A stretch of DNA of 64,000 bases. It comes from Methanobrevibacter millerae. GTDB lineage: Archaea > Methanobacteriota > Methanobacteria > Methanobacteriales > Methanobacteriaceae. The notes under the pieces were generated by a model, which searched no databases, was not told where the DNA came from, and was given only the letters and a program-made list of their open reading frames with translations. The translations under genes were made by a program, and so were the position numbers. Position 1 is the first letter of the stretch. The number at the start of each line of letters is the position of its first letter. Below are positions 1 to 64,000 of this stretch, piece after piece. The stretch spans positions 1 through 64,000 of the forward strand of contig SUTF01000003.1 of the NCBI GenBank assembly GCA_015063005.1. The letters are read 5' to 3'.

Positions 1-475
1 TTTTTGAAGATTTTAATAATTTACGATATTCTTTACTTGTATGATAACGTATGAATCCTAATTTCGCCAGCCGTATCCGTCTGTTTGTTATACGTATATT
101 GTTACCATTTTTTTGAATCCTAAAAGATTGTTTAGGATTTTTCTTAGATTTAAACTTAGAATAAGCAGCATTACCTTTAAAAAAACTAGTAAACGCCTTA
201 TTTAAATCACGAAATACCTGTTGCTGACTTGTAGATTCACCTTCACGTAAAAAAGAATACTCCTGCTTTAACATCTTTAAAATAGCATTTAAATTTCTAA
301 TATTGGGATTTAAAGGACAATCATGACTAGAAAAAAACTCATATAAATCATTGTATCTTGAAAGAATATTATTCCAGATAAAACGTGCATTACCAATATT
401 TTGATTTAATACCTGCTCCATATTTTTATCTGGAAGAATCTCCACTTTTAAACCTTTATTTACAACATTAACCAT
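1..475 (-). CDS. tnpB: TnpB (IS200/IS605-family OrfB), N-terminal part, cut by window edge
   Basis: The reverse strand reads from an ATG at 475 to the window edge, giving 158 residues beginning MVNVVNKGLKVEILPDKNME and continuing with NIGNARFIWNNILSRYNDLY. This is the helix-turn-helix N-terminal domain of TnpB/OrfB, followed by the basic region that precedes the RuvC-like domain (FFKGNAAYSKFKSKKNPKQS). TnpB proteins are RNA-guided nucleases of IS200/IS605 elements. The RuvC catalytic residues and zinc finger lie outside the window, so activity cannot be judged. No tnpA is visible beside it, so the element may be TnpB-only or decayed. The family call is confident; intactness is unknown. Confidence 0.85.
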   Translation of the reverse strand, partial: MVNVVNKGLKVEILPDKNMEQVLNQNIGNARFIWNNILSRYNDLYEFFSSHDCPLNPNIRNLNAILKMLKQEYSFLREGESTSQQQVFRDLNKAFTSFFKGNAAYSKFKSKKNPKQSFRIQKNGNNIRITNRRIRLAKLGFIRYHTSKEYRKLLKSSK

Positions 476-620
476 AAACTAATAATACTCCATTATATTT
501 TGATTATTTAACTCAAATGTTTTTTTTTTAGAAAATAAATTCCCTAAAAAAAATAATACAATAATTTATTATAATATAAAATAACATATTTAAATAAAAC
601 CAAAGAGAGCATTTGAAAAG
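476..620. other. AT-rich gap upstream of tnpB
   Basis: Runs of A and T with no coding potential. This should hold the tnpB promoter and possibly one end of the IS element, but I cannot define an end from this sequence. Confidence 0.4.
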
Positions 621-623
621 TAA

Positions 624-851
624 TATGCAAATGGTAAAAACTTTAAGAAACATACTATAATATCCAAATATCTTGCAGATGTCGAGAATATTTATTCCCG
701 TACCAATGATGATAAGGATGTCTTTAATAATATGAACTTGAAGAATCTTGAAGAATTTTTTGATAGAATCCAGAACTACATCAGCCGGGATTTAAATGTT
801 CTTCCAAGATTGGATGGTGATGATTTTGATGAATCCTTATATTATAATTAA
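624..851 (+). pseudogene. C-terminal scrap of an unidentified gene
   Basis: One open frame of 75 codons runs from just after a stop at 621-623 to a TAA at 849-851, with no usable start codon. It reads ...KYLADVENIYSRTNDD, then FFDRIQNYISRDLNVLPRLD and ends SLYYN. The codon use and acidic/aromatic composition look like real coding sequence, so I read it as the 3' end of a gene whose 5' part was lost, possibly through the neighbouring IS element. Family not recognised. Confidence 0.4.
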
Positions 852-1189
852 TTTTTTTAATATATTCATGCATACTTAAAAATTCTAGAACTATTAAATA
901 ATAAGTTAACCTATCGCGAAAAAATTGCACCTACACTGCTTCCGTGAGAGAACAATTGAAAAGTTAGTTAATATCTTGTAAAATTAAATGTCGATATATC
1001 AAAATTCCATTTGAATTGAAATTAATTTAACCACACTTATATACCTCAATATACATATAACATTATATATGTGAAGTTTGTTTAATAATTATAAAATTCT
1101 TTAATATCCAAATAAAAGCAATATGTTCATTTAATTTATCTATTTTTAACTAAACTTCATAATTATATGAATAGCTGTTCGGTGATTAT
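852..1189 (+). promoter_or_regulatory. Promoter and 5' leader of the adhesin at 1190
   Basis: No gene here. A good archaeal TATA box (CTTATATA, 1036-1043) would start transcription near 1068, giving a leader of about 120 bases. A GGTGAT ribosome binding site lies three bases before the ATG at 1190. Confidence 0.45.
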
Positions 1190-3925
1190 ATGAAGAAAAT
1201 ATTAATAATACTGATGATTTTCATTCTTTCTCTGACTTGCGTATCAGCAAGCGATGATGTGAATGAAACTCTTGAATTATCTGATGTAAATGATGAGGTA
1301 TGTGCAGACGCAGGAACATTCACTGCACTTCAAAACAAAATCAACAATGCGCCTTCAGGCTCAACCATAAGTTTTGATAATGACTACACATACAATTATG
1401 ACTTCGACGACTTTTTATATATCGAAAAGACGTTGACGATTAACGGAAACGGCCATACGATTCACGGATTGGGTCAGACAAAAATCAACTTTCAAACATT
1501 AACCGTCAACAACCTGAACTTCGATAACTGCAACATGTGGGGAAATACATTGAGGATGAACAATTGTAATGTATATAATGGATTTTATTATCTATATCCT
1601 GAGAATGAACCGGGTTTTGTGGAAGCGGATAACATTTATCTGACAAACTGTAAATTCATCAATAATAAGGGTGATGTGGGTGCAGTCAAATCCAATAATC
1701 TGTTGATTGCAGACAACTGTGAATTCAGAAATAATTATGCATATTCAGATGGCGGTGCTGTAATTACCTGGAACAGTGATGGGAACTCACGACTAACAAA
1801 CTGTGTTTTTGAAAACAATTATGCCAATCATAGGGGAGGTGCAATCTCTGGAAACGGCTACATTTACTCATGTAAATTCATTAACAATACTTGTGATAGC
1901 AGCGGTGGAGCACTCATGCTTAATTTGGAAAGCACTGTAGAAAATTGCAGATTCATAGGCAATACTGCTTACAGCGGCGGAGCAATTTATGTGCAAAGTG
2001 ACATATGTCCTATCAGCAATTGTGAATTCATTTCAAACACTGCAGAAGGCAGTGGTGGTGCAGCAGAAGGAATAGGCATATTTACAAATTGTAATTTTGA
2101 AAACAATAAAGCTAAATATAATGGTGGTGCACTATATGAAGTGATGGAAGTAACAAAGTGTAACTTTACCAATAATTTTATCAGCAGTGATGAAGAAGAA
2201 GGCTATGGTGGTGCAATCTATGGAATTCAAAATAATATATGGGACGAATCTGATGACGAAATCATAGGTATTGAATATCCAACTAAAATAAGCAATTCTA
2301 GATTCGTTGAAAATGAGGCAAGATATGGTGGTGCAATATATCAAGGAGGATTAATCAGCAACTGTGAGTTTATAGACAACACTGCCAGTGAAGAGGGAAA
2401 TGCTATATCCAGATCAAAAACAATCCAGAACTCCATTTTCAAAAGCTCCAAAAACGAGGATGAATTCATCACAGGAACAGTTGAAATGACATTGAAAAAT
2501 AATGCAATGACATCAAACAACAACTATGACATTAAGATAACTCCTGGATTTGAAGATATGGCACCATCAATTCAATCAGAGATATATCTTGTATTTGAAA
2601 GCAAAACCGTCACTCCAAATTCCACATTCAAGATATGTGAAATACAGGATGATTCAGGAAACAGCATAATCATTGAAGATTTTGATGAAAGGCCTGTAAT
2701 CAAGGCAAAGCTAACCAACCAGCAGACCAAGGCAGTCAAAAATGTTGACATTCAAATGGATGAGGATTCAAAGGCATTTGTCTATGAATGCCATGATGAT
2801 GAGGGAACCTATGAAGCGACAGGATATGTTGAACATGAAGCAGTTGACGCCATTTCAATTAAAAAGGGCGTGCTGATTGTTGACAGCGATACCAACTACA
2901 CCCTGACTGCAAATGACCTGACCAAATATGTCGGCGGCCCTCAAAAGTTCACGGCAAGAGTTGTTAACGGCAAGGGAAGAGCCATTGCTGGAGTCAATAT
3001 AATAATCAGCATCAACGGAAGGGACTACACAAGAGTCACGGACTCTGATGGTGTGGCTTCAATGAACATCAACCTGGGTGCCGGTAAGTATTCTGCAGTG
3101 TGCAGATTCGACAATATAACCGACGATGCGACAATCAATGTAATTTCAACACTGTCCGGTAATGACTTGACCAAATACTTTAGAAATTCAAGCCAATACT
3201 ACATTAACTGTCTTGACACAAATGGAAATAAAATTGCTGACGGAATAATTGAGTTCAATATTAATGGAGTATTCTACACAAGAGATATTGTTAACGGCGT
3301 TGCACGCATGAACATCAACCTCAATCCTGGCGAATACATAATCACAGCCAAAAATTACATGAACGGTGAACAGTACTCAAACAAAATCACTGTTCTTACA
3401 ACGATTGTTGAAAACTATGATTTAGTAAAATACTACAAGAACGCTTCCCAGTATAGGGTAAGGCTCTTGGACGGTCAGGGAAAACCTGTTGGAAAAGGAG
3501 TCAGCATAGAGTTCAACATCAATGGTGTGTTCTACATAAGGACTTCTGATGAAAACGGATATGTGAATATGAACATCAACCTCAATCCTGGAACATACAT
3601 CATCACGGCCAATTACAACGGACTGATGGCATCAAACAAAATCACCGTAAAGCCTATATTGGTGTCCAAGGATTTGAAAATGACATATAGGGACGGATCC
3701 CAGTTCAACGTAACCCTTCTTGACGGTCAGGGAAAGGCTTATCCAAACCAGCCTATAACATTCAACATTAACGGCGTTTTCTACAACAGGATAACCGATG
3801 CAAACGGTATAGCTCACCTGAACATCTATCTTATGGCAGGCGAGTACATCATCACGTCCACCTATGAAAACGGTGCTGCAACCTCAAACAGAGTTACAAT
3901 CGAAGTTAAAGATCTATTTCTTTAA
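1190..3925 (+). CDS. Secreted adhesin-like protein: beta-helix plus Ig-like repeats
   Basis: 911 residues. Residues 1-20 are a signal peptide (MKKILIILMIFILSLTCVSA), so the protein is exported. Roughly residues 60-450 are short repeats built on N-x-G-G-A-I and C-x-F-x-N-N, as in right-handed parallel beta-helix (polymorphic outer-membrane-protein-like) domains. From about 570 there are four Ig-like units of about 85-95 residues, each with a core FNINGVFYxR...G...NINL.PGEYIITA. There is no C-terminal membrane anchor or sorting motif; it ends right after the last Ig unit. Known role of the family: methanogen surface adhesins. The ligand is unknown. The start is set by GGTGAT directly upstream. 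Confidence 0.85.
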   Translation: MKKILIILMIFILSLTCVSASDDVNETLELSDVNDEVCADAGTFTALQNKINNAPSGSTISFDNDYTYNYDFDDFLYIEKTLTINGNGHTIHGLGQTKINFQTLTVNNLNFDNCNMWGNTLRMNNCNVYNGFYYLYPENEPGFVEADNIYLTNCKFINNKGDVGAVKSNNLLIADNCEFRNNYAYSDGGAVITWNSDGNSRLTNCVFENNYANHRGGAISGNGYIYSCKFINNTCDSSGGALMLNLESTVENCRFIGNTAYSGGAIYVQSDICPISNCEFISNTAEGSGGAAEGIGIFTNCNFENNKAKYNGGALYEVMEVTKCNFTNNFISSDEEEGYGGAIYGIQNNIWDESDDEIIGIEYPTKISNSRFVENEARYGGAIYQGGLISNCEFIDNTASEEGNAISRSKTIQNSIFKSSKNEDEFITGTVEMTLKNNAMTSNNNYDIKITPGFEDMAPSIQSEIYLVFESKTVTPNSTFKICEIQDDSGNSIIIEDFDERPVIKAKLTNQQTKAVKNVDIQMDEDSKAFVYECHDDEGTYEATGYVEHEAVDAISIKKGVLIVDSDTNYTLTANDLTKYVGGPQKFTARVVNGKGRAIAGVNIIISINGRDYTRVTDSDGVASMNINLGAGKYSAVCRFDNITDDATINVISTLSGNDLTKYFRNSSQYYINCLDTNGNKIADGIIEFNINGVFYTRDIVNGVARMNINLNPGEYIITAKNYMNGEQYSNKITVLTTIVENYDLVKYYKNASQYRVRLLDGQGKPVGKGVSIEFNINGVFYIRTSDENGYVNMNINLNPGTYIITANYNGLMASNKITVKPILVSKDLKMTYRDGSQFNVTLLDGQGKAYPNQPITFNINGVFYNRITDANGIAHLNIYLMAGEYIITSTYENGAATSNRVTIEVKDLFL

Positions 3926-4060
3926 CTTCATTCTTATTTTAAATAAAGTAATGATTAATTATTTTAGTTGTTAACCATATAACCTATTAAATTATAATAG
4001 CTAATTTTCATCTATCAATTATTAAATACTATGAATTAGATAAATATTATTGAAATGTAT

Positions 4061-4774
4061 ATGGAAGAGATAGAAATTGAGCAAACCCACATGAGGGTAA
4101 AAAGCGACATTGAAAATCATAATCTTAAAAGATACATATATATGATAAGGTCGGATTTGAAAAGATATATGATGAAAAATCCGGATTTCAGACTCTCGCT
4201 TGAACCCCTTAAATTGAATGCGGATGATTTGCCCCCAATCGTTAAAAAAATGAATGAATCATCTCAGTGCGCCGATATTGGGCCTATGGCGACTGTGGCC
4301 GGAACAATATCTGAAATGTCGCTTGATTATCTGATGGAAATGGATACCAGATATTCAATCATTGAAAACGGAGGAGACATTGCTCTTATAAATGATGAAA
4401 AGGTTCTCTGCGGGATATATTCAAACAATGAAATACTGGGCAATGAAATAGCTTTTGAAATCAAATCAAGAAAAAGGCCACTTGGAATATGCACATCATC
4501 TGGAAAAATCGGCCATTCAATAAGCTTCGGCGAATCTGAAAGCGTAACTGTAATATCAGAAAGTCCCTCAATAGCTGACGGACTGGCCACAAGAATAGCC
4601 AATGACGTTACAGGAGAATCATCAGAGGACAAGGTATACAATGCTCTTGAAACGGCAGAAAACTTCAAAAAGCATTTCAGAGGCGTATTGATCATATCCG
4701 GCGACAATGTGGGCACTGTAGGAAAGCTGCCCAAAATTGTCCAGACAAGAGAATTTGATGTAAACATACTTTAA
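4061..4774 (+). CDS. UPF0280 family protein (ApbE-like fold)
   Basis: 237 residues from the second ATG (4061); the ATG at 4055 is also possible. Diagnostic blocks are [12 protein letters not shown] and [10 protein letters not shown], followed by [10 protein letters not shown] and a C-terminal segment with [14 protein letters not shown]0280 proteins are widespread in methanogens and related in fold to ApbE-type FAD:protein FMN transferases. The biochemical role is not established. It is probably first in an operon with the surface protein at 4801 and the flavoenzyme at 5187, given spacings of 26 and 8 bases. Its place before an FMN-type enzyme suits flavin chemistry, but that is inference. Confidence 0.85.
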
Positions 4775-4800
4775 ATATGTGGTCAAATAAACAATAGAAC

Positions 4801-5178
4801 ATGGACAATAAATTTTTAATTGTACTGGTCATTCTTGCAATAATCTGCTTTGGAATTTTCTTTTTCCAGTACACAAATAACGTGACTACTGTAATTCTTA
4901 TGAATGAAACCAAAATTCCCGAAAACGGAACTGCAGTCGGTTTTCTGATGGATTCATATGGAAGGGGAGTTGAAAATCAAACCATTACATACCATCAGGC
5001 AGGAGATGCACAAGATGTCTTTGTCAATGTAACTACAGGTGCTGACGGTAGATTTGAAATTAAAAACCTCAAAAAGCATCCTGAAAGCGGTGCCAATGAC
5101 TATTACGGTGACATCAGCTTTGACGGTTACAGACAGTATAAGGGATGCATTTATGAATACAATTTAACGGTAATTTAG
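4801..5178 (+). CDS. Small membrane-anchored protein with an Ig-like/CarboxypepD-reg-like domain
   Basis: 125 residues. Residues 5-25 form one hydrophobic segment (signal anchor), leaving an outward domain of about 95 residues. It includes GTAVGFLMDSYGRGVENQTI and VTTGADGRFEIKNLKK. The pattern of function-neutral loops with a G-A-D-G-R-F turn resembles carboxypeptidase-regulatory-like or transthyretin-like beta sandwiches. No catalytic motif. No ribosome binding site is visible just before the ATG, so translation may couple to the preceding gene. Function unknown. Confidence 0.7.
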   Translation: MDNKFLIVLVILAIICFGIFFFQYTNNVTTVILMNETKIPENGTAVGFLMDSYGRGVENQTITYHQAGDAQDVFVNVTTGADGRFEIKNLKKHPESGANDYYGDISFDGYRQYKGCIYEYNLTVI

Positions 5179-5186
5179 GTGATTTC

Positions 5187-6170
5187 ATGAAGGACATATT
5201 TGATGAATGTGATTTTGGAGAGTTCAGGCTAAACAGCCGAATAATAAGAACCGGACTATGGGAATCACAAAAGGAGATGGGAAATCTCTCCCCTGAAATA
5301 TTTTTAAGGTATGAAAGGCTTGCCAAAAACCATGTGGGACTGATAAACACTGAACTGATTTCAATGTATCCCCACGACCGCTTCAGCGAGTATTCACATT
5401 CAATCAACAGCACAGGATTCATCAAGGAATTCAAGTATCTCACAGGCATTGTTCATCAATATGGCGTTCCTATTCTTGCCCAGTTGGGTTTCGTTAACTG
5501 CAACGTAAACGGACGTCAAAATATAGATGTCAATGACCTTACAATCGAAGATATAAGACAAATCCAGTCAGACTATATTGTAGCATCCAAAAAAATTGCC
5601 TTTGCGGATTTTGATGGAATACAGCTGAACATGGGAAACAACTACTTTTTTTCAAAAGTGATCAATCCAAAAGAGAACAAGAGAAAAGATGACTATGGCG
5701 GAAGCACAATAAACCGTTTGAGAATGATTTTGGAGCTGATAAAGGTAATCAAGGATTCAAGCGACCTTCACATAAACTGCCGTATCAATCTTGATGGAGA
5801 TTCATTGGAGGTTGCAAAGCTGCTTGAAAAGGTAGGTGCAGACAGCATTCAAATCACAAAGCCGTCCTCACCCCAGTACTTCACAAAGGATTCCGGAAAT
5901 AAAAACATACTCTTTGATGCAACCGATAAAATCGCATCTGAAATTGATATTCCTGTGATTTTAGGTGGTGGCCTGTCTGATATAGCATCAATCAACGAGC
6001 TGATTAACAGCACAAATATAGAATTCGTATCAATGCAGCGTCCGTTTGTATACAATCCTACATTTTTAAGTGAATGGAAAAGCGGCAGCGAAGTAGAATC
6101 CCTGTGCAATACCTGCAACAACTGCTATTGGAAAAAAACAAGCACATGTCATATTGTGCATGATGAATAG
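5187..6170 (+). CDS. Old-yellow-enzyme-type NADH:flavin oxidoreductase, short form
   Basis: 327 residues, an FMN-binding TIM barrel of the OYE / 2,4-dienoyl-CoA reductase group. Diagnostic stretch: INPKENKRKDDYGGSTINR, followed by the phosphate-binding VILGGGLSDI and RPFVYNPTFL. The C-terminus has a cysteine cluster, CNTCNNCYWKKTSTC, like the 4Fe-4S site that precedes the flavodoxin-like domain in 2,4-dienoyl-CoA reductase. The FAD/NAD domains of that enzyme are absent, so it must take electrons from a partner. GGTGAT sits three bases before the ATG, and the gene starts 8 bases after its upstream neighbour. Substrate unknown. Confidence 0.8.
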   Translation: MKDIFDECDFGEFRLNSRIIRTGLWESQKEMGNLSPEIFLRYERLAKNHVGLINTELISMYPHDRFSEYSHSINSTGFIKEFKYLTGIVHQYGVPILAQLGFVNCNVNGRQNIDVNDLTIEDIRQIQSDYIVASKKIAFADFDGIQLNMGNNYFFSKVINPKENKRKDDYGGSTINRLRMILELIKVIKDSSDLHINCRINLDGDSLEVAKLLEKVGADSIQITKPSSPQYFTKDSGNKNILFDATDKIASEIDIPVILGGGLSDIASINELINSTNIEFVSMQRPFVYNPTFLSEWKSGSEVESLCNTCNNCYWKKTSTCHIVHDE

Positions 6171-6192
6171 ATTTTTATAATCTTTTTTTAAC

Positions 6193-6515
6193 TTATTTTT
6201 TTTGAACGTTATTCCATTCTTTTTGTTTTATTTGCTTTTTTAGATGTTTAATCTCCTGTAAAAGTTGTTCTATTTGCTGATCTTGCTGTTCTATTTGTTG
6301 GTTTAGTTCTTTAATTTGTTTTATTTGTTCTAATTCTTTGTCTTTCTGTTCTAATTGTTGCTTTTGTTCTTTAATTCGTAATTCTAAGCTTTCTATATAT
6401 GGTAATCCTTCATAATCCTTTTCATATAATTTTTTTTAGTCATGGTTAACATCTCCTTGCATTTATATTATCTTAAATGAATATAATCAAATTTTTGAGG
6501 TGCTGGTGAGGATAA
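6193..6515 (-). pseudogene. Broken second copy of the Rpn-like gene's C-terminus
   Basis: Read on the minus strand, this repeats the end of the gene at 6580-7572. It has CKEMLTM, then after a frameshift YEKDYEGLPYIESLELRIKE, then a Q/E/K coiled coil, ending HLKKQIKQKEWNNVQKK with a TAA at 6193-6195. The N-terminal nuclease portion is missing, and similarity fades near 6515. It is the remnant of a tandem paralogue whose 5' two thirds were deleted. Confidence 0.75.
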
Positions 6516-6579
6516 TATTTAATTTTGGTGGAATTATTAGTATTAAATAAAAAATTGAAAGGATGAATTAGTTCATCCT

Positions 6580-7572
6580 TTATTTGCTATTTAGTTTTTT
6601 TAAATACTTAATCTCCTGCAAAAGTTGTTCTATTTGTTCCATTTGTTGGTCATTTTGTTCTCTAATTTGTTCTATTTGCAGGTCTTTCTGTTCCAATTGT
6701 TGGTCTTTCTGTTCTATTTTCAAGTCTTTCTGTTCCAATTGTTGGTCTTTCTGTTCTATAATTTGTTCTATTTTTAGATTTTGTTCTTTAATTTGTAATT
6801 CTAAGCTTTCTTTATATGTTAATCCTTCATAATCATTTTCATATAAGTTTTTGGTAATCATGGTTAACATCTCCTTGCATTCATCATCATTGTCCTTGAA
6901 ATGAAATTTAATCAGATTTTTGAGGTGCTGATGCAATTGCTTTTCAAGGTCAGGATTAATTTGGTCAATATTTGAAAATATCCTTGACAACTCTTTCATT
7001 ATTTCCTTTGCATTATCATCAACGAATATTGCAATATATGGAATATACATTAGTTCATCTAAAGATAATTCGTAGTTATTTCCTACTTTATCTTTCAATA
7101 TTTTTAATCTTTTTGATATTTTTTCAATTGTCACTTGATTAATCAGCAATTTGAATGTCTGGTCATGGGAAGTGCACAAAAGATAGTCTCCTCCCATATT
7201 AATGTTGGTCATGACAATTGAATTTGATGGGATATTGTTCTGATGAATTAGCCCTATTTTATAGTCATATATTGTATCAATCTTTTTTTTAATGGGGTAT
7301 GTCTGATGCTCTACATTGATTGTTGATTTGCAGGTTATATCACCTTCTGGTTCAATTAACTGTGCACAATCCATTTCCAATTCTCTGTTGTCATCGGTCA
7401 ATATCTTCAAACCCAATTTCTTTTGATATTTTCCCGGAAAATCAAATGCATCGTGTACTGCATTAGGGTATCTATTGACGAAAAATCTGAAACAGTTGTC
7501 ACGGGGATTGTGATTGGGTTCGCCAATCATTGCATCGACAATCTCTTCTAAAGTTTTTTTTGTATTTTTCAT
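6580..7572 (-). CDS. Rpn-type PD-(D/E)XK nuclease/putative transposase protein with coiled-coil tail
   Basis: 330 residues. The N-terminal part (DNCFRFFVNRYPNAVHDAFD, then LEMDCAQLIEPEGDITC and INVEHQT) matches the layout of the recombination-promoting nuclease (Rpn/PDDEXK) proteins common in rumen methanogens; the E...E-H-Q motif is the likely catalytic core. Residues about 250-320 are a coiled coil of near-perfect heptad pairs (LEQKDLKIEQKDQQ repeated), encoded by a 42-bp DNA repeat that could change copy number by slippage. Such proteins are often present in many copies. Cellular role not established. A broken paralogue lies just downstream. Confidence 0.65.
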   Translation of the reverse strand: MKNTKKTLEEIVDAMIGEPNHNPRDNCFRFFVNRYPNAVHDAFDFPGKYQKKLGLKILTDDNRELEMDCAQLIEPEGDITCKSTINVEHQTYPIKKKIDTIYDYKIGLIHQNNIPSNSIVMTNINMGGDYLLCTSHDQTFKLLINQVTIEKISKRLKILKDKVGNNYELSLDELMYIPYIAIFVDDNAKEIMKELSRIFSNIDQINPDLEKQLHQHLKNLIKFHFKDNDDECKEMLTMITKNLYENDYEGLTYKESLELQIKEQNLKIEQIIEQKDQQLEQKDLKIEQKDQQLEQKDLQIEQIREQNDQQMEQIEQLLQEIKYLKKLNSK

Positions 7573-7823
7573 GATTTTTTTAACCTCTAATTTTTCATTC
7601 CTCGAGGAAAAAATAAATTTACATATGTATTATTTTATTTGTTAAAAGTAGTATATAAGTTTATTAGAATTTTTAAGAGCAATTTTACCTTATTTTTAAA
7701 TATAACTTCCTTAAATCAATATTATAATAAAAATATAATATTATATTTAGTTTGAAAAATTAATGCAACATACAATATATTATAAAAACAATAAGATACA
7801 GATATATCATTGGTGTTATTACA

Positions 7824-8216
7824 ATGGGTCTATTTTCAAAATCTCCCGAAGAAAAAAAGCTTAAGGAATTGACAGGAGGTTTTCTTCTGACTGAAAGGTA
7901 TCTTCATACCCTTGAAAGCTATGGAGTTTCAAGAAACATGGGATATTTCATTCAAAATACTGTAAAGCAGGAAATCAAAAGGTCCAGATTGGGAGTAGAT
8001 GATATAGAGCCAAGACTAATTTTTCTAATTAAGCAGTTTGCAACAATAAGCTGCGAGGAGCTTTCAGGCGAAACGAAGGTCAATCCAACTACACATGAGG
8101 AAAGAACACTGAAATTCCTGATAAACCAAACTCATAACCTTGAAAAGTGTCCTAGATGTGAGTCAAAATATTTGAAAAACGATTCATACTGTCATAACTG
8201 CGGGCATGAGTTTTAA
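7824..8216 (+). CDS. Small zinc-ribbon protein
   Basis: 130 residues. The N-terminal 100 are helical with no recognised domain. The C-terminus is a zinc ribbon, CPRCESKYLKNDSYCHNCGH (CxxC-x10-CxxC). GGTGTT before the ATG serves as ribosome binding site. Its stop codon overlaps the stop of the convergent gene at 8213. Function unknown; the ribbon suggests protein or nucleic-acid binding. Confidence 0.7.
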   Translation: MGLFSKSPEEKKLKELTGGFLLTERYLHTLESYGVSRNMGYFIQNTVKQEIKRSRLGVDDIEPRLIFLIKQFATISCEELSGETKVNPTTHEERTLKFLINQTHNLEKCPRCESKYLKNDSYCHNCGHEF

Positions 8217-9166
8217 TTGTTGCTTTTGTGATAGCCCTCTTCAAATACCTTAAATATTTCCCTGCTGTTTATGTCTTCGCCGGCTATGCTGATTCCGGAC
8301 ATTAATATTACATGCATATGATTTAGCTTTTCTTCAGTTGAAAACATCTCTTCACTTTCAAGAAGTATTGCATCATAATCCGGAGCCTTTGCATAATCGT
8401 TTTTGAATACTTCCTTGATGTCATGCCTTACCTGGCTTGTAACAAATCCCTCTAGAATGCGGATGATGTCATCGGCTATGGAATTGCCTAATTTTAAAGC
8501 GAAATATATGATTTCACTATCTTTTTTTAAATCAAAGCTTTCTGAAATCATATTGTTGAAAGATCCGTAGTTCTGATATCCGTATGGTATGAACCTTCCC
8601 TCAACTGTATGGGCGCAGTATTCATTGGCCAGAACAAGAACAGGATTTATTCCTAATGTGAATGAAACGTATGCCTCCAGAGCATCGCTTTTTTCAACTT
8701 CCCAAATATACATGAGCATCTGCTCGAAAATCTCATTAAACAGGTGATGGGTCAGTTCATGAATAATGGTGGAAATCAAATCGCAGTCGTTTAGCCTGTC
8801 GTCAATCTCAATGCGGTTGTATGAATAGCTGCCGAGCTCTGAGCCCTTTGACTTGTATGTGACATCGGCATAGGAAAGAGCTATCATTTTGATTTTTCCC
8901 AATGTGGATCTGCTTTTAAACTCATCGGACAAATCATCCAAGTATTCACGAGCCATTCTTGCAATGTTTTTAAGGATGATTGCATATTCCATCTCAGATA
9001 AGGGATTTTCCTCTAAAACCTTTAAATTATCTTCGTTTACTATTTCATTGAATGATTCAAGTTTTTCCAAATTGAAATATTCATTTTTCATCAATATGAA
9101 ATCGCATTCGCTGCAGTAAATATTATCTGGTGAGTTTTTCTTGCCGCATTTTGAACAGAATACCAT
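8213..9166 (-). CDS. Zinc-ribbon protein with an HExxH metalloprotease-like core
   Basis: 317 residues. Residues 4-20 are a zinc ribbon (CSKCGKKNSPDNIYCSEC). Around residue 135 is IIHELTHHLFNEIFEQM, a textbook HExxH zincin motif in an amphipathic helix; conserved acidic residues in the following helix (WEVEKSDALEAY) could supply the third zinc ligand. No signal peptide or membrane segment, so it acts in the cytoplasm. Convergent overlap of 4 bases with the gene at 7824, which also carries a zinc ribbon. I do not recognise the exact family; the peptidase assignment rests on the motif. Confidence 0.65.
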   Translation of the reverse strand: MVFCSKCGKKNSPDNIYCSECDFILMKNEYFNLEKLESFNEIVNEDNLKVLEENPLSEMEYAIILKNIARMAREYLDDLSDEFKSRSTLGKIKMIALSYADVTYKSKGSELGSYSYNRIEIDDRLNDCDLISTIIHELTHHLFNEIFEQMLMYIWEVEKSDALEAYVSFTLGINPVLVLANEYCAHTVEGRFIPYGYQNYGSFNNMISESFDLKKDSEIIYFALKLGNSIADDIIRILEGFVTSQVRHDIKEVFKNDYAKAPDYDAILLESEEMFSTEEKLNHMHVILMSGISIAGEDINSREIFKVFEEGYHKSNN

Positions 9167-9489
9167 GATAAGTTATATGTTTTTGAAATTAAAAAAAGTT
9201 TTCATGATAAATAATTTACATGTTAAAATCGTGAAAAGATTTTGACTAACTCATTTTAGAGAGCTTGAATTTCCAATTGGTTAATTTTTTAGAGATATTT
9301 CAAATAGTTTATAAAAAATTAAAGGAATTTAAATAACAATCATATATTTTAATATAAAATTTAACTTAAAAAATTAAACATTTGATAAAATAAATGTGAT
9401 TAAATTAAAATTAAACATAAGTTTTTATATCACTATAGACATATATTAATATTAATATATTTTTTTAATTGAAATTTAGAGTGTATGTA
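9167..9489. promoter_or_regulatory. Intergenic region with promoter for the gene at 9490
   Basis: AT-rich. A TATA box (TTTTTATAT, about 9422-9430) fits the + strand gene at 9490. Nothing else recognised. Confidence 0.4.
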
Positions 9490-10626
9490 ATGAAAAGTGA
9501 GAGAGTTATATTGATATTTAGCATCTTTATTGTATTTATTTTTGCAATGGGTGCCTATTCGGCAAATGATAATCCTACATACCATCAAATTGTAGAATTA
9601 TTGGAAAATACGAATTCTAGTGATTTAACAGGCTGCTGTTCTGTAGTGTGCCAGCTTGACGGTAACAACAGTCTCATGACATTTAGAAGAGATTCCGGAT
9701 ATTCTGCTAATATTTTCATAGAAAAAGTGGATTGGCATGGAAAACCAGCGATAAAACAGTATAAAAATGAACAAGGTTATTTCTGCCAGGTTATTGTTAC
9801 AAGTGACGGATGGACAATAGGTTATGGAGGATTGGACGATGGACCGGACAATGAATATGTTGAAAACATTACTGCAGACATGGTCGTGAATGGAAATGTT
9901 ACTGAAGAAGGACTTGAGGAAATTCAAAGGATTAAGGTAGCTCACGGAAGGGGACATGCAATAATCAAGGCACCTGACGGAACCTACGGTGCAGTAATCA
10001 ACAACACACATTTCACAGGAAAGCTTCAACCGGGACAGTATCTCTCAATACCTAATAAGTACTCATACTTCAGGTCCGGAGATATCCAGTTGAATGCATC
10101 CGACAAGGTTCAGATAATGAACAAGCTTGAAATTTCAGACGGCTACGGACTTGAAAGAAGAGACATTACAACATATTTCTTCCATCAGGTCAACAATGAT
10201 ACATTCAAGGGCAACATTACAGATATTTTCATGTCAAATGATGACGGATCATTTTATGGAATGAACACAGGCAATCTTTCTGATGACATCCACTTCAATG
10301 GAAGCGTAATCAAAGGTTCATCTCTTCCGATTGCACCTAACTACACAAGCTTAGGAACTGTCAAATTTGAAAATCCGAGCGACAATACTTTAGTGTCCAT
10401 TCTAACTACACTGGGATATATAATAGCAATAATTCTAATAGTCATTATTGTTGTTATTGGAATCAGAACAATCAATAAAATAAGGTATTCAAGAAGAAAC
10501 AATAGAAAAATAGAATATTATCAAAATAGACAAATAAACATGAAGGATATGTTCCATTCCCATAAGCAAAATGACAGAAACACCAAGGACCTTTGGGGAA
10601 CACAAAATAGAAGAAAAAGAAGATAG
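9490..10626 (+). CDS. Exported membrane-anchored protein, unknown, with a post-signal Cys-Cys-Ser
   Basis: 378 residues from the ATG at 9490 (a TTG at 9469 would add seven). Residues 1-25 are a signal peptide. Residues about 300-325 are a membrane helix (ILTTLGYIIAIILIVIIVVI) followed by a basic cytoplasmic tail rich in R, K and N. The outside domain begins near GCCSVVCQLDGNNSLMTFRR, and later has GHAIIKAPDGTYGAVINNTH. The Cys followed by a G-x-N/R-R-D turn faintly recalls N-terminal-nucleophile amidases such as C45 or C59, but I would not assign that without a structure search. Followed by a good terminator. Confidence 0.6.
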   Translation: MKSERVILIFSIFIVFIFAMGAYSANDNPTYHQIVELLENTNSSDLTGCCSVVCQLDGNNSLMTFRRDSGYSANIFIEKVDWHGKPAIKQYKNEQGYFCQVIVTSDGWTIGYGGLDDGPDNEYVENITADMVVNGNVTEEGLEEIQRIKVAHGRGHAIIKAPDGTYGAVINNTHFTGKLQPGQYLSIPNKYSYFRSGDIQLNASDKVQIMNKLEISDGYGLERRDITTYFFHQVNNDTFKGNITDIFMSNDDGSFYGMNTGNLSDDIHFNGSVIKGSSLPIAPNYTSLGTVKFENPSDNTLVSILTTLGYIIAIILIVIIVVIGIRTINKIRYSRRNNRKIEYYQNRQINMKDMFHSHKQNDRNTKDLWGTQNRRKRR

Positions 10627-10650
10627 CTCAAATTGAGCTATTTTTTTTAA
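10624..10650 (+). terminator. Hairpin terminator
   Basis: TAGCTCA-aat-TGAGCTA stem at 10624-10640 followed by a run of eight T. It overlaps the stop of the upstream gene and, read backwards, could also end the convergent flavoprotein gene. Confidence 0.7.
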
Positions 10651-10657
10651 ATTTTTT

Positions 10658-11200
10658 TTAAAACTTTTTACCGAGCTCGTAAGCTTCTTTTAATTTATCC
10701 GCCTGCTCTTCTTTTACGATACCTGCAGGACCAGCACTACCGGCATCGACATGACCAATCACATCATAGCCCATAAATGCAAATGGGGATGCTTTTGTTA
10801 ATTCAATATAATTTTCATAGGTTCCTTCAGGCTGATTTTCAGTGAAAATCAATGCTGCTTTTCCGCTAAGGCTTTTATCAGGGTTTTGGCCAATTGCATA
10901 GAAACGGTCAATAATAAGCTTACCTTGAGCGGTCATCTGACCATAGTAGATTGGTGTTGAAAATATAACTCCGTCAGCTGCAACAAGGTCGTTTATGATT
11001 TTGTTTCCGTCATCTTCCCTTACGCAGTCCGGATTTTCAGCGCAGAACATGCATGCTTTACATGGTGCAATGTCTTCTTTTTCAAGGTAGTATTTGGTTA
11101 CTTCAGCACCGTTTTCTTCAGCGCCTCTAATCATTTCATCCATCAATACGTCACAGTTTCCGCCCACACGTGGACTTGCTTGAAGTGCTATAATTTTCAT
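10658..11200 (-). CDS. Iron-sulfur flavoprotein (NADPH-dependent FMN reductase fold)
   Basis: 180 residues. N-terminal flavodoxin-like P-loop MKIIALQASPRVGGNCDVL binds FMN phosphate. The compact cysteine motif CKACMFCAENPDC (C-x2-C-x2-C-x5-C) is the 4Fe-4S site of archaeal Isf proteins. GVIFSTPIYYGQMTAQGK is the usual FMN-loop. Isf-type proteins shuttle electrons, in methanogens probably between ferredoxin and acceptors including oxygen species. GGAGAG precedes the ATG. A related protein lies at 56144. Confidence 0.85.
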   Translation of the reverse strand: MKIIALQASPRVGGNCDVLMDEMIRGAEENGAEVTKYYLEKEDIAPCKACMFCAENPDCVREDDGNKIINDLVAADGVIFSTPIYYGQMTAQGKLIIDRFYAIGQNPDKSLSGKAALIFTENQPEGTYENYIELTKASPFAFMGYDVIGHVDAGSAGPAGIVKEEQADKLKEAYELGKKF

Positions 11201-11340
11201 TTTTTATACTCTCCGATTGTTCAATGTATATAAATATGTTAAAAAAACTATTTAAAGATATATAAGGATATATTTTTTAAGAAAATATTATTAATAATAG
11301 ATTATATATAATATACTAACAAAACTTATGGGGGTTGAGA

Positions 11341-11970
11341 ATGAGCAAAACATGTCCAAATTGTGGAGTCAACTCGCCGGACAATGCAAAGCACTGCATT
11401 GAATGTGGGGAGAACATAGAAGATGTTGAAATCAATATAGAAAAGAAAAAACCTAAAGCTGAAAATAAAACAGATGACAGCGGTTCCAATTTGGGCTGCA
11501 TCATAATGATTGCAGTAGTTGTTATCATAATTGTTGCAGCAGGATTCTTTATTTTCGGATCTGGTGACAGTCAAAACAATGAAAAGAACATTACGATAAC
11601 ATTTAATGAAGCATATGTTCATGATTACCAATCCAGCGGAAAAACATATTATTCATACTACGTTTCCGGTTTCATCAACAATTTCCCTGATGATATGAAT
11701 GGATATATGATTAAAACCATCTATTATGGTGCTGACGGTAAGGAGATAACATCAACCACGGAAAAACTGTCTTACTTTGAACATTATAAGGACAGCAAAT
11801 ATGCTGCTACACTCAGCACATATTCAACGCAGAACTATGTTGATGTGGATCATGTAACGGTTCAGGTGATTAAGGATAATGTGGTTTTAAATGAATTCAG
11901 CTCCCAAATGAATAAAAACAAGCTGACTTCAATGCAGGCCACACCATCAAATCTGACCAATAATACTTAG
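11341..11970 (+). CDS. Zinc-ribbon protein with membrane helix and outside domain
   Basis: 209 residues from the ATG at 11341, which has GGGGGTTGA just upstream; a TTG six bases earlier is less likely. Residues 3-21 form a zinc ribbon (CPNCGVNSPDNAKHCIECGE). A charged linker leads to a membrane helix at about 50-75 (GCIIMIAVVVIIIVAAGFFI). The outside domain (AYVHDYQSSGKTYYSYYVSG) resembles FxLYD-type beta sandwiches. Zinc-ribbon plus single-helix proteins of this kind are common in Methanobrevibacter; function unknown. Confidence 0.7.
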   Translation: MSKTCPNCGVNSPDNAKHCIECGENIEDVEINIEKKKPKAENKTDDSGSNLGCIIMIAVVVIIIVAAGFFIFGSGDSQNNEKNITITFNEAYVHDYQSSGKTYYSYYVSGFINNFPDDMNGYMIKTIYYGADGKEITSTTEKLSYFEHYKDSKYAATLSTYSTQNYVDVDHVTVQVIKDNVVLNEFSSQMNKNKLTSMQATPSNLTNNT

Positions 11971-12102
11971 GGTTATCGATTTAGCCCTAAGCATATTCAT
12001 GAAGTATTATACTTCAAACCATTTGGTTGATAAAAGAATCATTGCTGATACGAAATTTGCACCTAATCGTGCAATATGGCAATGATTTAAAATACTTTTT
12101 TT
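11962..12102 (+). ncRNA. Structured 3' region: four successive hairpins then a T tract
   Basis: Right after the stop of the preceding gene come perfect stems: CTTAGGG/CCCTAAG; TGAAGTA/TACTTCA (12000-12016); AACCA/TGGTT (12017-12028); and a nested one, AATCATTGC (12037-12045) with GCAATGATT (12079-12087) enclosing TTGCAC-ctaatc-GTGCAA (12057-12074). A run of seven T follows at 12096-12102. This may be an elaborate 3' untranslated region and terminator, or a processed small RNA. No known RNA family recognised. Confidence 0.35.
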
Positions 12103-12293
12103 GCAAAAATCACATATTTAATTTAATACATATAGATGAAGTTATTTATTTTCTATAGTTTTTCAAGATTTTTATTAACTTATTTTCAAGATTTGAATTT
12201 CTGCAGTTAATTTTCAAAAAAATGCGAATAATTTTTTCTAAAAATTAATAAATTTTATTAAATTTTATAAAAATAAGGCCAATGCTACATCTA
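12103..12293. other. AT-rich gap
   Basis: Nothing recognised beyond A/T runs. Confidence 0.4.
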
Positions 12294-12417
12294 TTTATAC
12301 TATAACAGACATAACTATCATATGGAATAAATATCAAATTTATTTCAATATCAAAACATTGAAATATTAATGCATAACTTTTATTTAAGTTAAATAAGCT
12401 CAAATTGAGCTTTTTTT
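12294..12417 (+). ncRNA. Candidate small RNA with own TATA box and terminator
   Basis: A TATA-like sequence (TTTATA, about 12295-12300) would start transcription near 12320. The following 98 bases contain no ORF but hold stem 1, AATAAAT (12326-12332) with ATTTATT (12338-12344); stem 2, TATTTCAAT (12341-12349) with ATTGAAATA (12358-12366), which shares bases with stem 1 so the two exclude each other; stem 3, TAACTT/AAGTTA (12375-12392); and a terminator AGCTCA-aat-TGAGCT plus T7 (12397-12417). There is no gene upstream for that terminator to serve. Inferred from sequence only. Confidence 0.35.
12396..12417 (+). terminator. Hairpin terminator without an upstream gene
   Basis: AAGCTCA-aat-TGAGCTT followed by a T tract. 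Same hairpin core as the terminator at 10624. The nearest upstream + strand coding region ended more than 400 bases earlier. Confidence 0.6.
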
Positions 12418-12867
12418 ATAGTTAAATTCCGTTAGTGAAAAAAACAAGTAGTCGGCATAGTATTTCCGTATACTTACCTTAAATATATATTAATAGTTAT
12501 TATAGTGATTATTGATAATATAGTTGTTATAGATATTATAGGTAGTTAACCACTAATACTATAACTAGTATAATAAGTAAAGTATATAAATATATACTAA
12601 TAGTATTAATATATATTTCTGTAAAATAGTATTATACTAATTTATATAATATACCATATTTCTGTATTTACAGAAAGTATATATGATACATATTTTACCA
12701 CTTATACTCAAATATTACTTCAAAAATAGCAAATATCAATAGCTACATATATATCAAGCTGTTGAAAAATACTATTTTCTTAAAAAAACACTATTTTTTA
12801 TTAAAATTGATGAAAATTAATAAAATTTAGCATATAATATACTATTTAAAAATAAAAATTAATAAAT
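12418..12867. repeat. AT-rich region with a cluster of palindromes beside the integrase
   Basis: Three perfect palindromes in under 100 bases: AGTATATA-aa-TATATACT (12581-12598), TAGTAT-t-ATACTA (12627-12639) and TTTCTGTA-tt-TACAGAAA (12659-12676). The TTTCTGTA half-site also occurs alone at 12616-12623. The region abuts the 3' end of a tyrosine recombinase gene, so recombinase core or arm sites are one reading. No ORF. Confidence 0.4.
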
Positions 12868-13950
12868 TTAATGGGTAAAACGCCCATTATTCATTTTCAA
12901 TTTTTGTTTCATTTGCTCACGGTCCACATGAATATATTTATCTGTTGTTTGTGAGTTAGAATGTCCTGCGATGGATTGAACCTCAGCAACGGTCAATACT
13001 TCAGCGTAATGAGATAAAGCGGTGTGCCTTAGAATGTGGACACTGACATTTTTGGAATAATCTACAGGACAGTCAATATTTTCATCCAGAATCCTTTGAT
13101 CAGTCAATCTGGCATACTTTTTGATAATATCCTGAACGGCACGCTTACCTATACGCTTGCCTTTCTGATTAAGAAAGAGTTCTTCACGTGTTGCCTCTTC
13201 AGCGGCCTTTTTTCTCTGAATAACTGGCCTGTATATATCATTGGTGTTTTTTCTCAGCTTTGTGATTCTATCATATATCATTTCATTTAAACTACGCAAT
13301 GTATCATAGGTTATGAATGTTGTACGGTCTTTCAATTCACCTTTTGTCGTTTCAGCCCTTAAATAAACTTCTATAAATTCATTGGTGTCCATTGGAAGCT
13401 CATAAAATCCCTTATCATCAATTGGAACCTGAATGTCATCCTTATTTAGGAGAACCAATTCCTTCAGCCTGATTCCTGAGTCAAGAAATGTGGCACAAAT
13501 CGCATAATCCCTTTTATTTCCTTCCATTGCAATGGTTTCAAGCAGAAAATTGCTCTGGGGGTGTGTGAGGCTTATTTTTTCAATTCTCTTTTTTGCAGTT
13601 TCCGGATCTTCAGCCTTGACCTCAATGATGTCCTTCATTTTTATTGTTTCGTGCTGGATTTCCTCCTGAACATCTTCAGAGTTGATGAATTCCAGAATGT
13701 TCATCATATATGTTTTGACTGTGGTCCTTTTGTTTTCACGTTTTTTAAGACAGTGCCTACGATATTGACGAAGCTGTTTTTTAACATTGGAGTCTGTAAG
13801 TTCCTCAACACCTTTGTCTTCCAGAAAACTTATAAATTTTGATATGTTAAATGTTTGTTTCTTAATAGTTTCTTGAGTTAAGTTCTTTACCTCTTGCTTT
13901 TCTTCCAAATACTCTTCTAAGTAGTCATTTAACTCATCGGTAGCTATCAT
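12868..13950 (-). CDS. Tyrosine recombinase/integrase (Xer/phage integrase family)
   Basis: 360 residues from the ATG at 13950, which has AAGGTGA upstream; a GTG at 13968 would add six. The N-terminal SAM-like core-binding domain covers about residues 8-110. The catalytic domain carries the full set: Arg in LDSGIRLKELVLL, HILRHTALSHYAE (HxxR), the second His in AGHSNSQTTDKYIH, and the nucleophile Tyr in that same block. It is about 80 residues longer than archaeal XerA. No tRNA or obvious element borders are visible, so whether it serves an integrated element, chromosome dimer resolution or local inversions is open. Palindromes lie next to its 3' end. Confidence 0.85.
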   Translation of the reverse strand: MIATDELNDYLEEYLEEKQEVKNLTQETIKKQTFNISKFISFLEDKGVEELTDSNVKKQLRQYRRHCLKKRENKRTTVKTYMMNILEFINSEDVQEEIQHETIKMKDIIEVKAEDPETAKKRIEKISLTHPQSNFLLETIAMEGNKRDYAICATFLDSGIRLKELVLLNKDDIQVPIDDKGFYELPMDTNEFIEVYLRAETTKGELKDRTTFITYDTLRSLNEMIYDRITKLRKNTNDIYRPVIQRKKAAEEATREELFLNQKGKRIGKRAVQDIIKKYARLTDQRILDENIDCPVDYSKNVSVHILRHTALSHYAEVLTVAEVQSIAGHSNSQTTDKYIHVDREQMKQKLKMNNGRFTH

Positions 13951-14245
13951 AAGCTTTTTCACCTTCACTATATTTTACTCAAACCCTTGTTATAGTATTG
14001 AATTTTTTAATATATAAAGACTTCGTATCTTTTCATTTTTAACGTATATTATTACATAAAATATACGTTTCTTTTATATATAAAATTTGGATAATTTGGA
14101 GATTTCTGAGAGGATGTTGTAAGTAAACTAATACATATACATCAAGCGGTATCAAAATGGTGATTTCGTTAAATTTTGATTTTGTAATAAAAAATCATGG
14201 AAATGTAATAAAAAAATTAATACAAAATAATTTAAAAAAAATAAA
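13951..14245. promoter_or_regulatory. Integrase upstream region with a 10-bp inverted repeat
   Basis: AACGTATATT (14041-14050) and its exact complement AATATACGTT (14060-14069), nine bases apart, lie about 90 bases upstream of the integrase start. It could be an operator or a recombinase arm site. The rest is AT-rich and empty. Confidence 0.4.
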
Positions 14246-14263
14246 GTGTGAAATTTCTCACAC
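14232..14263 (-). terminator. Hairpin terminator for the truncated ATPase gene
   Basis: GTGTGA (14246-14251) pairs with TCACAC (14258-14263); on the minus strand a T tract follows (A-rich 14232-14241 on the + strand). Confidence 0.6.
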
Positions 14264-14281
14264 ATGAATTTAAAAATTAAA

Positions 14282-15095
14282 TTAGATACTTGTAAATGGG
14301 TACTCTCCTTTTTCATCATATTCAGACTGTAACCATTTGGACAATAAAGGTTCAGAAATTGAATATAATTTATCACTAGATTTATTAATTAAAGATAAAT
14401 TTTCAAGTTCTCGTAAATTTGGACTTAATGATCCGGATTCTAAATTTAAACTTTTTGCTATATCAATACGTCTTGTAGGTCCGTTTAATAAGGATATTAA
14501 TATTAATTTATTTTTATAGCTTAATTCATGCCAAATATTTACTAAATTAGAAGAAATATAATAAATTGATTCATTAAATTCTCTAGTTATTAATTCAGAA
14601 GTGAATTCAATATTTTCAGGTAAAATCTTAGCAAAATTATTTATATATGCCGGAATACCTAATGTATTTTCATAAAATCTATTAAACCCATCATCACTAA
14701 ATTTTAATCCTGGTTTTTTTTCATTAAGATATTGTTTAACTGTTGTTTTTGAAAATGTAGATAAATGGAATGAAATCATTCTACCTCCAAAAACTCCATT
14801 ATGGCAGGAGATTTCAGAAATTAATGTATCATTTAGACTCATTGAACCTGTAAAAACATATACTATATTTCGTTGATTTTGAATATAACTTCGAATGTTC
14901 CATAAAAATGATTTTTTATAATCATCTAACTCTTTAATTAATTGAAATTCATCAATTAATATTATGATTCCTTTTAGATTATCTGAATTTTCATTATAAA
15001 TTTTTTCTGGAAAAGTTAAAACATATTCCATTAAATCTTCAGTATTTATTTCACTTTTAAAAATGGGAAATGGTATTCCATTTGCTTCTTGAAAT
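14282..15095 (-). pseudogene. Archaeal AAA-type ATPase, 5'-truncated (P-loop missing)
   Basis: The open frame from an internal ATG at 15031 gives 249 residues. Walker B is clear (GIIILIDEFQLIKELDD), followed by the sensor-like VFTGSMSLNDTLISE and a C-terminal winged helix (GPTRRIDIAKSLNLESGSLS). In the same frame the sequence continues upstream as EFQEANGIPFPIFKSEINTE, but hits a TAA near 15112 before any Walker A motif. The family (Arch_ATPase) always carries an N-terminal GxxxxGKT loop, so this copy has lost its nucleotide-binding start and is almost certainly non-functional. Confidence 0.75.
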
Positions 15096-15170
15096 TCTTT
15101 GAAATGAAAATTATTTGTTTAACAATACTCATCTTACATTAACAATAGGGTTTTAGAAAAATAATATGTT

Positions 15171-16514
15171 TTAAGCATGATGATTTACATTGTGGACAAT
15201 ATCATCTCTGGATTTTTTAAGAAGATGTCTCAATAAGACATAATAGAAAATACCGAAGGTAACTTCACCTATCAATATTGCAAGCAAAACACAAACCCCA
15301 TGTTTTAATATAGGTGCCAATACTGTTACAATTCCAATTTCATAGATAATGACTGCTATTGTTAAAATTAATTCATGATAGCTTTTTCCCATTCCGTCCA
15401 GCATTTTTCCAGACATTACTGAAATCTCATTGAATGGAACAATCACAATACCTGCAAGTGCAATATAAAATATTGATTCAGACACTCCTGTAACTGAAAA
15501 CAAAGCAAAACCATACTCTCTAACAAAGAAGAACACTATAGTTGAAACTAATGCCATCAGCATAGTTATTTTAAGAACATAATGATACAAACCTTCCAGT
15601 TCATCAATTTTATGAGCACCATACAAATGTCCGCTGACACTCAACAGCCCCCTTCCGCATGCCTTTTGAGGAGAAATGAGAATGGATTCGATTCTGGATG
15701 CAGTGGAATAAAGCAATACTCCGATTTGACCAAGCTGTTCAATTAATATTTTATTGAAGAACAACATGGAAATACACCATAAACTGTCGGTTAAAAAGTT
15801 TGGAAGAGCTACAATGAAAATATCATAAACAATTCCAGGTTTGAAATACTTGAAGTTTATTGGAATTTCTGATTTTCCACTTAAATACCAGTATAATAAA
15901 TAAACAGCAGTAATTCCTGAAGATAAAATTGTAGCATATGAAACACCACTAACTCCCCATCCTAAAACAAAAATGAAAATCGGATCTAAAATCAAATTCA
16001 ACACATTTGTCAGGATAAATAATCGGGTAGGAATTTTTGAGTTTCCTTCAGCATGCAAGGTGTTAGCAAAGAAATTAGAAAATATAAATACAAAGGGACA
16101 TAAAAATATTGGAGTCAAATACTGCATTGACAACTCCATTGAAGAAGTTGCGCCCATATAAATTAAAATATACTTTAAAAAGAATGTAGAAATCATTACC
16201 ACAAATCCAATTACCAGACATACTACAATACCATGCAATATTGAATTATAACTATCAATTATCTTGTTTTGTCCAATTTCCCGTGACATTATGGAATTGG
16301 TTCCGACACCTATGGATTTTCCAAAACTCATAATCAGTGTAACCAATGGTACTGCTACTCCTATTGCGAAAAATGATTGGTGGTCCATTTGAGATACCCA
16401 AAAAACATCAACAAATGAATAACCTGCTTCAAAAAGAGTAAGCAAAAGCAATGGAGATGTAAACTGCCAAAAAGCTTTTTTAGGGTCTGAAATAAAATCT
16501 ACATTTTTTACCAT
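15171..16514 (-). CDS. MATE family efflux transporter
   Basis: 447 residues, the usual size, with 12 predicted membrane helices in two similar halves. Diagnostic start: FWQFTSPLLLLTLFEAGYSF then VDVFWVSQMD, and GTNSIMSREIGQNK at the first cytoplasmic loop. MATE proteins export cationic compounds or drugs in exchange for Na+ or H+. The ATG at 16514 has no clear ribosome binding site. Neighbours are a broken ATPase and an unknown gene, giving no clue to substrate. Confidence 0.9.
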   Translation of the reverse strand: MVKNVDFISDPKKAFWQFTSPLLLLTLFEAGYSFVDVFWVSQMDHQSFFAIGVAVPLVTLIMSFGKSIGVGTNSIMSREIGQNKIIDSYNSILHGIVVCLVIGFVVMISTFFLKYILIYMGATSSMELSMQYLTPIFLCPFVFIFSNFFANTLHAEGNSKIPTRLFILTNVLNLILDPIFIFVLGWGVSGVSYATILSSGITAVYLLYWYLSGKSEIPINFKYFKPGIVYDIFIVALPNFLTDSLWCISMLFFNKILIEQLGQIGVLLYSTASRIESILISPQKACGRGLLSVSGHLYGAHKIDELEGLYHYVLKITMLMALVSTIVFFFVREYGFALFSVTGVSESIFYIALAGIVIVPFNEISVMSGKMLDGMGKSYHELILTIAVIIYEIGIVTVLAPILKHGVCVLLAILIGEVTFGIFYYVLLRHLLKKSRDDIVHNVNHHA

Positions 16515-16535
16515 AATGTTATTTTGTTTAAACTT

Positions 16536-17282
16536 TTATATATATAATATGTCATTCAATTGATTTTTGCTTAATTTAAACTCTCCATTATCAGTATATA
16601 TTACATTAACTGGTGCATCCAGCAAAAACTCTTTAAATGTTCCTAAAATATTTTTAGTATCTTCATGAACTAACTTAAAAGGCACTTTAGAGATTATTTT
16701 TAAAAAATTTATATTATTATATGGAAAATATGGCTGTACATCCATATAGCTTTCGTAATTATCTTCAACTGATGGAATACTTACTTCATCATTGTCTTTC
16801 CAGAAATTCAATAGTTTCAATAAGCATTTATTTTTTCTGCCGGATTTACAAAATTCATCAATGAAATCATCAATAGATAATTTCAAGTCCACATAATTTA
16901 TTTCTTCAACATTTTCTTCATTTGAAAACATTAGATATAATGGATATCCAGTTAAACCGATTATATAACGATTACATAATTCAATGACATATCCATCACG
17001 ATATTTTGGTGTTAAGAACAAACCGACAGCACCCATTCCATAATTAATCAGCAATGGATTGATAATATAAACACTATAATTATTCTGAGGTACCCTTTTT
17101 ATCCAATCATGTATTTCACCCCAGGAATTGAAATATGGGAATGTAATTACTCCAGTAACTGTATCTGGGCTTTGTATCTTAGAGACATCCGAACGCAATT
17201 GCATGGATGAAGTATGATCAAATGAACTGTCATTTAATTGGCCAATGCACCCGAATTTATGTTTAAAACGAATATTTTCCAT
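16536..17282 (-). CDS. Unrecognised protein, probably 5'-truncated at a dispersed repeat
   Basis: The open frame spans 16536-17381, but the part before residue ~40 is hydrophobic and unlike the rest. From the ATG at 17282 it gives 248 residues: TGVITFPYFNSWGEIHDWIK, then YIINPLLINYGMGAVGLFLT, then an acidic C-terminal part. The first seven codons from 17282 lie inside the 39-bp dispersed repeat (17261-17299), so the natural N-terminus may have been replaced. No family recognised; no membrane helix in the core. Codon use is normal for the window. Confidence 0.45.
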   Translation of the reverse strand: MENIRFKHKFGCIGQLNDSSFDHTSSMQLRSDVSKIQSPDTVTGVITFPYFNSWGEIHDWIKRVPQNNYSVYIINPLLINYGMGAVGLFLTPKYRDGYVIELCNRYIIGLTGYPLYLMFSNEENVEEINYVDLKLSIDDFIDEFCKSGRKNKCLLKLLNFWKDNDEVSIPSVEDNYESYMDVQPYFPYNNINFLKIISKVPFKLVHEDTKNILGTFKEFLLDAPVNVIYTDNGEFKLSKNQLNDILYI

Positions 17283-17299
17283 TGAAATATACAAAACTA
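17261..17299 (+). repeat. 39-bp dispersed repeat, copy A
   Basis: Begins GTTTAAAACGAATATTTTCC, continues ATTGAAATATAC and ends AAAACTA. One mismatch to copy B at 29071. The first 37 bases run from GTTT to AAAC, like many CRISPR repeats. Confidence 0.7.
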
Positions 17300-17427
17300 G
17301 ACCCAACATGACTTTTTGTTTTAATAGATAACCTAGTAGAATATACTTAAAAAACAGATTAATAAAATATGCATTTAACAAATTAAGTATTGATTTATTT
17401 GTGCATTAATGTAATTAAAAAATAGAA

Positions 17428-17450
17428 ATAGTTGAGAAATGATCTCAACT
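17428..17450 (-). terminator. Hairpin terminator of the 822-residue adhesin gene
   Basis: AGTTGAG (17430-17436) pairs with CTCAACT (17444-17450), with a seven-base loop. On the minus strand it includes the stop codon and is followed by a T-rich tract. Confidence 0.65.
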
Positions 17451-19913
17451 TCTAATTGTTATTTTATTCGATATTGTAGCACCATTTTCATACATGGATG
17501 TGATAATGTACTCGCCAGCCATCAGGTTAATGTTTAAGCGCGCAATTCCATTAGCATCAGTTGTCCTATTGTAAAATACACCATTGATGTTAAATATTAT
17601 AGTCTGATTTGCATAAAGTTTTCCCTGACCGTCAAGAAGAGTTACTTCGAATTTAGATCCGTCCCTGTATGACATTACCAGATCCTCGCCCTTAAGGATT
17701 GGAAGAACAGTGATTTTGTTTGATGCCATCAATCCATTGTAGTTGGCCGTAATGATATATGTTCCCGGATTCAGGTTAATGTTCATTTTAACATAACCTT
17801 GAGCATCAGATGTTCTGGTGTAGAACACTCCGTTGATATTAAACTCAACGCTAACTCCGGCACCAACAGGATTTCCCTGTCCGTCCAGAAGCCTGACTCT
17901 GTACTGGGAATCATTCTTATAATATTTAGTCAAATCATAATTCTCAACAATCGTCGTCAATACTTTTATTTTATTTGAATGCAGCTCACCATTTACCAGG
18001 TTCCTTGCAGTAATGATGTATTCGCCAGGATTCAGGTTAATGTTCATGCGGGCAACACCATCAGTAATACTTCTTGTGTAAAATACCCCATTAATATTGA
18101 ATTCAATGTTTCCACTAGCAATTTTGTCACCCTTAGTGTCAAGACAGGTAATGTAATATTGACTTGCATTCTTATGGTATTTAGTCAAATCATCACCATA
18201 CAATGTTGATATGACTTGAACCAATGCCTCACAGCTACTTTCAGCGCAACTACATTTAATCGTGTAATTTCCAGCACCCAAATTAATATTGATTGAGGCC
18301 ACACCATTGGAATCTGTAGTCCTCGTATAATCCTTACCGTTAATAGTGAAATTGACATCAATACCCGGAATCAGCCTACCCTTTCCATTGACAACAGTAG
18401 CAGTAAGCTTTTCAGGACCCCCAACATACTTGGCCAAATTCTGAACTGACAATGTGAAATTGGTGTCCCCGTCAACTATCAAAACACTATCCTTAACCTC
18501 AAGATACTCTACATCTGCAGAACCGGTTACATCATATATTCCCTCTTCAAGTTTACATTCATAATAATATCCAAATGATTTAGAATCATAATATAGTGTA
18601 ATATAATGAACTTTTCCAGTATCCCTATTGGTTAATTTGGCATTAACGTTCATGCCTGAATCAAATATTGCTACATTTTCGTCTTCATCCTGAAACTGGC
18701 ATAATTCAATTTTTGAATTTGGTGAAGCAGTCCCATTCTGGAAAACTAAAAATAAATTAAATCCTATATTTGATGGATCATAGATTTTGACATAATTATT
18801 AATGAAATTGGAACCATATATTTCACATTCACCATAAATTGCACCATTATACTTACCATGATACCATCCGCCATATTCTGCGAAATTATTGATGAAGTTA
18901 CCATTATATATTTTTGAATTTTCTTCATCATTTTCATCATAATAGATTGCACTGCCCTCATGAGCAGTGTTATTAACAAAATTAGAATTATGGATTTCAC
19001 TGCAACAATCTTCCAAGGTGGATATGGCACCGCCATCTCTTTCTGCATGATTATTAAAGAACACACTACTCAATATGTTAAAATTATTATCAACATATAA
19101 TGCACCACCATCCAATCCAGCAAAATTATCTTGGAAATAACAATCCGAAATAGTTAAAGGACAGTCTGTGTATACAGCCCCACCATCATCTCCTGCACGG
19201 TTATTGATGAATTTTGATTGTTTGATGCTGACAGTAGCTGGACTATCATCATCATAAGGCATATAGATTGCTCCAGCAAACATATCTACGACATAATTAT
19301 CCCTAAATTCACAGTCTATTATATCTGCACCATTAGAACAGACAACTGCACCAGCACCATCTTCTGCATGATTATTAATAAAATAAGAATTGCTCATTCT
19401 TGCATAATATGCATCAATTGCACCGCCGAATTGATTTGCATGGTTATCAATGAAATAACAATTATCAATTATCAAATTACCATAAGTAAGTATTGAACCT
19501 TGACAGATTGCCCCACCATGCGAATGAGATTGTCCATTCACAAATCTTATATTATTAAATGTTACAAAAGCCTCGGTATTAATTTCAAATATTCTTGAAG
19601 TCTTCAATCCATCAAGAGTATGCCCATTTCCATTAATGGTCAATGCCTTATCGATGCCTATCCCATATAAAGAGTCAACATCTGAATTATACCTATAATC
19701 ATTTTCCAGATTGATTGTTGAGCCTGCAGGAGCTTGTTTAATTTTATTTTGAAGAGTTGCAAATGTTCCATCATCAACACCCAACTCACTTTCCTGTGAA
19801 ACGCTTAATGTATCATCATCTGCTGTCTGATTTAAATCATCCGCTGCAGAAACTGCACTAATAGACACGACGAATAAAATCAGACAAATCACTATTAAAA
19901 ACTTTCTTCTCAT
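17445..19913 (-). CDS. Secreted adhesin-like protein: beta-helix plus Ig-like repeats
   Basis: 822 residues from the ATG at 19913 (GGGGG lies seven bases upstream; an in-frame ATG at 19943 lacks a site). Signal peptide RRKFLIVICLILFVVSISAV. Residues about 50-400 are beta-helix repeats (FINNHAEDGAGAVV, FINNRAGDDGGAVY). Residues about 480-822 are four Ig-like units with the FNINGVFYTR core. No membrane anchor. The last three units are almost identical to those of the adhesin at 1190 (for example the block around KYYKNDSQYRVRLLDGQGNP), which points to recent duplication or gene conversion. Confidence 0.85.
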   Translation of the reverse strand: MRRKFLIVICLILFVVSISAVSAADDLNQTADDDTLSVSQESELGVDDGTFATLQNKIKQAPAGSTINLENDYRYNSDVDSLYGIGIDKALTINGNGHTLDGLKTSRIFEINTEAFVTFNNIRFVNGQSHSHGGAICQGSILTYGNLIIDNCYFIDNHANQFGGAIDAYYARMSNSYFINNHAEDGAGAVVCSNGADIIDCEFRDNYVVDMFAGAIYMPYDDDSPATVSIKQSKFINNRAGDDGGAVYTDCPLTISDCYFQDNFAGLDGGALYVDNNFNILSSVFFNNHAERDGGAISTLEDCCSEIHNSNFVNNTAHEGSAIYYDENDEENSKIYNGNFINNFAEYGGWYHGKYNGAIYGECEIYGSNFINNYVKIYDPSNIGFNLFLVFQNGTASPNSKIELCQFQDEDENVAIFDSGMNVNAKLTNRDTGKVHYITLYYDSKSFGYYYECKLEEGIYDVTGSADVEYLEVKDSVLIVDGDTNFTLSVQNLAKYVGGPEKLTATVVNGKGRLIPGIDVNFTINGKDYTRTTDSNGVASININLGAGNYTIKCSCAESSCEALVQVISTLYGDDLTKYHKNASQYYITCLDTKGDKIASGNIEFNINGVFYTRSITDGVARMNINLNPGEYIITARNLVNGELHSNKIKVLTTIVENYDLTKYYKNDSQYRVRLLDGQGNPVGAGVSVEFNINGVFYTRTSDAQGYVKMNINLNPGTYIITANYNGLMASNKITVLPILKGEDLVMSYRDGSKFEVTLLDGQGKLYANQTIIFNINGVFYNRTTDANGIARLNINLMAGEYIITSMYENGATISNKITIRS

Positions 19914-20328
19914 AATTTTCCCCCATTTTAAACCGTTAATCAAAAAATGTCTAAAATATAGTTAAAATTTTATCAAAAGATATATAAATATATGGCGATT
20001 TAAAAATAAAAAAAACTTTTTTTGAAAAAATTCTGAAAATAAGAATAGAAATTATTCTATAAAAAGGTATAGTATATTTTTTTTAAATTTTGTTTATTTT
20101 TTTATAATACTAAATATTTTTTACACCTATTATTATCAAATTATGCGAACGCTTTTAAATATAATTTTAATCAATTTCGGCTTTAAATATGTGGTAAAAC
20201 TTATTATAATAAATTTTAATTTAGTTTGATATGATGTAAGAAATTAATTGCCCCTTAATTAAGTCTTAACTAAATCTTAATTAAATCTTAGTATTATAAT
20301 ATTTAATCATTAATGAAAATATAATTAC
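19914..20328. promoter_or_regulatory. Divergent intergenic region between adhesin and winged-helix gene
   Basis: Carries the promoter of the minus-strand adhesin (TATA-like TTTATATA around 19979-19990 read on the minus strand) and, toward the right, the 11-bp tandem repeats listed separately. The middle is A/T runs with nothing else recognised. Confidence 0.45.
20254..20297 (+). promoter_or_regulatory. Tandem 11-bp repeats, probable operator
   Basis: CTTAATTAAGT (20254-20264), CTTAACTAAAT (20265-20275), CTTAATTAAAT (20276-20286), then a partial CTTAG at 20287. The units are exactly contiguous with an 11-bp period, about one helical turn. They abut the AT-rich TATA-like stretch at about 20292-20306, 25-30 bases before the ATG at 20329. 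A repressor binding all units would cover the promoter. Confidence 0.55.
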
Positions 20329-20607
20329 ATGTCATGTGATAATGATCAAGAATTCATAGATGCTGTATCATTTGCACAATCAGGTATAAATAGAAGTAAA
20401 GTTATGAAGACCATTGAAAAATCAATGAAAATGCCTTCCCAAATAGCTGCAGAATTAGATTTAAGACAAAGCCAAATATCAACAACACTATCTGAGTTAA
20501 AAAGTGCAAATCTAGTAGTCTGTTTAAATGAAGAGAAAAAAAGAGGCAGATTATACAAACTTACAGACTTAGGATTAAGAGTTTATGAATTCATAACTGA
20601 TGAGTAA
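20329..20607 (+). CDS. Winged-helix transcriptional regulator (ArsR/MarR-like)
   Basis: 92 residues. After a short N-terminal helix it has KTIEKSMKMPSQIAAELDLR then QSQISTTLSELKSANLVVCL (helix-turn-helix) and the wing EEKKRGRLYKLTDLGLRVY. No effector domain. The TATA-like element lies so close to the ATG, with no ribosome binding site, that a leaderless transcript is likely. It lies between two large adhesin genes, and three 11-bp repeats precede it; autoregulation, and perhaps control of the adhesins, is a reasonable inference. Confidence 0.8.
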   Translation: MSCDNDQEFIDAVSFAQSGINRSKVMKTIEKSMKMPSQIAAELDLRQSQISTTLSELKSANLVVCLNEEKKRGRLYKLTDLGLRVYEFITDE

Positions 20608-20671
20608 TATACTTATTTTTAATATAACTCTTTTAATACAGACTAAGTTTATATAATAACTAATTTTTCAA

Positions 20672-20720
20672 AGCTATTGTTTTTTAATTGATTGATTCAA
20701 TAGCTACCCTTTATTTTTTC
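20672..20720 (+). terminator. Hairpin terminator
   Basis: AGCTATTG (20672-20679) pairs with CAATAGCT (20698-20705), followed by a T-rich stretch to about 20720. Probably ends the winged-helix transcript. The rest of the gap to 20888 is AT-rich; GGTGAGTGATTTGA precedes the next ATG. Confidence 0.5.
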
Positions 20721-20888
20721 TTTAATGCATTAATATTGGTTATCTTGTTTTAGAAAATGAAATTCATTTTGTTTACTTTTAATTTTTATTATTACCACAT
20801 TTTATATATTAAAAAAATAATAAATATTCATATCCTTTTTCTCTCTAACAAACACATTCGAGGTATTATATAATGGTGAGTGATTTGA

Positions 20889-23800
20889 ATGAAAAATAAA
20901 TTATTTTTAATATTTATTTGTTTGATTTTATTATCAATTTCCACTGTTTCTGCTGGTGATATAAATCAAACAAACATTGATGAAATTGATAATTCTGTTT
21001 TATCAACAAGTAATGATGTTATTGTGGATACAATATCTGCAAGTGAAAATGATAATTTAACGAGTAAAAGTGAACACATTGATGCGAATATTTTAAATAG
21101 TAATTTTGACTTTAATACGTTAAAACCAACTTTTAAGTTTATTTCTATTAAAAGTAATTCTAATGATTATAATTATAATTTTATAACTTCTGTTAGTGAT
21201 ACTGGAAGGTATAATGTAAAATATGTTTTAACTAGTGTTGATGGCAATAAAGTGGTTTTAAATAATTTAACTAATCAAATTATTAGTTATACTTTAACAA
21301 AACCTTTGAAAAATTTGGATGTATCTGTTGAAGGATATGAAATTCAATTTGACTATCCTCTTACTGCATTGAAATTAATATTGGATTATACTTCTCCAAG
21401 TGATTATATAACCTTGTCTCATGATTATTCTTGGGTTGATGGTATTGATACTTGCACTGCTGGGGGGTATTTCTTCAGCTTTAATAATAAAATTATAGAT
21501 GGAAACGGATATACAATTAATGGATTATCCGAAACTACTTTTAAAAAGGATTTTGGACCTGTACCTAAACTCAATTACCATGATTGGAATTTAATAAACT
21601 TGGGAAATAATGCAATATTAAAAAATATTAATTTAATCAACTTTACATATGATAAATATGGATATGTTAATGGTGGTATGATATATGTATCAGGCACTAA
21701 TGTTACATTAAGCAATGTGAATATAACAAATGCCGTGAATACTGCATATTCTTATGAAACTGAAAGTGGATATGGTGGTGCTATTATTTGGGATGGTAAT
21801 GGTGGTTTAATTGATAAATGTAATATTATTAACTGTCATGGAGGACAGTATGGGACTGTAACTATCCTAAAAGACAATATTGTTATGAATAATTGCGTAA
21901 TAGATAATGCGAGCGTGGCAAATTGGATTGATGAATCTATTGGTGCAGCTGCTATTCGATGGGATGGTAATAATGGAACTCTTATAAATACCCTTGTTAA
22001 AAACTCAAAACGAAGTGATAGTGTACCTAACAATCAATACCGAGGCACAGTTTCTTTTACAAAAAAACCTAATTTGATTGAAAATGTCATTATTACCAAT
22101 TCATCAATTGGTCCGGATTTGATGGTTCTTGGAATGCCTGTTGAAGATTATATGGGAAAAAATGTGCAATTCGAATCAGATTTCATAAAACTCACACCGG
22201 AAACAATCACTTTGAATAACAATATATTCACTGTAAAGTCTGTTCGTTCAGGAACAGTAACCTATGTCATTGACGATAAAATTACAAAAACCACTTCAGT
22301 TGATAAAAATGGACAATTCATATTAGATTACAGTTTTAACCCTTCACAAAACTATCTAATCAAAGTAACTTACAATGGAAATAAGTATTACAATTCTTAC
22401 ACTAAATATTTTGGATATAATATTGGAAATTCAGAGTCATTTGCTTCATTTACAGATTTATATAATCTTATTTCTTCCTCATCCAGTTCAATTATTGATT
22501 TAGAAAAAAATTATGTTTATGATCCAATTAAAGATTCGGATTTAGCCAATGGAATTATCATATCAAAGGATATCACAATCAATGGTAATAATCATTATAT
22601 TGATGCAGACTATAATCCGGTTAGAATTTTCACGACAAATGTTAATATTGTTTTGAACAATCTGACTTTTAAAAATTCTCGTCTTAACAGTTCAGGCAAT
22701 GCAATTTTAGCAAACAATGCAATATCTATTAATTATTGTACTTTTGATAATAATTGGGCTTCAGGTCAAATTGGAGGTGCAGTTAATTTAAATGGTGGAA
22801 ATTCCTATGTTAAATATTGTACTTTTACAAATAATAAAGCTAAAACAGGTGCGGCTATTGCAATCAACAGCGAAAATAATTATATATTATATTCACTATT
22901 TAAAGGCAATGAAAAGGATTATGGGGGAAATATGGATTATGGCAGTGCCATTTCACTAGCGAAAGGAAAAACTTCTTATGTAAACAATAATGCTCTTTTA
23001 GACTACCGCCCACTAAACCAGATATCAAACAGCTACTGTCGCAACAACTGGTATGGTAGCAATGACCTACCTGATTCCAGTGAGGATGGTGCGCCAAGCA
23101 TTCCAAATTATCTGAAAGCCGATTTGGATTATACAATCAAAAAGAATGTTTTAACAGCGAAAATATTGTTCACAGAGTCAGATACAGGTAAAATAGTTGA
23201 TGTTGATTTCCAAAGACCTGTTTATTATATAATAAATTCAAATCTAACAGTTTCAGATACATCAAATTCAATTTCATATCAGATAAATGGTAATACTCAT
23301 ATTAATGCTTTAGTTGACAATCAAAGATTAACAGTTAACCAAGGTAATTTGTGGTATGTAAATGGAAGTGTAAGTAGCTCCGGCAGTGGAAATGAGTCTA
23401 GCCCATATAAAACATTGAAATATGCTATTAATAATGCAGAGGATGGAGATACAATATATGTTGCTCCTGGAATTTACACTGGCAGTAGTAATGTTGGACT
23501 AACTATTTCAAAAGCAGTGACTATTGAACGGTGGGGAGATACTGGTGAAGTAATATTTGATGGTCAACAAAATAATTATGGAATATTTACTTTGAATTCA
23601 AACATAATTATTTCTTCCATAACATTTATGAATTCAACAAAAAGATATGGAGGAGCCATTACTATCAACAAAGATTCAATTATTATTGAGTCTATTTTCA
23701 TGAATAACAATGCATCAGAGGATGGCGGTGCAATCTACATAACTTCTGGTGGAGCTAATATACTTAATTCAAAATTCATCAATAACCATGCAACATATAA

Positions 23801-26800
23801 TGGTGGTGCAATTGCCGGCGATAATATAAATATGACCATTTGTAATTCAATTTTTGAAAACAATACTGCTGCTAAAGGTGGTGCAATAAATGGTGAAGGT
23901 AGTGAATCTTACATTAATGTTATTGATTCAATATTCCAAAATAATATTGCTGATTCCTATGGTGGTGCTTTAGCATCTAATGGTGAAGGAAATGTTGCTT
24001 ATTCATCATTTATTAATAATATAGCAGTTCTTGGTGGGGGTGCAGTGTATATTTGGGGTAATTCCCATTACATCACCAATTCATTGTTTATCAATAATTA
24101 TGCTACATATGGTGGTGCAATTATTAATTTGTATGCTGATTTATTTTTAGATAATTCACATTTTAACAATAATAATGCTTTTGCCTTTGGTGGTGCAGTA
24201 TATAAAAGCTATGGTGATTTACTAATATTTAAAAGTGATTTTTCAAATAACTATGCATATTATGATGGTGGAGCTGCATATGTTCATAAAAATATTTCAT
24301 CTGTTTTTGAATCTTTGTTTAAAAGAAATATGGCAAATTATGGTGGTGGGGCTATTCATTCAATTTCCAGTAACCTCTCTTATTCAGGTTCATATATGTT
24401 AAATAATATTTCCACCAGTTCAAATGGATATATTTATACTGAATATATCAATTCATTTATAGATTTTGGTAATTATACCATGGTTGTAGCTAATACCAGC
24501 AATTATAATGGAAAATTACCTTCATATTTCAATTTGGTTGACAATGGATGGGACACATCAGTTAAAAACCAAGGTGATTTGGATATTTGTTGGGATTATT
24601 CAGTTATTGCAACAGTTGAAACTGCAATCAAAAAAGCAACAGGTATTGAAGTTGATTTATCTGAAAATAATGTTAAAAATTTAATTTCAAAATATTCAAT
24701 GTATGGAACAAGTCGTGAACCTAATGAGGGAGGAACTGATTGGGAAGCTCTTTCATATCTTGCAAATTCTTTAGGTCCAGTTTTTGAAAATACTGATTCT
24801 ATTAGTGCTTTTGGTTTTTCACCACTTTTAAAAAAGGTGTTCCATATCTCCAATATTGGTTTAGCAGAAAGATCTCGCAGTAATCCTCTTGATAATGATG
24901 AAGTTAAAGAAGCAATTATTAAATATGGTGCCGTTAAAGCAAGTATTAGTATGGATGATAGTTATAAAGGAAACTATAATTATTATCATAGTCGTAATAT
25001 TATTACTAATCATGCTGTAGCTATTGTCGGATGGGATGATAATTATCCTGTTAGTAATTTCCCCGATGGCTGTCCTGGTAAAGGTGCATGGATTGTTAAA
25101 AATAGCTGGGGACCAGACTGGTGTGATGATGGATATTTCCATGTATCATATTATGATCAGTCATTTGCATGGATAGAATTATATTATATCATGTTTAATG
25201 ATACAATAAGATATGATCGTGTTTATCAATATGATTTTTCCAACAGATATTCTATGCAATATGCTTCTTATTATAAAAATGTTTACAATAGTGTTAAAAA
25301 TGAAGCTTTATCTGGATTTTCTACCTATTTTGATAAAGCATTAAACTGGGAAGTTTTTGTTTATGTGGGTGATGAATTGAGACATATTCAAAACGGAAGT
25401 TCTATATCTGCTGGTTATTTTACTTTCAATTTTGATAAAAAAATACCTGTAAGCAAAGGTGAACAATTCACTGTTTGTTTAAAAGTAAATAATACAATAA
25501 TTCCCTATGTTTATAAAAGTGATTTAAATAGCAATCCTGGTGATGCAGGCATATCTTATTATAGTATGGATGGTAAAACTTGGATAGATCTTGATACAGC
25601 TAATGAGGTAGCATGTTTAAAGGTATTTACACAAAATATGAATGGATCATTAATTAAAATTAATCCAATTGCTAATGTGACTTATAATAGCCCGATAACT
25701 GTCGGATTTGACATTGAAAATAAAACTAAAGTAAGTTATATTGTTAAAAATAATGAAGAAAAAGTAATAATAAATAAAACATATTTAATAGGTAAAAATC
25801 AGATTATACTTTCCAATTTGGCTGTAGGAGATTATATCATAACAATTTTCAATGAAGCTAATGAAAAATTCACAGGCGATGTCAAATCTGCAGCTTTCAC
25901 AATAAATAAGGCAATAAATAATGTTGAAGTAATTGTTGACAATAAAATTCTGCCTGGGGATGTTATAGTTAAAGTAAATGCAGATATTAATGGTATTTAT
26001 AATGTAAGTATTGGTGATAAATCTGTTAATGTAAATGTTAAATCAGGATATGGTGAAAATATAATATCATTACCTGCTAATTTAAATTATGTTACTAATA
26101 CATCATGTGATACTCAAAACTATACTGTAAACATTAAAGAAGCAAAATTCAATGTAACAAAAAGTATTAATAATATAAAAATTATGGTTGAAAACACCAC
26201 TTATCCAAATAATGTTACAATTAAACTCACAGCGGACATTAAAGGTACATATATTGTAGATATTAATGGAACTGAATACGAGTTGATTGTTAAAAATAAT
26301 GGGGAAACAGTATCTAAAAGCATACTTTTAGCTCCAAATAATTATTTAGCAAACATTACAAAATATTATCATGATATTTATGATGCAAAAATTACAACAA
26401 GTAATTTTAAAGTTACTGGATTAAATATTATTAATATCTCTGCTTCTGACGTTATTAAGAGTTATGGTGATTCTGATCAATTTATTGTAACTTTAACTAA
26501 GGATGGTTCTCCATTTTCTAATGCTGAAGTAAAAATTAGTTTAAATGGAAATACTTATTATAGAACAACTGATGATGATGGTAAGGTTTATTTATCTATT
26601 TATTTGGATAGTGGTGTTTATAATGCTGTGATTACTTATTTGGGTAGTGGTCTTGTTCCTGCTAAAGTTGTTAAAATTACTGTTAAAGCATTAGATACCG
26701 AGACTGAATTGTCTTATGTTAAAAATAGTAGGGATAGTGTTACTTTGATGGCTGATGTTAATCAAGCATCTGTTTCAGGAAATATTGTGTTTGATGTTAA

Positions 26801-27971
26801 TGGTAAAGAATATGTAAGTGAAATTAGTAATTCAAAAGCATCTTATACATTATATGGTCTTGAATCTGGTTTATATACGGTTAAAGCATACTATGGTGGT
26901 GATATTAATCATGAATCTTCTACTTCAAATATTGTTTCATTCACTATAGATAGTAATAAAGTTAATATTTCCGCTCCAGACTTAATAAAATATTATAATG
27001 GAAATGAAAGATTTGTTGTGATTCTAAAAGACAAAGACAACAAAGCAATAGTTGATGAAAAGGTTTCTATTACTATTAATGGTATGGAATATACTAGAAC
27101 TACTAATAGTAATGGTGAGGCGTCTATGGCTATTAATTTAAACTGTGGGGTATATCCTGTTACAACTGAATATAAAGACCAAAAAATTGATTCTAAAGTA
27201 ACTGTGATATCAACTATCTTGGGTAAAGATATTACAAAAATATTTAGAAATGATACTCAATATTATGCTACCTTTTTAGATAATAAAGGTAATTTCTTAA
27301 AAAATAAAGATGTTACTTTCAATATTAATGGAGTATTTTATACTAGAACTACCAACGATAAAGGGGTTGCTAAGCTTAATATTAATTTGGGTCAAGGGGA
27401 TTATATTATAACTGCTAAAAATCCTGTCACTGGTGAACAAAGATCTAATATTGTTAAAGTATTGCCATCAATCATTGAGAACAATGATATAACCAAATAT
27501 TATAAAAATGACACACAATATCTTGTTAAAGTTTTAAATTTAGATGGTAGTGTTGCAGGTGCTGGTGTTAATGTAACCTTTAACATTAATGGAGTATTTT
27601 ACACTAGAACAACTAACGCTTCAGGCTATGCTAAATTAAATATTAACTTAGCTCCAGGAGAATATATAATCACTGCAGAATATAATGGTCTTAAAGTATC
27701 AAATAAAATTAAAGTATTACCTGTTTTATCCGCTGGAGATTTAAGTATGTCTTTCAGAGATGGTTCTAAATTTGAAGCTAAATTACTTGATGGTCAAGGT
27801 AATGTATATGCAAGCCAAACAATCAAGTTCAACATTAATGGAGTATTTTATGGTAGAACCACTGATGCAAATGGTATAGCTAAATTAAATATTAATTTAA
27901 TGTCTGGTAAATACATTATTACTTCCATGTATAATGGTGCTGCAATAGCTAATGAGATTACAATAAGTTAA
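20889..27971 (+). CDS. Giant adhesin-like protein with embedded papain-like (C1) peptidase
   Basis: 2360 residues. Signal peptide at 1-22 (FLIFICLILLSISTVSA). Two beta-helix regions: about 190-720 and 800-1190, the second full of FINNHATYNGGAIAG-type units. A C1 peptidase domain follows at about 1215-1450, with oxyanion Gln and catalytic Cys in VKNQGDLDICWDYS, His in NHAVAIVGWDD, and Asn in WIVKNSWGPDW. Linker beta-sandwich domains follow, then five or six Ig-like units with FNINGVFYTR cores to the end. No membrane anchor. It presumably sits on or near the pseudomurein surface. The peptidase may cleave host, bacterial or its own polypeptide; the substrate is unknown. Confidence 0.85.
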   Translation: MKNKLFLIFICLILLSISTVSAGDINQTNIDEIDNSVLSTSNDVIVDTISASENDNLTSKSEHIDANILNSNFDFNTLKPTFKFISIKSNSNDYNYNFITSVSDTGRYNVKYVLTSVDGNKVVLNNLTNQIISYTLTKPLKNLDVSVEGYEIQFDYPLTALKLILDYTSPSDYITLSHDYSWVDGIDTCTAGGYFFSFNNKIIDGNGYTINGLSETTFKKDFGPVPKLNYHDWNLINLGNNAILKNINLINFTYDKYGYVNGGMIYVSGTNVTLSNVNITNAVNTAYSYETESGYGGAIIWDGNGGLIDKCNIINCHGGQYGTVTILKDNIVMNNCVIDNASVANWIDESIGAAAIRWDGNNGTLINTLVKNSKRSDSVPNNQYRGTVSFTKKPNLIENVIITNSSIGPDLMVLGMPVEDYMGKNVQFESDFIKLTPETITLNNNIFTVKSVRSGTVTYVIDDKITKTTSVDKNGQFILDYSFNPSQNYLIKVTYNGNKYYNSYTKYFGYNIGNSESFASFTDLYNLISSSSSSIIDLEKNYVYDPIKDSDLANGIIISKDITINGNNHYIDADYNPVRIFTTNVNIVLNNLTFKNSRLNSSGNAILANNAISINYCTFDNNWASGQIGGAVNLNGGNSYVKYCTFTNNKAKTGAAIAINSENNYILYSLFKGNEKDYGGNMDYGSAISLAKGKTSYVNNNALLDYRPLNQISNSYCRNNWYGSNDLPDSSEDGAPSIPNYLKADLDYTIKKNVLTAKILFTESDTGKIVDVDFQRPVYYIINSNLTVSDTSNSISYQINGNTHINALVDNQRLTVNQGNLWYVNGSVSSSGSGNESSPYKTLKYAINNAEDGDTIYVAPGIYTGSSNVGLTISKAVTIERWGDTGEVIFDGQQNNYGIFTLNSNIIISSITFMNSTKRYGGAITINKDSIIIESIFMNNNASEDGGAIYITSGGANILNSKFINNHATYNGGAIAGDNINMTICNSIFENNTAAKGGAINGEGSESYINVIDSIFQNNIADSYGGALASNGEGNVAYSSFINNIAVLGGGAVYIWGNSHYITNSLFINNYATYGGAIINLYADLFLDNSHFNNNNAFAFGGAVYKSYGDLLIFKSDFSNNYAYYDGGAAYVHKNISSVFESLFKRNMANYGGGAIHSISSNLSYSGSYMLNNISTSSNGYIYTEYINSFIDFGNYTMVVANTSNYNGKLPSYFNLVDNGWDTSVKNQGDLDICWDYSVIATVETAIKKATGIEVDLSENNVKNLISKYSMYGTSREPNEGGTDWEALSYLANSLGPVFENTDSISAFGFSPLLKKVFHISNIGLAERSRSNPLDNDEVKEAIIKYGAVKASISMDDSYKGNYNYYHSRNIITNHAVAIVGWDDNYPVSNFPDGCPGKGAWIVKNSWGPDWCDDGYFHVSYYDQSFAWIELYYIMFNDTIRYDRVYQYDFSNRYSMQYASYYKNVYNSVKNEALSGFSTYFDKALNWEVFVYVGDELRHIQNGSSISAGYFTFNFDKKIPVSKGEQFTVCLKVNNTIIPYVYKSDLNSNPGDAGISYYSMDGKTWIDLDTANEVACLKVFTQNMNGSLIKINPIANVTYNSPITVGFDIENKTKVSYIVKNNEEKVIINKTYLIGKNQIILSNLAVGDYIITIFNEANEKFTGDVKSAAFTINKAINNVEVIVDNKILPGDVIVKVNADINGIYNVSIGDKSVNVNVKSGYGENIISLPANLNYVTNTSCDTQNYTVNIKEAKFNVTKSINNIKIMVENTTYPNNVTIKLTADIKGTYIVDINGTEYELIVKNNGETVSKSILLAPNNYLANITKYYHDIYDAKITTSNFKVTGLNIINISASDVIKSYGDSDQFIVTLTKDGSPFSNAEVKISLNGNTYYRTTDDDGKVYLSIYLDSGVYNAVITYLGSGLVPAKVVKITVKALDTETELSYVKNSRDSVTLMADVNQASVSGNIVFDVNGKEYVSEISNSKASYTLYGLESGLYTVKAYYGGDINHESSTSNIVSFTIDSNKVNISAPDLIKYYNGNERFVVILKDKDNKAIVDEKVSITINGMEYTRTTNSNGEASMAINLNCGVYPVTTEYKDQKIDSKVTVISTILGKDITKIFRNDTQYYATFLDNKGNFLKNKDVTFNINGVFYTRTTNDKGVAKLNINLGQGDYIITAKNPVTGEQRSNIVKVLPSIIENNDITKYYKNDTQYLVKVLNLDGSVAGAGVNVTFNINGVFYTRTTNASGYAKLNINLAPGEYIITAEYNGLKVSNKIKVLPVLSAGDLSMSFRDGSKFEAKLLDGQGNVYASQTIKFNINGVFYGRTTDANGIAKLNINLMSGKYIITSMYNGAAIANEITIS

Positions 27972-27982
27972 ACATTTTTTTT

Positions 27983-28012
27983 TTGAGAATATGTATTATT
28001 CTCAATTTTTAT
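27983..28012 (+). terminator. Hairpin terminator of the giant adhesin gene
   Basis: TTGAGAAT (27983-27990) pairs with ATTCTCAA (27998-28005), followed by TTTTT. The stop codon is 10 bases upstream. Confidence 0.7.
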
Positions 28013-28097
28013 TTTTTAAATTTAAATATACTATTTATAATCTGTATACTTAAGAATTAAGAAAATATCTTACTAAATACTATTTAGGAGTTAATAT

Positions 28098-28271
28098 ATG
28101 AAGGATTTAAAAAATATTCACGTTACATTAAATATTACTGATGAAAATGAGGATCCTGAATTTCATTTTTTTAAAATTGATGATTATTCAATAATGATAG
28201 TTATTGGTGATAATTATGATTTTAATTTTGATGAGATTAAGGAAAATGTAAAAAAACATTCAAATGAGTAA
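28098..28271 (+). CDS. Small acidic protein, 57 residues
   Basis: MKDLKNIHVTLNITDENEDP, then FHFFKIDDYSIMIVIGDNYD and an acidic/lysine-rich end. AGGAG lies seven bases before the ATG. No membrane helix, no cysteine. Unrecognised. It precedes another small gene (28497) and a broken radical SAM gene (28744), and could belong to the same former operon. Confidence 0.55.
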   Translation: MKDLKNIHVTLNITDENEDPEFHFFKIDDYSIMIVIGDNYDFNFDEIKENVKKHSNE

Positions 28272-28496
28272 TAATTAAAATTGTTTTGATGATTGGTTCT
28301 ATGTTTTATTGTAAGAGAAGTAATCTGTAATATATGAAGTTTAATTTTATTTTAAGAATTAATATTAACCGTAACTGTCATGTTTTCCAAATTCAAGTTG
28401 TTTCACTAGGATAATAAAAGATATATTACTAGATTAACATAATGTATAATATACTTTTTTTCTCTCTAAGATTACATCAAGATTCATTTAAAAATT

Positions 28497-28757
28497 ATGA
28501 GTGATCTTATGAAAAGTTTAAGCAATATTATTTCGGAATTAAATATTGATACTGATTCTAAAGTCGATGTTTTACAAGTGGATGATTATAATTGTGATAT
28601 AGTTGTTAAAGATGAATTTAATGTTGAAAAAGTTAATGAAATTCAAAAAAAGATTGAAGCAACTTGTTTGAATGAATTTATGATTAAAACGGTTTATTGT
28701 GAGGGAGGCTTTGTTAAATTTATTCTCCATAGGGGGGGTAATAATGAGTATTTTTAA
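28497..28757 (+). CDS. Small protein, 86 residues, overlapping the radical SAM remnant
   Basis: Start at the ATG 28497, or at 28509 where GTGAT precedes. Sequence features: MKSLSNIISELNIDTDSKVD, then a strand-rich middle (DYNCDIVVKDEF) and an amphipathic helix (VEKVNEIQKKIEATCLNEF). Ends HRGGNNEYF, overlapping the start of the radical SAM frame by 14 bases, so the two were translationally coupled. Unrecognised; its position suggests a partner or substrate of that enzyme. Confidence 0.55.
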   Translation: MSDLMKSLSNIISELNIDTDSKVDVLQVDDYNCDIVVKDEFNVEKVNEIQKKIEATCLNEFMIKTVYCEGGFVKFILHRGGNNEYF

Positions 28758-29109
28758 TAAAAAACTTTTTAATCTTAAAAAGAAAGTTACTCCTTCTAAA
28801 GTTCTTATTCCACAAAAAGAAGAAATGTTATTTGATGGTGTTAATTTAGATATAACTAATAAATGTAATCAGAGATGTAGGTTTTGTTTTAATTCTTTTA
28901 ATGAAGATTCTGTTAATATGGATTTAGAAACATATTCTCATGTGTTGGATGTCATTCCTTTTGTTAAAGATTATTGGGGGGGTAAATGGTTTTTATTTTT
29001 CATGTAGTTTTGAACCAACGGTTCATCCACAATTTTTAGAATATTTGGAAATGTTGCCTCCACAAGCTAAGTTTAAAACGAATATTTTCCATGGAAATAT
29101 ACAAAACTA
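28744..29109 (+). pseudogene. Radical SAM protein, frameshifted and 3'-truncated
   Basis: From the ATG at 28744 (strong GGGGGG upstream) it reads MSIFNKKLFNLKKKV and carries the radical SAM motif TNKCNQRCRFCFNS (CxxxCxxC). After DYWGG a run of seven G at about 28977-28983 breaks the frame and translation ends at a TAG at 29005-29007. One base over, the sequence continues as NGFYFSCSFEPTVHPQFLEY, LEMLPPQAK, and then runs straight into the 39-bp repeat at 29071. So there are two lesions: one homopolymer frameshift, and loss of about two thirds of the enzyme at the repeat. Confidence 0.8.
29071..29109 (+). repeat. 39-bp dispersed repeat, copy B
   Basis: Starts GTTTAAAACGAATATTTTCC, then ATGGAAATATAC, ends AAAACTA. 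One mismatch to copy A (17261). It forms the 3' break of the radical SAM remnant. Confidence 0.7.
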
Positions 29110-29138
29110 TATATAATATAATAAATTAAGTAATAGAG

Positions 29139-29192
29139 TTAGTCACCAAATGGTAACTAAGTAACTTGCTAGTTACAAAAATGATTTATATA
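29139..29192 (+). promoter_or_regulatory. Operator palindromes and TATA box of the PPOX-like gene
   Basis: A 22-bp imperfect palindrome TTAGTCACCAAATGGTAACT-AA (29139-29160) is directly followed by a perfect one, GTAACT-tgct-AGTTAC (29161-29176). Together they give four copies of a GTAACTA half-site. A TATA box TTTATATA follows at 29185-29192, predicting a start near 29217 and a short leader with AGGAG before the ATG. A dimeric winged-helix regulator (MarR or HxlR type) is the likely binder, but none is adjacent. Confidence 0.65.
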
Positions 29193-29237
29193 CCTTAAAA
29201 TAAACTATAAACAACAAACTATTAGGAGATTTAAAAA

Positions 29238-29639
29238 ATGAGCGATGTAATAGAATTTTTAAAAGAAAACTCTTTAATATATTTAGCAACCAGTGGACTT
29301 GATGGAAATGCAAAAGTAAGGCCAATACTATTTTACTTTGAAGAAGATGGAAAACCATACTTCTGTACTGCAAACACCAAACCAATGTTTAAAGAATTAG
29401 ATGCAAACCCTAACTGTGAAATGGTTGTTGCAACTCCTGAATTTGCATGGTTAAGAATTGCAGGAAAAGTAGAATTCACTGACAGTTTAGACTTAAAACA
29501 AAAAGTAATAGACTCCAATGAATTAGTTAAAACATTATACGAAACCGCAGACAATCCAACATTTGAAGTATTCACAGTAACTGGCAAAGCAACTATTGCT
29601 GATTTCTCCGGAAACCCACCAAAATCCTACGAATTATAA
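29238..29639 (+). CDS. Pyridoxamine 5'-phosphate oxidase family flavin-binding protein
   Basis: 133 residues, a single split-barrel domain: VIEFLKENSLIYLATSGLDG then VRPILFYFEEDGKPYFCTAN and WLRIAGKVEFTD. These small FMN- or F420-binding proteins reduce diverse substrates, and many bind flavin without known turnover. AGGAG lies 10 bases upstream of the ATG. Strong paired operators upstream mean the gene is tightly controlled, plausibly by redox or xenobiotic stress (inference). It is monocistronic. Confidence 0.85.
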   Translation: MSDVIEFLKENSLIYLATSGLDGNAKVRPILFYFEEDGKPYFCTANTKPMFKELDANPNCEMVVATPEFAWLRIAGKVEFTDSLDLKQKVIDSNELVKTLYETADNPTFEVFTVTGKATIADFSGNPPKSYEL

Positions 29640-29996
29640 AACCAAAATAGAAATGAGAATATTTACCATTTCACAAATCTTTTTTTTAAAACGACATTAA
29701 CATTAACGATTGCGATTTCAAAAGTTGTTTTCCCCTGCACTTTGATATATATGCAATGGTTTGGATAAGAACAACATTAACAACCCTTGCCGTTAAAGTA
29801 AAAGTCATATCAAGAATAACAGAAGAAATTAATAGCTATTGATTAAATTAACGTTAACATTAACGTTAACGATAGCAAGGCCCGAACCAGAATTTACTTT
29901 AACATCAGCCTTTTATTTGAAACTTGTTTTTGAAATGTAGTTGATGTATATGCATAGTTGAAAAGTAATTTGATTTGTAATATTGCTTGTGTTAAT
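29640..29996. other. Gene-free region with degenerate direct repeats
   Basis: Contains hexamer runs of TTAACG/TTAACA (around 29690-29710 and 29848-29875). Two segments, near 29711-29768 and 29920-29970, share TTGTTTT...TTGAT(A/G)TATATGCA and so look like worn copies of one sequence. No ORF. Nature unknown. Confidence 0.35.
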
Positions 29997-30021
29997 GTTT
30001 AAAACGAATATTTTCCATTGA
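29997..30021 (+). repeat. 39-bp dispersed repeat, truncated copy C
   Basis: The first 25 bases of the repeat (GTTTAAAACGAATATTTTCC then ATTGA), followed without spacer by copy D. Confidence 0.65.
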
Positions 30022-30060
30022 GTTTAAAACGAATGTTTTTTAGAGAAATATTCTAAACTA
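30022..30060 (+). repeat. 39-bp dispersed repeat, diverged copy D
   Basis: GTTTAAAACGAATG then a diverged middle and GAAATATTCTAAACTA end; the same 39-base length as A and B. In tandem with truncated copy C. Confidence 0.6.
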
Positions 30061-30067
30061 CATTAAA

Positions 30068-30100
30068 AATAAAATTTGGAGGAATTTGTGTTTATTCCTC
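30068..30100 (-). terminator. Hairpin terminator of the 1104-residue adhesin gene
   Basis: GAGGAAT (30079-30085) pairs with ATTCCTC (30094-30100). On the minus strand a T-rich tract follows (A-rich 30066-30075 on the + strand). The stem includes the stop codon. Confidence 0.6.
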
Positions 30101-33100
30101 TTTTGCGACAATAGTAATTTTATTGGATGTTACGGCTTCACCGTATTGTGAAGTTATTATGTATTCTCCAGGCATTAATCTGATATTTAATCTAGCTATT
30201 CCATTTTCATCAGTTGGTCTATCGTAGAATACTCCGTTGATGTTGAATCTTATATTTGCATTTGCTAATGGGTTTCCTTTACCGTCAACCAATGTTGCCT
30301 CAAACTGTGATCCGTCTTTATATGTCATATGCAAGTCTTTTCCAGTTAATGTAGGCAGTACTGTAATGTTAAATGATATTTGAAGACCGGTCAATGGGTC
30401 AAATGCTGTCAATACATATTTTCCGGGTTGTAAATTAATGTTTAATCTCGCCATTCCATTTTCATTGGTTGTTCTATCATAGAATACTCCATTGATGTTC
30501 ATAGTAATGTTTTTTCCTGATACAGGATTGCCTTGACCATCAATCAATTGTATATCAAATTGTGATTCATTTTTGAAGTATTTTACTAAGTTTTCAGCAA
30601 TTAATGTTGGCAATACTTCAATGCTGTTTTCAATTGTTGTTTCGTTAAATATTGTTTTGATGGAATAATTACCTGGAGATAAGTTAATAGCCAGCTGTGC
30701 ATCTCCATTTTCATCTGAAGTTCTATTATATGTTATACCGTTTATGACAAAGCTTAGGCTTTGATTGGCTTTACCGATATTGACTTCAAAAGCCGATTCA
30801 TTTTTATAAATTTTGACTAGATCATTTGCTTCTATTGGATTTTCAATTGTATATACTTTTACGACACAGGCTTCACTGTCATCATAGGCATCCTTCCAGG
30901 TGCCGTCAAGCAGGTATCTTGATGTGTTCTGCAGATAATGCATTCTTGAATATTTCATGACAGGAACACTGTTTGAACTGATTTTAACAGCAAAAACATC
31001 CCCCTGCTTAATAGGGATGAATGTGTCAAGCTGAATAGTATGGAAACCCGCAAATGGAGAAAGTCCATTTTGAACATGTCTTAAAACACCGTTGACATAG
31101 ACCTCGACACCATATTCAACGCCTGTTTCGTTGAAGTATGTTCCGACACCTGCAATCAGGTCGTCGGCAAGTGCAACATACTGATTTATGTATTCTGTTG
31201 CATTCACATAATCCAGCTTTCCAATGATGTCATACTGATAGTTCTTGTTGTATCTCACGGTGTTTTCAAGCAGGTATTCCACTGAAATGTCACGGACGAA
31301 GTTTACGTCATAGTATGAAATGTAGTAATAGCCACAATCTCCATTTTGTTCACCCCAACTGTTTTTGATTATCCATGCACCATCTCCAGGCGGTGTGATG
31401 AGGAAGTTGCTTGCAGAATAGCTGTCATCCCATCCGATTAATGTAACACTGTGGTCTCCTGGCTCAGTTTCATTATTGTACTGCGCTGATGTTTCCGGAT
31501 TGAGGCCAGGAGGCTCCTGATCGGCTGCGTAAACAATATCCAAAGCACCATATTTCAATATGGTCCTTTTCAATACATCATTGTCTGTCAGATTCACACG
31601 GCCAGGTACAAAAATCACATCCTGGAAATGGATAGCATTGTCAGGGATAATTATCGGTGAAATCTTACCCAACTGGTCAAACGGATCATAATCTGAATTG
31701 ACCATTCCAAACCAGCTTACGGCATAGGCAACTGCTATTTGAGGGGTTCCTGCCTCAATATATCCCCACATTCCGTAATGGTTGTATTGCAGTGAAATGT
31801 CTTCTAAATTGTTTTCGGAGACATCCATTTCAATGCCCAAAAATCTCAGTATGGCTGATTCGATAGCCCCTGAAGAACCAAATGTCCAGCAGGAACCTGT
31901 ACGACCCTGGTCTCTCACAGGTGTGGACCAATTCCAATCGCGAAGGTCGAATCTGGAAGGAAGAACTGCAACATCAATTGTGTTATTAATCAAGTTCAGC
32001 TTCATCCCATCTGCAACGACTATTGTGGTGTACAGGGTGTTGTTCAAATCACAGCTTCCGTTGCCACTGTAATTATTGCCCTGCAAGGATGACGCAAAGT
32101 CAAATTCTGTGAATACATCATCATAAGTACCGTCAGGCTTTTTATTGTCTGAAAACTTATTGTCAAGGACATAATAGGTGGAGTCATAGCAATACAGTGC
32201 ACCGCCATATTGGGCGATTCCACCGTTAAATTCGTTTTCGCATAACCGCAATTCTGAGTTGTCGCAATAGATTGCGCCTCCAAAAGTGCCTCTGTTTCCA
32301 TCATACAGGGTATGGCTTTCCTCAAATGTTGAATTGGAAATGTTTGCGTTTGACATGGACATGTATATTGCACCGCCGTCAAATTTCGCAGAACTGTTTT
32401 TAAAATTACAGTTGTCCATTGTGAGATTTCCTCCCAATATCAATAGGGCTCCTCCGAAACCAGAACGGCAATCAACGAAATCTGAATTGCTGATTTTAAC
32501 AACCCCATCAGTAAACGTGTCTCCAAAAACATCCGCCACTATTGCACCACCGTTCATCATGGAAGTTACATTGGTGAATGTGCAGTTGTCAATTTCTGCT
32601 TCCAATACAGATTTCAGACCGATCGCTCCTGCTGAAATCAGGGAATGCAGATTGATGAATTTGGAATTCTTGATTACAGTTCTTGAAGTTCCTTTGATTG
32701 CAGTTGAATAGTTGGAGACAGTGTTGACAAATGTCGAGTTGACAACTGTAATGCTGACACCCTCGGTTTCTGTGTAAATGAACCCCCAGTTCAGTATTGA
32801 GGAGCTCTGCATGGTCACATTGTTGGCTGTGAACTGAGGACCTTCCATCATCACAACACCCATTGGGGAGCTGCAGTCCACAAACCTGTCATTGTTACTG
32901 ACATATGTTCCTACAACTAAAACTACACTGTGCCCGGCGGTGGTGTTCGCCACATAAATGTTGTTTGTTGTCAGACTGCTATTCTGATTAATTAAAAAGG
33001 CACCTCCATAAAAGGAGTTTCCGTTCACAAGAGTAAGGTTGTTTATTGTGACGTTATTTGCAAAAATCCTGAATATTCTGACTTGGCCATCCGCATCGAT

Positions 33101-33406
33101 TGTGTGGCCGTTACCGTTTATTGTCAGGTTTTTCCGGATATTTATTCCAGTACAATTCTTATCCGTATCGCTATTATACTTATAGTCATCCATCACGTCA
33201 AAAACACCTGTTGAAACGTTGATTTCATTTTCAAAATCTGTGAATGTCTTTGACACTGCCACGGCAGAAACGTCGTTCTGCATGGTTTTTAAAACATTGT
33301 GATTATCATTGCCGATTATGTCATCGGAAGTTTCATTGGCTGCACAGGCAGCACTAACCGACATGAACAAAATAAGCATGACAACCACGATTTTTAAAGT
33401 TTTCAT
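30092..33406 (-). CDS. Adhesin-like protein with embedded papain-like (C1) peptidase
   Basis: 1104 residues. Signal peptide at 1-22 (LKIVVVMLILFMSVSAACA). Beta-helix about 60-450. The C1 peptidase domain starts near residue 485 (LPSRFDLRDWNWSTPVRDQG) with the classical Gln and Cys in DQGRTGSCWTFG, His in DHSVTLIGWDD and Asn in WIIKNSWGEQNG; all four papain active-site residues are present. Three Ig-like units (FNINGVFYDR cores) fill 830-1104. No anchor. The ATG is preceded by GGGAGAT, and a TATA box (TTTATATA) lies about 35 bases upstream. Shorter sibling of the 2360-residue protein, with one beta-helix instead of two. Confidence 0.87.
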   Translation of the reverse strand: MKTLKIVVVMLILFMSVSAACAANETSDDIIGNDNHNVLKTMQNDVSAVAVSKTFTDFENEINVSTGVFDVMDDYKYNSDTDKNCTGINIRKNLTINGNGHTIDADGQVRIFRIFANNVTINNLTLVNGNSFYGGAFLINQNSSLTTNNIYVANTTAGHSVVLVVGTYVSNNDRFVDCSSPMGVVMMEGPQFTANNVTMQSSSILNWGFIYTETEGVSITVVNSTFVNTVSNYSTAIKGTSRTVIKNSKFINLHSLISAGAIGLKSVLEAEIDNCTFTNVTSMMNGGAIVADVFGDTFTDGVVKISNSDFVDCRSGFGGALLILGGNLTMDNCNFKNSSAKFDGGAIYMSMSNANISNSTFEESHTLYDGNRGTFGGAIYCDNSELRLCENEFNGGIAQYGGALYCYDSTYYVLDNKFSDNKKPDGTYDDVFTEFDFASSLQGNNYSGNGSCDLNNTLYTTIVVADGMKLNLINNTIDVAVLPSRFDLRDWNWSTPVRDQGRTGSCWTFGSSGAIESAILRFLGIEMDVSENNLEDISLQYNHYGMWGYIEAGTPQIAVAYAVSWFGMVNSDYDPFDQLGKISPIIIPDNAIHFQDVIFVPGRVNLTDNDVLKRTILKYGALDIVYAADQEPPGLNPETSAQYNNETEPGDHSVTLIGWDDSYSASNFLITPPGDGAWIIKNSWGEQNGDCGYYYISYYDVNFVRDISVEYLLENTVRYNKNYQYDIIGKLDYVNATEYINQYVALADDLIAGVGTYFNETGVEYGVEVYVNGVLRHVQNGLSPFAGFHTIQLDTFIPIKQGDVFAVKISSNSVPVMKYSRMHYLQNTSRYLLDGTWKDAYDDSEACVVKVYTIENPIEANDLVKIYKNESAFEVNIGKANQSLSFVINGITYNRTSDENGDAQLAINLSPGNYSIKTIFNETTIENSIEVLPTLIAENLVKYFKNESQFDIQLIDGQGNPVSGKNITMNINGVFYDRTTNENGMARLNINLQPGKYVLTAFDPLTGLQISFNITVLPTLTGKDLHMTYKDGSQFEATLVDGKGNPLANANIRFNINGVFYDRPTDENGIARLNIRLMPGEYIITSQYGEAVTSNKITIVAKEE

Positions 33407-33620
33407 GATTATCTCCCATTTAATTTTATATTGAATATTTTATATAAATATTTTCATTTGATTAAAAAATGTCTAATTAATTTCAAATAATACGAACATT
33501 ATTCATCAATACTTATAAATGCGAAAAAAGATTCGGCATCATGCCGTTTTCCAAAACAAAGGAATGAATAAAAAAAAGTGAATGGAAGTTTTAAGGGAAA
33601 TGTGAAAACCCCCTAAAACA
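33407..33620. promoter_or_regulatory. Adhesin promoter region with a short perfect hairpin
   Basis: Holds the TATA box of the minus-strand adhesin (33439-33446) and, farther out, CGGCAT-c-ATGCCG (33534-33546) followed by TTTT, a possible operator or terminator. No ORF. Confidence 0.4.
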
Positions 33621-34334
33621 TCATCCCATCAATACATGAAGTGACCCGAATAGGTCCACGGCCAAATGAAATATATATGATACGAAAACGTTTTTTGTCT
33701 TCATATATGCATACAAATCAAATATTGACCCGAAACCCTGAAGCAGCACCACCTGCAACAGATTTCCATAAGCGCTCAAATGGGCAAGACCGAATAACAG
33801 CAGGGTGATAAAAATACCTATCCTTATGGCCAGGTTACGGTTGTCTGTGAAATTGTAAACAAGATACATCACTATCAGAAGCAGGGATATCTTGAAGAAT
33901 TCCTCACCGAACAGTTGGAGCACCAAACCTATGAAATATATAGCCTTGGAGGCGCCTGCTTTCAGCGCCGCATCATCTGTGGCGGGAGCCCCAACCAAAT
34001 ATAAAACAAGAATTATAATCGCCGAATAAATGACATACCCTATTAAACACAGGATTATTGTTTTGATGTCTCGGGCTCTCACCTTTTTGAAAAAGATTGA
34101 GTAATTGCCCTTGCAGACATAAAGCGCAGGAACGACAGTCACTAAAAAGTATAGGAAAGGTCTATATTCCGGAAGAAACGATGGCACACTAATTATTGCC
34201 CAAAAAAGAATTACTCCAACAACTAAAATTGCCCATTCCCACGTGGACAACTTCGGTATATTGTTATAGAATGGAAAATCAATCCCATCCTCCAAAAATT
34301 CGAATTTTTCCTTAAGATTGAACACATTTACCAC
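33621..34334 (-). CDS. CPBP family intramembrane protease
   Basis: 237 residues, seven or eight membrane helices. The three CPBP motifs are present in order: GEEFFKISLLL (catalytic Glu pair), FGLAHLSAYG (His) and YIFHLAVDLFG (HxxxD). CPBP proteins are glutamic-type intramembrane proteases that include Rce1 CAAX proteases and bacteriocin self-immunity proteins. The N-terminus (FPFYNNIPKLSTWEWAI) is nearly the same as that of the paralogue at 45874. It lies head-on behind an adhesin gene. Substrate unknown. Confidence 0.8.
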   Translation of the reverse strand: MVNVFNLKEKFEFLEDGIDFPFYNNIPKLSTWEWAILVVGVILFWAIISVPSFLPEYRPFLYFLVTVVPALYVCKGNYSIFFKKVRARDIKTIILCLIGYVIYSAIIILVLYLVGAPATDDAALKAGASKAIYFIGLVLQLFGEEFFKISLLLIVMYLVYNFTDNRNLAIRIGIFITLLLFGLAHLSAYGNLLQVVLLQGFGSIFDLYAYMKTKNVFVSYIFHLAVDLFGSLHVLMG

Positions 34335-34617
34335 ATCGAAAAAATTAATCTGAAAATATTTAACCGATTTTTTGTCTAATTAAATATCCAATTTAATATT
34401 TATTATTAGCTTCCTTTTTAATTTTTCTATTATCCGTTCATAATTGAGAAATATAATTGGACTGACTCCAAAACTCAATGCTTGTTATGAATTTTCTTGA
34501 TATTATTTTAAGGAAAAAAATGAAAAATATAAAAAATCAAATTATTTCTTAAATTTATTGCAAAAATCAATAATTTTTTAAATGAAAATTAAATAATATA
34601 AAATTGGAGTTGATATA
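34335..34617. other. AT-rich gap
   Basis: No ORF or clear repeat. GGAGTTGAT near 34605-34613 looks like the ribosome binding site of the broken PAP2 gene that follows. Confidence 0.4.
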
Positions 34618-35583
34618 ATTATAACAAGTGTTTTTATTTTATTTTTGCAGGGACTGCGTGAAGCATCCGGAGGCTTTTTTGACCAATTTTTCATGAGTTG
34701 TACTGAATTTGGAAATATACATATTATTCTGTTTTTAATTGGTGTGCTTTACTGGTGTTATGATAAGAAATTGGGGGAATATATGTTGTTATCTATGGCT
34801 ATTGCACGTATTTTAAACAGTTTTACAAAACTTACTGCATGCATATATCGTCCCTGAGTAGTGGATTCTAAAATTAAACCTTTTAAAGGAGCATTGGCTG
34901 ATGCAACAGGATATTCACTTCCAAGTGGTCATGCAACTTCTTCAGGAATATTATTCCTTGGGACTTATTTAAAAGGAAATGTTACTAAAGGATTAAAAAT
35001 ATTTTCTATAATTTGTCTTATATTAATTTGTTTTTCCCGTTGTTTTTTGGGAGTACATAGCTTAATGGATATTATAGTTGGATTAATAGTTGCTTTAATA
35101 TCATTATTTATTGGAGCAAAATTACTTAAAAAAGTAGAAGATAATCCTAATTTTGATTTAATCATTTTGGGAGTTTGCATTGTATTTTGTGCTATTCTTA
35201 TAGTTTATGCTACATTTAAATCATACCCCATGGATTATGATTCTGCAGGTAAATTAATTGTTGATCCTGCTAAAATGGCTCTTGAAGCATATAAGGATTC
35301 AGGTTTCTGTTTGGGAATATTAATTTCATGGGTTATTGAGAGAAGATTTATTAATTTTTCAAGTGAAGGACCTATTGATCGTAGATTTTTAAGAATTGGG
35401 GGTGCTTACATTGGTTATTTAGTTTTAATGAAAATGCTTTATCCATTAATCAAAAGTAGTTTAACTCCACAAATTGCGAATTTTTTAGCTTTCTTCATGT
35501 TCCCATTATATGTAGTTTTAATTGTACCTGCAATTATTAAATTCTTCCAAAACCGAAACAAAGATGTTTATGATGAAATTTAA
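34618..35583 (+). pseudogene. PAP2-family phosphatase interrupted by one TGA
   Basis: Two in-frame pieces separated by a single TGA at 34855-34858 make one PAP2 membrane phosphatase. The first ends KLTACIYRP (the KxxxxxxRP motif), and the second continues with GYSLPSGHATSSG (PSGH) and SRCFLGVHSLMD (SRxxxxxHxxxD). The codon after CGT-CCC should be TGG (Trp) and is TGA. The start is also odd: after GGAGTTGAT come ATA-ATT-ATA where an ATG is expected, and the first usable start inside is a TTG at 34645. The intact enzyme would dephosphorylate lipid or isoprenoid phosphates at the membrane. Confidence 0.8.
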
Positions 35584-35743
35584 TTAGTAAAATATATTTT
35601 TTACTATTTTTTCTTTTTTAAGTTTAATTAACCAATATAGTATACTCACCAATACAATGTTAAATAATAGGGATTAAAGATATAAATATAATGTGATTGG
35701 TTTTATCACCCATTGATAATAAAATAAAAGAGAGTGATTTGAA

Positions 35744-35893
35744 ATGAACAATATACATTCAGATTGTGAAAATTATAATGCGAATAAGGATATGTGTTTG
35801 AAATGGTTTGAATTCAATGTAAGTAGATTAAAAGAATGCAAGGAGAAAACTACATTTTCAGATGAAGATTTACAAAGAAAATGGAGTAATTAA
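35744..35893 (+). CDS. Small cysteine-containing protein, 49 residues
   Basis: MNNIHSDCENYNANKDMCLK then a short helix with KECKEKTTFSDEDLQRKWSN. Three cysteines, no membrane helix. GAGAGTGATTTGA precedes the ATG. Unrecognised, but codon use and the ribosome binding site make it credible. Confidence 0.5.
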   Translation: MNNIHSDCENYNANKDMCLKWFEFNVSRLKECKEKTTFSDEDLQRKWSN

Positions 35894-36095
35894 TATCAAA
35901 TGTGCAATTGTCAACGACTTGCTGATTGCATTAAATGGGACATTAATAGCTTGATTATAGCTAATCTCCCATATCTAATTTTTCAACTATTTTTAAAGCT
36001 CAATGAAATAATTATTTTTAATACTTTTTTTAGGAAATTATATATTCATTTAAACACTAACTTTAAATTATCCAGACATATTAGGTGAGCAGATT

Positions 36096-36893
36096 ATGGA
36101 TTTATCCAAGATAGTTTTGAATTCTTTCAAATATCCATTCAGAAACATTAAAAAATTACCTGTTTTATGCTTATTGTTTGTTTTTATTGCAATTATCCCA
36201 ATTGGATTGATTGCCAACAATAATTATATTACAGCCATTGGAGTTGTTGCATTCTTTTTATTCATATTGCTTGTGCCGGGATATTTCCTATCCATGATTA
36301 AACTGGGTTCAAACCAATCAGCGATGCTTCCGTCATTCAATTTGGTGAGCAATATATATGATTCCATTAGAGTACTGTTTTTAAGAATAGTCTATATGAT
36401 AGTTCCGGCCGCTTTATTTTTGACTGCATTAATGGTGTTTGGCCCTACAAGCAGAAATCTGATTAATGATTTAAGAATATTGGAATTTTTAGCGACAATG
36501 GGATTGGTGTTTGTGCTGATTTTAATAGTATATCTCATTTTTGAATTCCTCTTATTCTTTGCAAAAGCAAGATTGGCTTACTTCAACAGCTTGCCTGAAG
36601 CCTTAAAGATCAATAAAGTGATACAGGATATCAGAAACATTGGTATTGTCAACATTATCAAATGGCTTGTTGTAATGGCAATACTTTTGAATGCTGTTAC
36701 TTTTGTTTCATCCTTTGTACTTTCAATTCCATATGTCGGATTTTTAATATATGGAGGAATTGTCATCCCAATAATTGAAAGTATAGCCAATTATTCTGTG
36801 GGATTATTATATTCGAATATAGCTAGAAGTTATGATAATTCAAATGTTAATCGAATTGGAAAAGGAAATAAAAAAACAATTCAATTAAAATAG
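36096..36893 (+). CDS. DUF4013 family membrane protein
   Basis: 265 residues with six or so membrane helices. The family hallmark is the N-terminal block ILNSFKYPFRNIKKLPVL-like sequence (here MDLSKIVLNSFKYPFRNIKK) followed by glycine/proline-rich helices. DUF4013 proteins are frequent in methanogens, and their function is unknown. GGTGAG lies just before the ATG. Confidence 0.8.
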   Translation: MDLSKIVLNSFKYPFRNIKKLPVLCLLFVFIAIIPIGLIANNNYITAIGVVAFFLFILLVPGYFLSMIKLGSNQSAMLPSFNLVSNIYDSIRVLFLRIVYMIVPAALFLTALMVFGPTSRNLINDLRILEFLATMGLVFVLILIVYLIFEFLLFFAKARLAYFNSLPEALKINKVIQDIRNIGIVNIIKWLVVMAILLNAVTFVSSFVLSIPYVGFLIYGGIVIPIIESIANYSVGLLYSNIARSYDNSNVNRIGKGNKKTIQLK

Positions 36894-36988
36894 TAGCATG
36901 ACTGTATCATGCGTGAATTATGAAAGCAATTTGCAATATGATGATATGTCCTTTGATTTTAAAAAAGTAAAGGAAACAAAAATGTTTC

Positions 36989-37762
36989 CTAAAATTTTCT
37001 TTTTATACCGCCAGCACCAATAATCATTAAAGCAAGCAATGCAACGACAAAGGGATTACCTGCACTAGGCAATTGTGTGCTTGATGGACTGTCTGCATCC
37101 GGCAATGATTCGTTAACAGAAAGGCTTTGTGAACTGTTTGTTGGTTGGCCTACAGATTCAAATGCATAATTATCTGACAAATCATAATCAACACTGTCAC
37201 TTGTAAGCAAAACTTCAATAGAGCATTGACCTAAACCCTGTTTTACTGATCTTATAAGTAATTCAGTATAACTGTAAGGCTCCAAATCTCCAATAAGCCA
37301 AGTTAACTTGTGATAATCAAAAATTCCCTTTGAATCATAATAACTAACATGTAAACCTGAATCTGTAAATAGGATTGTTGGTTTGTTGAAAGGGTTTTCA
37401 AAGTTTAGATTACTCGTACCATCAACTGTAACCCGAGTATTATAAGAGATATCCGGACCATAATTGTGTACCAGTATGCTCCAAACGATGCTACTTTCAT
37501 CTTCCTCATCAGAAATTGCCAATATGTCCACAGTTAAATTGGCTACAGCCACATTACTTCCATCACCTGCAGAAGCTAGTGTTTGAAGAGATTCATCACT
37601 TTCACTGTTCAATACATCCTCTGCAGCAACGCTTTCATCAACGGATAGCATTTCATTGGTAGATCCATCATCAATAATGACTTCTTCAGCACTTACTGCA
37701 TCTAAAGTCAATGACAATGCGACCAATATCAAAAAAATTCCAAAAATCGATTTTCTATTCAT
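36989..37762 (-). CDS. Cell-surface protein with DUF11-like domain and LPxAGNP C-terminal anchor
   Basis: 257 residues. Signal peptide RKSIFGIFLILVALSLTLDA. Residues about 70-200 form one DUF11/CARDB-like beta sandwich (VNLTVD-type start, HNYGPDISYNTRVTVDG). A Ser/Pro spacer leads to STQLPSAGNPFVVALLALMI, GAGG and a basic tail IKRKF. That order (LPxxGxP, hydrophobic helix, positive tail) is the layout of a sortase- or archaeosortase-type sorting signal. The degraded surface-protein tail at 41752 has a similar TGNP version. Confidence 0.75.
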   Translation of the reverse strand: MNRKSIFGIFLILVALSLTLDAVSAEEVIIDDGSTNEMLSVDESVAAEDVLNSESDESLQTLASAGDGSNVAVANLTVDILAISDEEDESSIVWSILVHNYGPDISYNTRVTVDGTSNLNFENPFNKPTILFTDSGLHVSYYDSKGIFDYHKLTWLIGDLEPYSYTELLIRSVKQGLGQCSIEVLLTSDSVDYDLSDNYAFESVGQPTNSSQSLSVNESLPDADSPSSTQLPSAGNPFVVALLALMIIGAGGIKRKF

Positions 37763-37809
37763 GGTATATATTATTATGAATTTGTTAATATATACATGTT
37801 AACTATCAA

Positions 37810-38814
37810 TTAAAAATCAAACAAGGTCTTTTGAGTGATTTTTTTGATTTTCAAATCATCATTAGAATAGAACTTATCCTTTAAATCATGGTTAATCTTT
37901 GATAGGTCCTTAAAGTTCAATACCTCTTTCAGGTAAAGATATCCTTCATATTTTGACATGATTATAGTTTCAAAATTAAAGGAATCCCAAATCAGATAAT
38001 ATTTGGAGATAATGAAATTTTTACTTAAGTTCTCCTCTAAGTATAGCAAATCATCATAAGTATCATTATAAATACCCACATGTTCTTTCAATTCATCAAT
38101 TTTCCATATGGGATTTAAGTTCATGCAGAAGTTAGTTAACGTATATTCAAGCATTTTAGAGAATTTATCTTTTTTAAAGAAATATTCGGCCATGATCTGA
38201 TTATTCAGGACAAATGAGTCATGGTTTTTATCTTCGGATGATTTGGTGATGTGTCTTAAAATAAACTCAGTTGGAATGTTTTCCTCTTTTTTCCTATAGT
38301 TATCCATATAAAACTCATTGAATTCATTGAAATAATAATATTTTGAGAGATATTCATTGAATATTCTTATTCTTCTTTTCTTGTTTTTATAAAAGACTTT
38401 GGATTTGGAAGAAAGATAAAGATTATTTCCAAGTATATTATTTTCCATTATTCGTTCTTCTATCCTTTCACGCTTGCCTGATGTCTTTAGACCATGTTCC
38501 TTAAGCATTCTTTTCAATGCTTTTGTATTGTATTTTTTCAACAGTTCAGAATAGTTATTCTTATCTGTTTTATCGATGAGATATTTATTTTCAATCAGAT
38601 AATCAGATAACTGCTCTTCAGATAAATCATATTCACGAGCAACGCCTTCAATAGCTTTCTGAATGCTGGAATCACGCTTATAAACAAGATAAATAAAATC
38701 AAAAGTAACCTGTATCGGTGAAAAATCATAATCCTGAGGCACATTGCCTGAATATTTAATGGATAATTTATCTGAATTTAAATCTAACATATCATTTAAT
38801 TTCTTATTTTTCAT
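37810..38814 (-). CDS. SAP-domain protein
   Basis: 334 residues. Around residues 92-125 is a SAP motif, YNTKALKRMLKEHGLKTSGK then RERIEERIMEN, a helix-extension-helix that binds DNA or RNA. The remainder is helical and rich in Lys, Asn and Tyr with no recognised enzyme motif. No signal peptide. Divergent from the HEAT-repeat gene at 38867, with 52 bases between, so they share a promoter region. Function unknown. Confidence 0.65.
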   Translation of the reverse strand: MKNKKLNDMLDLNSDKLSIKYSGNVPQDYDFSPIQVTFDFIYLVYKRDSSIQKAIEGVAREYDLSEEQLSDYLIENKYLIDKTDKNNYSELLKKYNTKALKRMLKEHGLKTSGKRERIEERIMENNILGNNLYLSSKSKVFYKNKKRRIRIFNEYLSKYYYFNEFNEFYMDNYRKKEENIPTEFILRHITKSSEDKNHDSFVLNNQIMAEYFFKKDKFSKMLEYTLTNFCMNLNPIWKIDELKEHVGIYNDTYDDLLYLEENLSKNFIISKYYLIWDSFNFETIIMSKYEGYLYLKEVLNFKDLSKINHDLKDKFYSNDDLKIKKITQKTLFDF

Positions 38815-38866
38815 TTAAGTAATTTCTTATAGATTTAATGATGATGAAATAATAAAAATATAATCA

Positions 38867-39481
38867 ATGTCAAATGAAGAGATGCTTAAGCAATTAAGAA
38901 ATATTACAAAGGATAAGAAAAATTGGAAAAGTAGAATAGATTATGTTGCATCAAAACTTGATGATGATTATTCCGATGAAGTAAAGGCAAAGACACTGTG
39001 GATTTTAGGGGAAATGGGATTGAATTATCCTATTGAAATTGAACCATATGTCAAAGGCATTGCCATATATCTAGATGATGAAAATCCTAAATTGCGGGAA
39101 AGGGCAGTTAATGCATTGGGAAGAATAGGAAGAGCTGACAAAAATCTGATTTTAGATTATTTTAATCAGTTAATGGAGATGAGAAATGATGATGCCAGCA
39201 ATGTCCGTTTAGCGTTCGTTTGGGCCTGTGAAAACATAGCAACCAACAGTCCGGAATTGTTCTTTGAAAAAATGGATTTATTTTATGATATGATTTTTGA
39301 CTGCAATGAAAAAGTGAGAATCGAATCACCTGAAATGTTTAGGGTAATGGGCAAAAGAAAACCCCAATGCGTAGAACCGTATTTGGAAAAGCTTGAATTA
39401 ATCGCTTTAAATGATACGCATCCTATTGTTCGCATCCATAGTGAAGGTGCTGTTCGCATTACCAAAAAAGAACTAAAATGA
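38867..39481 (+). CDS. HEAT-repeat protein
   Basis: 204 residues of paired helices typical of HEAT/PBS-lyase repeats: VKAKTLWILGEMGLNYPIEI, LRERAVNALGRIGRADKN, VRLAFVWACENIATNSPEL and VRIESPEMFRVMGKRKPQ. No catalytic domain. Such solenoids act as binding scaffolds. Cytoplasmic. Divergent from the SAP protein. Confidence 0.8.
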   Translation: MSNEEMLKQLRNITKDKKNWKSRIDYVASKLDDDYSDEVKAKTLWILGEMGLNYPIEIEPYVKGIAIYLDDENPKLRERAVNALGRIGRADKNLILDYFNQLMEMRNDDASNVRLAFVWACENIATNSPELFFEKMDLFYDMIFDCNEKVRIESPEMFRVMGKRKPQCVEPYLEKLELIALNDTHPIVRIHSEGAVRITKKELK

Positions 39482-39541
39482 GCTTTTATGTACTTTAAAA
39501 TAGCATACTAAAAAAAGTAAGGAAGTTACTTTGAAAGTAAC

Positions 39542-39973
39542 TTAGATTCTTTGTGGAATAGAATTATTTCTTGAAAAAAACAAATTAAATCCAATGCTTG
39601 CCATTACACCTACAAAAATTAAGATTACAGCATGATTTCCCCACCAGCCCATAACCAGTTGTACGGTCATTGGTGACCAGAACAGGCTGAGAACAAATCC
39701 TTCAAGCAAAGTGGTTAAAAGACCTATGATTAAACCTAAAATTCCTGCAGAGAGTATGTCCCTTTCCATTGATCCAAACAAAGTGGCTGCAATCAGTACT
39801 CCGATAATAAAACTGAATTCTGTGTATCCGGCAGAATAAACTCCCGCATCATAAAACGTAACCGTTCCCAATGTCAGCCAAAATAGAATAACTCCAATGG
39901 TTAAGGATATGGCTAATCCGACCACGCTTTCAATTAAAAGTCTTTTTAAATCAAAGTCTTCAAATTTTTTCAT
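39542..39973 (-). CDS. Small membrane protein, four helices
   Basis: 143 residues from the ATG at 39973 (GGGGAT upstream; an in-frame ATG at 39988 is less well placed). Four hydrophobic segments, e.g. LLIESVVGLAISLTIGVILF and FIIGVLIAATLFGS. No family assigned; similar small membrane proteins (DUF5518-like) are common in this order. Confidence 0.6.
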   Translation of the reverse strand: MKKFEDFDLKRLLIESVVGLAISLTIGVILFWLTLGTVTFYDAGVYSAGYTEFSFIIGVLIAATLFGSMERDILSAGILGLIIGLLTTLLEGFVLSLFWSPMTVQLVMGWWGNHAVILIFVGVMASIGFNLFFSRNNSIPQRI

Positions 39974-40064
39974 GGATATTATCCCCATTAAATCAAATTT
40001 TTAACATATTTATAATTAATTTTGAAAAACGATTAATATAAACATTACTAATGAAATAATCCAA

Positions 40065-40788
40065 TTAATCATATACTGGGAAATTATCGATAGTTCTCAC
40101 CAAATCTCTTGCAATTTGGGTTTTATTTTCCATGCTGTCATCCTGAACGGTTTCAAAGAGAATCACATTGTGGCCATTATTGCTGATAGGTATTGTTACC
40201 CATTCAGGTGAAGTGCCTGCATTGATAGTAAATATTGGAAAACTTAAATTCGCAGCAATTTCATTAGCATATTCCATCGTTACACTTGACTGATTATCAA
40301 TGACTCCAACATATTTCTGATATTCCCAATAGTTCTCCATTTCATGAACATCAACCACAACATAAGGATTATATTTCTCTATATCCGGAACGACATATTC
40401 ATTGGCCAGAAGCTCACCCATATGCTTGTTGGTATCATAATCGCTGGTATTCCTTCCGCTGTCCTTGAAATTAAGTTTAATGTAGTATGCAACAAAGTTG
40501 TTTTTTAGACTATTTTCTTCAGTAAACATCATTATTGATTCATTTGTAGCAATATGTGTACCGTTTTCAAGGCTATGGACTCCCAAAATCATGATTGCAG
40601 TATTGTTGGAGGAGTTATTGCCATAATTGATCTTATAAACTGTACCGTTGGAGTTACTTCATATAATTGTTGTATAGTTATCCAAGATTTCAGTGTCCTT
40701 TTGTGATTCATGATATGTGAGTATGATTATTCCAGTAGCAATAATAAGTAAAATTAATAGTATAATTAAAATTTATGTATTTTTTCAT
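40065..40788 (-). pseudogene. M14-like zinc peptidase family, paralogue of 47891, frameshift plus TGA
   Basis: The open part (40065-40592, 175 residues) has MILGVHSLENGTH (HxxE zinc ligands), VVVDVHEMENYW (third ligand His) and VILFETVQDD (possible catalytic Glu). Upstream in the same frame the sequence continues NGTVYKINYGNNSSNN and, beyond a TGA at 40659-40661, IILLILLIIATGIIILTYHE, the membrane anchor. That anchor is one base out of frame from the ATG at 40788 (MKKYINF). So the gene has one nonsense and one frameshift change and probably makes no normal product. Confidence 0.7.
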
Positions 40789-40837
40789 TGTATCTGCCTT
40801 ATATCTTTCTCGATAATCAAATATAAATTTTTAAGAA

Positions 40838-41638
40838 TTATTTCAATTTCAAATGTAGAATTATTGCATTTTTTCTTGAATCTGCAATCTTCATGAACAG
40901 CTTTGTCATGAAAGACAATTCTTTTGATAACATTTTAAGTGTTTTGGGGTAAAATGTTCTTTCCTCAATCAGTATGGTGTTTGATTTGGATGCGAATTCC
41001 TTACAGTTGTTTACATAAAAATACATCAATGCAGAATCATTTCCAGTCTTTTTAACATATCTGTTGGTAAATTTAAGACCTCCCTTGCTTGTGGCATCAA
41101 ATATTAATTCAACATCCACAAATTCTTTTTTCAAATCATTGATGAATTTTAAAATTTCATTTTCGTGAAAATATTGGAATACTCCAGAAACAGTTATTAA
41201 TGAAGGCAATGTTGTATCAATATCCTTTGTCCATTTCAAATCAAAAAGATCACCTGGTATAAGAATTTCACCGTCATTTTCACCAAGCAACTCTTTTCTA
41301 AGATTGATTACTTCAGGCAAGTCCATCTCATAGAAAACCGCATTTTTTCTATCAATTCTAAAATAAGCCGTTTCAAGACCCGCACCCAAGTTTATGATGT
41401 TGCATTTGCCATGAGAGTTGATATAATTTGTAATCATTTCATCAAAGTTGTAATATCTTGCAACTGATGCCATCATAGTGTATTCGCTTGAATTTTTTGT
41501 TATAATATCATTCGGTATTTTAGATTCCAATTCCAATGATTTTTCATCAAAAAAATAATTAGGAAATCTTTTAGAAACATAAATTCTTGCAGATAGCGGG
41601 ATATATAACGTATCGGCAACACCTTCAAAATCACTCAT
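40838..41638 (-). CDS. SAM-dependent methyltransferase, leucine-carboxyl-methyltransferase/PPM family
   Basis: 266 residues. SAM-binding motif I is CNIINLGAGLETAYFRI, followed by motif II acidic VFYEMDLPEVINLRKEL and the post-motif LITVSGVFQYF. The N-terminal DTLYIPLSARIYVSKRFP matches the PPM1/PPM2/TCMP group (PF04072), which methylate carboxyl groups of small molecules or proteins. Cytoplasmic. Single gene between two broken loci. Target unknown. Confidence 0.85.
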   Translation of the reverse strand: MSDFEGVADTLYIPLSARIYVSKRFPNYFFDEKSLELESKIPNDIITKNSSEYTMMASVARYYNFDEMITNYINSHGKCNIINLGAGLETAYFRIDRKNAVFYEMDLPEVINLRKELLGENDGEILIPGDLFDLKWTKDIDTTLPSLITVSGVFQYFHENEILKFINDLKKEFVDVELIFDATSKGGLKFTNRYVKKTGNDSALMYFYVNNCKEFASKSNTILIEERTFYPKTLKMLSKELSFMTKLFMKIADSRKNAIILHLKLK

Positions 41639-41751
41639 CTAAATAATATTTAATTTCACATAAAATAAATAATTTTTGATGTTAAAAAAGAGTTAAAAAT
41701 AATGGGAGAAAAAAACAGGACAGCATGTCCTGCTTTGAGGTTAGAATATGT

Positions 41752-41990
41752 CTAGTTTCTTCTTCTTAATGCAGCGTATCCACCTATAGCTGCTGTTACT
41801 CCAAGTAAGATTAAGATTGGGTTACCGGTAGCTAACATTGTGTGAGGAGCTGTTGCGTTGGTTGCATTAGGCGTTTGCAGCATGTGCAGTTGCGTTATGA
41901 GTTGTGTTTGTAACATTAGTACCTGCAGCATGGCCAGTTGCATTTGCTAAAGGTTGACCGTTAGCATCAGTTGGAACATAACCGGTTTTG
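41752..41990 (-). pseudogene. C-terminal remnant of a surface protein with TGNP anchor
   Basis: Minus strand: KTGYVPTDANGQPLANATGH, then Asn/Thr/Ala/His-rich repeats, a TAA with a one-base shift near 41875, then NATNATAPHTMLATGNPILI, a hydrophobic stretch and the tail YAALRRRN. This is the wall-spacer and membrane anchor of an adhesin-like protein whose main body is gone. It meets the opposite-strand 4Fe-4S remnant at about 41985. Confidence 0.7.
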
Positions 41991-42391
41991 GTGGACGCTT
42001 AGGATTATCCAGAAAAAGGGATGTGCCAAAATGGCTGTATTCAAAGGCATTCAGATATGGATTTCTAATATTTTTCTTTGCAATGTTTTTTGTAATGCTA
42101 TGGAATACCTATCTGGTATTTGCCGGAACAAAAGGTCTCACACAGGCCATAACTATACTCTGGACATTCAACGTTTCCTGGAGCTGGGCATATCATGGTG
42201 ATATTATAGCACCTTAGATTTCACAGTATGCTTTCGGATTTTACAGCGTGATGCTTACATCAACTATATTGGGATTAATCACTATGATTCTATTCAAGCC
42301 AAGGTCATGGTGTGTGTACTGTCCTATGGGAACAATGACACAGACAATCTGTAAAGTGAAAAGCATCAGAAAAGAGAAATTTTCCAGATAA
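41984..42391 (+). pseudogene. 4Fe-4S membrane protein (NapH-like), 5'-truncated with internal TAG
   Basis: Frame: RLGLSRKRDVPKWLYSKAFR, three membrane segments (GFLIFFFAMFFVMLWNTYLV; a second around TILWTFNVSWSW), a TAG at 42215-42217, then FGFYSVMLTSTILGLITMIL and the ferredoxin-like KPRSWCVYCPMGTMTQTICK, ending at 42391. The N-terminus is missing, cut where the adhesin tail remnant begins. Intact members are polyferredoxin-like membrane electron carriers. Confidence 0.7.
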
Positions 42392-42692
42392 CATTCTATC
42401 ACTTCTTTTTTTAATTTTTAACCTATAAAAGAGAGAATTGAAATCTCAATTGACAAAAAAATCCATGAAATTTATTTATATGTTTATTTTTCAAGAGCAA
42501 TATTTGATATAATCCTTTAAATTTTATCTAAAATTAATAAAAATGATTAAAATTTAAAAATAAGCATTTTTTGGAAAAATAATTTAAACTAAAAAACATA
42601 AAATAACATATAAATTATATTAAACTATTACATTTTAATAAACATTAATATAATTTCATTATGATGAAAATTAATCTATTAAGGATGAAATT
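42392..42692. promoter_or_regulatory. Intergenic region before the AGCS symporter
   Basis: A weak hairpin, AATTGA/TCAATT (42436-42451), may end the preceding transcript. AT-rich promoter sequence follows. Nothing else recognised. Confidence 0.35.
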
Positions 42693-44108
42693 ATGATTGA
42701 TATTGTATATATTTTAAATGAAATCGATAACATTATGTATTTTCCTATTCTGATTATTGTAATGGCACTGGCAGGATTATACTTCACCACCCGAACTAAG
42801 GGTGTGCAAATCAGACTGTTTCCGGAGTCTGTCCGATTGCTTTTGGAGCCTTCAGGCGATGATAACTCAGTATCCTCCCTGCAGGCAATGCTAGTATCTA
42901 CAGCTTCAAGGGTAGGAACAGGTAACATCATTGGTGTTTCAACGGCAATCTGTCTTGGTGGGCCAGGAGCATGTTTCTGGATGTGGATAATGTGTATCAT
43001 TGGTGCATCTTCCGCATTCATTGAAAGTACACTTGCTCAAATCTTTAAAAAGAAAGATGAAAATGGTCAATTTTACGGTGGTCCAGCATATTATATTGAA
43101 GAGGGATTGAAAAAACCTAAAATAGCTGCATTGTTTTGCATATTTTTAATAGCCACTTATGCAGTAGGATTTAATTTGCTGTGTTCATATAACCTTCAAT
43201 CCACATTTATGGAATATTCATTTTACAATCCCTCAATAACTCCTGCAATCATAGGAGTGTTACTTGCAATAATAACAGGATACTGTTTATTTGGCGGAGG
43301 TAAAAGAATCGTTAAGGTTACAGGTACAATCGTTCCTTTAATGAGTGTCAGCTATGTCATCATTGCATTGATTGTAATTTTAATTAATTACTCAAATATT
43401 CCATCAATGTTTCTTTTGATTTTCCAGGATGCATTTGACTTCAAATCCATTGCAGGAGGTTTTGTCGGATCATGTTTGGTTTACGGAATAAAAAGAGGAC
43501 TATTCTCCAATGAGGCTGGTGTAGGTTCAGCACCGAATGCTTCCGCTTCTGCAAGCGTATCACATCCTGCAAAACAGGGATTGGTACAAACTTTATCAGT
43601 ATATATCGACACATTGCTTTTATGTACTGCAACCGCTTTGATGTGTTTGTCCACAGGCGTTGCAAGAGATGCTGCAGTTTCAGGTGCCCCATATGTTCAA
43701 AATTCAATTGCTACAGTCTTCGGTTCTGCAGGACCAATATTCATTACAGTCGCTATGGTTTTATTCGCTTTTACCACACTTCTTGGAAACCTATATTATG
43801 TGGATAACGCATTAATCTTTTTGAATAAGAAAAACAAACCTACTAAAAAGTTCATGAACATATTCTACATATTTGCAATTCTAATCATCTTTGTAGGTGC
43901 CATCATTCCTATGGATGCCGCATGGGCTATGGCAGACATTACTATGGGTGGAATGACTCTAATCAACCTGCCGACATGTGTTATTCTTGGAAAAATAGCT
44001 ATTGATTGCCTAAGAGATTATGAAAAAAAGAAAAAGGCCGGAAAAGACCCTATATTTAAGGCTGCAGATATCGGACTTGATGAAGAGAAGTTTGCTGCAT
44101 GGAAATAA
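42693..44108 (+). CDS. Alanine/glycine:cation symporter (AGCS family)
   Basis: 471 residues, about 11 membrane helices, normal family length. Signature block: SRVGTGNIIGVSTAICLGGP, then FIESTLAQIFKKKDENGQFY and GGPAYYIEEGLKKPK. Imports alanine or glycine with Na+. The end KAADIGLDEEKFAAWK is a typical cytoplasmic tail. Monocistronic. In a methanogen this would serve amino-acid uptake. Confidence 0.92.
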   Translation: MIDIVYILNEIDNIMYFPILIIVMALAGLYFTTRTKGVQIRLFPESVRLLLEPSGDDNSVSSLQAMLVSTASRVGTGNIIGVSTAICLGGPGACFWMWIMCIIGASSAFIESTLAQIFKKKDENGQFYGGPAYYIEEGLKKPKIAALFCIFLIATYAVGFNLLCSYNLQSTFMEYSFYNPSITPAIIGVLLAIITGYCLFGGGKRIVKVTGTIVPLMSVSYVIIALIVILINYSNIPSMFLLIFQDAFDFKSIAGGFVGSCLVYGIKRGLFSNEAGVGSAPNASASASVSHPAKQGLVQTLSVYIDTLLLCTATALMCLSTGVARDAAVSGAPYVQNSIATVFGSAGPIFITVAMVLFAFTTLLGNLYYVDNALIFLNKKNKPTKKFMNIFYIFAILIIFVGAIIPMDAAWAMADITMGGMTLINLPTCVILGKIAIDCLRDYEKKKKAGKDPIFKAADIGLDEEKFAAWK

Positions 44109-44307
44109 ACATTCTTTTCATCATATTAACCATTGCCAATTTCTCATTTTTAACTAAAAATAATTTATCCAATCTACATAATGTGGAACAAATAATTTAA
44201 ATTCAATATAAAATATGAAAATATTAAAGATTCCTTTGATTATTATGTAGTTAAACTATTATCCATGTCATTAAATGAAAGAGAAATAGAATATAATGAA
44301 CTAAAAA

Positions 44308-45738
44308 TTATTTGCCTTTATTGACATTAGTTTTGTTGTAGTTAGTATTGCCGTTAGTTTGTCTGGAAACAATTTGTTTTGCAATACCTAAAACAGTTCT
44401 CAGTAAAATCAGACCGTCCTGTGAAACTTGACGGGCAAGGTATCCCGGACGTAAATAGAACTTAAGGAAAGCTTTCTTTTGTATACTTCTGAGTTCTTTG
44501 CTTGTACAATCAACTGTTTCCAGTACAGGATCTATAAGAGTATACTTGGACCAGTCCTTAATGTTAATCAAATTCTTCTTAAAGGTTTCATTGTAAAAAC
44601 GGGTACCTGGATATGGAGTGGCAAGACTGTATAAAGCATAATTTGGATTAAGGCTTTTAACAAAATCAATAGTATTTTTAATGCTCTTTTTAGTGTCTTC
44701 AGGCATGCCTATAACACATGAAGCGATGGTTCTGATTCCGACCTTACGGGCAAGCTTGAATGCATTTTCAGTTTTGGAAAGTGTGATATTCTTGTTCATC
44801 TTATCAAGCATCTGCTGGTCTGCACTTTCAACACCGACAAAGAGAGTAATGCATCCCGCATCCTTCATGGTCTGGAGCAGTTCCTCATCCAGTGTGTCTA
44901 CTCTGGTGGTACAGCCCCACCAAAACTTAAGTTTACGCCTTTTTATCTCATCACAGAAATCATAAACAAACTTCTTATTTAAGGTAAATGTATCATCCAT
45001 AAATGCAATGGTGTCAATGTTTTGCTCCATAAGTCTCAATTCTACCTCATCAACTACATTTGTGTATGACCTTCGCCTTAGCTTGTGGCCGTGAAGAGCT
45101 GCAGATGAGCAGAACGAACACTGCATAGGGCATCCTCTTGTTGTAATGATTGTTGCAACATTAGTGGTGATATTTAAAATCTTATATTTTTCCATAGGGA
45201 ACAAATGAAACGCCGGAAACGGCAATTCGTCCAGATTTTCAATAACTGGCCTGTCCATTGTCACAACCAATGATCCGTCATTTTCATCATGAAATGCCAA
45301 TCCCTGGACATTTTTAAGGTCACCACCATCTTCAATCGTCTCAACCAATTCAAGAAAAGTATATTCACCTTCCCCTCTCACTACGACGTCAACACTTTCC
45401 TCTTCAAGAACACTTTTAAACTCGAAAGTGGGATGATAACCCCCTAAAACAACAATAGTATCCGGTTTTACCTGCTTGATTTTATCCGCAGAGTCAAGTG
45501 CAACTCCTATGGTTGGTGTCAGTGCACTGATGGATACAATATCAGGATTTCTTTTTAAAATTTCTTCCCCAATTTCATCATATGTCAATTCTAGAGCTGA
45601 TGCATCCAATACATCAACATCATAGCCATTCTGCTCCATAACTGCTGCCATATAACCTATTCCCAGAGAAGGAGCTACGACACCTAGAAACTTATATTTT
45701 GAATTTGTTTGAGGAGGATTTAAAAAAGTTACTTTCAT
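44308..45738 (-). CDS. B12-binding radical SAM protein
   Basis: 476 residues. N-terminal Rossmann-like cobalamin-binding domain (about 1-150: MKVTFLNPPQTNSKYKFLGV, GIGYMAAVMEQNGYDVDVLD, VVLGGYHPTFEF). The radical SAM barrel carries TTRGCPMQCSFCSS (CxxxCxxC) near residue 195, and TLFVGVESADQQMLDKMNKN further on. The class includes methyltransferases and cyclases acting on unactivated carbon. It lacks the DxHxxD-type B12 base, as is common in class B enzymes. Single gene; substrate unknown. Confidence 0.87.
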   Translation of the reverse strand: MKVTFLNPPQTNSKYKFLGVVAPSLGIGYMAAVMEQNGYDVDVLDASALELTYDEIGEEILKRNPDIVSISALTPTIGVALDSADKIKQVKPDTIVVLGGYHPTFEFKSVLEEESVDVVVRGEGEYTFLELVETIEDGGDLKNVQGLAFHDENDGSLVVTMDRPVIENLDELPFPAFHLFPMEKYKILNITTNVATIITTRGCPMQCSFCSSAALHGHKLRRRSYTNVVDEVELRLMEQNIDTIAFMDDTFTLNKKFVYDFCDEIKRRKLKFWWGCTTRVDTLDEELLQTMKDAGCITLFVGVESADQQMLDKMNKNITLSKTENAFKLARKVGIRTIASCVIGMPEDTKKSIKNTIDFVKSLNPNYALYSLATPYPGTRFYNETFKKNLINIKDWSKYTLIDPVLETVDCTSKELRSIQKKAFLKFYLRPGYLARQVSQDGLILLRTVLGIAKQIVSRQTNGNTNYNKTNVNKGK

Positions 45739-45873
45739 GACAATCCCTAAAAAAAAATATTATATAATAATTTAATTTTTTTAAAATATATAAAATTTTT
45801 GAATAAATATTTAATCATATTTTATTGGATAATTAATTTAATTAATTAAAATAAAAATATTAATGGTGATAAT

Positions 45874-46623
45874 TTGTTAGATTTTTTAAAGATAGATGAT
45901 GATTTTTGGGAATTTCCATTCTATAGCGGAAAACCGCAGATATCCAAACTGGCCTGGGCAATATTGGTAATCGTTGTCCTTTTAGAAATTTCAATGATAG
46001 CTGGGTTACTGGGTTTTCTACCAATATATATGATTCCAAAAGAGATAATGAGCATTTTACCCTGTATAGTGCTATTACTAGCTTTAGCATATGCATGTAA
46101 GGGAAAGCTGGGAATGTTTTTTAAGATTCCAACTTTGAATGACGTGAAACTTATTATAGTATGTTATATATTGAGCATGATTTATTCACTTGTAGCTATT
46201 TTAGGATTGACTGCACTTGGAGTTCCAACAGCTGCAAATACAGCAATACCAACCCAAAGCATTTATCCAATGGCTTCCAATGCTGTAATAATGCTAATTG
46301 GATTGATGGAAGAGGAACTGTTCAAAATAATAATGCTGATTATATTGATGGCAGCGATATACTATTTTACCAAAAACAAAAAGCTGTCTGTAATCATAGG
46401 TGTTTTCCTGAACCTGATGATATTCGGATTGTGCCATTTATCAGCTTACAATTATAATGTCATCCAATGTATAGTAGTTATTGGATTAGGAAGCTTCTTT
46501 AACCTATTTGTGTACCTTAAAACAAAAAACATCGTGAATTCATATATTGTTCATGTGCTTATTGATTTTCTATTCGATTCAATAGGAGTAATATTCGCAT
46601 TCCATTATATTGGAGTATTTTAG
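45874..46623 (+). CDS. CPBP family intramembrane protease
   Basis: 249 residues from a TTG start with GGTGAT three bases before it. Motifs: MEEELFKIIML (Glu pair), FGLCHLSAYN (His), YIVHVLIDFLF (HxxxD). About eight membrane helices. Closely related to the gene at 33621, including the N-terminal WEFPFYSGKPQISKLAWAIL. Two such paralogues 12 kb apart suggest duplication. Its stop nearly touches the convergent permease gene (46620). Confidence 0.8.
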   Translation: MLDFLKIDDDFWEFPFYSGKPQISKLAWAILVIVVLLEISMIAGLLGFLPIYMIPKEIMSILPCIVLLLALAYACKGKLGMFFKIPTLNDVKLIIVCYILSMIYSLVAILGLTALGVPTAANTAIPTQSIYPMASNAVIMLIGLMEEELFKIIMLIILMAAIYYFTKNKKLSVIIGVFLNLMIFGLCHLSAYNYNVIQCIVVIGLGSFFNLFVYLKTKNIVNSYIVHVLIDFLFDSIGVIFAFHYIGVF

Positions 46624-47801
46624 AAATTACAAAATTTCTTTTTTTTAATTTTTATCCAGATATATGCAAGAGTGCCTGATGCTATTACTGAAAGCAGGGT
46701 TGGTCCAAGCAATATCGAATCCAAATTAACTGTTGCCTGATATATTATAAAGCCTACAAGCCATGCAAAGATGTTGAAATACCAATCTCCAGTTTCATTA
46801 TTTCCATTGCCCAAATAAAATGAAACCAGAAGCACAGCAGCCATTGGAGCAAATACTGATGTAATCAGATAAAGAAAGCCAATGTAGTGATCCATAATTC
46901 CGGAAATTGCAAGCAATGCACTTAAAATACTGACTATAACCCCAGTGACTTTCGGATTCAATCTGTTGAATATTGCCTTTGCAGATTCTCCTGCCGAATT
47001 TGTTGCAAGGAAATTTGTAGTAACTGTTGAAAGAACCATAATGATTACTCCCTGCACTCCAAGACCTGAAATGAGAATGGCCTGTGAAATGTCAGTTGTT
47101 CCAACGCCAACGACTGCAACACCAATGAAATACATCCAGAGACTTGCAATTGTATATGCCAAAGCGGAAACTGTAGTGGCCTTAACAGGCTTTTGTGCGT
47201 CTTTCGTATAATCTGATATTACAGGAAGCCATGAAACAGGCATTGCAATTGAAATTTCAAATATATTCCAAAAGCCCAGCATTGGTGAATCAGCCATTGG
47301 ATGAAACGTATTTATTCCAGATAATTTAACAGACAATACAATAAGAAGCATTGTTAAAACAATCATGACAACTGTCGTTACTTTTGAGGAACGCTGAAGC
47401 CCAATGAAAACCCATATTGCAACTAAAATAGCTAGGATAAAACATGTTGCCGGAAATGATATGGGCAGGTTCAATCCCATCAGTGCCAATGCCCCCTGCG
47501 CATTCAAAACAGCCACCCATGCTATGAGCTGCATTACATTCAGACCGGCAAAGAATTTGGAACCGAAATTACCGAAAGTTGATCTAATCGACTCCATTGC
47601 ATTCACTCTGAGGCGTGCACCGATAAGACCTACAGAAAAAAGAAGTATTCCACCAATGACATGTCCAAGTATCAATGGAATCCATATGGAATTTATGGGA
47701 GCTGCAGATGCAATCTGTACACCTGCCTGAATTTCAGAAACGGAAATTGCAACTCCAAACCATATGACAGCATTTGTAAAAAGTCCAGTACGATTTTTCA
47801 T
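46620..47801 (-). CDS. cytX: CytX-type purine/cytosine permease (NCS1 family)
   Basis: 393 residues from the ATG at 47801 (GAGGAAT upstream; a TTG at 47813 is also open). Twelve membrane helices. The start FTNAVIWFGVAISVSEIQAG, then ILGHVIGGILLFSVGLIGAR and VMQLIAWVAVLNAQGALALM, is the CytX pattern. CytX is the putative hydroxymethylpyrimidine (thiamine precursor) importer, and related CodB takes up cytosine. No thiamine gene or TPP riboswitch is visible next to it. A TTTATTAATAAA palindrome in the leader (about 47826-47837) may be an operator. Confidence 0.8.
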   Translation of the reverse strand: MKNRTGLFTNAVIWFGVAISVSEIQAGVQIASAAPINSIWIPLILGHVIGGILLFSVGLIGARLRVNAMESIRSTFGNFGSKFFAGLNVMQLIAWVAVLNAQGALALMGLNLPISFPATCFILAILVAIWVFIGLQRSSKVTTVVMIVLTMLLIVLSVKLSGINTFHPMADSPMLGFWNIFEISIAMPVSWLPVISDYTKDAQKPVKATTVSALAYTIASLWMYFIGVAVVGVGTTDISQAILISGLGVQGVIIMVLSTVTTNFLATNSAGESAKAIFNRLNPKVTGVIVSILSALLAISGIMDHYIGFLYLITSVFAPMAAVLLVSFYLGNGNNETGDWYFNIFAWLVGFIIYQATVNLDSILLGPTLLSVIASGTLAYIWIKIKKKKFCNF

Positions 47802-47890
47802 TTTATTCCTCAAATATACAACATTTATTAATAAACATATGTTATATTTTGAACTATATAAATATTTTTAGCACAAAATTGTACATTTGA

Positions 47891-48613
47891 TTAAAATTTA
47901 AGATTATCCACTCCCTTAATGAGTTCCAGCATATGCAAATCCTTGATGTCCTGAGAAATGAAACTGTTTTCTTCAAAATAGAATGCAGGAACACCATTAT
48001 TGTTTAGAGGAACAGTCAAATAAGGACCGCTTGTCGTGAATGACGGATTGTAATATGAAATGTTCTCGCTTCCTGATGAAACATTTCTTCCATAGCTTTC
48101 ACCGACAGAACCGTCTACAGGAGAGAATACAAAAGTATTGTGATCACCATATGCTCCGCCATGTGCATGAACATCTACAGCCATCTCATAGCTTCCATTA
48201 ACTATTTTAGGATATACATATTTCAAGGCCAATTCCTGTCCGGTCTGTCTTCCCGGCTGGTCATCTGGAAGCAATTGTCCATAACAGCTGAAATCTTCAG
48301 TTACATTAATCACATAGATATCATAGCAGTAGTTCAGACTGTCCATTTTCGCCATCATTTTAAGAAATGTCTTATGGGTATCGTTTTCAAGAGGATGAAC
48401 CCCAACAACATAGGCAATCTTTTTACCGTTAGAATTTCCAATATTTTTAATAACCTCTACAGTACCATTATCCTGAGTATTGTTAGCTATAATTTCAACA
48501 TTTTGGGAATCTGATGCATCCTGAGAATTTCCCAATATCGCATAGCTAATGATAAATGCAAAAATTAAAATAATGATTATTAGAAAAATTAATCGAAACT
48601 GTTTTTTTATCAT
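47891..48613 (-). CDS. Membrane-anchored M14-like zinc peptidase/deacylase
   Basis: 240 residues. One N-terminal membrane anchor (RLIFLIIIILIFAFIISYAI) places the domain outside. Zinc-site pattern: YVVGVHPLENDTH (HxxE), MAVDVHAHGG (third His), and AFYFEENSF near the end (Glu). This is the arrangement of M14 carboxypeptidases and the AspA/AstE deacylases. No exact family recognised. An extracellular zinc peptidase in a pseudomurein organism could trim wall peptides; that is inference. A broken paralogue is at 40065. Confidence 0.6.
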   Translation of the reverse strand: MIKKQFRLIFLIIIILIFAFIISYAILGNSQDASDSQNVEIIANNTQDNGTVEVIKNIGNSNGKKIAYVVGVHPLENDTHKTFLKMMAKMDSLNYCYDIYVINVTEDFSCYGQLLPDDQPGRQTGQELALKYVYPKIVNGSYEMAVDVHAHGGAYGDHNTFVFSPVDGSVGESYGRNVSSGSENISYYNPSFTTSGPYLTVPLNNNGVPAFYFEENSFISQDIKDLHMLELIKGVDNLKF

Positions 48614-48644
48614 ATGAATAATTATTATTCTTTTATTAAATATA

Positions 48645-49664
48645 CTATTTGAAATCTTTTAAAAAGGAATTGTAAATGTCAATGACTTTTGTGTAGTCAC
48701 TTTCATCATATTTATTTCTTTTAAAGTCAACCATTTCCAATTGACAATTCTCAATATATTTTTTCAAAGGAACTGAATCATATTTTGCAGAGAAATACAA
48801 ATCTTCCTTGGAAGAAATTATCAATGCATTAGCTTTAATGTTTTTGAGTTTATCTTCCAAATTAAAATCTAAAAGAGCATCATTTTGATATTTGAAATCA
48901 TAAATATCCATATTGAAGCTTTTTTCAACAAATTGATCCATATACACATCGATTTCATCATTAGACATTTCCTGAAGGATTTTATGAGAAAAATAAAATG
49001 AAAATAATATTTCATATACTGAAATCATGGTCTTTGTCACTGATTCATCATAGTTTCCTGACTCAAAATTGGGATTGTTTTCAATGACTCCATTTATTCC
49101 CTTAACCATGACATACCTATATCCGGCACTCTTATATGAACTGTTAACTATAATAATGAATTTCATGTCATCAGGATACTCGCAGGCCCAAGTATAAACC
49201 TCATATCCTCCCATCCCTATTCCAACAGCACCTAACATATTGCAATTTCCAAATTTTTCTTTAATGAATTGTCTTTTGAAATTTACCTTATCCTTGAAGG
49301 TATATTTGGGAAAATTTTGTTTTAATCCTGTTTCGGACGGGCAACATGAACCTGGAAATCCCAAAGAAGTAATGGAAAGAATTAAATAGTCATCTGTATC
49401 AAAAGGACCGTCCTTCGATATAAATTGCGAATAATCGCTTAAAGAATAGAAATTTCCATCATAGCCATGGAAAAAAACTACCATATTGCATATATTGCCT
49501 GATTGATCGTATTTTGGAGTTCCTTTAATCAAATATTCCACATTGACATTTTCAAGGACTTCTCCATTTTCGAATTCAAATCTTTCTATTACATGCTTGT
49601 CATATTCGTGAATGAAATCGTTGCTAGTTATTATAATATCACCATTGAAAAAAATAATATTCAA
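48645..49664 (-). CDS. Alpha/beta-hydrolase fold protein (MetX-like) lacking the nucleophile Ser
   Basis: Fold markers: MVVFFHGYDGNFYSLSDYSQ and GSCCPSETGLKQNFPKYTFK, as in homoserine O-acetyltransferase relatives. The nucleophile elbow reads AVGIGMGGYEVYTW: the G-x-S-x-G serine is a Gly. The late acid site (ISSKEDLYFS) is there but no clear His follows. Probably not a hydrolase. Start unclear: TTG at 49664 has no ribosome site, whereas GGTGAT (49638-49643) sits three bases before an ATA (49632-49634) where ATG is expected. Confidence 0.6.
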   Translation of the reverse strand: MNIIFFNGDIIITSNDFIHEYDKHVIERFEFENGEVLENVNVEYLIKGTPKYDQSGNICNMVVFFHGYDGNFYSLSDYSQFISKDGPFDTDDYLILSITSLGFPGSCCPSETGLKQNFPKYTFKDKVNFKRQFIKEKFGNCNMLGAVGIGMGGYEVYTWACEYPDDMKFIIIVNSSYKSAGYRYVMVKGINGVIENNPNFESGNYDESVTKTMISVYEILFSFYFSHKILQEMSNDEIDVYMDQFVEKSFNMDIYDFKYQNDALLDFNLEDKLKNIKANALIISSKEDLYFSAKYDSVPLKKYIENCQLEMVDFKRNKYDESDYTKVIDIYNSFLKDFK

Positions 49665-49741
49665 TTAAATATAAATAATTCATATTATAAAAATTTTTAA
49701 TTTAATAATAATAAATTAATATAATTGATATATTTAAACTC

Positions 49742-50563
49742 TTAAATTTGCCAATTATTCAATTTTTTAGAAGTCATATTAACATCAAGTGGAGTTAAAC
49801 TTGGCCTTTTTTCAACTATCAATGCATAACCGTCACTGTCCTCATCATATTTTTTAACCAAATCCGAAATAATCATGATTAAATCATCCGAATTTTGATT
49901 TTCATCTAAAGGATAGTTGAATATTTGCTCTTTTTCTTTATGAGTATTGTCAATGACCTTTTTGTCAAGCATCTTATGGGATAAACTGGTAATCTTGACT
50001 TCCTCAGAGTCATAATTTGAAGGCACATTAAGATTAAACAAATCAACACCTTCCGGAAATCCATCATTTTTAATTTTTAAAACAATATCATGCAAGACTT
50101 TTTTTGCTAAGCTAAAGTCATAGTCAACATACCACTCACCATTTTCATCCTGCTTGAATGAAGTTTTCGGATCCATGAACAAAGAGGCCGCAATGGCAGG
50201 AATACCTAAGCTAACCGCTTCAAAGGCAGCGCATACTGTACCTGATGAGGTGATGTCACAGCTTATGTTTACTCCCTGATTTATTCCACTTATTACCAAA
50301 TCCGGCTTTTCATCCATAACATAGTCTGCACCGACAATCACACAGTCAGCAGGACTTCCGGAAACGGAATAAGCTGAACTTCCATCTTCAAGTTCACAGG
50401 AGTTGATTTCCAAGTGTTTGAATAATGATAATCGACGGCCTACACTGCTGTTATTCTCATTCGGTGCTACAACCACAACATTGGCCAAATCCTCAACGGC
50501 CTGTTTTGCAGCAAGTATTCCCGGTGCAAAAACACCATCATCATTAGATATTAAGATATTCAT
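49742..50563 (-). CDS. surE: SurE 5'/3'-nucleotidase
   Basis: 273 residues from the ATG at 50563, preceded by GGGTTGA. Family marks in order: MNILISNDDGVFAPGI (metal-binding Asp pair), VVAPNENNSSVGRRLSLF, SVSGSPADCVIVGADY and LVISGINQGVNIS. SurE is a metal-dependent phosphatase of nucleoside 5'/3'-monophosphates, cytoplasmic. C-terminal extension normal for archaea. Monocistronic here. Confidence 0.92.
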   Translation of the reverse strand: MNILISNDDGVFAPGILAAKQAVEDLANVVVVAPNENNSSVGRRLSLFKHLEINSCELEDGSSAYSVSGSPADCVIVGADYVMDEKPDLVISGINQGVNISCDITSSGTVCAAFEAVSLGIPAIAASLFMDPKTSFKQDENGEWYVDYDFSLAKKVLHDIVLKIKNDGFPEGVDLFNLNVPSNYDSEEVKITSLSHKMLDKKVIDNTHKEKEQIFNYPLDENQNSDDLIMIISDLVKKYDEDSDGYALIVEKRPSLTPLDVNMTSKKLNNWQI

Positions 50564-50647
50564 ATAGTTCAACCCTTAAAAAGCTTAATTAAATAATATA
50601 TCTTCAATATCTAGTTAAAAAATATTGTTATAAAAAAAAGAATTTCC

Positions 50648-50908
50648 CTAGTTGAAAATTATTTCAAAAAATTCCGGTGAATCAATTTTAGCTATTGGAT
50701 TGGCTGTTTCAAATTCTTTAATTTTTTCCATATCATCCTCTGACAGTTCAAAGTCAAATACATCAAAGTTTTCAGCCATTCTTTGTGATTTAACAGACTT
50801 TGGAAATACAATGATGCCCCTTTGATTAGGTATCCTGAGGTGCTATTTGAAAGACTCCAAATCCCAATAGTGGAATTTCCATATCATTTCCCAATGTTAC
50901 ATATTCAT
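50648..50908 (-). pseudogene. Aldo/keto reductase with a large internal deletion
   Basis: Minus strand: near 50908 comes the typical start (YVTLGNDMEIPLLGFGVFQI), followed almost at once by the C-terminal end [37 protein letters not shown] and [12 protein letters not shown]-stop. The central ~190 residues of the barrel, with the catalytic Tyr, Lys and His, are gone, and frames are broken at both the start and the junction. Confidence 0.75.
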
Positions 50909-51049
50909 ATTATCACATATTGGATTTGTATATCCATTTTTCTGCTGCTTATTGCAGCTATTGTACGCCATTATTGTCATTTAAATCAAAATTCATTGAT
51001 ATCACCATTTTACTTGAAAAAGTATTTATAATAATAATCTTAAAATAAT

Positions 51050-51080
51050 TATATATAAAACTTTCCTAATGAAAGAGTTA
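51050..51080 (+). promoter_or_regulatory. Possible operator before the MFS-MarR operon
   Basis: AACTTTCCTAATGAAAGAGTT (about 51058-51078) is a near-palindrome, and AATGAAAG recurs 15 bases on. The TTTCCTA half-site also forms the perfect palindrome upstream of the other MarR gene (54206-54217). Confidence 0.4.
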
Positions 51081-51105
51081 TTTAATGAAAGTATGGTGAA
51101 ATCTG

Positions 51106-52257
51106 ATGAAAAAGGAAAATATAATTATATATACAATGATGTTTGGAACATTCGGAGTTTTAAGCACAGAAATGGGAGTAGTAGGAATATTACCTCAGAT
51201 AGCACAATATTTTAATGTAGACATTACGCAGGCAGGTTTATTTGTAAGCCTGTTTGCTTTAACCATAGCAATTTGTGGAATTTTCATGCCACTGGTCTTT
51301 TCAAAATTCGACCGCAAAAAAAGTTTCATGTTGGTTTTGGCAATATTTACTTTATTTTCAACAATTGGTGCATTCGTCACTGACTTCAACATAGCGTTAA
51401 TATGCAGGATAATACCTGCAATATTCCACCCAATATACTGTGGACTTGCCCTAACCGTAGCTGCAGAAATCGTAGAACCCGAAAAGGCACAGGATGCAGT
51501 AAGCAAAGTCATAATGGGGGTGTCTGCAGGAATGATAGTGGGAGTTCCAATAACAACATTTGTAGCAAGCAACTTCGGATACCAATATGCAATGATGTGG
51601 TTCAGCGCAGTAACATTCATAGCACTTGTTGCAACAATAATATTTTTCCCAAAATTGCCTGGAAAGGAACAGTCCTATGGAGGACAAATTTCAGTTGCAA
51701 AAACAGGAATATTCATAATTTCCATTTTAGGAGTTATATTTCTCAATGCAGGAATGTATACATCATATTCATACATTTCAGAATTCCTAAACTCCATAAC
51801 CCAAATCTTTGGAACCGAATTGAGCATAGTGCTGTTTATTTATGGCGTTGCATCCATTGTTGGTAACTGGCTTGGAGCAAAACTATTGAATAGAAATACA
51901 AACACTACAGTCCTGACTTTTCCAATAATATTTTCAATCATAATGGTTGGAATGTTCTGTTTCGGATCAGTCAAGATACCTACAATCATATTGATGGCCT
52001 TATGGGGACTGCTTGCGGGAATCGGTAACGACATTTCACAGTACTGGATGGTATCAGCAGCACCTGAAGCGCCTGAGTTTGCTAATGGAATATTCTTAAG
52101 TATGGGAAATGTCGGTGTGACCATTGGTACAACCATAGCCGGTGCAGTAGTTTTGAGCATGGGAGTCAAATATGTAATGCTTGCAGCAATAGCAGTACTT
52201 ATACTAGATTTAATACTATTATATATAAGGACTAAAAAATATGCTGTCAGGGGATAA
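51106..52257 (+). CDS. MFS efflux transporter (DHA1 family)
   Basis: 383 residues, 12 membrane helices. Starts with MFGTFGVLSTEMGVVGILPQ and has the intracellular PLVFSKFDRKKSFML (motif A-like) and GMIVGVPITTFVASNFGYQ (motif C-like), as in AraJ/drug exporters. Its stop is one base before the ATG of the MarR gene, so the two form an operon in which the regulator probably controls its own exporter. Substrate unknown. Confidence 0.88.
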   Translation: MKKENIIIYTMMFGTFGVLSTEMGVVGILPQIAQYFNVDITQAGLFVSLFALTIAICGIFMPLVFSKFDRKKSFMLVLAIFTLFSTIGAFVTDFNIALICRIIPAIFHPIYCGLALTVAAEIVEPEKAQDAVSKVIMGVSAGMIVGVPITTFVASNFGYQYAMMWFSAVTFIALVATIIFFPKLPGKEQSYGGQISVAKTGIFIISILGVIFLNAGMYTSYSYISEFLNSITQIFGTELSIVLFIYGVASIVGNWLGAKLLNRNTNTTVLTFPIIFSIIMVGMFCFGSVKIPTIILMALWGLLAGIGNDISQYWMVSAAPEAPEFANGIFLSMGNVGVTIGTTIAGAVVLSMGVKYVMLAAIAVLILDLILLYIRTKKYAVRG

Positions 52258-52258
52258 T

Positions 52259-52699
52259 ATGGAGCTTCCAAAACAATTCAACGAGCAAAATGCTAAAAAC
52301 ATTTTCATATACCACTATGTAGAGGAATTGATAGCTAGCTTTAGCAAATATATGGATGAAAATCTTGATAAAACAGGTATTAGCAAAGTAGAGTTTCCGT
52401 TTCTGGTTAGAATAAGATTCAGTGAAAAGACAACACAAAAAGAACTCGTTGAACTATTCAAGGTAAGCGAAGGATACACTGCAAAGCTATTGAGAAAATT
52501 TGAAGACAACGGATACATAACCAGAAAAGAGGATCCATCAAACAGACGAGTTAAGATAGTTGAACTTACTTCTAAAGGGATTGAAAAAACAGATGAACTG
52601 AGTGAAATTATCAGCAATTGGGAAAGTCAAATTAGCTCAAACACGACACAAAAAGAAATATCACAATTAAAAGAAGTTTTATTCAAACTTCTAATTTAA
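52259..52699 (+). CDS. MarR family transcriptional regulator
   Basis: 146 residues from the ATG at 52259. The ribosome site GGGGAT lies in the end of the MFS gene; an ATG at 52241 is also open. Winged-helix: TTQKELVELFKVSEGYTAKL, LLRKFEDNGYITRKED and wing PSNRRVKIVELTSKG. Forms dimers that bind palindromes and release DNA on binding small aromatic ligands. Translationally coupled to the exporter. Confidence 0.88.
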   Translation: MELPKQFNEQNAKNIFIYHYVEELIASFSKYMDENLDKTGISKVEFPFLVRIRFSEKTTQKELVELFKVSEGYTAKLLRKFEDNGYITRKEDPSNRRVKIVELTSKGIEKTDELSEIISNWESQISSNTTQKEISQLKEVLFKLLI

Positions 52700-52775
52700 C
52701 TTTTTTTCAATAAAGTATTTTATAATCAAAATACAAAAATTACAATGACATATTATTGAATTGGATTGAATTATT

Positions 52776-53735
52776 ATGGGTTTAAATAAATTGATTGGCA
52801 ATACGCCAATGATAAAGATTAATTATGAATATGAAGGAAAAACAGGTAGCATATATTCCAAACTTGAATATTACAATTATTCCGGAAGCATAAAAGACAG
52901 GATTGCTTCATACATCTTTGAAAAAGAAAAAGAAAACGGAAATTTAAAAGACGGACAGGCCATTGTGGAGGTAACAAGCGGCAATACAGGAATCTCATTC
53001 AGTGCAATCGGTGCGCTTTTCGGCCATGAAGTTCATATTTTCATGCCCGATTGGGCATCTATCGAAAGAAGAAACCTTATAGAAATGTATGGAGCCCATG
53101 TTCATCTAGTATCTAAAGAAGAAGGCGGATTTAAAAAAGCACTTGAATTAGCCAAAGATTTTGCCGAAGAAAATGATGCATTCAGACCACTCCAATTTGA
53201 TAATGAATTAAACATAGAAGCCCAATATACAACTACTGGACAGGAAATTCTTGATGCTATACCTGATGTCAATGCATTCGTTTCAGGTATCGGGACCGGC
53301 GGAACATTAATGGGTGTGGGTAAACGATTAAAAGACAACAATCCTGATTCAAAAATATTTGCACTAGAACCATCCACTTTATCCATACTTAAAATGGGAA
53401 TGGATGAAGGAAGCCACATGATTGAAGGAATCGGTGATGATTTCATTCCAGGGATAGTTAATCGGGATTTAATTGATGACATTGTTTTGATTGATGATGT
53501 AGATGCAATCAACATGTCCAAAAAAATTGCAAAGAAATTCGGTTTGGGAGTCGGTATTTCAAGTGGTGCGAACTTTTTAGCCAGTGCAATAATGAATAAT
53601 GATGAACTAACCCTCGCTACAGTTTTTGCAGATGACAACAAAAAATACATCACTACCAAATTATCCGAAGAAATTGACACCAATCCTGAATTAATATCCA
53701 ATAAAATAAAACTTATTGACTTTGAAGTAATTTAG
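52776..53735 (+). CDS. Cysteine synthase / cystathionine-beta-synthase family PLP enzyme
   Basis: 319 residues, usual length. PLP-lysine in YSGSIKDRIASYIF, substrate loop VEVTSGNTGISFSAIGALFG, phosphate-binding GIGTGGTLMGVGKRLK, and VGISSGANFLAS. Makes cysteine from O-acetyl- or O-phosphoserine and sulfide, or a related beta-replacement. Residue choice between those substrates cannot be judged by eye. Its end overlaps the convergent MarR gene by 4 bases. Confidence 0.87.
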   Translation: MGLNKLIGNTPMIKINYEYEGKTGSIYSKLEYYNYSGSIKDRIASYIFEKEKENGNLKDGQAIVEVTSGNTGISFSAIGALFGHEVHIFMPDWASIERRNLIEMYGAHVHLVSKEEGGFKKALELAKDFAEENDAFRPLQFDNELNIEAQYTTTGQEILDAIPDVNAFVSGIGTGGTLMGVGKRLKDNNPDSKIFALEPSTLSILKMGMDEGSHMIEGIGDDFIPGIVNRDLIDDIVLIDDVDAINMSKKIAKKFGLGVGISSGANFLASAIMNNDELTLATVFADDNKKYITTKLSEEIDTNPELISNKIKLIDFEVI

Positions 53736-54193
53736 AGGTCATAATACTTTTTTGAAAGATCTCTTAACATTATTTTTAATTTTTCTTTTTCTTCAATATC
53801 ATATCCATCAAAAATTTCATTTTCTATATTCTCTATTACATATATGACTTCTTTTGTTAATTTTCTTCCTTTATCCGTTATTTTAACAATATTTTTGCTT
53901 TTATTTTTAGGATTTTTACTGATTTCTACCAATTTCTTAGCTTCAAGTCTTTTCAATGCTTTTGTTACACTTCCGCCATGTATATTAAGCAACCCTGATA
54001 TGTATGATTGGGGCAAGGACTCTTCAGTATTGATTACAATCAAAAAATTTACCTGGTTTATCGTTATATCCAGTTCTTTCAATTTTCTGTTAAGGGAGAC
54101 CATACAAATATCATTCAGTTTCATAATCAAAAATTCAAAAGGCGTTTCCTTTAAGTCTTCATCCGAAAGGTCAGATATATTTCTAAATTTCAT
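53732..54193 (-). CDS. MarR family transcriptional regulator
   Basis: 153 residues. LDITINQVNFLIVINTEESL, QSYISGLLNIHGGSVTKALK, RLEAKKLVEISKNPKNKSKN and VKITDKGRKLTKEV give the helix-turn-helix and wing. Divergent from the YczE-type membrane protein gene. The 56-base gap holds a perfect TTTCCTAGGAAA palindrome, so this protein likely controls both. Confidence 0.88.
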   Translation of the reverse strand: MKFRNISDLSDEDLKETPFEFLIMKLNDICMVSLNRKLKELDITINQVNFLIVINTEESLPQSYISGLLNIHGGSVTKALKRLEAKKLVEISKNPKNKSKNIVKITDKGRKLTKEVIYVIENIENEIFDGYDIEEKEKLKIMLRDLSKKYYDL

Positions 54194-54205
54194 TATAGTA
54201 TAATC

Positions 54206-54217
54206 TTTCCTAGGAAA
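54206..54217. promoter_or_regulatory. Palindromic operator TTTCCTAGGAAA
   Basis: Perfect 12-bp palindrome midway between the divergent MarR gene and the membrane protein gene. Probable MarR site. Confidence 0.55.
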
Positions 54218-54249
54218 TACTTAAATATTTTGCAAATATATAATAAAAT

Positions 54250-54896
54250 ATGCTAATTATTTCAAAAAAATACAACAAATACTTAATATATATAATATCT
54301 CTATTCATAATTTCACTTGGAGCATCACTATCAATCAAAGCGAATTTGGGAACTTCCCCGTTAATCTGCATCCCATATGTGGCTTCTTTGATTACTAATC
54401 TCAGTGTCGGAACAACAAGCTTTATTTTCACCATCATCCTAATTGCAGTGCAGGCTATCCTTTTAAAGGGAGATTTTGAAAAAAGGCAATACCTTCAGAT
54501 TGTAATTGGAACAATATTTTCCGTATTCATTGATTTGACATTGGTGTTAATAGATTTCATTAATCCAACAAGTTACATTTCCCAACTAACAATACTATTA
54601 ATCAGCTGTGTTGTAATGGCTTTTGGAGTATTGCTTGAAATCAAAACTGAAATAGTATACCTTTCCGGAGACGGATTCATAGTTGCAATAGCCAAAGTAT
54701 TGAAAAAGGAATTTGGAAAGGTAAAACCATATTGTGATGTTTCGTTTGTAATAACTGCAGCAGCATTGTCCATAATATTTTTAGGATACTTGGCAGGAGT
54801 TCGTGAGGAACAGTCATATCCGCCATAATCATTGGTCCGATAGTTAGAATTTTCAAAAAGTATTTTGAAAAGTATATAGATGCAATCATTTGTTAA
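54250..54896 (+). pseudogene. YczE/YitT-type membrane protein with a late one-base frameshift
   Basis: The open frame gives 192 residues: LGASLSIKANLGTSPLICIP, five membrane helices, and GYLAGVREEQSYPP-stop at 54828. If one G is restored in the GAGGAA at about 54808, the frame continues REGTVISAIIIGPIVRIFKK and ends at a TAA at 54894-54896, the usual end of this family. Either a real mutation or a sequencing slip in a G run. Function of the family unknown. Confidence 0.75.
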
Positions 54897-55000
54897 CAGC
54901 ACTCATTAATTATCACCACATAAATACCAAATAGTTCATATCCATTTAATCTAAAATCTTTTTTGATTCGTTTAATGTACAAAAAAATACATTTTAAAAA

Positions 55001-55039
55001 GTATTAAAGATAAAACTATATATATCAATACTTTAATAC
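55001..55039. promoter_or_regulatory. Inverted repeat around the kinase promoter
   Basis: GTATTAAAG (55001-55009) and CTTTAATAC (55031-55039) are exact complements and flank the TATA-like CTATATATAT. Possible operator; no regulator gene adjacent. Confidence 0.4.
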
Positions 55040-55077
55040 ATAACTATTGCAATTATTAAATGAATTTGGTTGAAAAA

Positions 55078-55920
55078 ATGAATGAAGATAAAAAAATTTT
55101 AACTATACAGGACATATCCTGTTATGGACAATGTTCAATAACTGTAGCCTTGCCAATCATCTCTGCTTTTGGAATTGAAACAGCAGTTCTTCCTTCAGCA
55201 GTCTTATCTACACACACATCAGGTTTTTCAGAATATACAGTTAGGGATTTAACAGAAGACCTTCCGAACATACGCAAACATTGGGAAAAGGAAGGAATAT
55301 ATTTTGATGCCATATATACAGGATTTATCGGATCAATAGAACAGCTTGACTACATCAAAGACATTATAGATTCAAGACTAAAACCGGACGGACTTGTCTT
55401 TGTCGATCCTGCAATGGCTGACCAGGGAGAATTTTATAATGGATTTGACCAGGAATTCGCAGACAAGATGGGAGAACTCTGCAAGCTGGGAGACTATATC
55501 CTTCCAAATACAACTGAAGCCTGCTACATATTGCACAAGGAATGGAAAGAGGACTTCACCAAAGACGAAATGCTTGATATGGCAGAAGAACTTTCCAAAT
55601 TCACCAAAAGACATGTGATTCTAAAAGGATATGAAAACAACAATCAAATGGGAATGATTGTATTGGATAAAGAGAAATCCTCAGTCGATATAGTGTATAA
55701 TGATAAAATTGATTACATTACCCATGGAAGCGGAGACGTATTTGCCTCCACATTCGTTGGTTCAACCATAAGCGGCAAATCACCATCAACTGCAACAAAA
55801 ATAGCTGGAGAACTAACCAAAAAAGCTATTGAAAAAACAATCAGTGACCCAACACATACATACGGAGTTAAATTTGAACAGGTAATTCCTGAAATATATG
55901 AATTACTCAAATCAATTTAG
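55078..55920 (+). CDS. Pyridoxamine kinase (PdxK/PdxY type)
   Basis: 280 residues from the ATG at 55078 (GGTTGA upstream; an ATG at 55060 is also open). ILTIQDISCYGQCSITVALP is the substrate-binding start, TGFIGSIEQLDYIKDII and FVDPAMADQGEFY the middle, and DYITHGSGDVFASTFVGSTI holds the anion-hole GxGD of ribokinase-fold kinases. Phosphorylates pyridoxal or pyridoxamine for PLP salvage. Suits the PLP enzyme 2.3 kb upstream, though the two are not one operon. Confidence 0.87.
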   Translation: MNEDKKILTIQDISCYGQCSITVALPIISAFGIETAVLPSAVLSTHTSGFSEYTVRDLTEDLPNIRKHWEKEGIYFDAIYTGFIGSIEQLDYIKDIIDSRLKPDGLVFVDPAMADQGEFYNGFDQEFADKMGELCKLGDYILPNTTEACYILHKEWKEDFTKDEMLDMAEELSKFTKRHVILKGYENNNQMGMIVLDKEKSSVDIVYNDKIDYITHGSGDVFASTFVGSTISGKSPSTATKIAGELTKKAIEKTISDPTHTYGVKFEQVIPEIYELLKSI

Positions 55921-56032
55921 CTTCCCAATTTTTTCTCTTTTTTTAACTTAAATTAATAACTTATTATAGTTAAATGTTCAAACATAATATTGAACTTTAT
56001 ACACTTAAGTCTTATTTTTTTATAAGGGTGAA

Positions 56033-56137
56033 ATGGATAATAAGGATTTGTCTTTTATTCATGATTGTATAATAGCTATCAATAAATGTGATATTGTGGA
56101 AATGGATAAATTAAAAAGAGAATTTTATGATGGATGA
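56033..56137 (+). CDS. Small ORF, 34 residues, heading the flavoprotein/radical SAM run
   Basis: MDNKDLSFIHDCIIAINKCD then IVEMDKLKREFYDG. GGGTGAA sits right before the ATG. The stop is six bases before the flavoprotein start and overlaps that gene's GGATGAT ribosome site. Two cysteines, acidic. It could be a leader, a regulatory peptide or a substrate of the enzymes that follow. Not recognised. Confidence 0.45.
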   Translation: MDNKDLSFIHDCIIAINKCDIVEMDKLKREFYDG

Positions 56138-56143
56138 TTAAAA

Positions 56144-56776
56144 ATGAGTAAAAAAATAATTGCGGTTAATGCAGGACCAAGAAGAGGATGGAATACAGAC
56201 ACATTAATAGATGAAGCCATTAAAGGTGCAGAATCTGTCGGAGCGGAAGTTCAGAAATTCAATCTATTCCGATTGGAAAAATACACCGGATGCATTTCAT
56301 GTTTCGGATGCAAGAAAGAAAAATATAAAGGACATTGCATACGTCGTGACGGCCTGACTGAAATATTGGATGCTATTCGTGAAGCTGATGGATTGATAAT
56401 CGGTTCTCCAAATTACTTGGGGGATTTAACAGCATCATTTAGAGCACTATATGAAAGACTGGTATTTCAAAACCTGACCTACAATTCAGAGGTTCCATGC
56501 TGCAATGAAAATCCTATTCCCTCTTTGATTATCATGACAAGCAATGCACCAGACAATGCATACTTACCAATGCTTCAAAATTACCAGAATGTATTTAATG
56601 GATTTGTAGGGCCTACTGAAATCTTCGTATCAGGTGAAACACTCCAGCTTAAGGATTACAGCAAAACAGATTGGCCATGGTATTTCAATGCTGAGGAAAG
56701 ATACGAAAGGCATGAAACTATTTTTCCAATTGAAAGAAAAGAAGCCTTCGAAAAGGGAAAAAATCTGGTAAAATAA
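56144..56776 (+). CDS. Iron-sulfur flavoprotein / NADPH-dependent FMN reductase family
   Basis: 210 residues. FMN P-loop KKIIAVNAGPRRGWNTDTLI. Cysteine cluster CISCFGCKKEKYKGHC (C-x2-C-x2-C-x8-C) for a likely 4Fe-4S centre, with a longer last gap than in the Isf at 10658. GLIIGSPNYLGDLTASFRAL is the FMN loop. First full gene of a four-gene run; could feed electrons to the radical SAM enzyme. Confidence 0.83.
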   Translation: MSKKIIAVNAGPRRGWNTDTLIDEAIKGAESVGAEVQKFNLFRLEKYTGCISCFGCKKEKYKGHCIRRDGLTEILDAIREADGLIIGSPNYLGDLTASFRALYERLVFQNLTYNSEVPCCNENPIPSLIIMTSNAPDNAYLPMLQNYQNVFNGFVGPTEIFVSGETLQLKDYSKTDWPWYFNAEERYERHETIFPIERKEAFEKGKNLVK

Positions 56777-56801
56777 ATAATAATTTAACAAATGTGAAAC
56801 T

Positions 56802-57896
56802 ATGGGTAAAAATTTTGATATTCAGGAATATCTGGCCAATGGAGCTGAAAACATTATTAAAAATGCAATTTCAGCCACATTTAAAAATCCAAAGGAAACA
56901 TTATTCCTGGCAAAATTCATTAAAAACAGCAGGAAAGCTTCCAAAATAAGAAAAGACTATGCGAAAAAAGATATCAATATTCCTGCTTTTCTTATTGCAA
57001 GCATTACCAGCAGATGCAACCTTCACTGTGCAGGATGCTATTCAAGAGCAAATGAAATATGCAGCGATGAAATTCCAAATAATCAGCTGACGGATGACGA
57101 TTGGGAAGATATCTTCAGGCAATCCAGAGATTTGGGAATTAATTTCATTGTTCTTGCAGGTGGAGAACCTCTGATAAGAACAGATGTAATATTAAAAGCA
57201 TGCAATTTTCCCGAAATACTCTTTCCTGTTTTTACCAACGGAACCATGCTTGATGAATACTATTTTAATTTAATAGATAAAAATAGAAATATCATACCCA
57301 TATTATCAATAGAAGGAAATGAAAAGCTTACAGACTCAAGAAGAGGAGATGGAGTCTATAATCAATTGATTGGCTCTATGAATCATATGAAAGACAACAA
57401 CATGATTTTCGGATCATCCATTACCATAACAAAGGACAACATATCCTATGCACTTTCAGACAGTTTCGTATCCAACCTATATGAATTAGGCTCAAAAGTA
57501 TTGTTTTTCATAGAATATGTTCCGGTTGATATTAATGCAAAAGATTTGGCATTAAGCAATACACAAAGAGATCATCTGTTGGATGAAATCAGTAATTTAC
57601 GTGAAAAGTATCCTGAAATGCTTTTCATGTCATTTCCAGGTGATGAAAAGGAAAGCGGAGGATGTCTTGCGGCAGGACGTGGATTTTTCCACATCAACTC
57701 ACATGGCAGTGCCGAACCCTGTCCCGCTTCACCATATTCAGACATTAATGTAAAAGAAACATCCATTTTAGAGGCTCTGGAATCAAAGCTATTTAAATCA
57801 CTTAGAGATGGGGGACTTTTAATGAGCCATCATGAAGGCGGATGCGTGCTATTTGAACATGAAAAGGAAGTTCAGAAATTATTGAACAATAAATAA
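56802..57896 (+). CDS. Radical SAM/SPASM-type enzyme
   Basis: 364 residues. Radical SAM motif TSRCNLHCAGCYSRA (CxxxCxxC) near residue 73, then GINFIVLAGGEPLIRTDV. The C-terminal GGCLAAGRGFFHINSHGSAE, then PCPASPYSD and a last GGCVLFEHEK, supplies the cysteines of a SPASM or twitch auxiliary cluster. SPASM proteins modify peptides or proteins. Starts 25 bases after the flavoprotein; the MFS gene follows 10 bases later. Substrate unknown. Confidence 0.85.
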   Translation: MGKNFDIQEYLANGAENIIKNAISATFKNPKETLFLAKFIKNSRKASKIRKDYAKKDINIPAFLIASITSRCNLHCAGCYSRANEICSDEIPNNQLTDDDWEDIFRQSRDLGINFIVLAGGEPLIRTDVILKACNFPEILFPVFTNGTMLDEYYFNLIDKNRNIIPILSIEGNEKLTDSRRGDGVYNQLIGSMNHMKDNNMIFGSSITITKDNISYALSDSFVSNLYELGSKVLFFIEYVPVDINAKDLALSNTQRDHLLDEISNLREKYPEMLFMSFPGDEKESGGCLAAGRGFFHINSHGSAEPCPASPYSDINVKETSILEALESKLFKSLRDGGLLMSHHEGGCVLFEHEKEVQKLLNNK

Positions 57897-57906
57897 CAGT
57901 GAGTCC

Positions 57907-59067
57907 ATGTTTATTTCTAAAGAAAATAAGATTAATTGCTATTGCTACATATTATTTGGCCTGTATTTTATTATTAATCTGTCTTTCTATGGATATGGAA
58001 TTTATTTTTTAGAAAGTTTTAAAATTCCATATATTGTCATTGGAATAACAATAGGAGTTTCTGCATTAATAACATCAATTTTACAGCCCGTTTTAGGTCG
58101 TTTCATTGATGTTCATCATTATTCATGGCAAAAAATTCTTCTTATACTGAATCTAATAATAATCATCAGTGTAATTCTAATGTCCTTGACCCAGTTATAT
58201 ATCCTATTTTTTTCATTGATTCTTATTGCATCGACTGGAATGTATCCTTTTGTAGTTAATTCAGTGTTTTACTACGAATCTTATGGAATAAAAACTAATT
58301 TTGGAGTTGCAAGGGGCTTTGGTGCATTGACATTCTGCATCTTTTCATTCATTTTAGGATTTGCACTGAATGACAGCGGCGTATGGATACTTCTGCTTTT
58401 GACATTAATCTCTTCAATTCTAATGATAATAACCATATTTTTGCTTCCAGATTACGGATTCAGTCAAAAAGAACAAAACGAAAAATCAAAAAGCAATATT
58501 TTAACTAAATATCCTGCCTTTGCATTATTGCTTATATCCATGGTAATGTTCATGACATTTCAAAACATGTTCGAGTGCTACATGATTGATATAATTGAAA
58601 ATGTCGGGGGCAGTGTAGTTAATGTAGGTATTTCCAATTCAATATCTTCAGTTTTGGAGATTCCAGTCATGTTTTTGTTTCTTAAAATACTGAAAAGAGT
58701 ACCTGCCAAAAATCTAATTATGATAGCCGGCATATTCTACATTTTTAGAGCATTTTTGATTTTTCAGGCACATGACACATTTGGAATATATCTCTCCCAA
58801 GTATTTCAGATGCTAACATTTGCCATAATCTCACCTGCAACAGTTCATTTTACCAATGAGATGATGGAAGACATTGATCAATATGAAGGCCAAGCCCTAC
58901 TTGGTTCAACAATAACCATAGGATTGATATTCGCCAATTTTGTAGGAGGCAATGTTCTTCAATTCTATAATATAAACATATTACTTATCATATTAATAGT
59001 TTTAACTGTAATCGGATTTGTTTTTGCATTTTTAACCAATATTTTCAAAAACAAACATGCTTATTAA
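57907..59067 (+). CDS. MFS transporter (MFS_1-like/PPP-type)
   Basis: 386 residues with 12 membrane helices. NLSFYGYGIYFLESFKIPYI, QPVLGRFIDVHHYSWQKILL and GVARGFGALTFCIFSFILGF resemble the LacY/phenylpropionate-type subgroup. Middle gene of the run with flavoprotein and radical SAM enzyme; may export the pathway product or import its substrate. Confidence 0.83.
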   Translation: MFISKENKINCYCYILFGLYFIINLSFYGYGIYFLESFKIPYIVIGITIGVSALITSILQPVLGRFIDVHHYSWQKILLILNLIIIISVILMSLTQLYILFFSLILIASTGMYPFVVNSVFYYESYGIKTNFGVARGFGALTFCIFSFILGFALNDSGVWILLLLTLISSILMIITIFLLPDYGFSQKEQNEKSKSNILTKYPAFALLLISMVMFMTFQNMFECYMIDIIENVGGSVVNVGISNSISSVLEIPVMFLFLKILKRVPAKNLIMIAGIFYIFRAFLIFQAHDTFGIYLSQVFQMLTFAIISPATVHFTNEMMEDIDQYEGQALLGSTITIGLIFANFVGGNVLQFYNINILLIILIVLTVIGFVFAFLTNIFKNKHAY

Positions 59068-59089
59068 ATATCAAACATAACTATTTATT

Positions 59090-60130
59090 ATGAAATACAC
59101 TAATCTAGGAAATTCAAAATTGAACGTCAGTAAGATATGTATGGGTTGCATGGGATTTGGAGACCCTGAAAACGGAATGCATACATGGACACTGCCAGAA
59201 ATGGAATCAATAGAAATTATTACAAACGGACTGGACAATGGAATTAATTTCTTTGATACAGCAATCGGCTATCAAAACGGAACTTCAGAGCAATACCTGG
59301 GAAAGGCCATACGTGAAAATGCCAATCGTGACGACATTGTTGTTGCCACCAAATTCCTTCCTAGATCAGAGGAAGACATTAAAAACAATGTTTCAGGCCA
59401 GCAACATATTCATAACATGGTTGAAAAAAGCCTTTCAAATCTGGGGCTTGACTATATTGACCTTTACATCTATCATATGTGGGACTACAACACTCCACTA
59501 TTCGATATACTGGAAGGATTAAATGAAATTATTGAAGAGGGCAAAGTCAGGTATATCGGGATTTCAAACTGCTTTGCATGGCAGCTTGCAAAGGCAAATG
59601 CACTTGCCGAAAGCAATGATTTTTCCAAATTCGTTTCAATACAGGGACATTATAACCTGATTTTTAGGGAAGAAGAGCGTGAAATGATTCCACTTTGTCA
59701 AGCGGACAACATTGCAACCACACCATACAGTTCCCTAGCTTCAGGAAGACTATCAAGAATGCCTGGAAAAGACTCTAAAAGGATGAATGAAGACTTTTAT
59801 GCTAAACTAAAGTATCAGTCAACTGAAACGCAGGATCTTGAAATCATCAAAAGGGTCAATGAGCTTGCATTGAACTATGATGTTTCAATGACAGAGGTTT
59901 CCCTTGCTTGGCTACTTGGAAAGGTTACATCTCCAATCGTAGGAGCCACAAAGCTTCACCATGTTGAAGGAGCAGTCAATTCCGTTGAGTTGAATTTGAC
60001 CGATAAGGATTTCCAATATTTGGAAGAACCATACGTTGCTCACGATTTGGTTGGAGTCATGGCCGACAATAAGGTTTCAGCCACCGACAATGAAAAGGTC
60101 TGGGCAAAACACACAAAAGATAAAATATAA
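59090..60130 (+). CDS. Aldo/keto reductase
   Basis: 346 residues. Full catalytic set: Asp in INFFDTAIGYQNG with the Tyr of the same block, Lys in VVATKFLP, His in DLYIYHMWDYNT. NADPH-binding end: SLAWLLGKVTSPIVGATKLH. Reduces aldehydes or ketones. Last gene of the run, 22 bases after the MFS gene. Confidence 0.9.
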   Translation: MKYTNLGNSKLNVSKICMGCMGFGDPENGMHTWTLPEMESIEIITNGLDNGINFFDTAIGYQNGTSEQYLGKAIRENANRDDIVVATKFLPRSEEDIKNNVSGQQHIHNMVEKSLSNLGLDYIDLYIYHMWDYNTPLFDILEGLNEIIEEGKVRYIGISNCFAWQLAKANALAESNDFSKFVSIQGHYNLIFREEEREMIPLCQADNIATTPYSSLASGRLSRMPGKDSKRMNEDFYAKLKYQSTETQDLEIIKRVNELALNYDVSMTEVSLAWLLGKVTSPIVGATKLHHVEGAVNSVELNLTDKDFQYLEEPYVAHDLVGVMADNKVSATDNEKVWAKHTKDKI

Positions 60131-60156
60131 TTTTTATTTTTTTTAATTTTTAATAA

Positions 60157-60183
60157 ATTTAGGCATACCTAAATATTTATATA
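60157..60183 (+). promoter_or_regulatory. DtxR/IdeR-like operator overlapping a TATA box
   Basis: ATTTAGG-cata-CCTAAAT (60157-60174) is a perfect inverted repeat of the TTAGG...CCTAA type bound by iron-dependent DtxR-family regulators. A TATA box TTTATATA (60176-60183) follows at once, so binding would block transcription. Predicted start near 60208. Confidence 0.6.
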
Positions 60184-60236
60184 TCTTAAAAACATAATAT
60201 AATATCAACAAGATTATTTACATGGGAGGTGGAATC

Positions 60237-60299
60237 TTGATTATAGGTATTGAAAACCTAAAAGAAAAACAAAAACAACAAGAAGAGGAATCAGATTAA
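60237..60299 (+). CDS. Microprotein, 20 residues
   Basis: TTG start preceded by GGAGGTG, an almost perfect Shine-Dalgarno; an ATG at 60222 in the same frame would add five residues. Sequence: MIIGIENLKEKQKQQEEESD, a short hydrophobic start and a charged helix. Own promoter with a DtxR-like operator. It may be a real small protein or an attenuator-like leader; the downstream region to 60371 holds no other gene on this strand. Confidence 0.45.
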   Translation: MIIGIENLKEKQKQQEEESD

Positions 60300-60370
60300 C
60301 CAAATTTAATCTGAATCCACTAACCACAATCATCACAAAAGAATAATTAACCAGCTATTTTTAATGGTAT

Positions 60371-61744
60371 TTAAGCTTTAATATATTTTTTCCTTAACCA
60401 CATCACAAACAGCAGAATAATAGCCGTAATTAACAAAACAATAGATATCTCCATCATCGTTTCACCAGTCATGATTAATTTCAATACTGCATCATCAAAA
60501 CTGGAATCACTACCTAACATTAATCCTGCAACAACGAAATAAATGGATAAACTGATAGTTTTACCCAATTCACGATTAGTGAATAAAAATGAAGAGGAGT
60601 CTATAAAGTTTTCACTATCAATAGTCTGTCCAACCTGCTTATTATTGGAAGCCAGGAAGAATCCTTCACCTATACCTAAAACGATACAGCCTATAAATAT
60701 CTGATATATCGGAATGAAATCCATCTTAAATATGATATAACCTGCAATGATTAAAATAATACAACCCACTACAGATAAGAGTCTTAAATCATATTTAACA
60801 GTTAATTTGCCTGCAATATATGCAAAAATAATCATTACAATTGCAGCAGGTAATAAAAATAAACCTGTCATATATGAATTATAATCTAAAGCGTATTGCA
60901 AGTAGAAATTCAAAACATACATCACAATGAAAGTAGTGAAAAATACAACAAATGAAGAAAAGTTTCCAACAATATAATCGGGATTTTTCAATAATTTAAT
61001 ATTATAAAGAGGATATTCAATATTTTTTTCAAGCCAAACAAAAATAATCAGCAATACCAAACAAATAGGCAAAATATATATTCCTCCAAAATCAAGATTG
61101 GACATGAATCCTACAAACAATATCATCAAAATGGAATATATAATTGAATCCCTATAATCAATTGATATATCTTTTTTCAAGAACCATTCCTTATCCAATT
61201 TCATTAAAATAAAGAAAGCCACAATATAAAGTAGCATTAGTGAAAGGAACAATATTCTCCAGGATAGGTAATATGTAATAATCCCTGCAAACAAATAAGA
61301 AAGAGCTAAACCCACATAACCTGCGGATAAAACAATACCAATGGATTTTCCAAAATCCTCTCCAGATAGCTGCAAATATAAAATCAGATTAATGGAACAG
61401 CATATTAATGCACTTGATATTCCTTGAAAAGCCCTTCCAATGAGAAAAATTGTACTGTTTGGAGAAATAGCACAAACAATTAAACTGATTATGCCTAAAG
61501 AAATCCCAATCTTCAAAAATTTTCCAACACCATATTTAGATATGATTTTAGCTAAAGGCAATACCAGTGAAATAACCAAAACTAAATAAATCAGGCTTAC
61601 TGCATTTGTCAAATCCACATTCATGTGAAAATCTTGAGAAATACTTGGAATTGCAAGGGTTACCATATTTCCCAGAATCTGTATGCAGAAAAGCACCAGA
61701 CATCCCAGTATAATTACCAGCTTATCTTCTTTTACTTTATCCAT
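60371..61744 (-). CDS. MFS transporter (DHA2 family, 14 helices)
   Basis: 457 residues. CIQILGNMVTLAIPSISQDF and LVLPLAKIISKYGVGKFLKI (motif A), GRAFQGISSALICCSINLIL and the extra helices 13-14 mark the drug:H+ antiporter-2 group. Exports drugs or other hydrophobic compounds. Single gene. Confidence 0.87.
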   Translation of the reverse strand: MDKVKEDKLVIILGCLVLFCIQILGNMVTLAIPSISQDFHMNVDLTNAVSLIYLVLVISLVLPLAKIISKYGVGKFLKIGISLGIISLIVCAISPNSTIFLIGRAFQGISSALICCSINLILYLQLSGEDFGKSIGIVLSAGYVGLALSYLFAGIITYYLSWRILFLSLMLLYIVAFFILMKLDKEWFLKKDISIDYRDSIIYSILMILFVGFMSNLDFGGIYILPICLVLLIIFVWLEKNIEYPLYNIKLLKNPDYIVGNFSSFVVFFTTFIVMYVLNFYLQYALDYNSYMTGLFLLPAAIVMIIFAYIAGKLTVKYDLRLLSVVGCIILIIAGYIIFKMDFIPIYQIFIGCIVLGIGEGFFLASNNKQVGQTIDSENFIDSSSFLFTNRELGKTISLSIYFVVAGLMLGSDSSFDDAVLKLIMTGETMMEISIVLLITAIILLFVMWLRKKYIKA

Positions 61745-61809
61745 TATATATAATACTGAATTTTTTAATATAAAAAAATATTGAAAACAAAGTTAAAAAT
61801 AGTTCAATA

Positions 61810-63258
61810 TTACAAGTCATAATGAATATTATGCAATTTGTACAAACATACAGAACTGCTTGAAGGGAATGCATAAATCATATAATCAAGCTCTTCAAGT
61901 GTTATCTTTTTGTTGATGATGAATGCAAACATATTTGCCACATTTTCTGCATCAGCAGCATAGATTTCTGCACCTACAATCTGCAAGTCCTTATCCACAA
62001 TGACCTTAGCCTCAGCAGTAGTATCGTTTTTAAGCTCCAATGAGTATGAATTTCCATATCTGATGGTGTGCACTTCATATTCATCTGACTCATCAGCAAT
62101 ATATGCTGGAACACCTACTGTAGCTATTCTCGGAATGGTATATGCAACAGCCGGAACGACAGGATAGGTTATCTCATCCGCTTCACCCAGAAGTTCCTTT
62201 GCAAGATATTTTGAATGATGTATTGCAACGGTAACCAATTTTGCCACACCGGTATCTGCAACATCTCCTGACGCATATATATTTGGCACTTCAGTCTGCA
62301 GGTGTCCGTTAACCTTAATTCCGTTCTTGGTGTATGTCAAACCTACATTTTCAAGGCCGATATCCTCCACATTGGCTGTTCTTCCAATAGCTGCCACAAC
62401 ATAATCTCCTGTAAGGGACAGTCCGCTTTCACAATTGACTGTAAATCCATTTTCATATGGTGCATTGTCAATTTTAGCTTCAGGATCTCTCAATAAATCA
62501 TCACAATTCTGGGCATTTTCAACATTTAAAATCCTGGATTCAGGATCATTAATTTCAACATTGCTTGTAACTTCACTAACCTGCTCGTTGAAATGGAAAC
62601 GTATATTTTTCTCTTTAAGAATTTCGATAACTTTTTGAACATAAGGCTGGTGGAAATATTTCAATGCCATATCTCCCCTGATTATCACATCAGATTCATG
62701 GCCTGCCTCAGCAAGAATGGATGCAAATTCCATTCCAACAAAACCCGCACCTATGATGATTGCATGCTTTGGAAGCTCATCGATATCCAAATAATCGGTA
62801 CTGTCATGCAGAAATTCTTTTCCTTTGATATCAGGAATGACCGGCTTCAATCCGGTAGCTATTACAATCTTTTCTGTGGTAAACTTTTCATCCCCTACCT
62901 GAACGGTATGTTCATCAAGAATAACTCCTTTTCCATGAGCGACATCCAAATCATATTCCTTGAACTTGCCATCAAGGAAAGGTGCCATATTTGCAATACG
63001 TTTTCTTTTAAATGCCATCAATGCAGGCCAGTCAACTTTAAAATCTCCGGATTTTCCTACACCTTCAAAGTTGTCTGTAAGCGCTTTGATTTCATAGGGA
63101 GCATCCAGCAATGCCTTGGAGTTACAGCCCCTGTTTGCACAAGTGCCTCCATATAAGCTTTCTTCAATGATAAGTATTTTAAGACCTTCCTTTCTTAAAA
63201 ATCTTGCACCCTGCCAGGATGCGTTTCCACTACCAATATAAATAATATCGTAATCCAT
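61810..63258 (-). CDS. Pyridine nucleotide-disulfide oxidoreductase (dihydrolipoamide dehydrogenase-like)
   Basis: 482 residues from the ATG at 63258 (AGAGGT upstream). FAD site MDYDIIYIGSGNASWQGARF. Redox-active pair in YGGTCANRGCNSKALL (CxxxxC). NAD site HAIIIGAGFVGMEFASILAE. FAD ribose site IYASGDVADTG. The end (FPSSSSVCLYKLHNIHYDL) lacks the usual HPTxxE dyad of lipoamide dehydrogenase, so the substrate may not be lipoamide; mercuric- or CoA-disulfide-type roles are possible. Single gene. Confidence 0.85.
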   Translation of the reverse strand: MDYDIIYIGSGNASWQGARFLRKEGLKILIIEESLYGGTCANRGCNSKALLDAPYEIKALTDNFEGVGKSGDFKVDWPALMAFKRKRIANMAPFLDGKFKEYDLDVAHGKGVILDEHTVQVGDEKFTTEKIVIATGLKPVIPDIKGKEFLHDSTDYLDIDELPKHAIIIGAGFVGMEFASILAEAGHESDVIIRGDMALKYFHQPYVQKVIEILKEKNIRFHFNEQVSEVTSNVEINDPESRILNVENAQNCDDLLRDPEAKIDNAPYENGFTVNCESGLSLTGDYVVAAIGRTANVEDIGLENVGLTYTKNGIKVNGHLQTEVPNIYASGDVADTGVAKLVTVAIHHSKYLAKELLGEADEITYPVVPAVAYTIPRIATVGVPAYIADESDEYEVHTIRYGNSYSLELKNDTTAEAKVIVDKDLQIVGAEIYAADAENVANMFAFIINKKITLEELDYMIYAFPSSSSVCLYKLHNIHYDL

Positions 63259-63325
63259 CAAATAACCTCTTTTTAAATATATATTTGAAATATTATAAAT
63301 ATCTTAAAAATAATAAATTCAATTG

Positions 63326-64000
63326 ATGAATAACAGTTATCTTCAAAGGGATTCCAAGCAGGAAAGTGACGGCGACAACACATATCAAAGCACATTCAAG
63401 GTTTCAAAAACATCAAAAATTGAATATTTAATTGAAAATGAAAAATTTGATGAAGCATTATCCCTAGTTGACAGAATGCTTGAAAAGGACAGTGATTATA
63501 AAAATTGGAATCTCAAGGGAATTATCCTGGACAATCTGTCTGAATATGATAATGCCATAGAATGCTTTGACAATGCATTAAGAGTATCTGATGATTCTGA
63601 AATCCTAATAAACAAAGTGAATTCTTTATACAAATGGGCTAAGGTATCCTATTTTCCTGACTTGAAATATGATCACTCCCTTAGATTAATTGATGATGCT
63701 TTAGAGATAATTCCCGAAAGCGAAGATCCATCAGAATTCTATTTTTTAAAGGCAGAAGTCCTTGAATCAATGGGTCAGAGAGTCGAATCAAAAAAGAACT
63801 ATCTGATTGCATACGGTGAATTTGAAAAACTTAATGAATTTCAAAAGCAATTGGATTATTTAGAGACTACAAACGATTTATTAGTTAACATAACCGGAAG
63901 CTATTACCACAATTACAACCCAACAGAGGGTGAAATCGTCAAATTGGTAAAAGAACCTGAAAACGAACATGACGGTGATGCAATAGCAGTTTATCTGGAT
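63326..64000 (+). CDS. TPR protein with a HIRAN-like domain, 3' end outside the window
   Basis: 225 codons to the window edge, starting MNNSYLQRDSKQESDGDNTY. Residues about 30-170 are TPR-type helices: FDEALSLVDRMLEKDSDYKN, WNLKGIILDNLSEYDNAIEC, FDNALRVSDDSEILI. Then VNITGSYYHNYNPTEGEIVK and LVKEPENEHDGDAIAVYLD resemble the HIRAN domain, which in eukaryotes and bacteria recognises DNA ends or stalled forks. No start of a helicase is visible yet. Confidence 0.65.
   Translation, partial: MNNSYLQRDSKQESDGDNTYQSTFKVSKTSKIEYLIENEKFDEALSLVDRMLEKDSDYKNWNLKGIILDNLSEYDNAIECFDNALRVSDDSEILINKVNSLYKWAKVSYFPDLKYDHSLRLIDDALEIIPESEDPSEFYFLKAEVLESMGQRVESKKNYLIAYGEFEKLNEFQKQLDYLETTNDLLVNITGSYYHNYNPTEGEIVKLVKEPENEHDGDAIAVYLD

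Follow-up and report, generated by a model that had tools for sequence, protein, structure and literature searches.

A conserved 20-codon gene behind a DtxR-type operator in Methanobrevibacter: a very probable iron-regulated microprotein

Does a reading frame of only 20 codons encode a protein in Methanobrevibacter and, if so, what controls it and what might its product do? The question is raised by a locus near the end of the window, by which we mean the whole stretch of 64,000 nucleotides that was analysed; its source genome is a draft of 20 contigs, 89.5% complete. The original prediction placed a perfect palindrome beside a TATA box and a Shine-Dalgarno sequence before a TTG-initiated frame, and read the ensemble as a regulated microprotein. 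Both sets of signals were borne out at the positions given in Table 1, where the frame encodes MIIGIENLKEKQKQQEEESD, a MIIGIENLKEKQKEKEESE-like peptide.

Table 1. Coordinates of the locus, its neighbours, and copies of a putative RNA family found behind the same operator.
Feature	Position	Strand	Remark
Operator, DtxR-type (putative), perfect 7-4-7 palindrome ATTTAGGCATACCTAAAT	60157..60174	.	exact ATTTAGG-CATA-CCTAAAT
Archaeal TATA box TTTATATA	60176..60183	+	abuts operator
Shine-Dalgarno sequence GGGAGGTGG	60224..60232	+	
Microprotein gene MIIGIENLKEKQKQQEEESD	60237..60299	+	20 codons; TTG 60237-60239, TAA 60297-60299
Aldo/keto reductase	59090-60130		upstream neighbour
MFS transporter	60371-61744		next gene downstream, convergent
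Pyridine nucleotide-disulphide oxidoreductase			beyond the MFS transporter gene
RNA-family copies	L108:1830-2834	-	
RNA-family copies	L109:2850-3135	-	
RNA-family copies	L111:2932-3195	-	weaker

The exact 18-nucleotide operator pattern occurs once in the window, at this locus. When up to three mismatches are allowed, nine matches are found against 8.93 expected; the looser matches are thus at chance level and the exact palindrome alone stands out. Judging from the usual spacing of TATA boxes, transcription is expected to start near 60205-60208. An alternative in-frame ATG at 60222 would extend the frame to 25 codons. It was set aside because ATG occupies the position of the TTG in 36 of 39 copies of the gene which, together with the Shine-Dalgarno sequence just before it, makes the TTG the likely start.

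These 39 copies come from as many of the 67 genomes of the genus. A profile built from 14 peptides detected 38 of them, that of the window's genome included, at E ≤ 2.2e-5, with the next match at 0.0175. The remaining copy, the divergent MIIGIDNIKEKLKEIEEKDN of genome G024, had a profile score of just 0.126, yet both an operator and a Shine-Dalgarno sequence are present. The profile search revealed no copy in the other 28 genomes of the genus. Nor did it give a convincing homologue among 83 genomes from elsewhere in the order, where the best match (E 0.011) contains an internal stop; weak matches to 'GIENLKE' within long frames (E about 0.5-1) were taken as chance. A DNA search with the window stretch (61 genomes) returned 14 relatives (L002-L014, L019) that match from the operator into the ORF. 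All 14 encode the peptide, and all were found before any protein search; most of the remaining matches span the operator-TATA region only. Finally, a DNA pattern for the peptide had 28 matches across the genome collection, of which 25 are in Methanobrevibacter, among them a genome named M. thaueri. The three bacterial matches (L078, L095, L096) lie inside unrelated longer frames. In these the start position is occupied by CTG and the 90 nt upstream on the same strand contain no TTTAGG, so that they were dropped from the neighbourhood comparison.

Conservation of the peptide is of the kind seen in translated genes. Over codons 2-11 of the 39 copies, which were mostly gathered with a protein profile and hence by a method favouring conserved residues, pN is 0.037 and pS 0.54 (pN/pS about 0.07), an excess of synonymous over non-synonymous substitutions. 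Identity at the first, second and third codon positions is 0.915, 0.985 and 0.695, respectively, and falls to 0.36 in the upstream and 0.33 in the downstream flank (ungapped). A column-shuffle control gave no value as low as that observed, although with only seven of 200 shuffles usable (stop-free) it is a weak one. The N-terminus is nearly fixed, reading MIIGIENLK-x-K in most copies, and is followed by a variable, acidic tail, for a total length of 18-22 residues. Initiation signals are maintained as well: the start codon is ATG in 36 copies, TTG in two and GTG in one, and the Shine-Dalgarno sequence contains GGAGG in 37, GAGGTG in one and just GAGATG in another. The contrary case, in which the palindrome is conserved and the ORF is not, was looked for and did not occur. 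On this comparative basis, the 20-residue ORF is very probably a real microprotein gene under selection.

The same pattern bears on whether the product might instead be an RNA, small or dual-function, with the ORF secondary. The transcript would indeed be short and stand-alone, and the regulon seems to hold a non-coding RNA family, described below. However, the ORF is the sole conserved part of the presumed transcript; it varies at third codon positions but keeps its residues, and the 3' flanks of different genomes are unrelated. A purely RNA-based interpretation of the locus was rejected on the codon pattern and the absent 3' conservation, and we regard an RNA product with a secondary ORF as very unlikely.

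A second line of evidence for a regulated microprotein is the operator itself. In 38 of the 39 copies an exact core TTTAGGN4CCTAAA precedes the start by 60-138 nt; L067 (G016) is the sole exception. Core and TATA box adjoin except in two of the 38, L048 and L151, in which the TATA box is more distant. The protein search took no account of the operator, so the way in which the homologues were collected has no bearing on this link. Conversely, a 25-base pattern of operator plus TATA box has 93 sites in the 67 genomes and none in a reversed control, and 36 of the 93 precede the microprotein gene. We read 31 such sites in relatives (30 loci) and found the microprotein behind eight, a methyltransferase behind 14, feoB behind four, and other things behind five. 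Comparison between genomes thus establishes that the gene exists, that it is conserved and that it is linked to the operator, in support of the original prediction. The methyltransferase, among the sites read the commonest gene behind this strongest form of the promoter, carries a leucine carboxyl methyltransferase domain (L104:2379-3227, plus strand).

The surroundings of the gene are far less constant. Neighbouring proteins were compared in 29 loci, made up of the 25 Methanobrevibacter pattern matches, the window and three loci whose flanks were shorter; none of their clusters is common to more than seven. Of 30 loci assessed for downstream orientation, 28 show at least one ORF of 60 codons or more on that side within the stretch covered, and in 23 of the 28 the closest such ORF is convergent. 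Strong signals on a short ORF close to a promoter might indicate a leader peptide, acting as an attenuator of a downstream gene. No fixed co-oriented downstream gene of the kind that such a leader would serve was found in these loci, and the window's own next gene is the convergent MFS transporter. With flanking genes that vary and downstream genes that are mostly convergent, a leader role was rejected as extremely unlikely, and the varied surroundings argue for a stand-alone gene. The same independence could be expected of a secreted or signalling peptide, or of one member of a toxin-antitoxin pair, if it happened to be under iron control. By eye, however, the sequence shows neither a signal peptide nor a long hydrophobic segment, and no partner gene lies alongside in more than seven of 29 loci, so that we give this explanation hardly any credence. 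For want of a recurring neighbour, a partner gene cannot be inferred from the neighbourhood.

To what regulator might the palindrome answer? Genome-wide, the 16-nucleotide core occurs 16 times in exact form against once for the reversed control pattern. Summed over the 67 genomes, the counts are 770 and 85, and each genome exceeds its own control. With one mismatch the excess disappears (38 against 38 in the source genome). One-mismatch boxes before dtxR and a second feoB therefore rest on their position, not their rarity, and those before dtxR are credible because that position is repeated across genomes. A search for the same operator before the feo genes of this genome had been suggested as a check. 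It was positive in exact form for one feoB (start at L111:3625), which is preceded by boxes at 3180 and 3417; the second (L104, minus strand, start at 5333) has at 5479 a box with one mismatch. The exact box at L104:2379 precedes the methyltransferase, which is convergent with this second feoB. By-eye comparison of feoB matches, which number 0-3 per genome, showed no evident relation to the presence of the microprotein.

The source genome has a single full-length DtxR-family gene (G000:C18), with a one-mismatch operator and its own TATA box upstream. A near-operator with a TATA box was likewise noted at the dtxR promoter in six of ten other genomes read; none was seen in the other four (L139, L142, L144, L146). 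Many members of the DtxR family are not self-regulated, so that a box at the regulator's own gene supports membership without strictly defining it. The imperfect operator suggests that DtxR would regulate its own gene more weakly. In these near-operators one half is altered, for example to TTTTGGN4CCTAAA (L136:1784-2560, minus strand, L137, L138, L140, L141, L143, L145). Matches to the regulator, one in each genome, were found in 60 of the 67 genomes at E ≤ 1e-20. Four of the 39 carriers of the microprotein gene lack a match at this threshold (G006, G007, G023, G024); all four are drafts in which gaps are possible, but G006 is rated 99% complete. Overall, the operator very probably represents a DtxR box, with binding putative. 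Growth of Methanococcus voltae on FeS2 reportedly raises both DtxR and FeoB (PMC8516115). As in such DtxR-feoAB systems, a DtxR-type regulator and feoB here appear to share one regulon; the difference is that the strongest operator-TATA form serves the methyltransferase (14/31) and the microprotein (8/31) more often than feoB (4/31).

The original prediction left the metal as iron or manganese. The boxes of iron and manganese regulators of the DtxR family look alike, and the solved relatives that match the regulator over nearly its whole length include ScaR, named a metalloregulator; SloR and MntR match too. The promoter could accordingly answer to Mn2+, as with MntR or ScaR, and the peptide could be a manganese-economy protein like MntS of E. 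coli. Against this, the regulator carries a FeoA-like third domain (Fe_dep_repress, Fe_dep_repr_C and FeoA; Pfam PF01325, PF02742 and PF04023), its metal site, QACEMEH, has Cys where ScaR and SloR have Glu, and its operators precede feoB, the gene of an Fe2+ transporter. Cys is found at the corresponding place in DtxR and IdeR. The three domains and the metal-site Cys suggest that the regulator senses Fe(II) rather than Mn(II). The iron half of the prediction is thus the better supported, and control by manganese appears unlikely. By these criteria the microprotein is very probably iron-regulated.

The regulon seems to include a second kind of short transcript. Three tandem copies of a putative RNA family lie at G000:C7:86350-87332 (minus strand); C10 has one more, and C15 possibly another, which is weaker. 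These copies are about 265 nt long and open with the operator, then GAAA(C), then a TATA box. They contain no ORF of 55 codons or more; the C10 copy has a 39-codon frame that starts with GTG. One copy, taken as the query of a DNA search, found 63 of the 67 genomes, with 1-7 places each among the matches listed. An operator stands at the start of 33 of 35 members (the best-matching loci, with the query copy present twice). Among the matches listed, a feoB match is no more than 4.5 kb away at 40 of 126 places, which belong to 33 genomes. Four loci scanned against Rfam gave no match. One hairpin shows compensatory change at three of ten pairs (27 sequences), and the nearly invariant stretches UCUCC and UCUGCC can, by their sequence, pair with Shine-Dalgarno sequences. 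The family is multi-copy and probably non-coding, and its members look like candidate DtxR-controlled, iron-responsive small RNAs. By analogy, they are perhaps an archaeal equivalent of RyhB or IsrR.

How might the microprotein act? We consider it quite probable that this is a stand-alone, translated and selected gene in the DtxR (Fe2+) regulon; its peptide may bind one conserved partner and so tune an iron transporter or enzyme. We infer repression by DtxR, with iron as its signal, and translation in the cell. Iron-loaded DtxR would occupy the palindrome abutting the TATA box and exclude TBP and TFB from the promoter; as Fe2+ falls, DtxR would dissociate and free it. A short mRNA would then begin about 30 nt upstream of the TTG, and the strong Shine-Dalgarno sequence would allow the peptide to be made under iron starvation. 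The nearly fixed N-terminus would be the likely binding surface for a single conserved partner protein, with the variable acidic tail remaining in solution. Through such binding, which we propose by extension from what is reported for sP26, sP36 and MtrI of Methanosarcina mazei (see below), the peptide might, when iron is short, adjust the activity of an iron transporter, for example FeoB, or of an enzyme that is costly in iron. We put forward FeoB and an iron-rich enzyme as candidate partners without preference between them. More tentatively, microprotein and RNA family may both belong to an iron-sparing response induced by loss of DtxR-Fe2+, a possibility about which we remain rather doubtful. 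In that case some transporter or enzyme with a high iron cost would be retargeted or inhibited by the peptide. The RNAs, as an archaeal counterpart of RyhB or IsrR, would pair through UCUCC and UCUGCC with Shine-Dalgarno sequences and so stop iron-rich enzymes from being translated. The carriers of the microprotein are rumen and gut methanogens, in which the supply of iron to iron-sulfur and nickel-iron enzymes bears on the formation of methane. The microprotein itself is well suited to study: being very short, with nine nearly fixed N-terminal residues and a likely inducing condition, it is readily testable.

Searches of the open-licence literature found no paper containing the literal peptide core. 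Likewise, searches there on DtxR or iron in Methanobrevibacter, iron limitation of methanogens, archaeal DtxR small RNAs, and small proteins of Methanobrevibacter left the microprotein undescribed among the matches listed. The family is very probably real and, as far as this literature shows, apparently undescribed. Among small proteins of methanogens, MtrR is said to be linked to hydrogen. MntS of E. coli has 42 residues, and its regulator, MntR, is a member of the DtxR/MntR family. MntS is likewise reported to be a small protein induced by metal scarcity (PMC4361602). It differs from the microprotein in being longer, bacterial and concerned with manganese, and the two are likened by description. 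A metal-starvation microprotein is thus known as a kind; judged by the literature searched, what is new is this family, its archaeal setting and the architecture of its promoter.

Functionally characterised archaeal small proteins have been described as still limited in number (PMC10714827). In M. mazei, sP26 (23 residues) is reported to interact with glutamine synthetase, although stable binding could not be shown in vitro in later work (PMC11957540), and sP36 (61 residues) is connected with AmtB1 and GlnK1 (PMC10714827). As described there, both resemble the microprotein as small proteins of methanogens that concern one nutrient and a central protein partner, sP26 being nearly as short; they differ in that the nutrient is nitrogen, not iron, and the likeness is again one of description. 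MtrI of M. mazei, also the product of a small and previously unannotated ORF, is reported to bind the methanogenesis complex Mtr under oxygen stress (PMC12774963). It differs in its stress, in its target, the Mtr complex, and in belonging to the Methanosarcinales. In these reports, small proteins of methanogens concern nitrogen (PMC10714827, PMC11957540) or oxygen stress (PMC12774963).

Several minor observations accompany these results. Copies with longer leaders (L048, L069, L151/L158, L067) have a possible stem-loop before the Shine-Dalgarno sequence, whose folding energy in these leaders is not significant (z -0.4 to -1.7). Three of the four read MIIGIENLKAK, and L048 and L151 have the spaced operator-TATA promoter seen in the non-coding RNA family. 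One-mismatch boxes of the form TTTAGTCATACCTAAA, with an adjoining TATA-like stretch, were noted at L114:2816, L115:2864 and L116:2645. Behind them lie a small 4Fe-4S ferredoxin-like gene in L114 and, judged by eye, large and possibly surface proteins in L115 and L116. In L189 (G009), behind an operator-TATA promoter and about 137 nt after its operator, there is a short ORF, MENKAKNCTISDKKEKKSIFKKLWCFFFGCNCH, of 33 residues, four of which are Cys.
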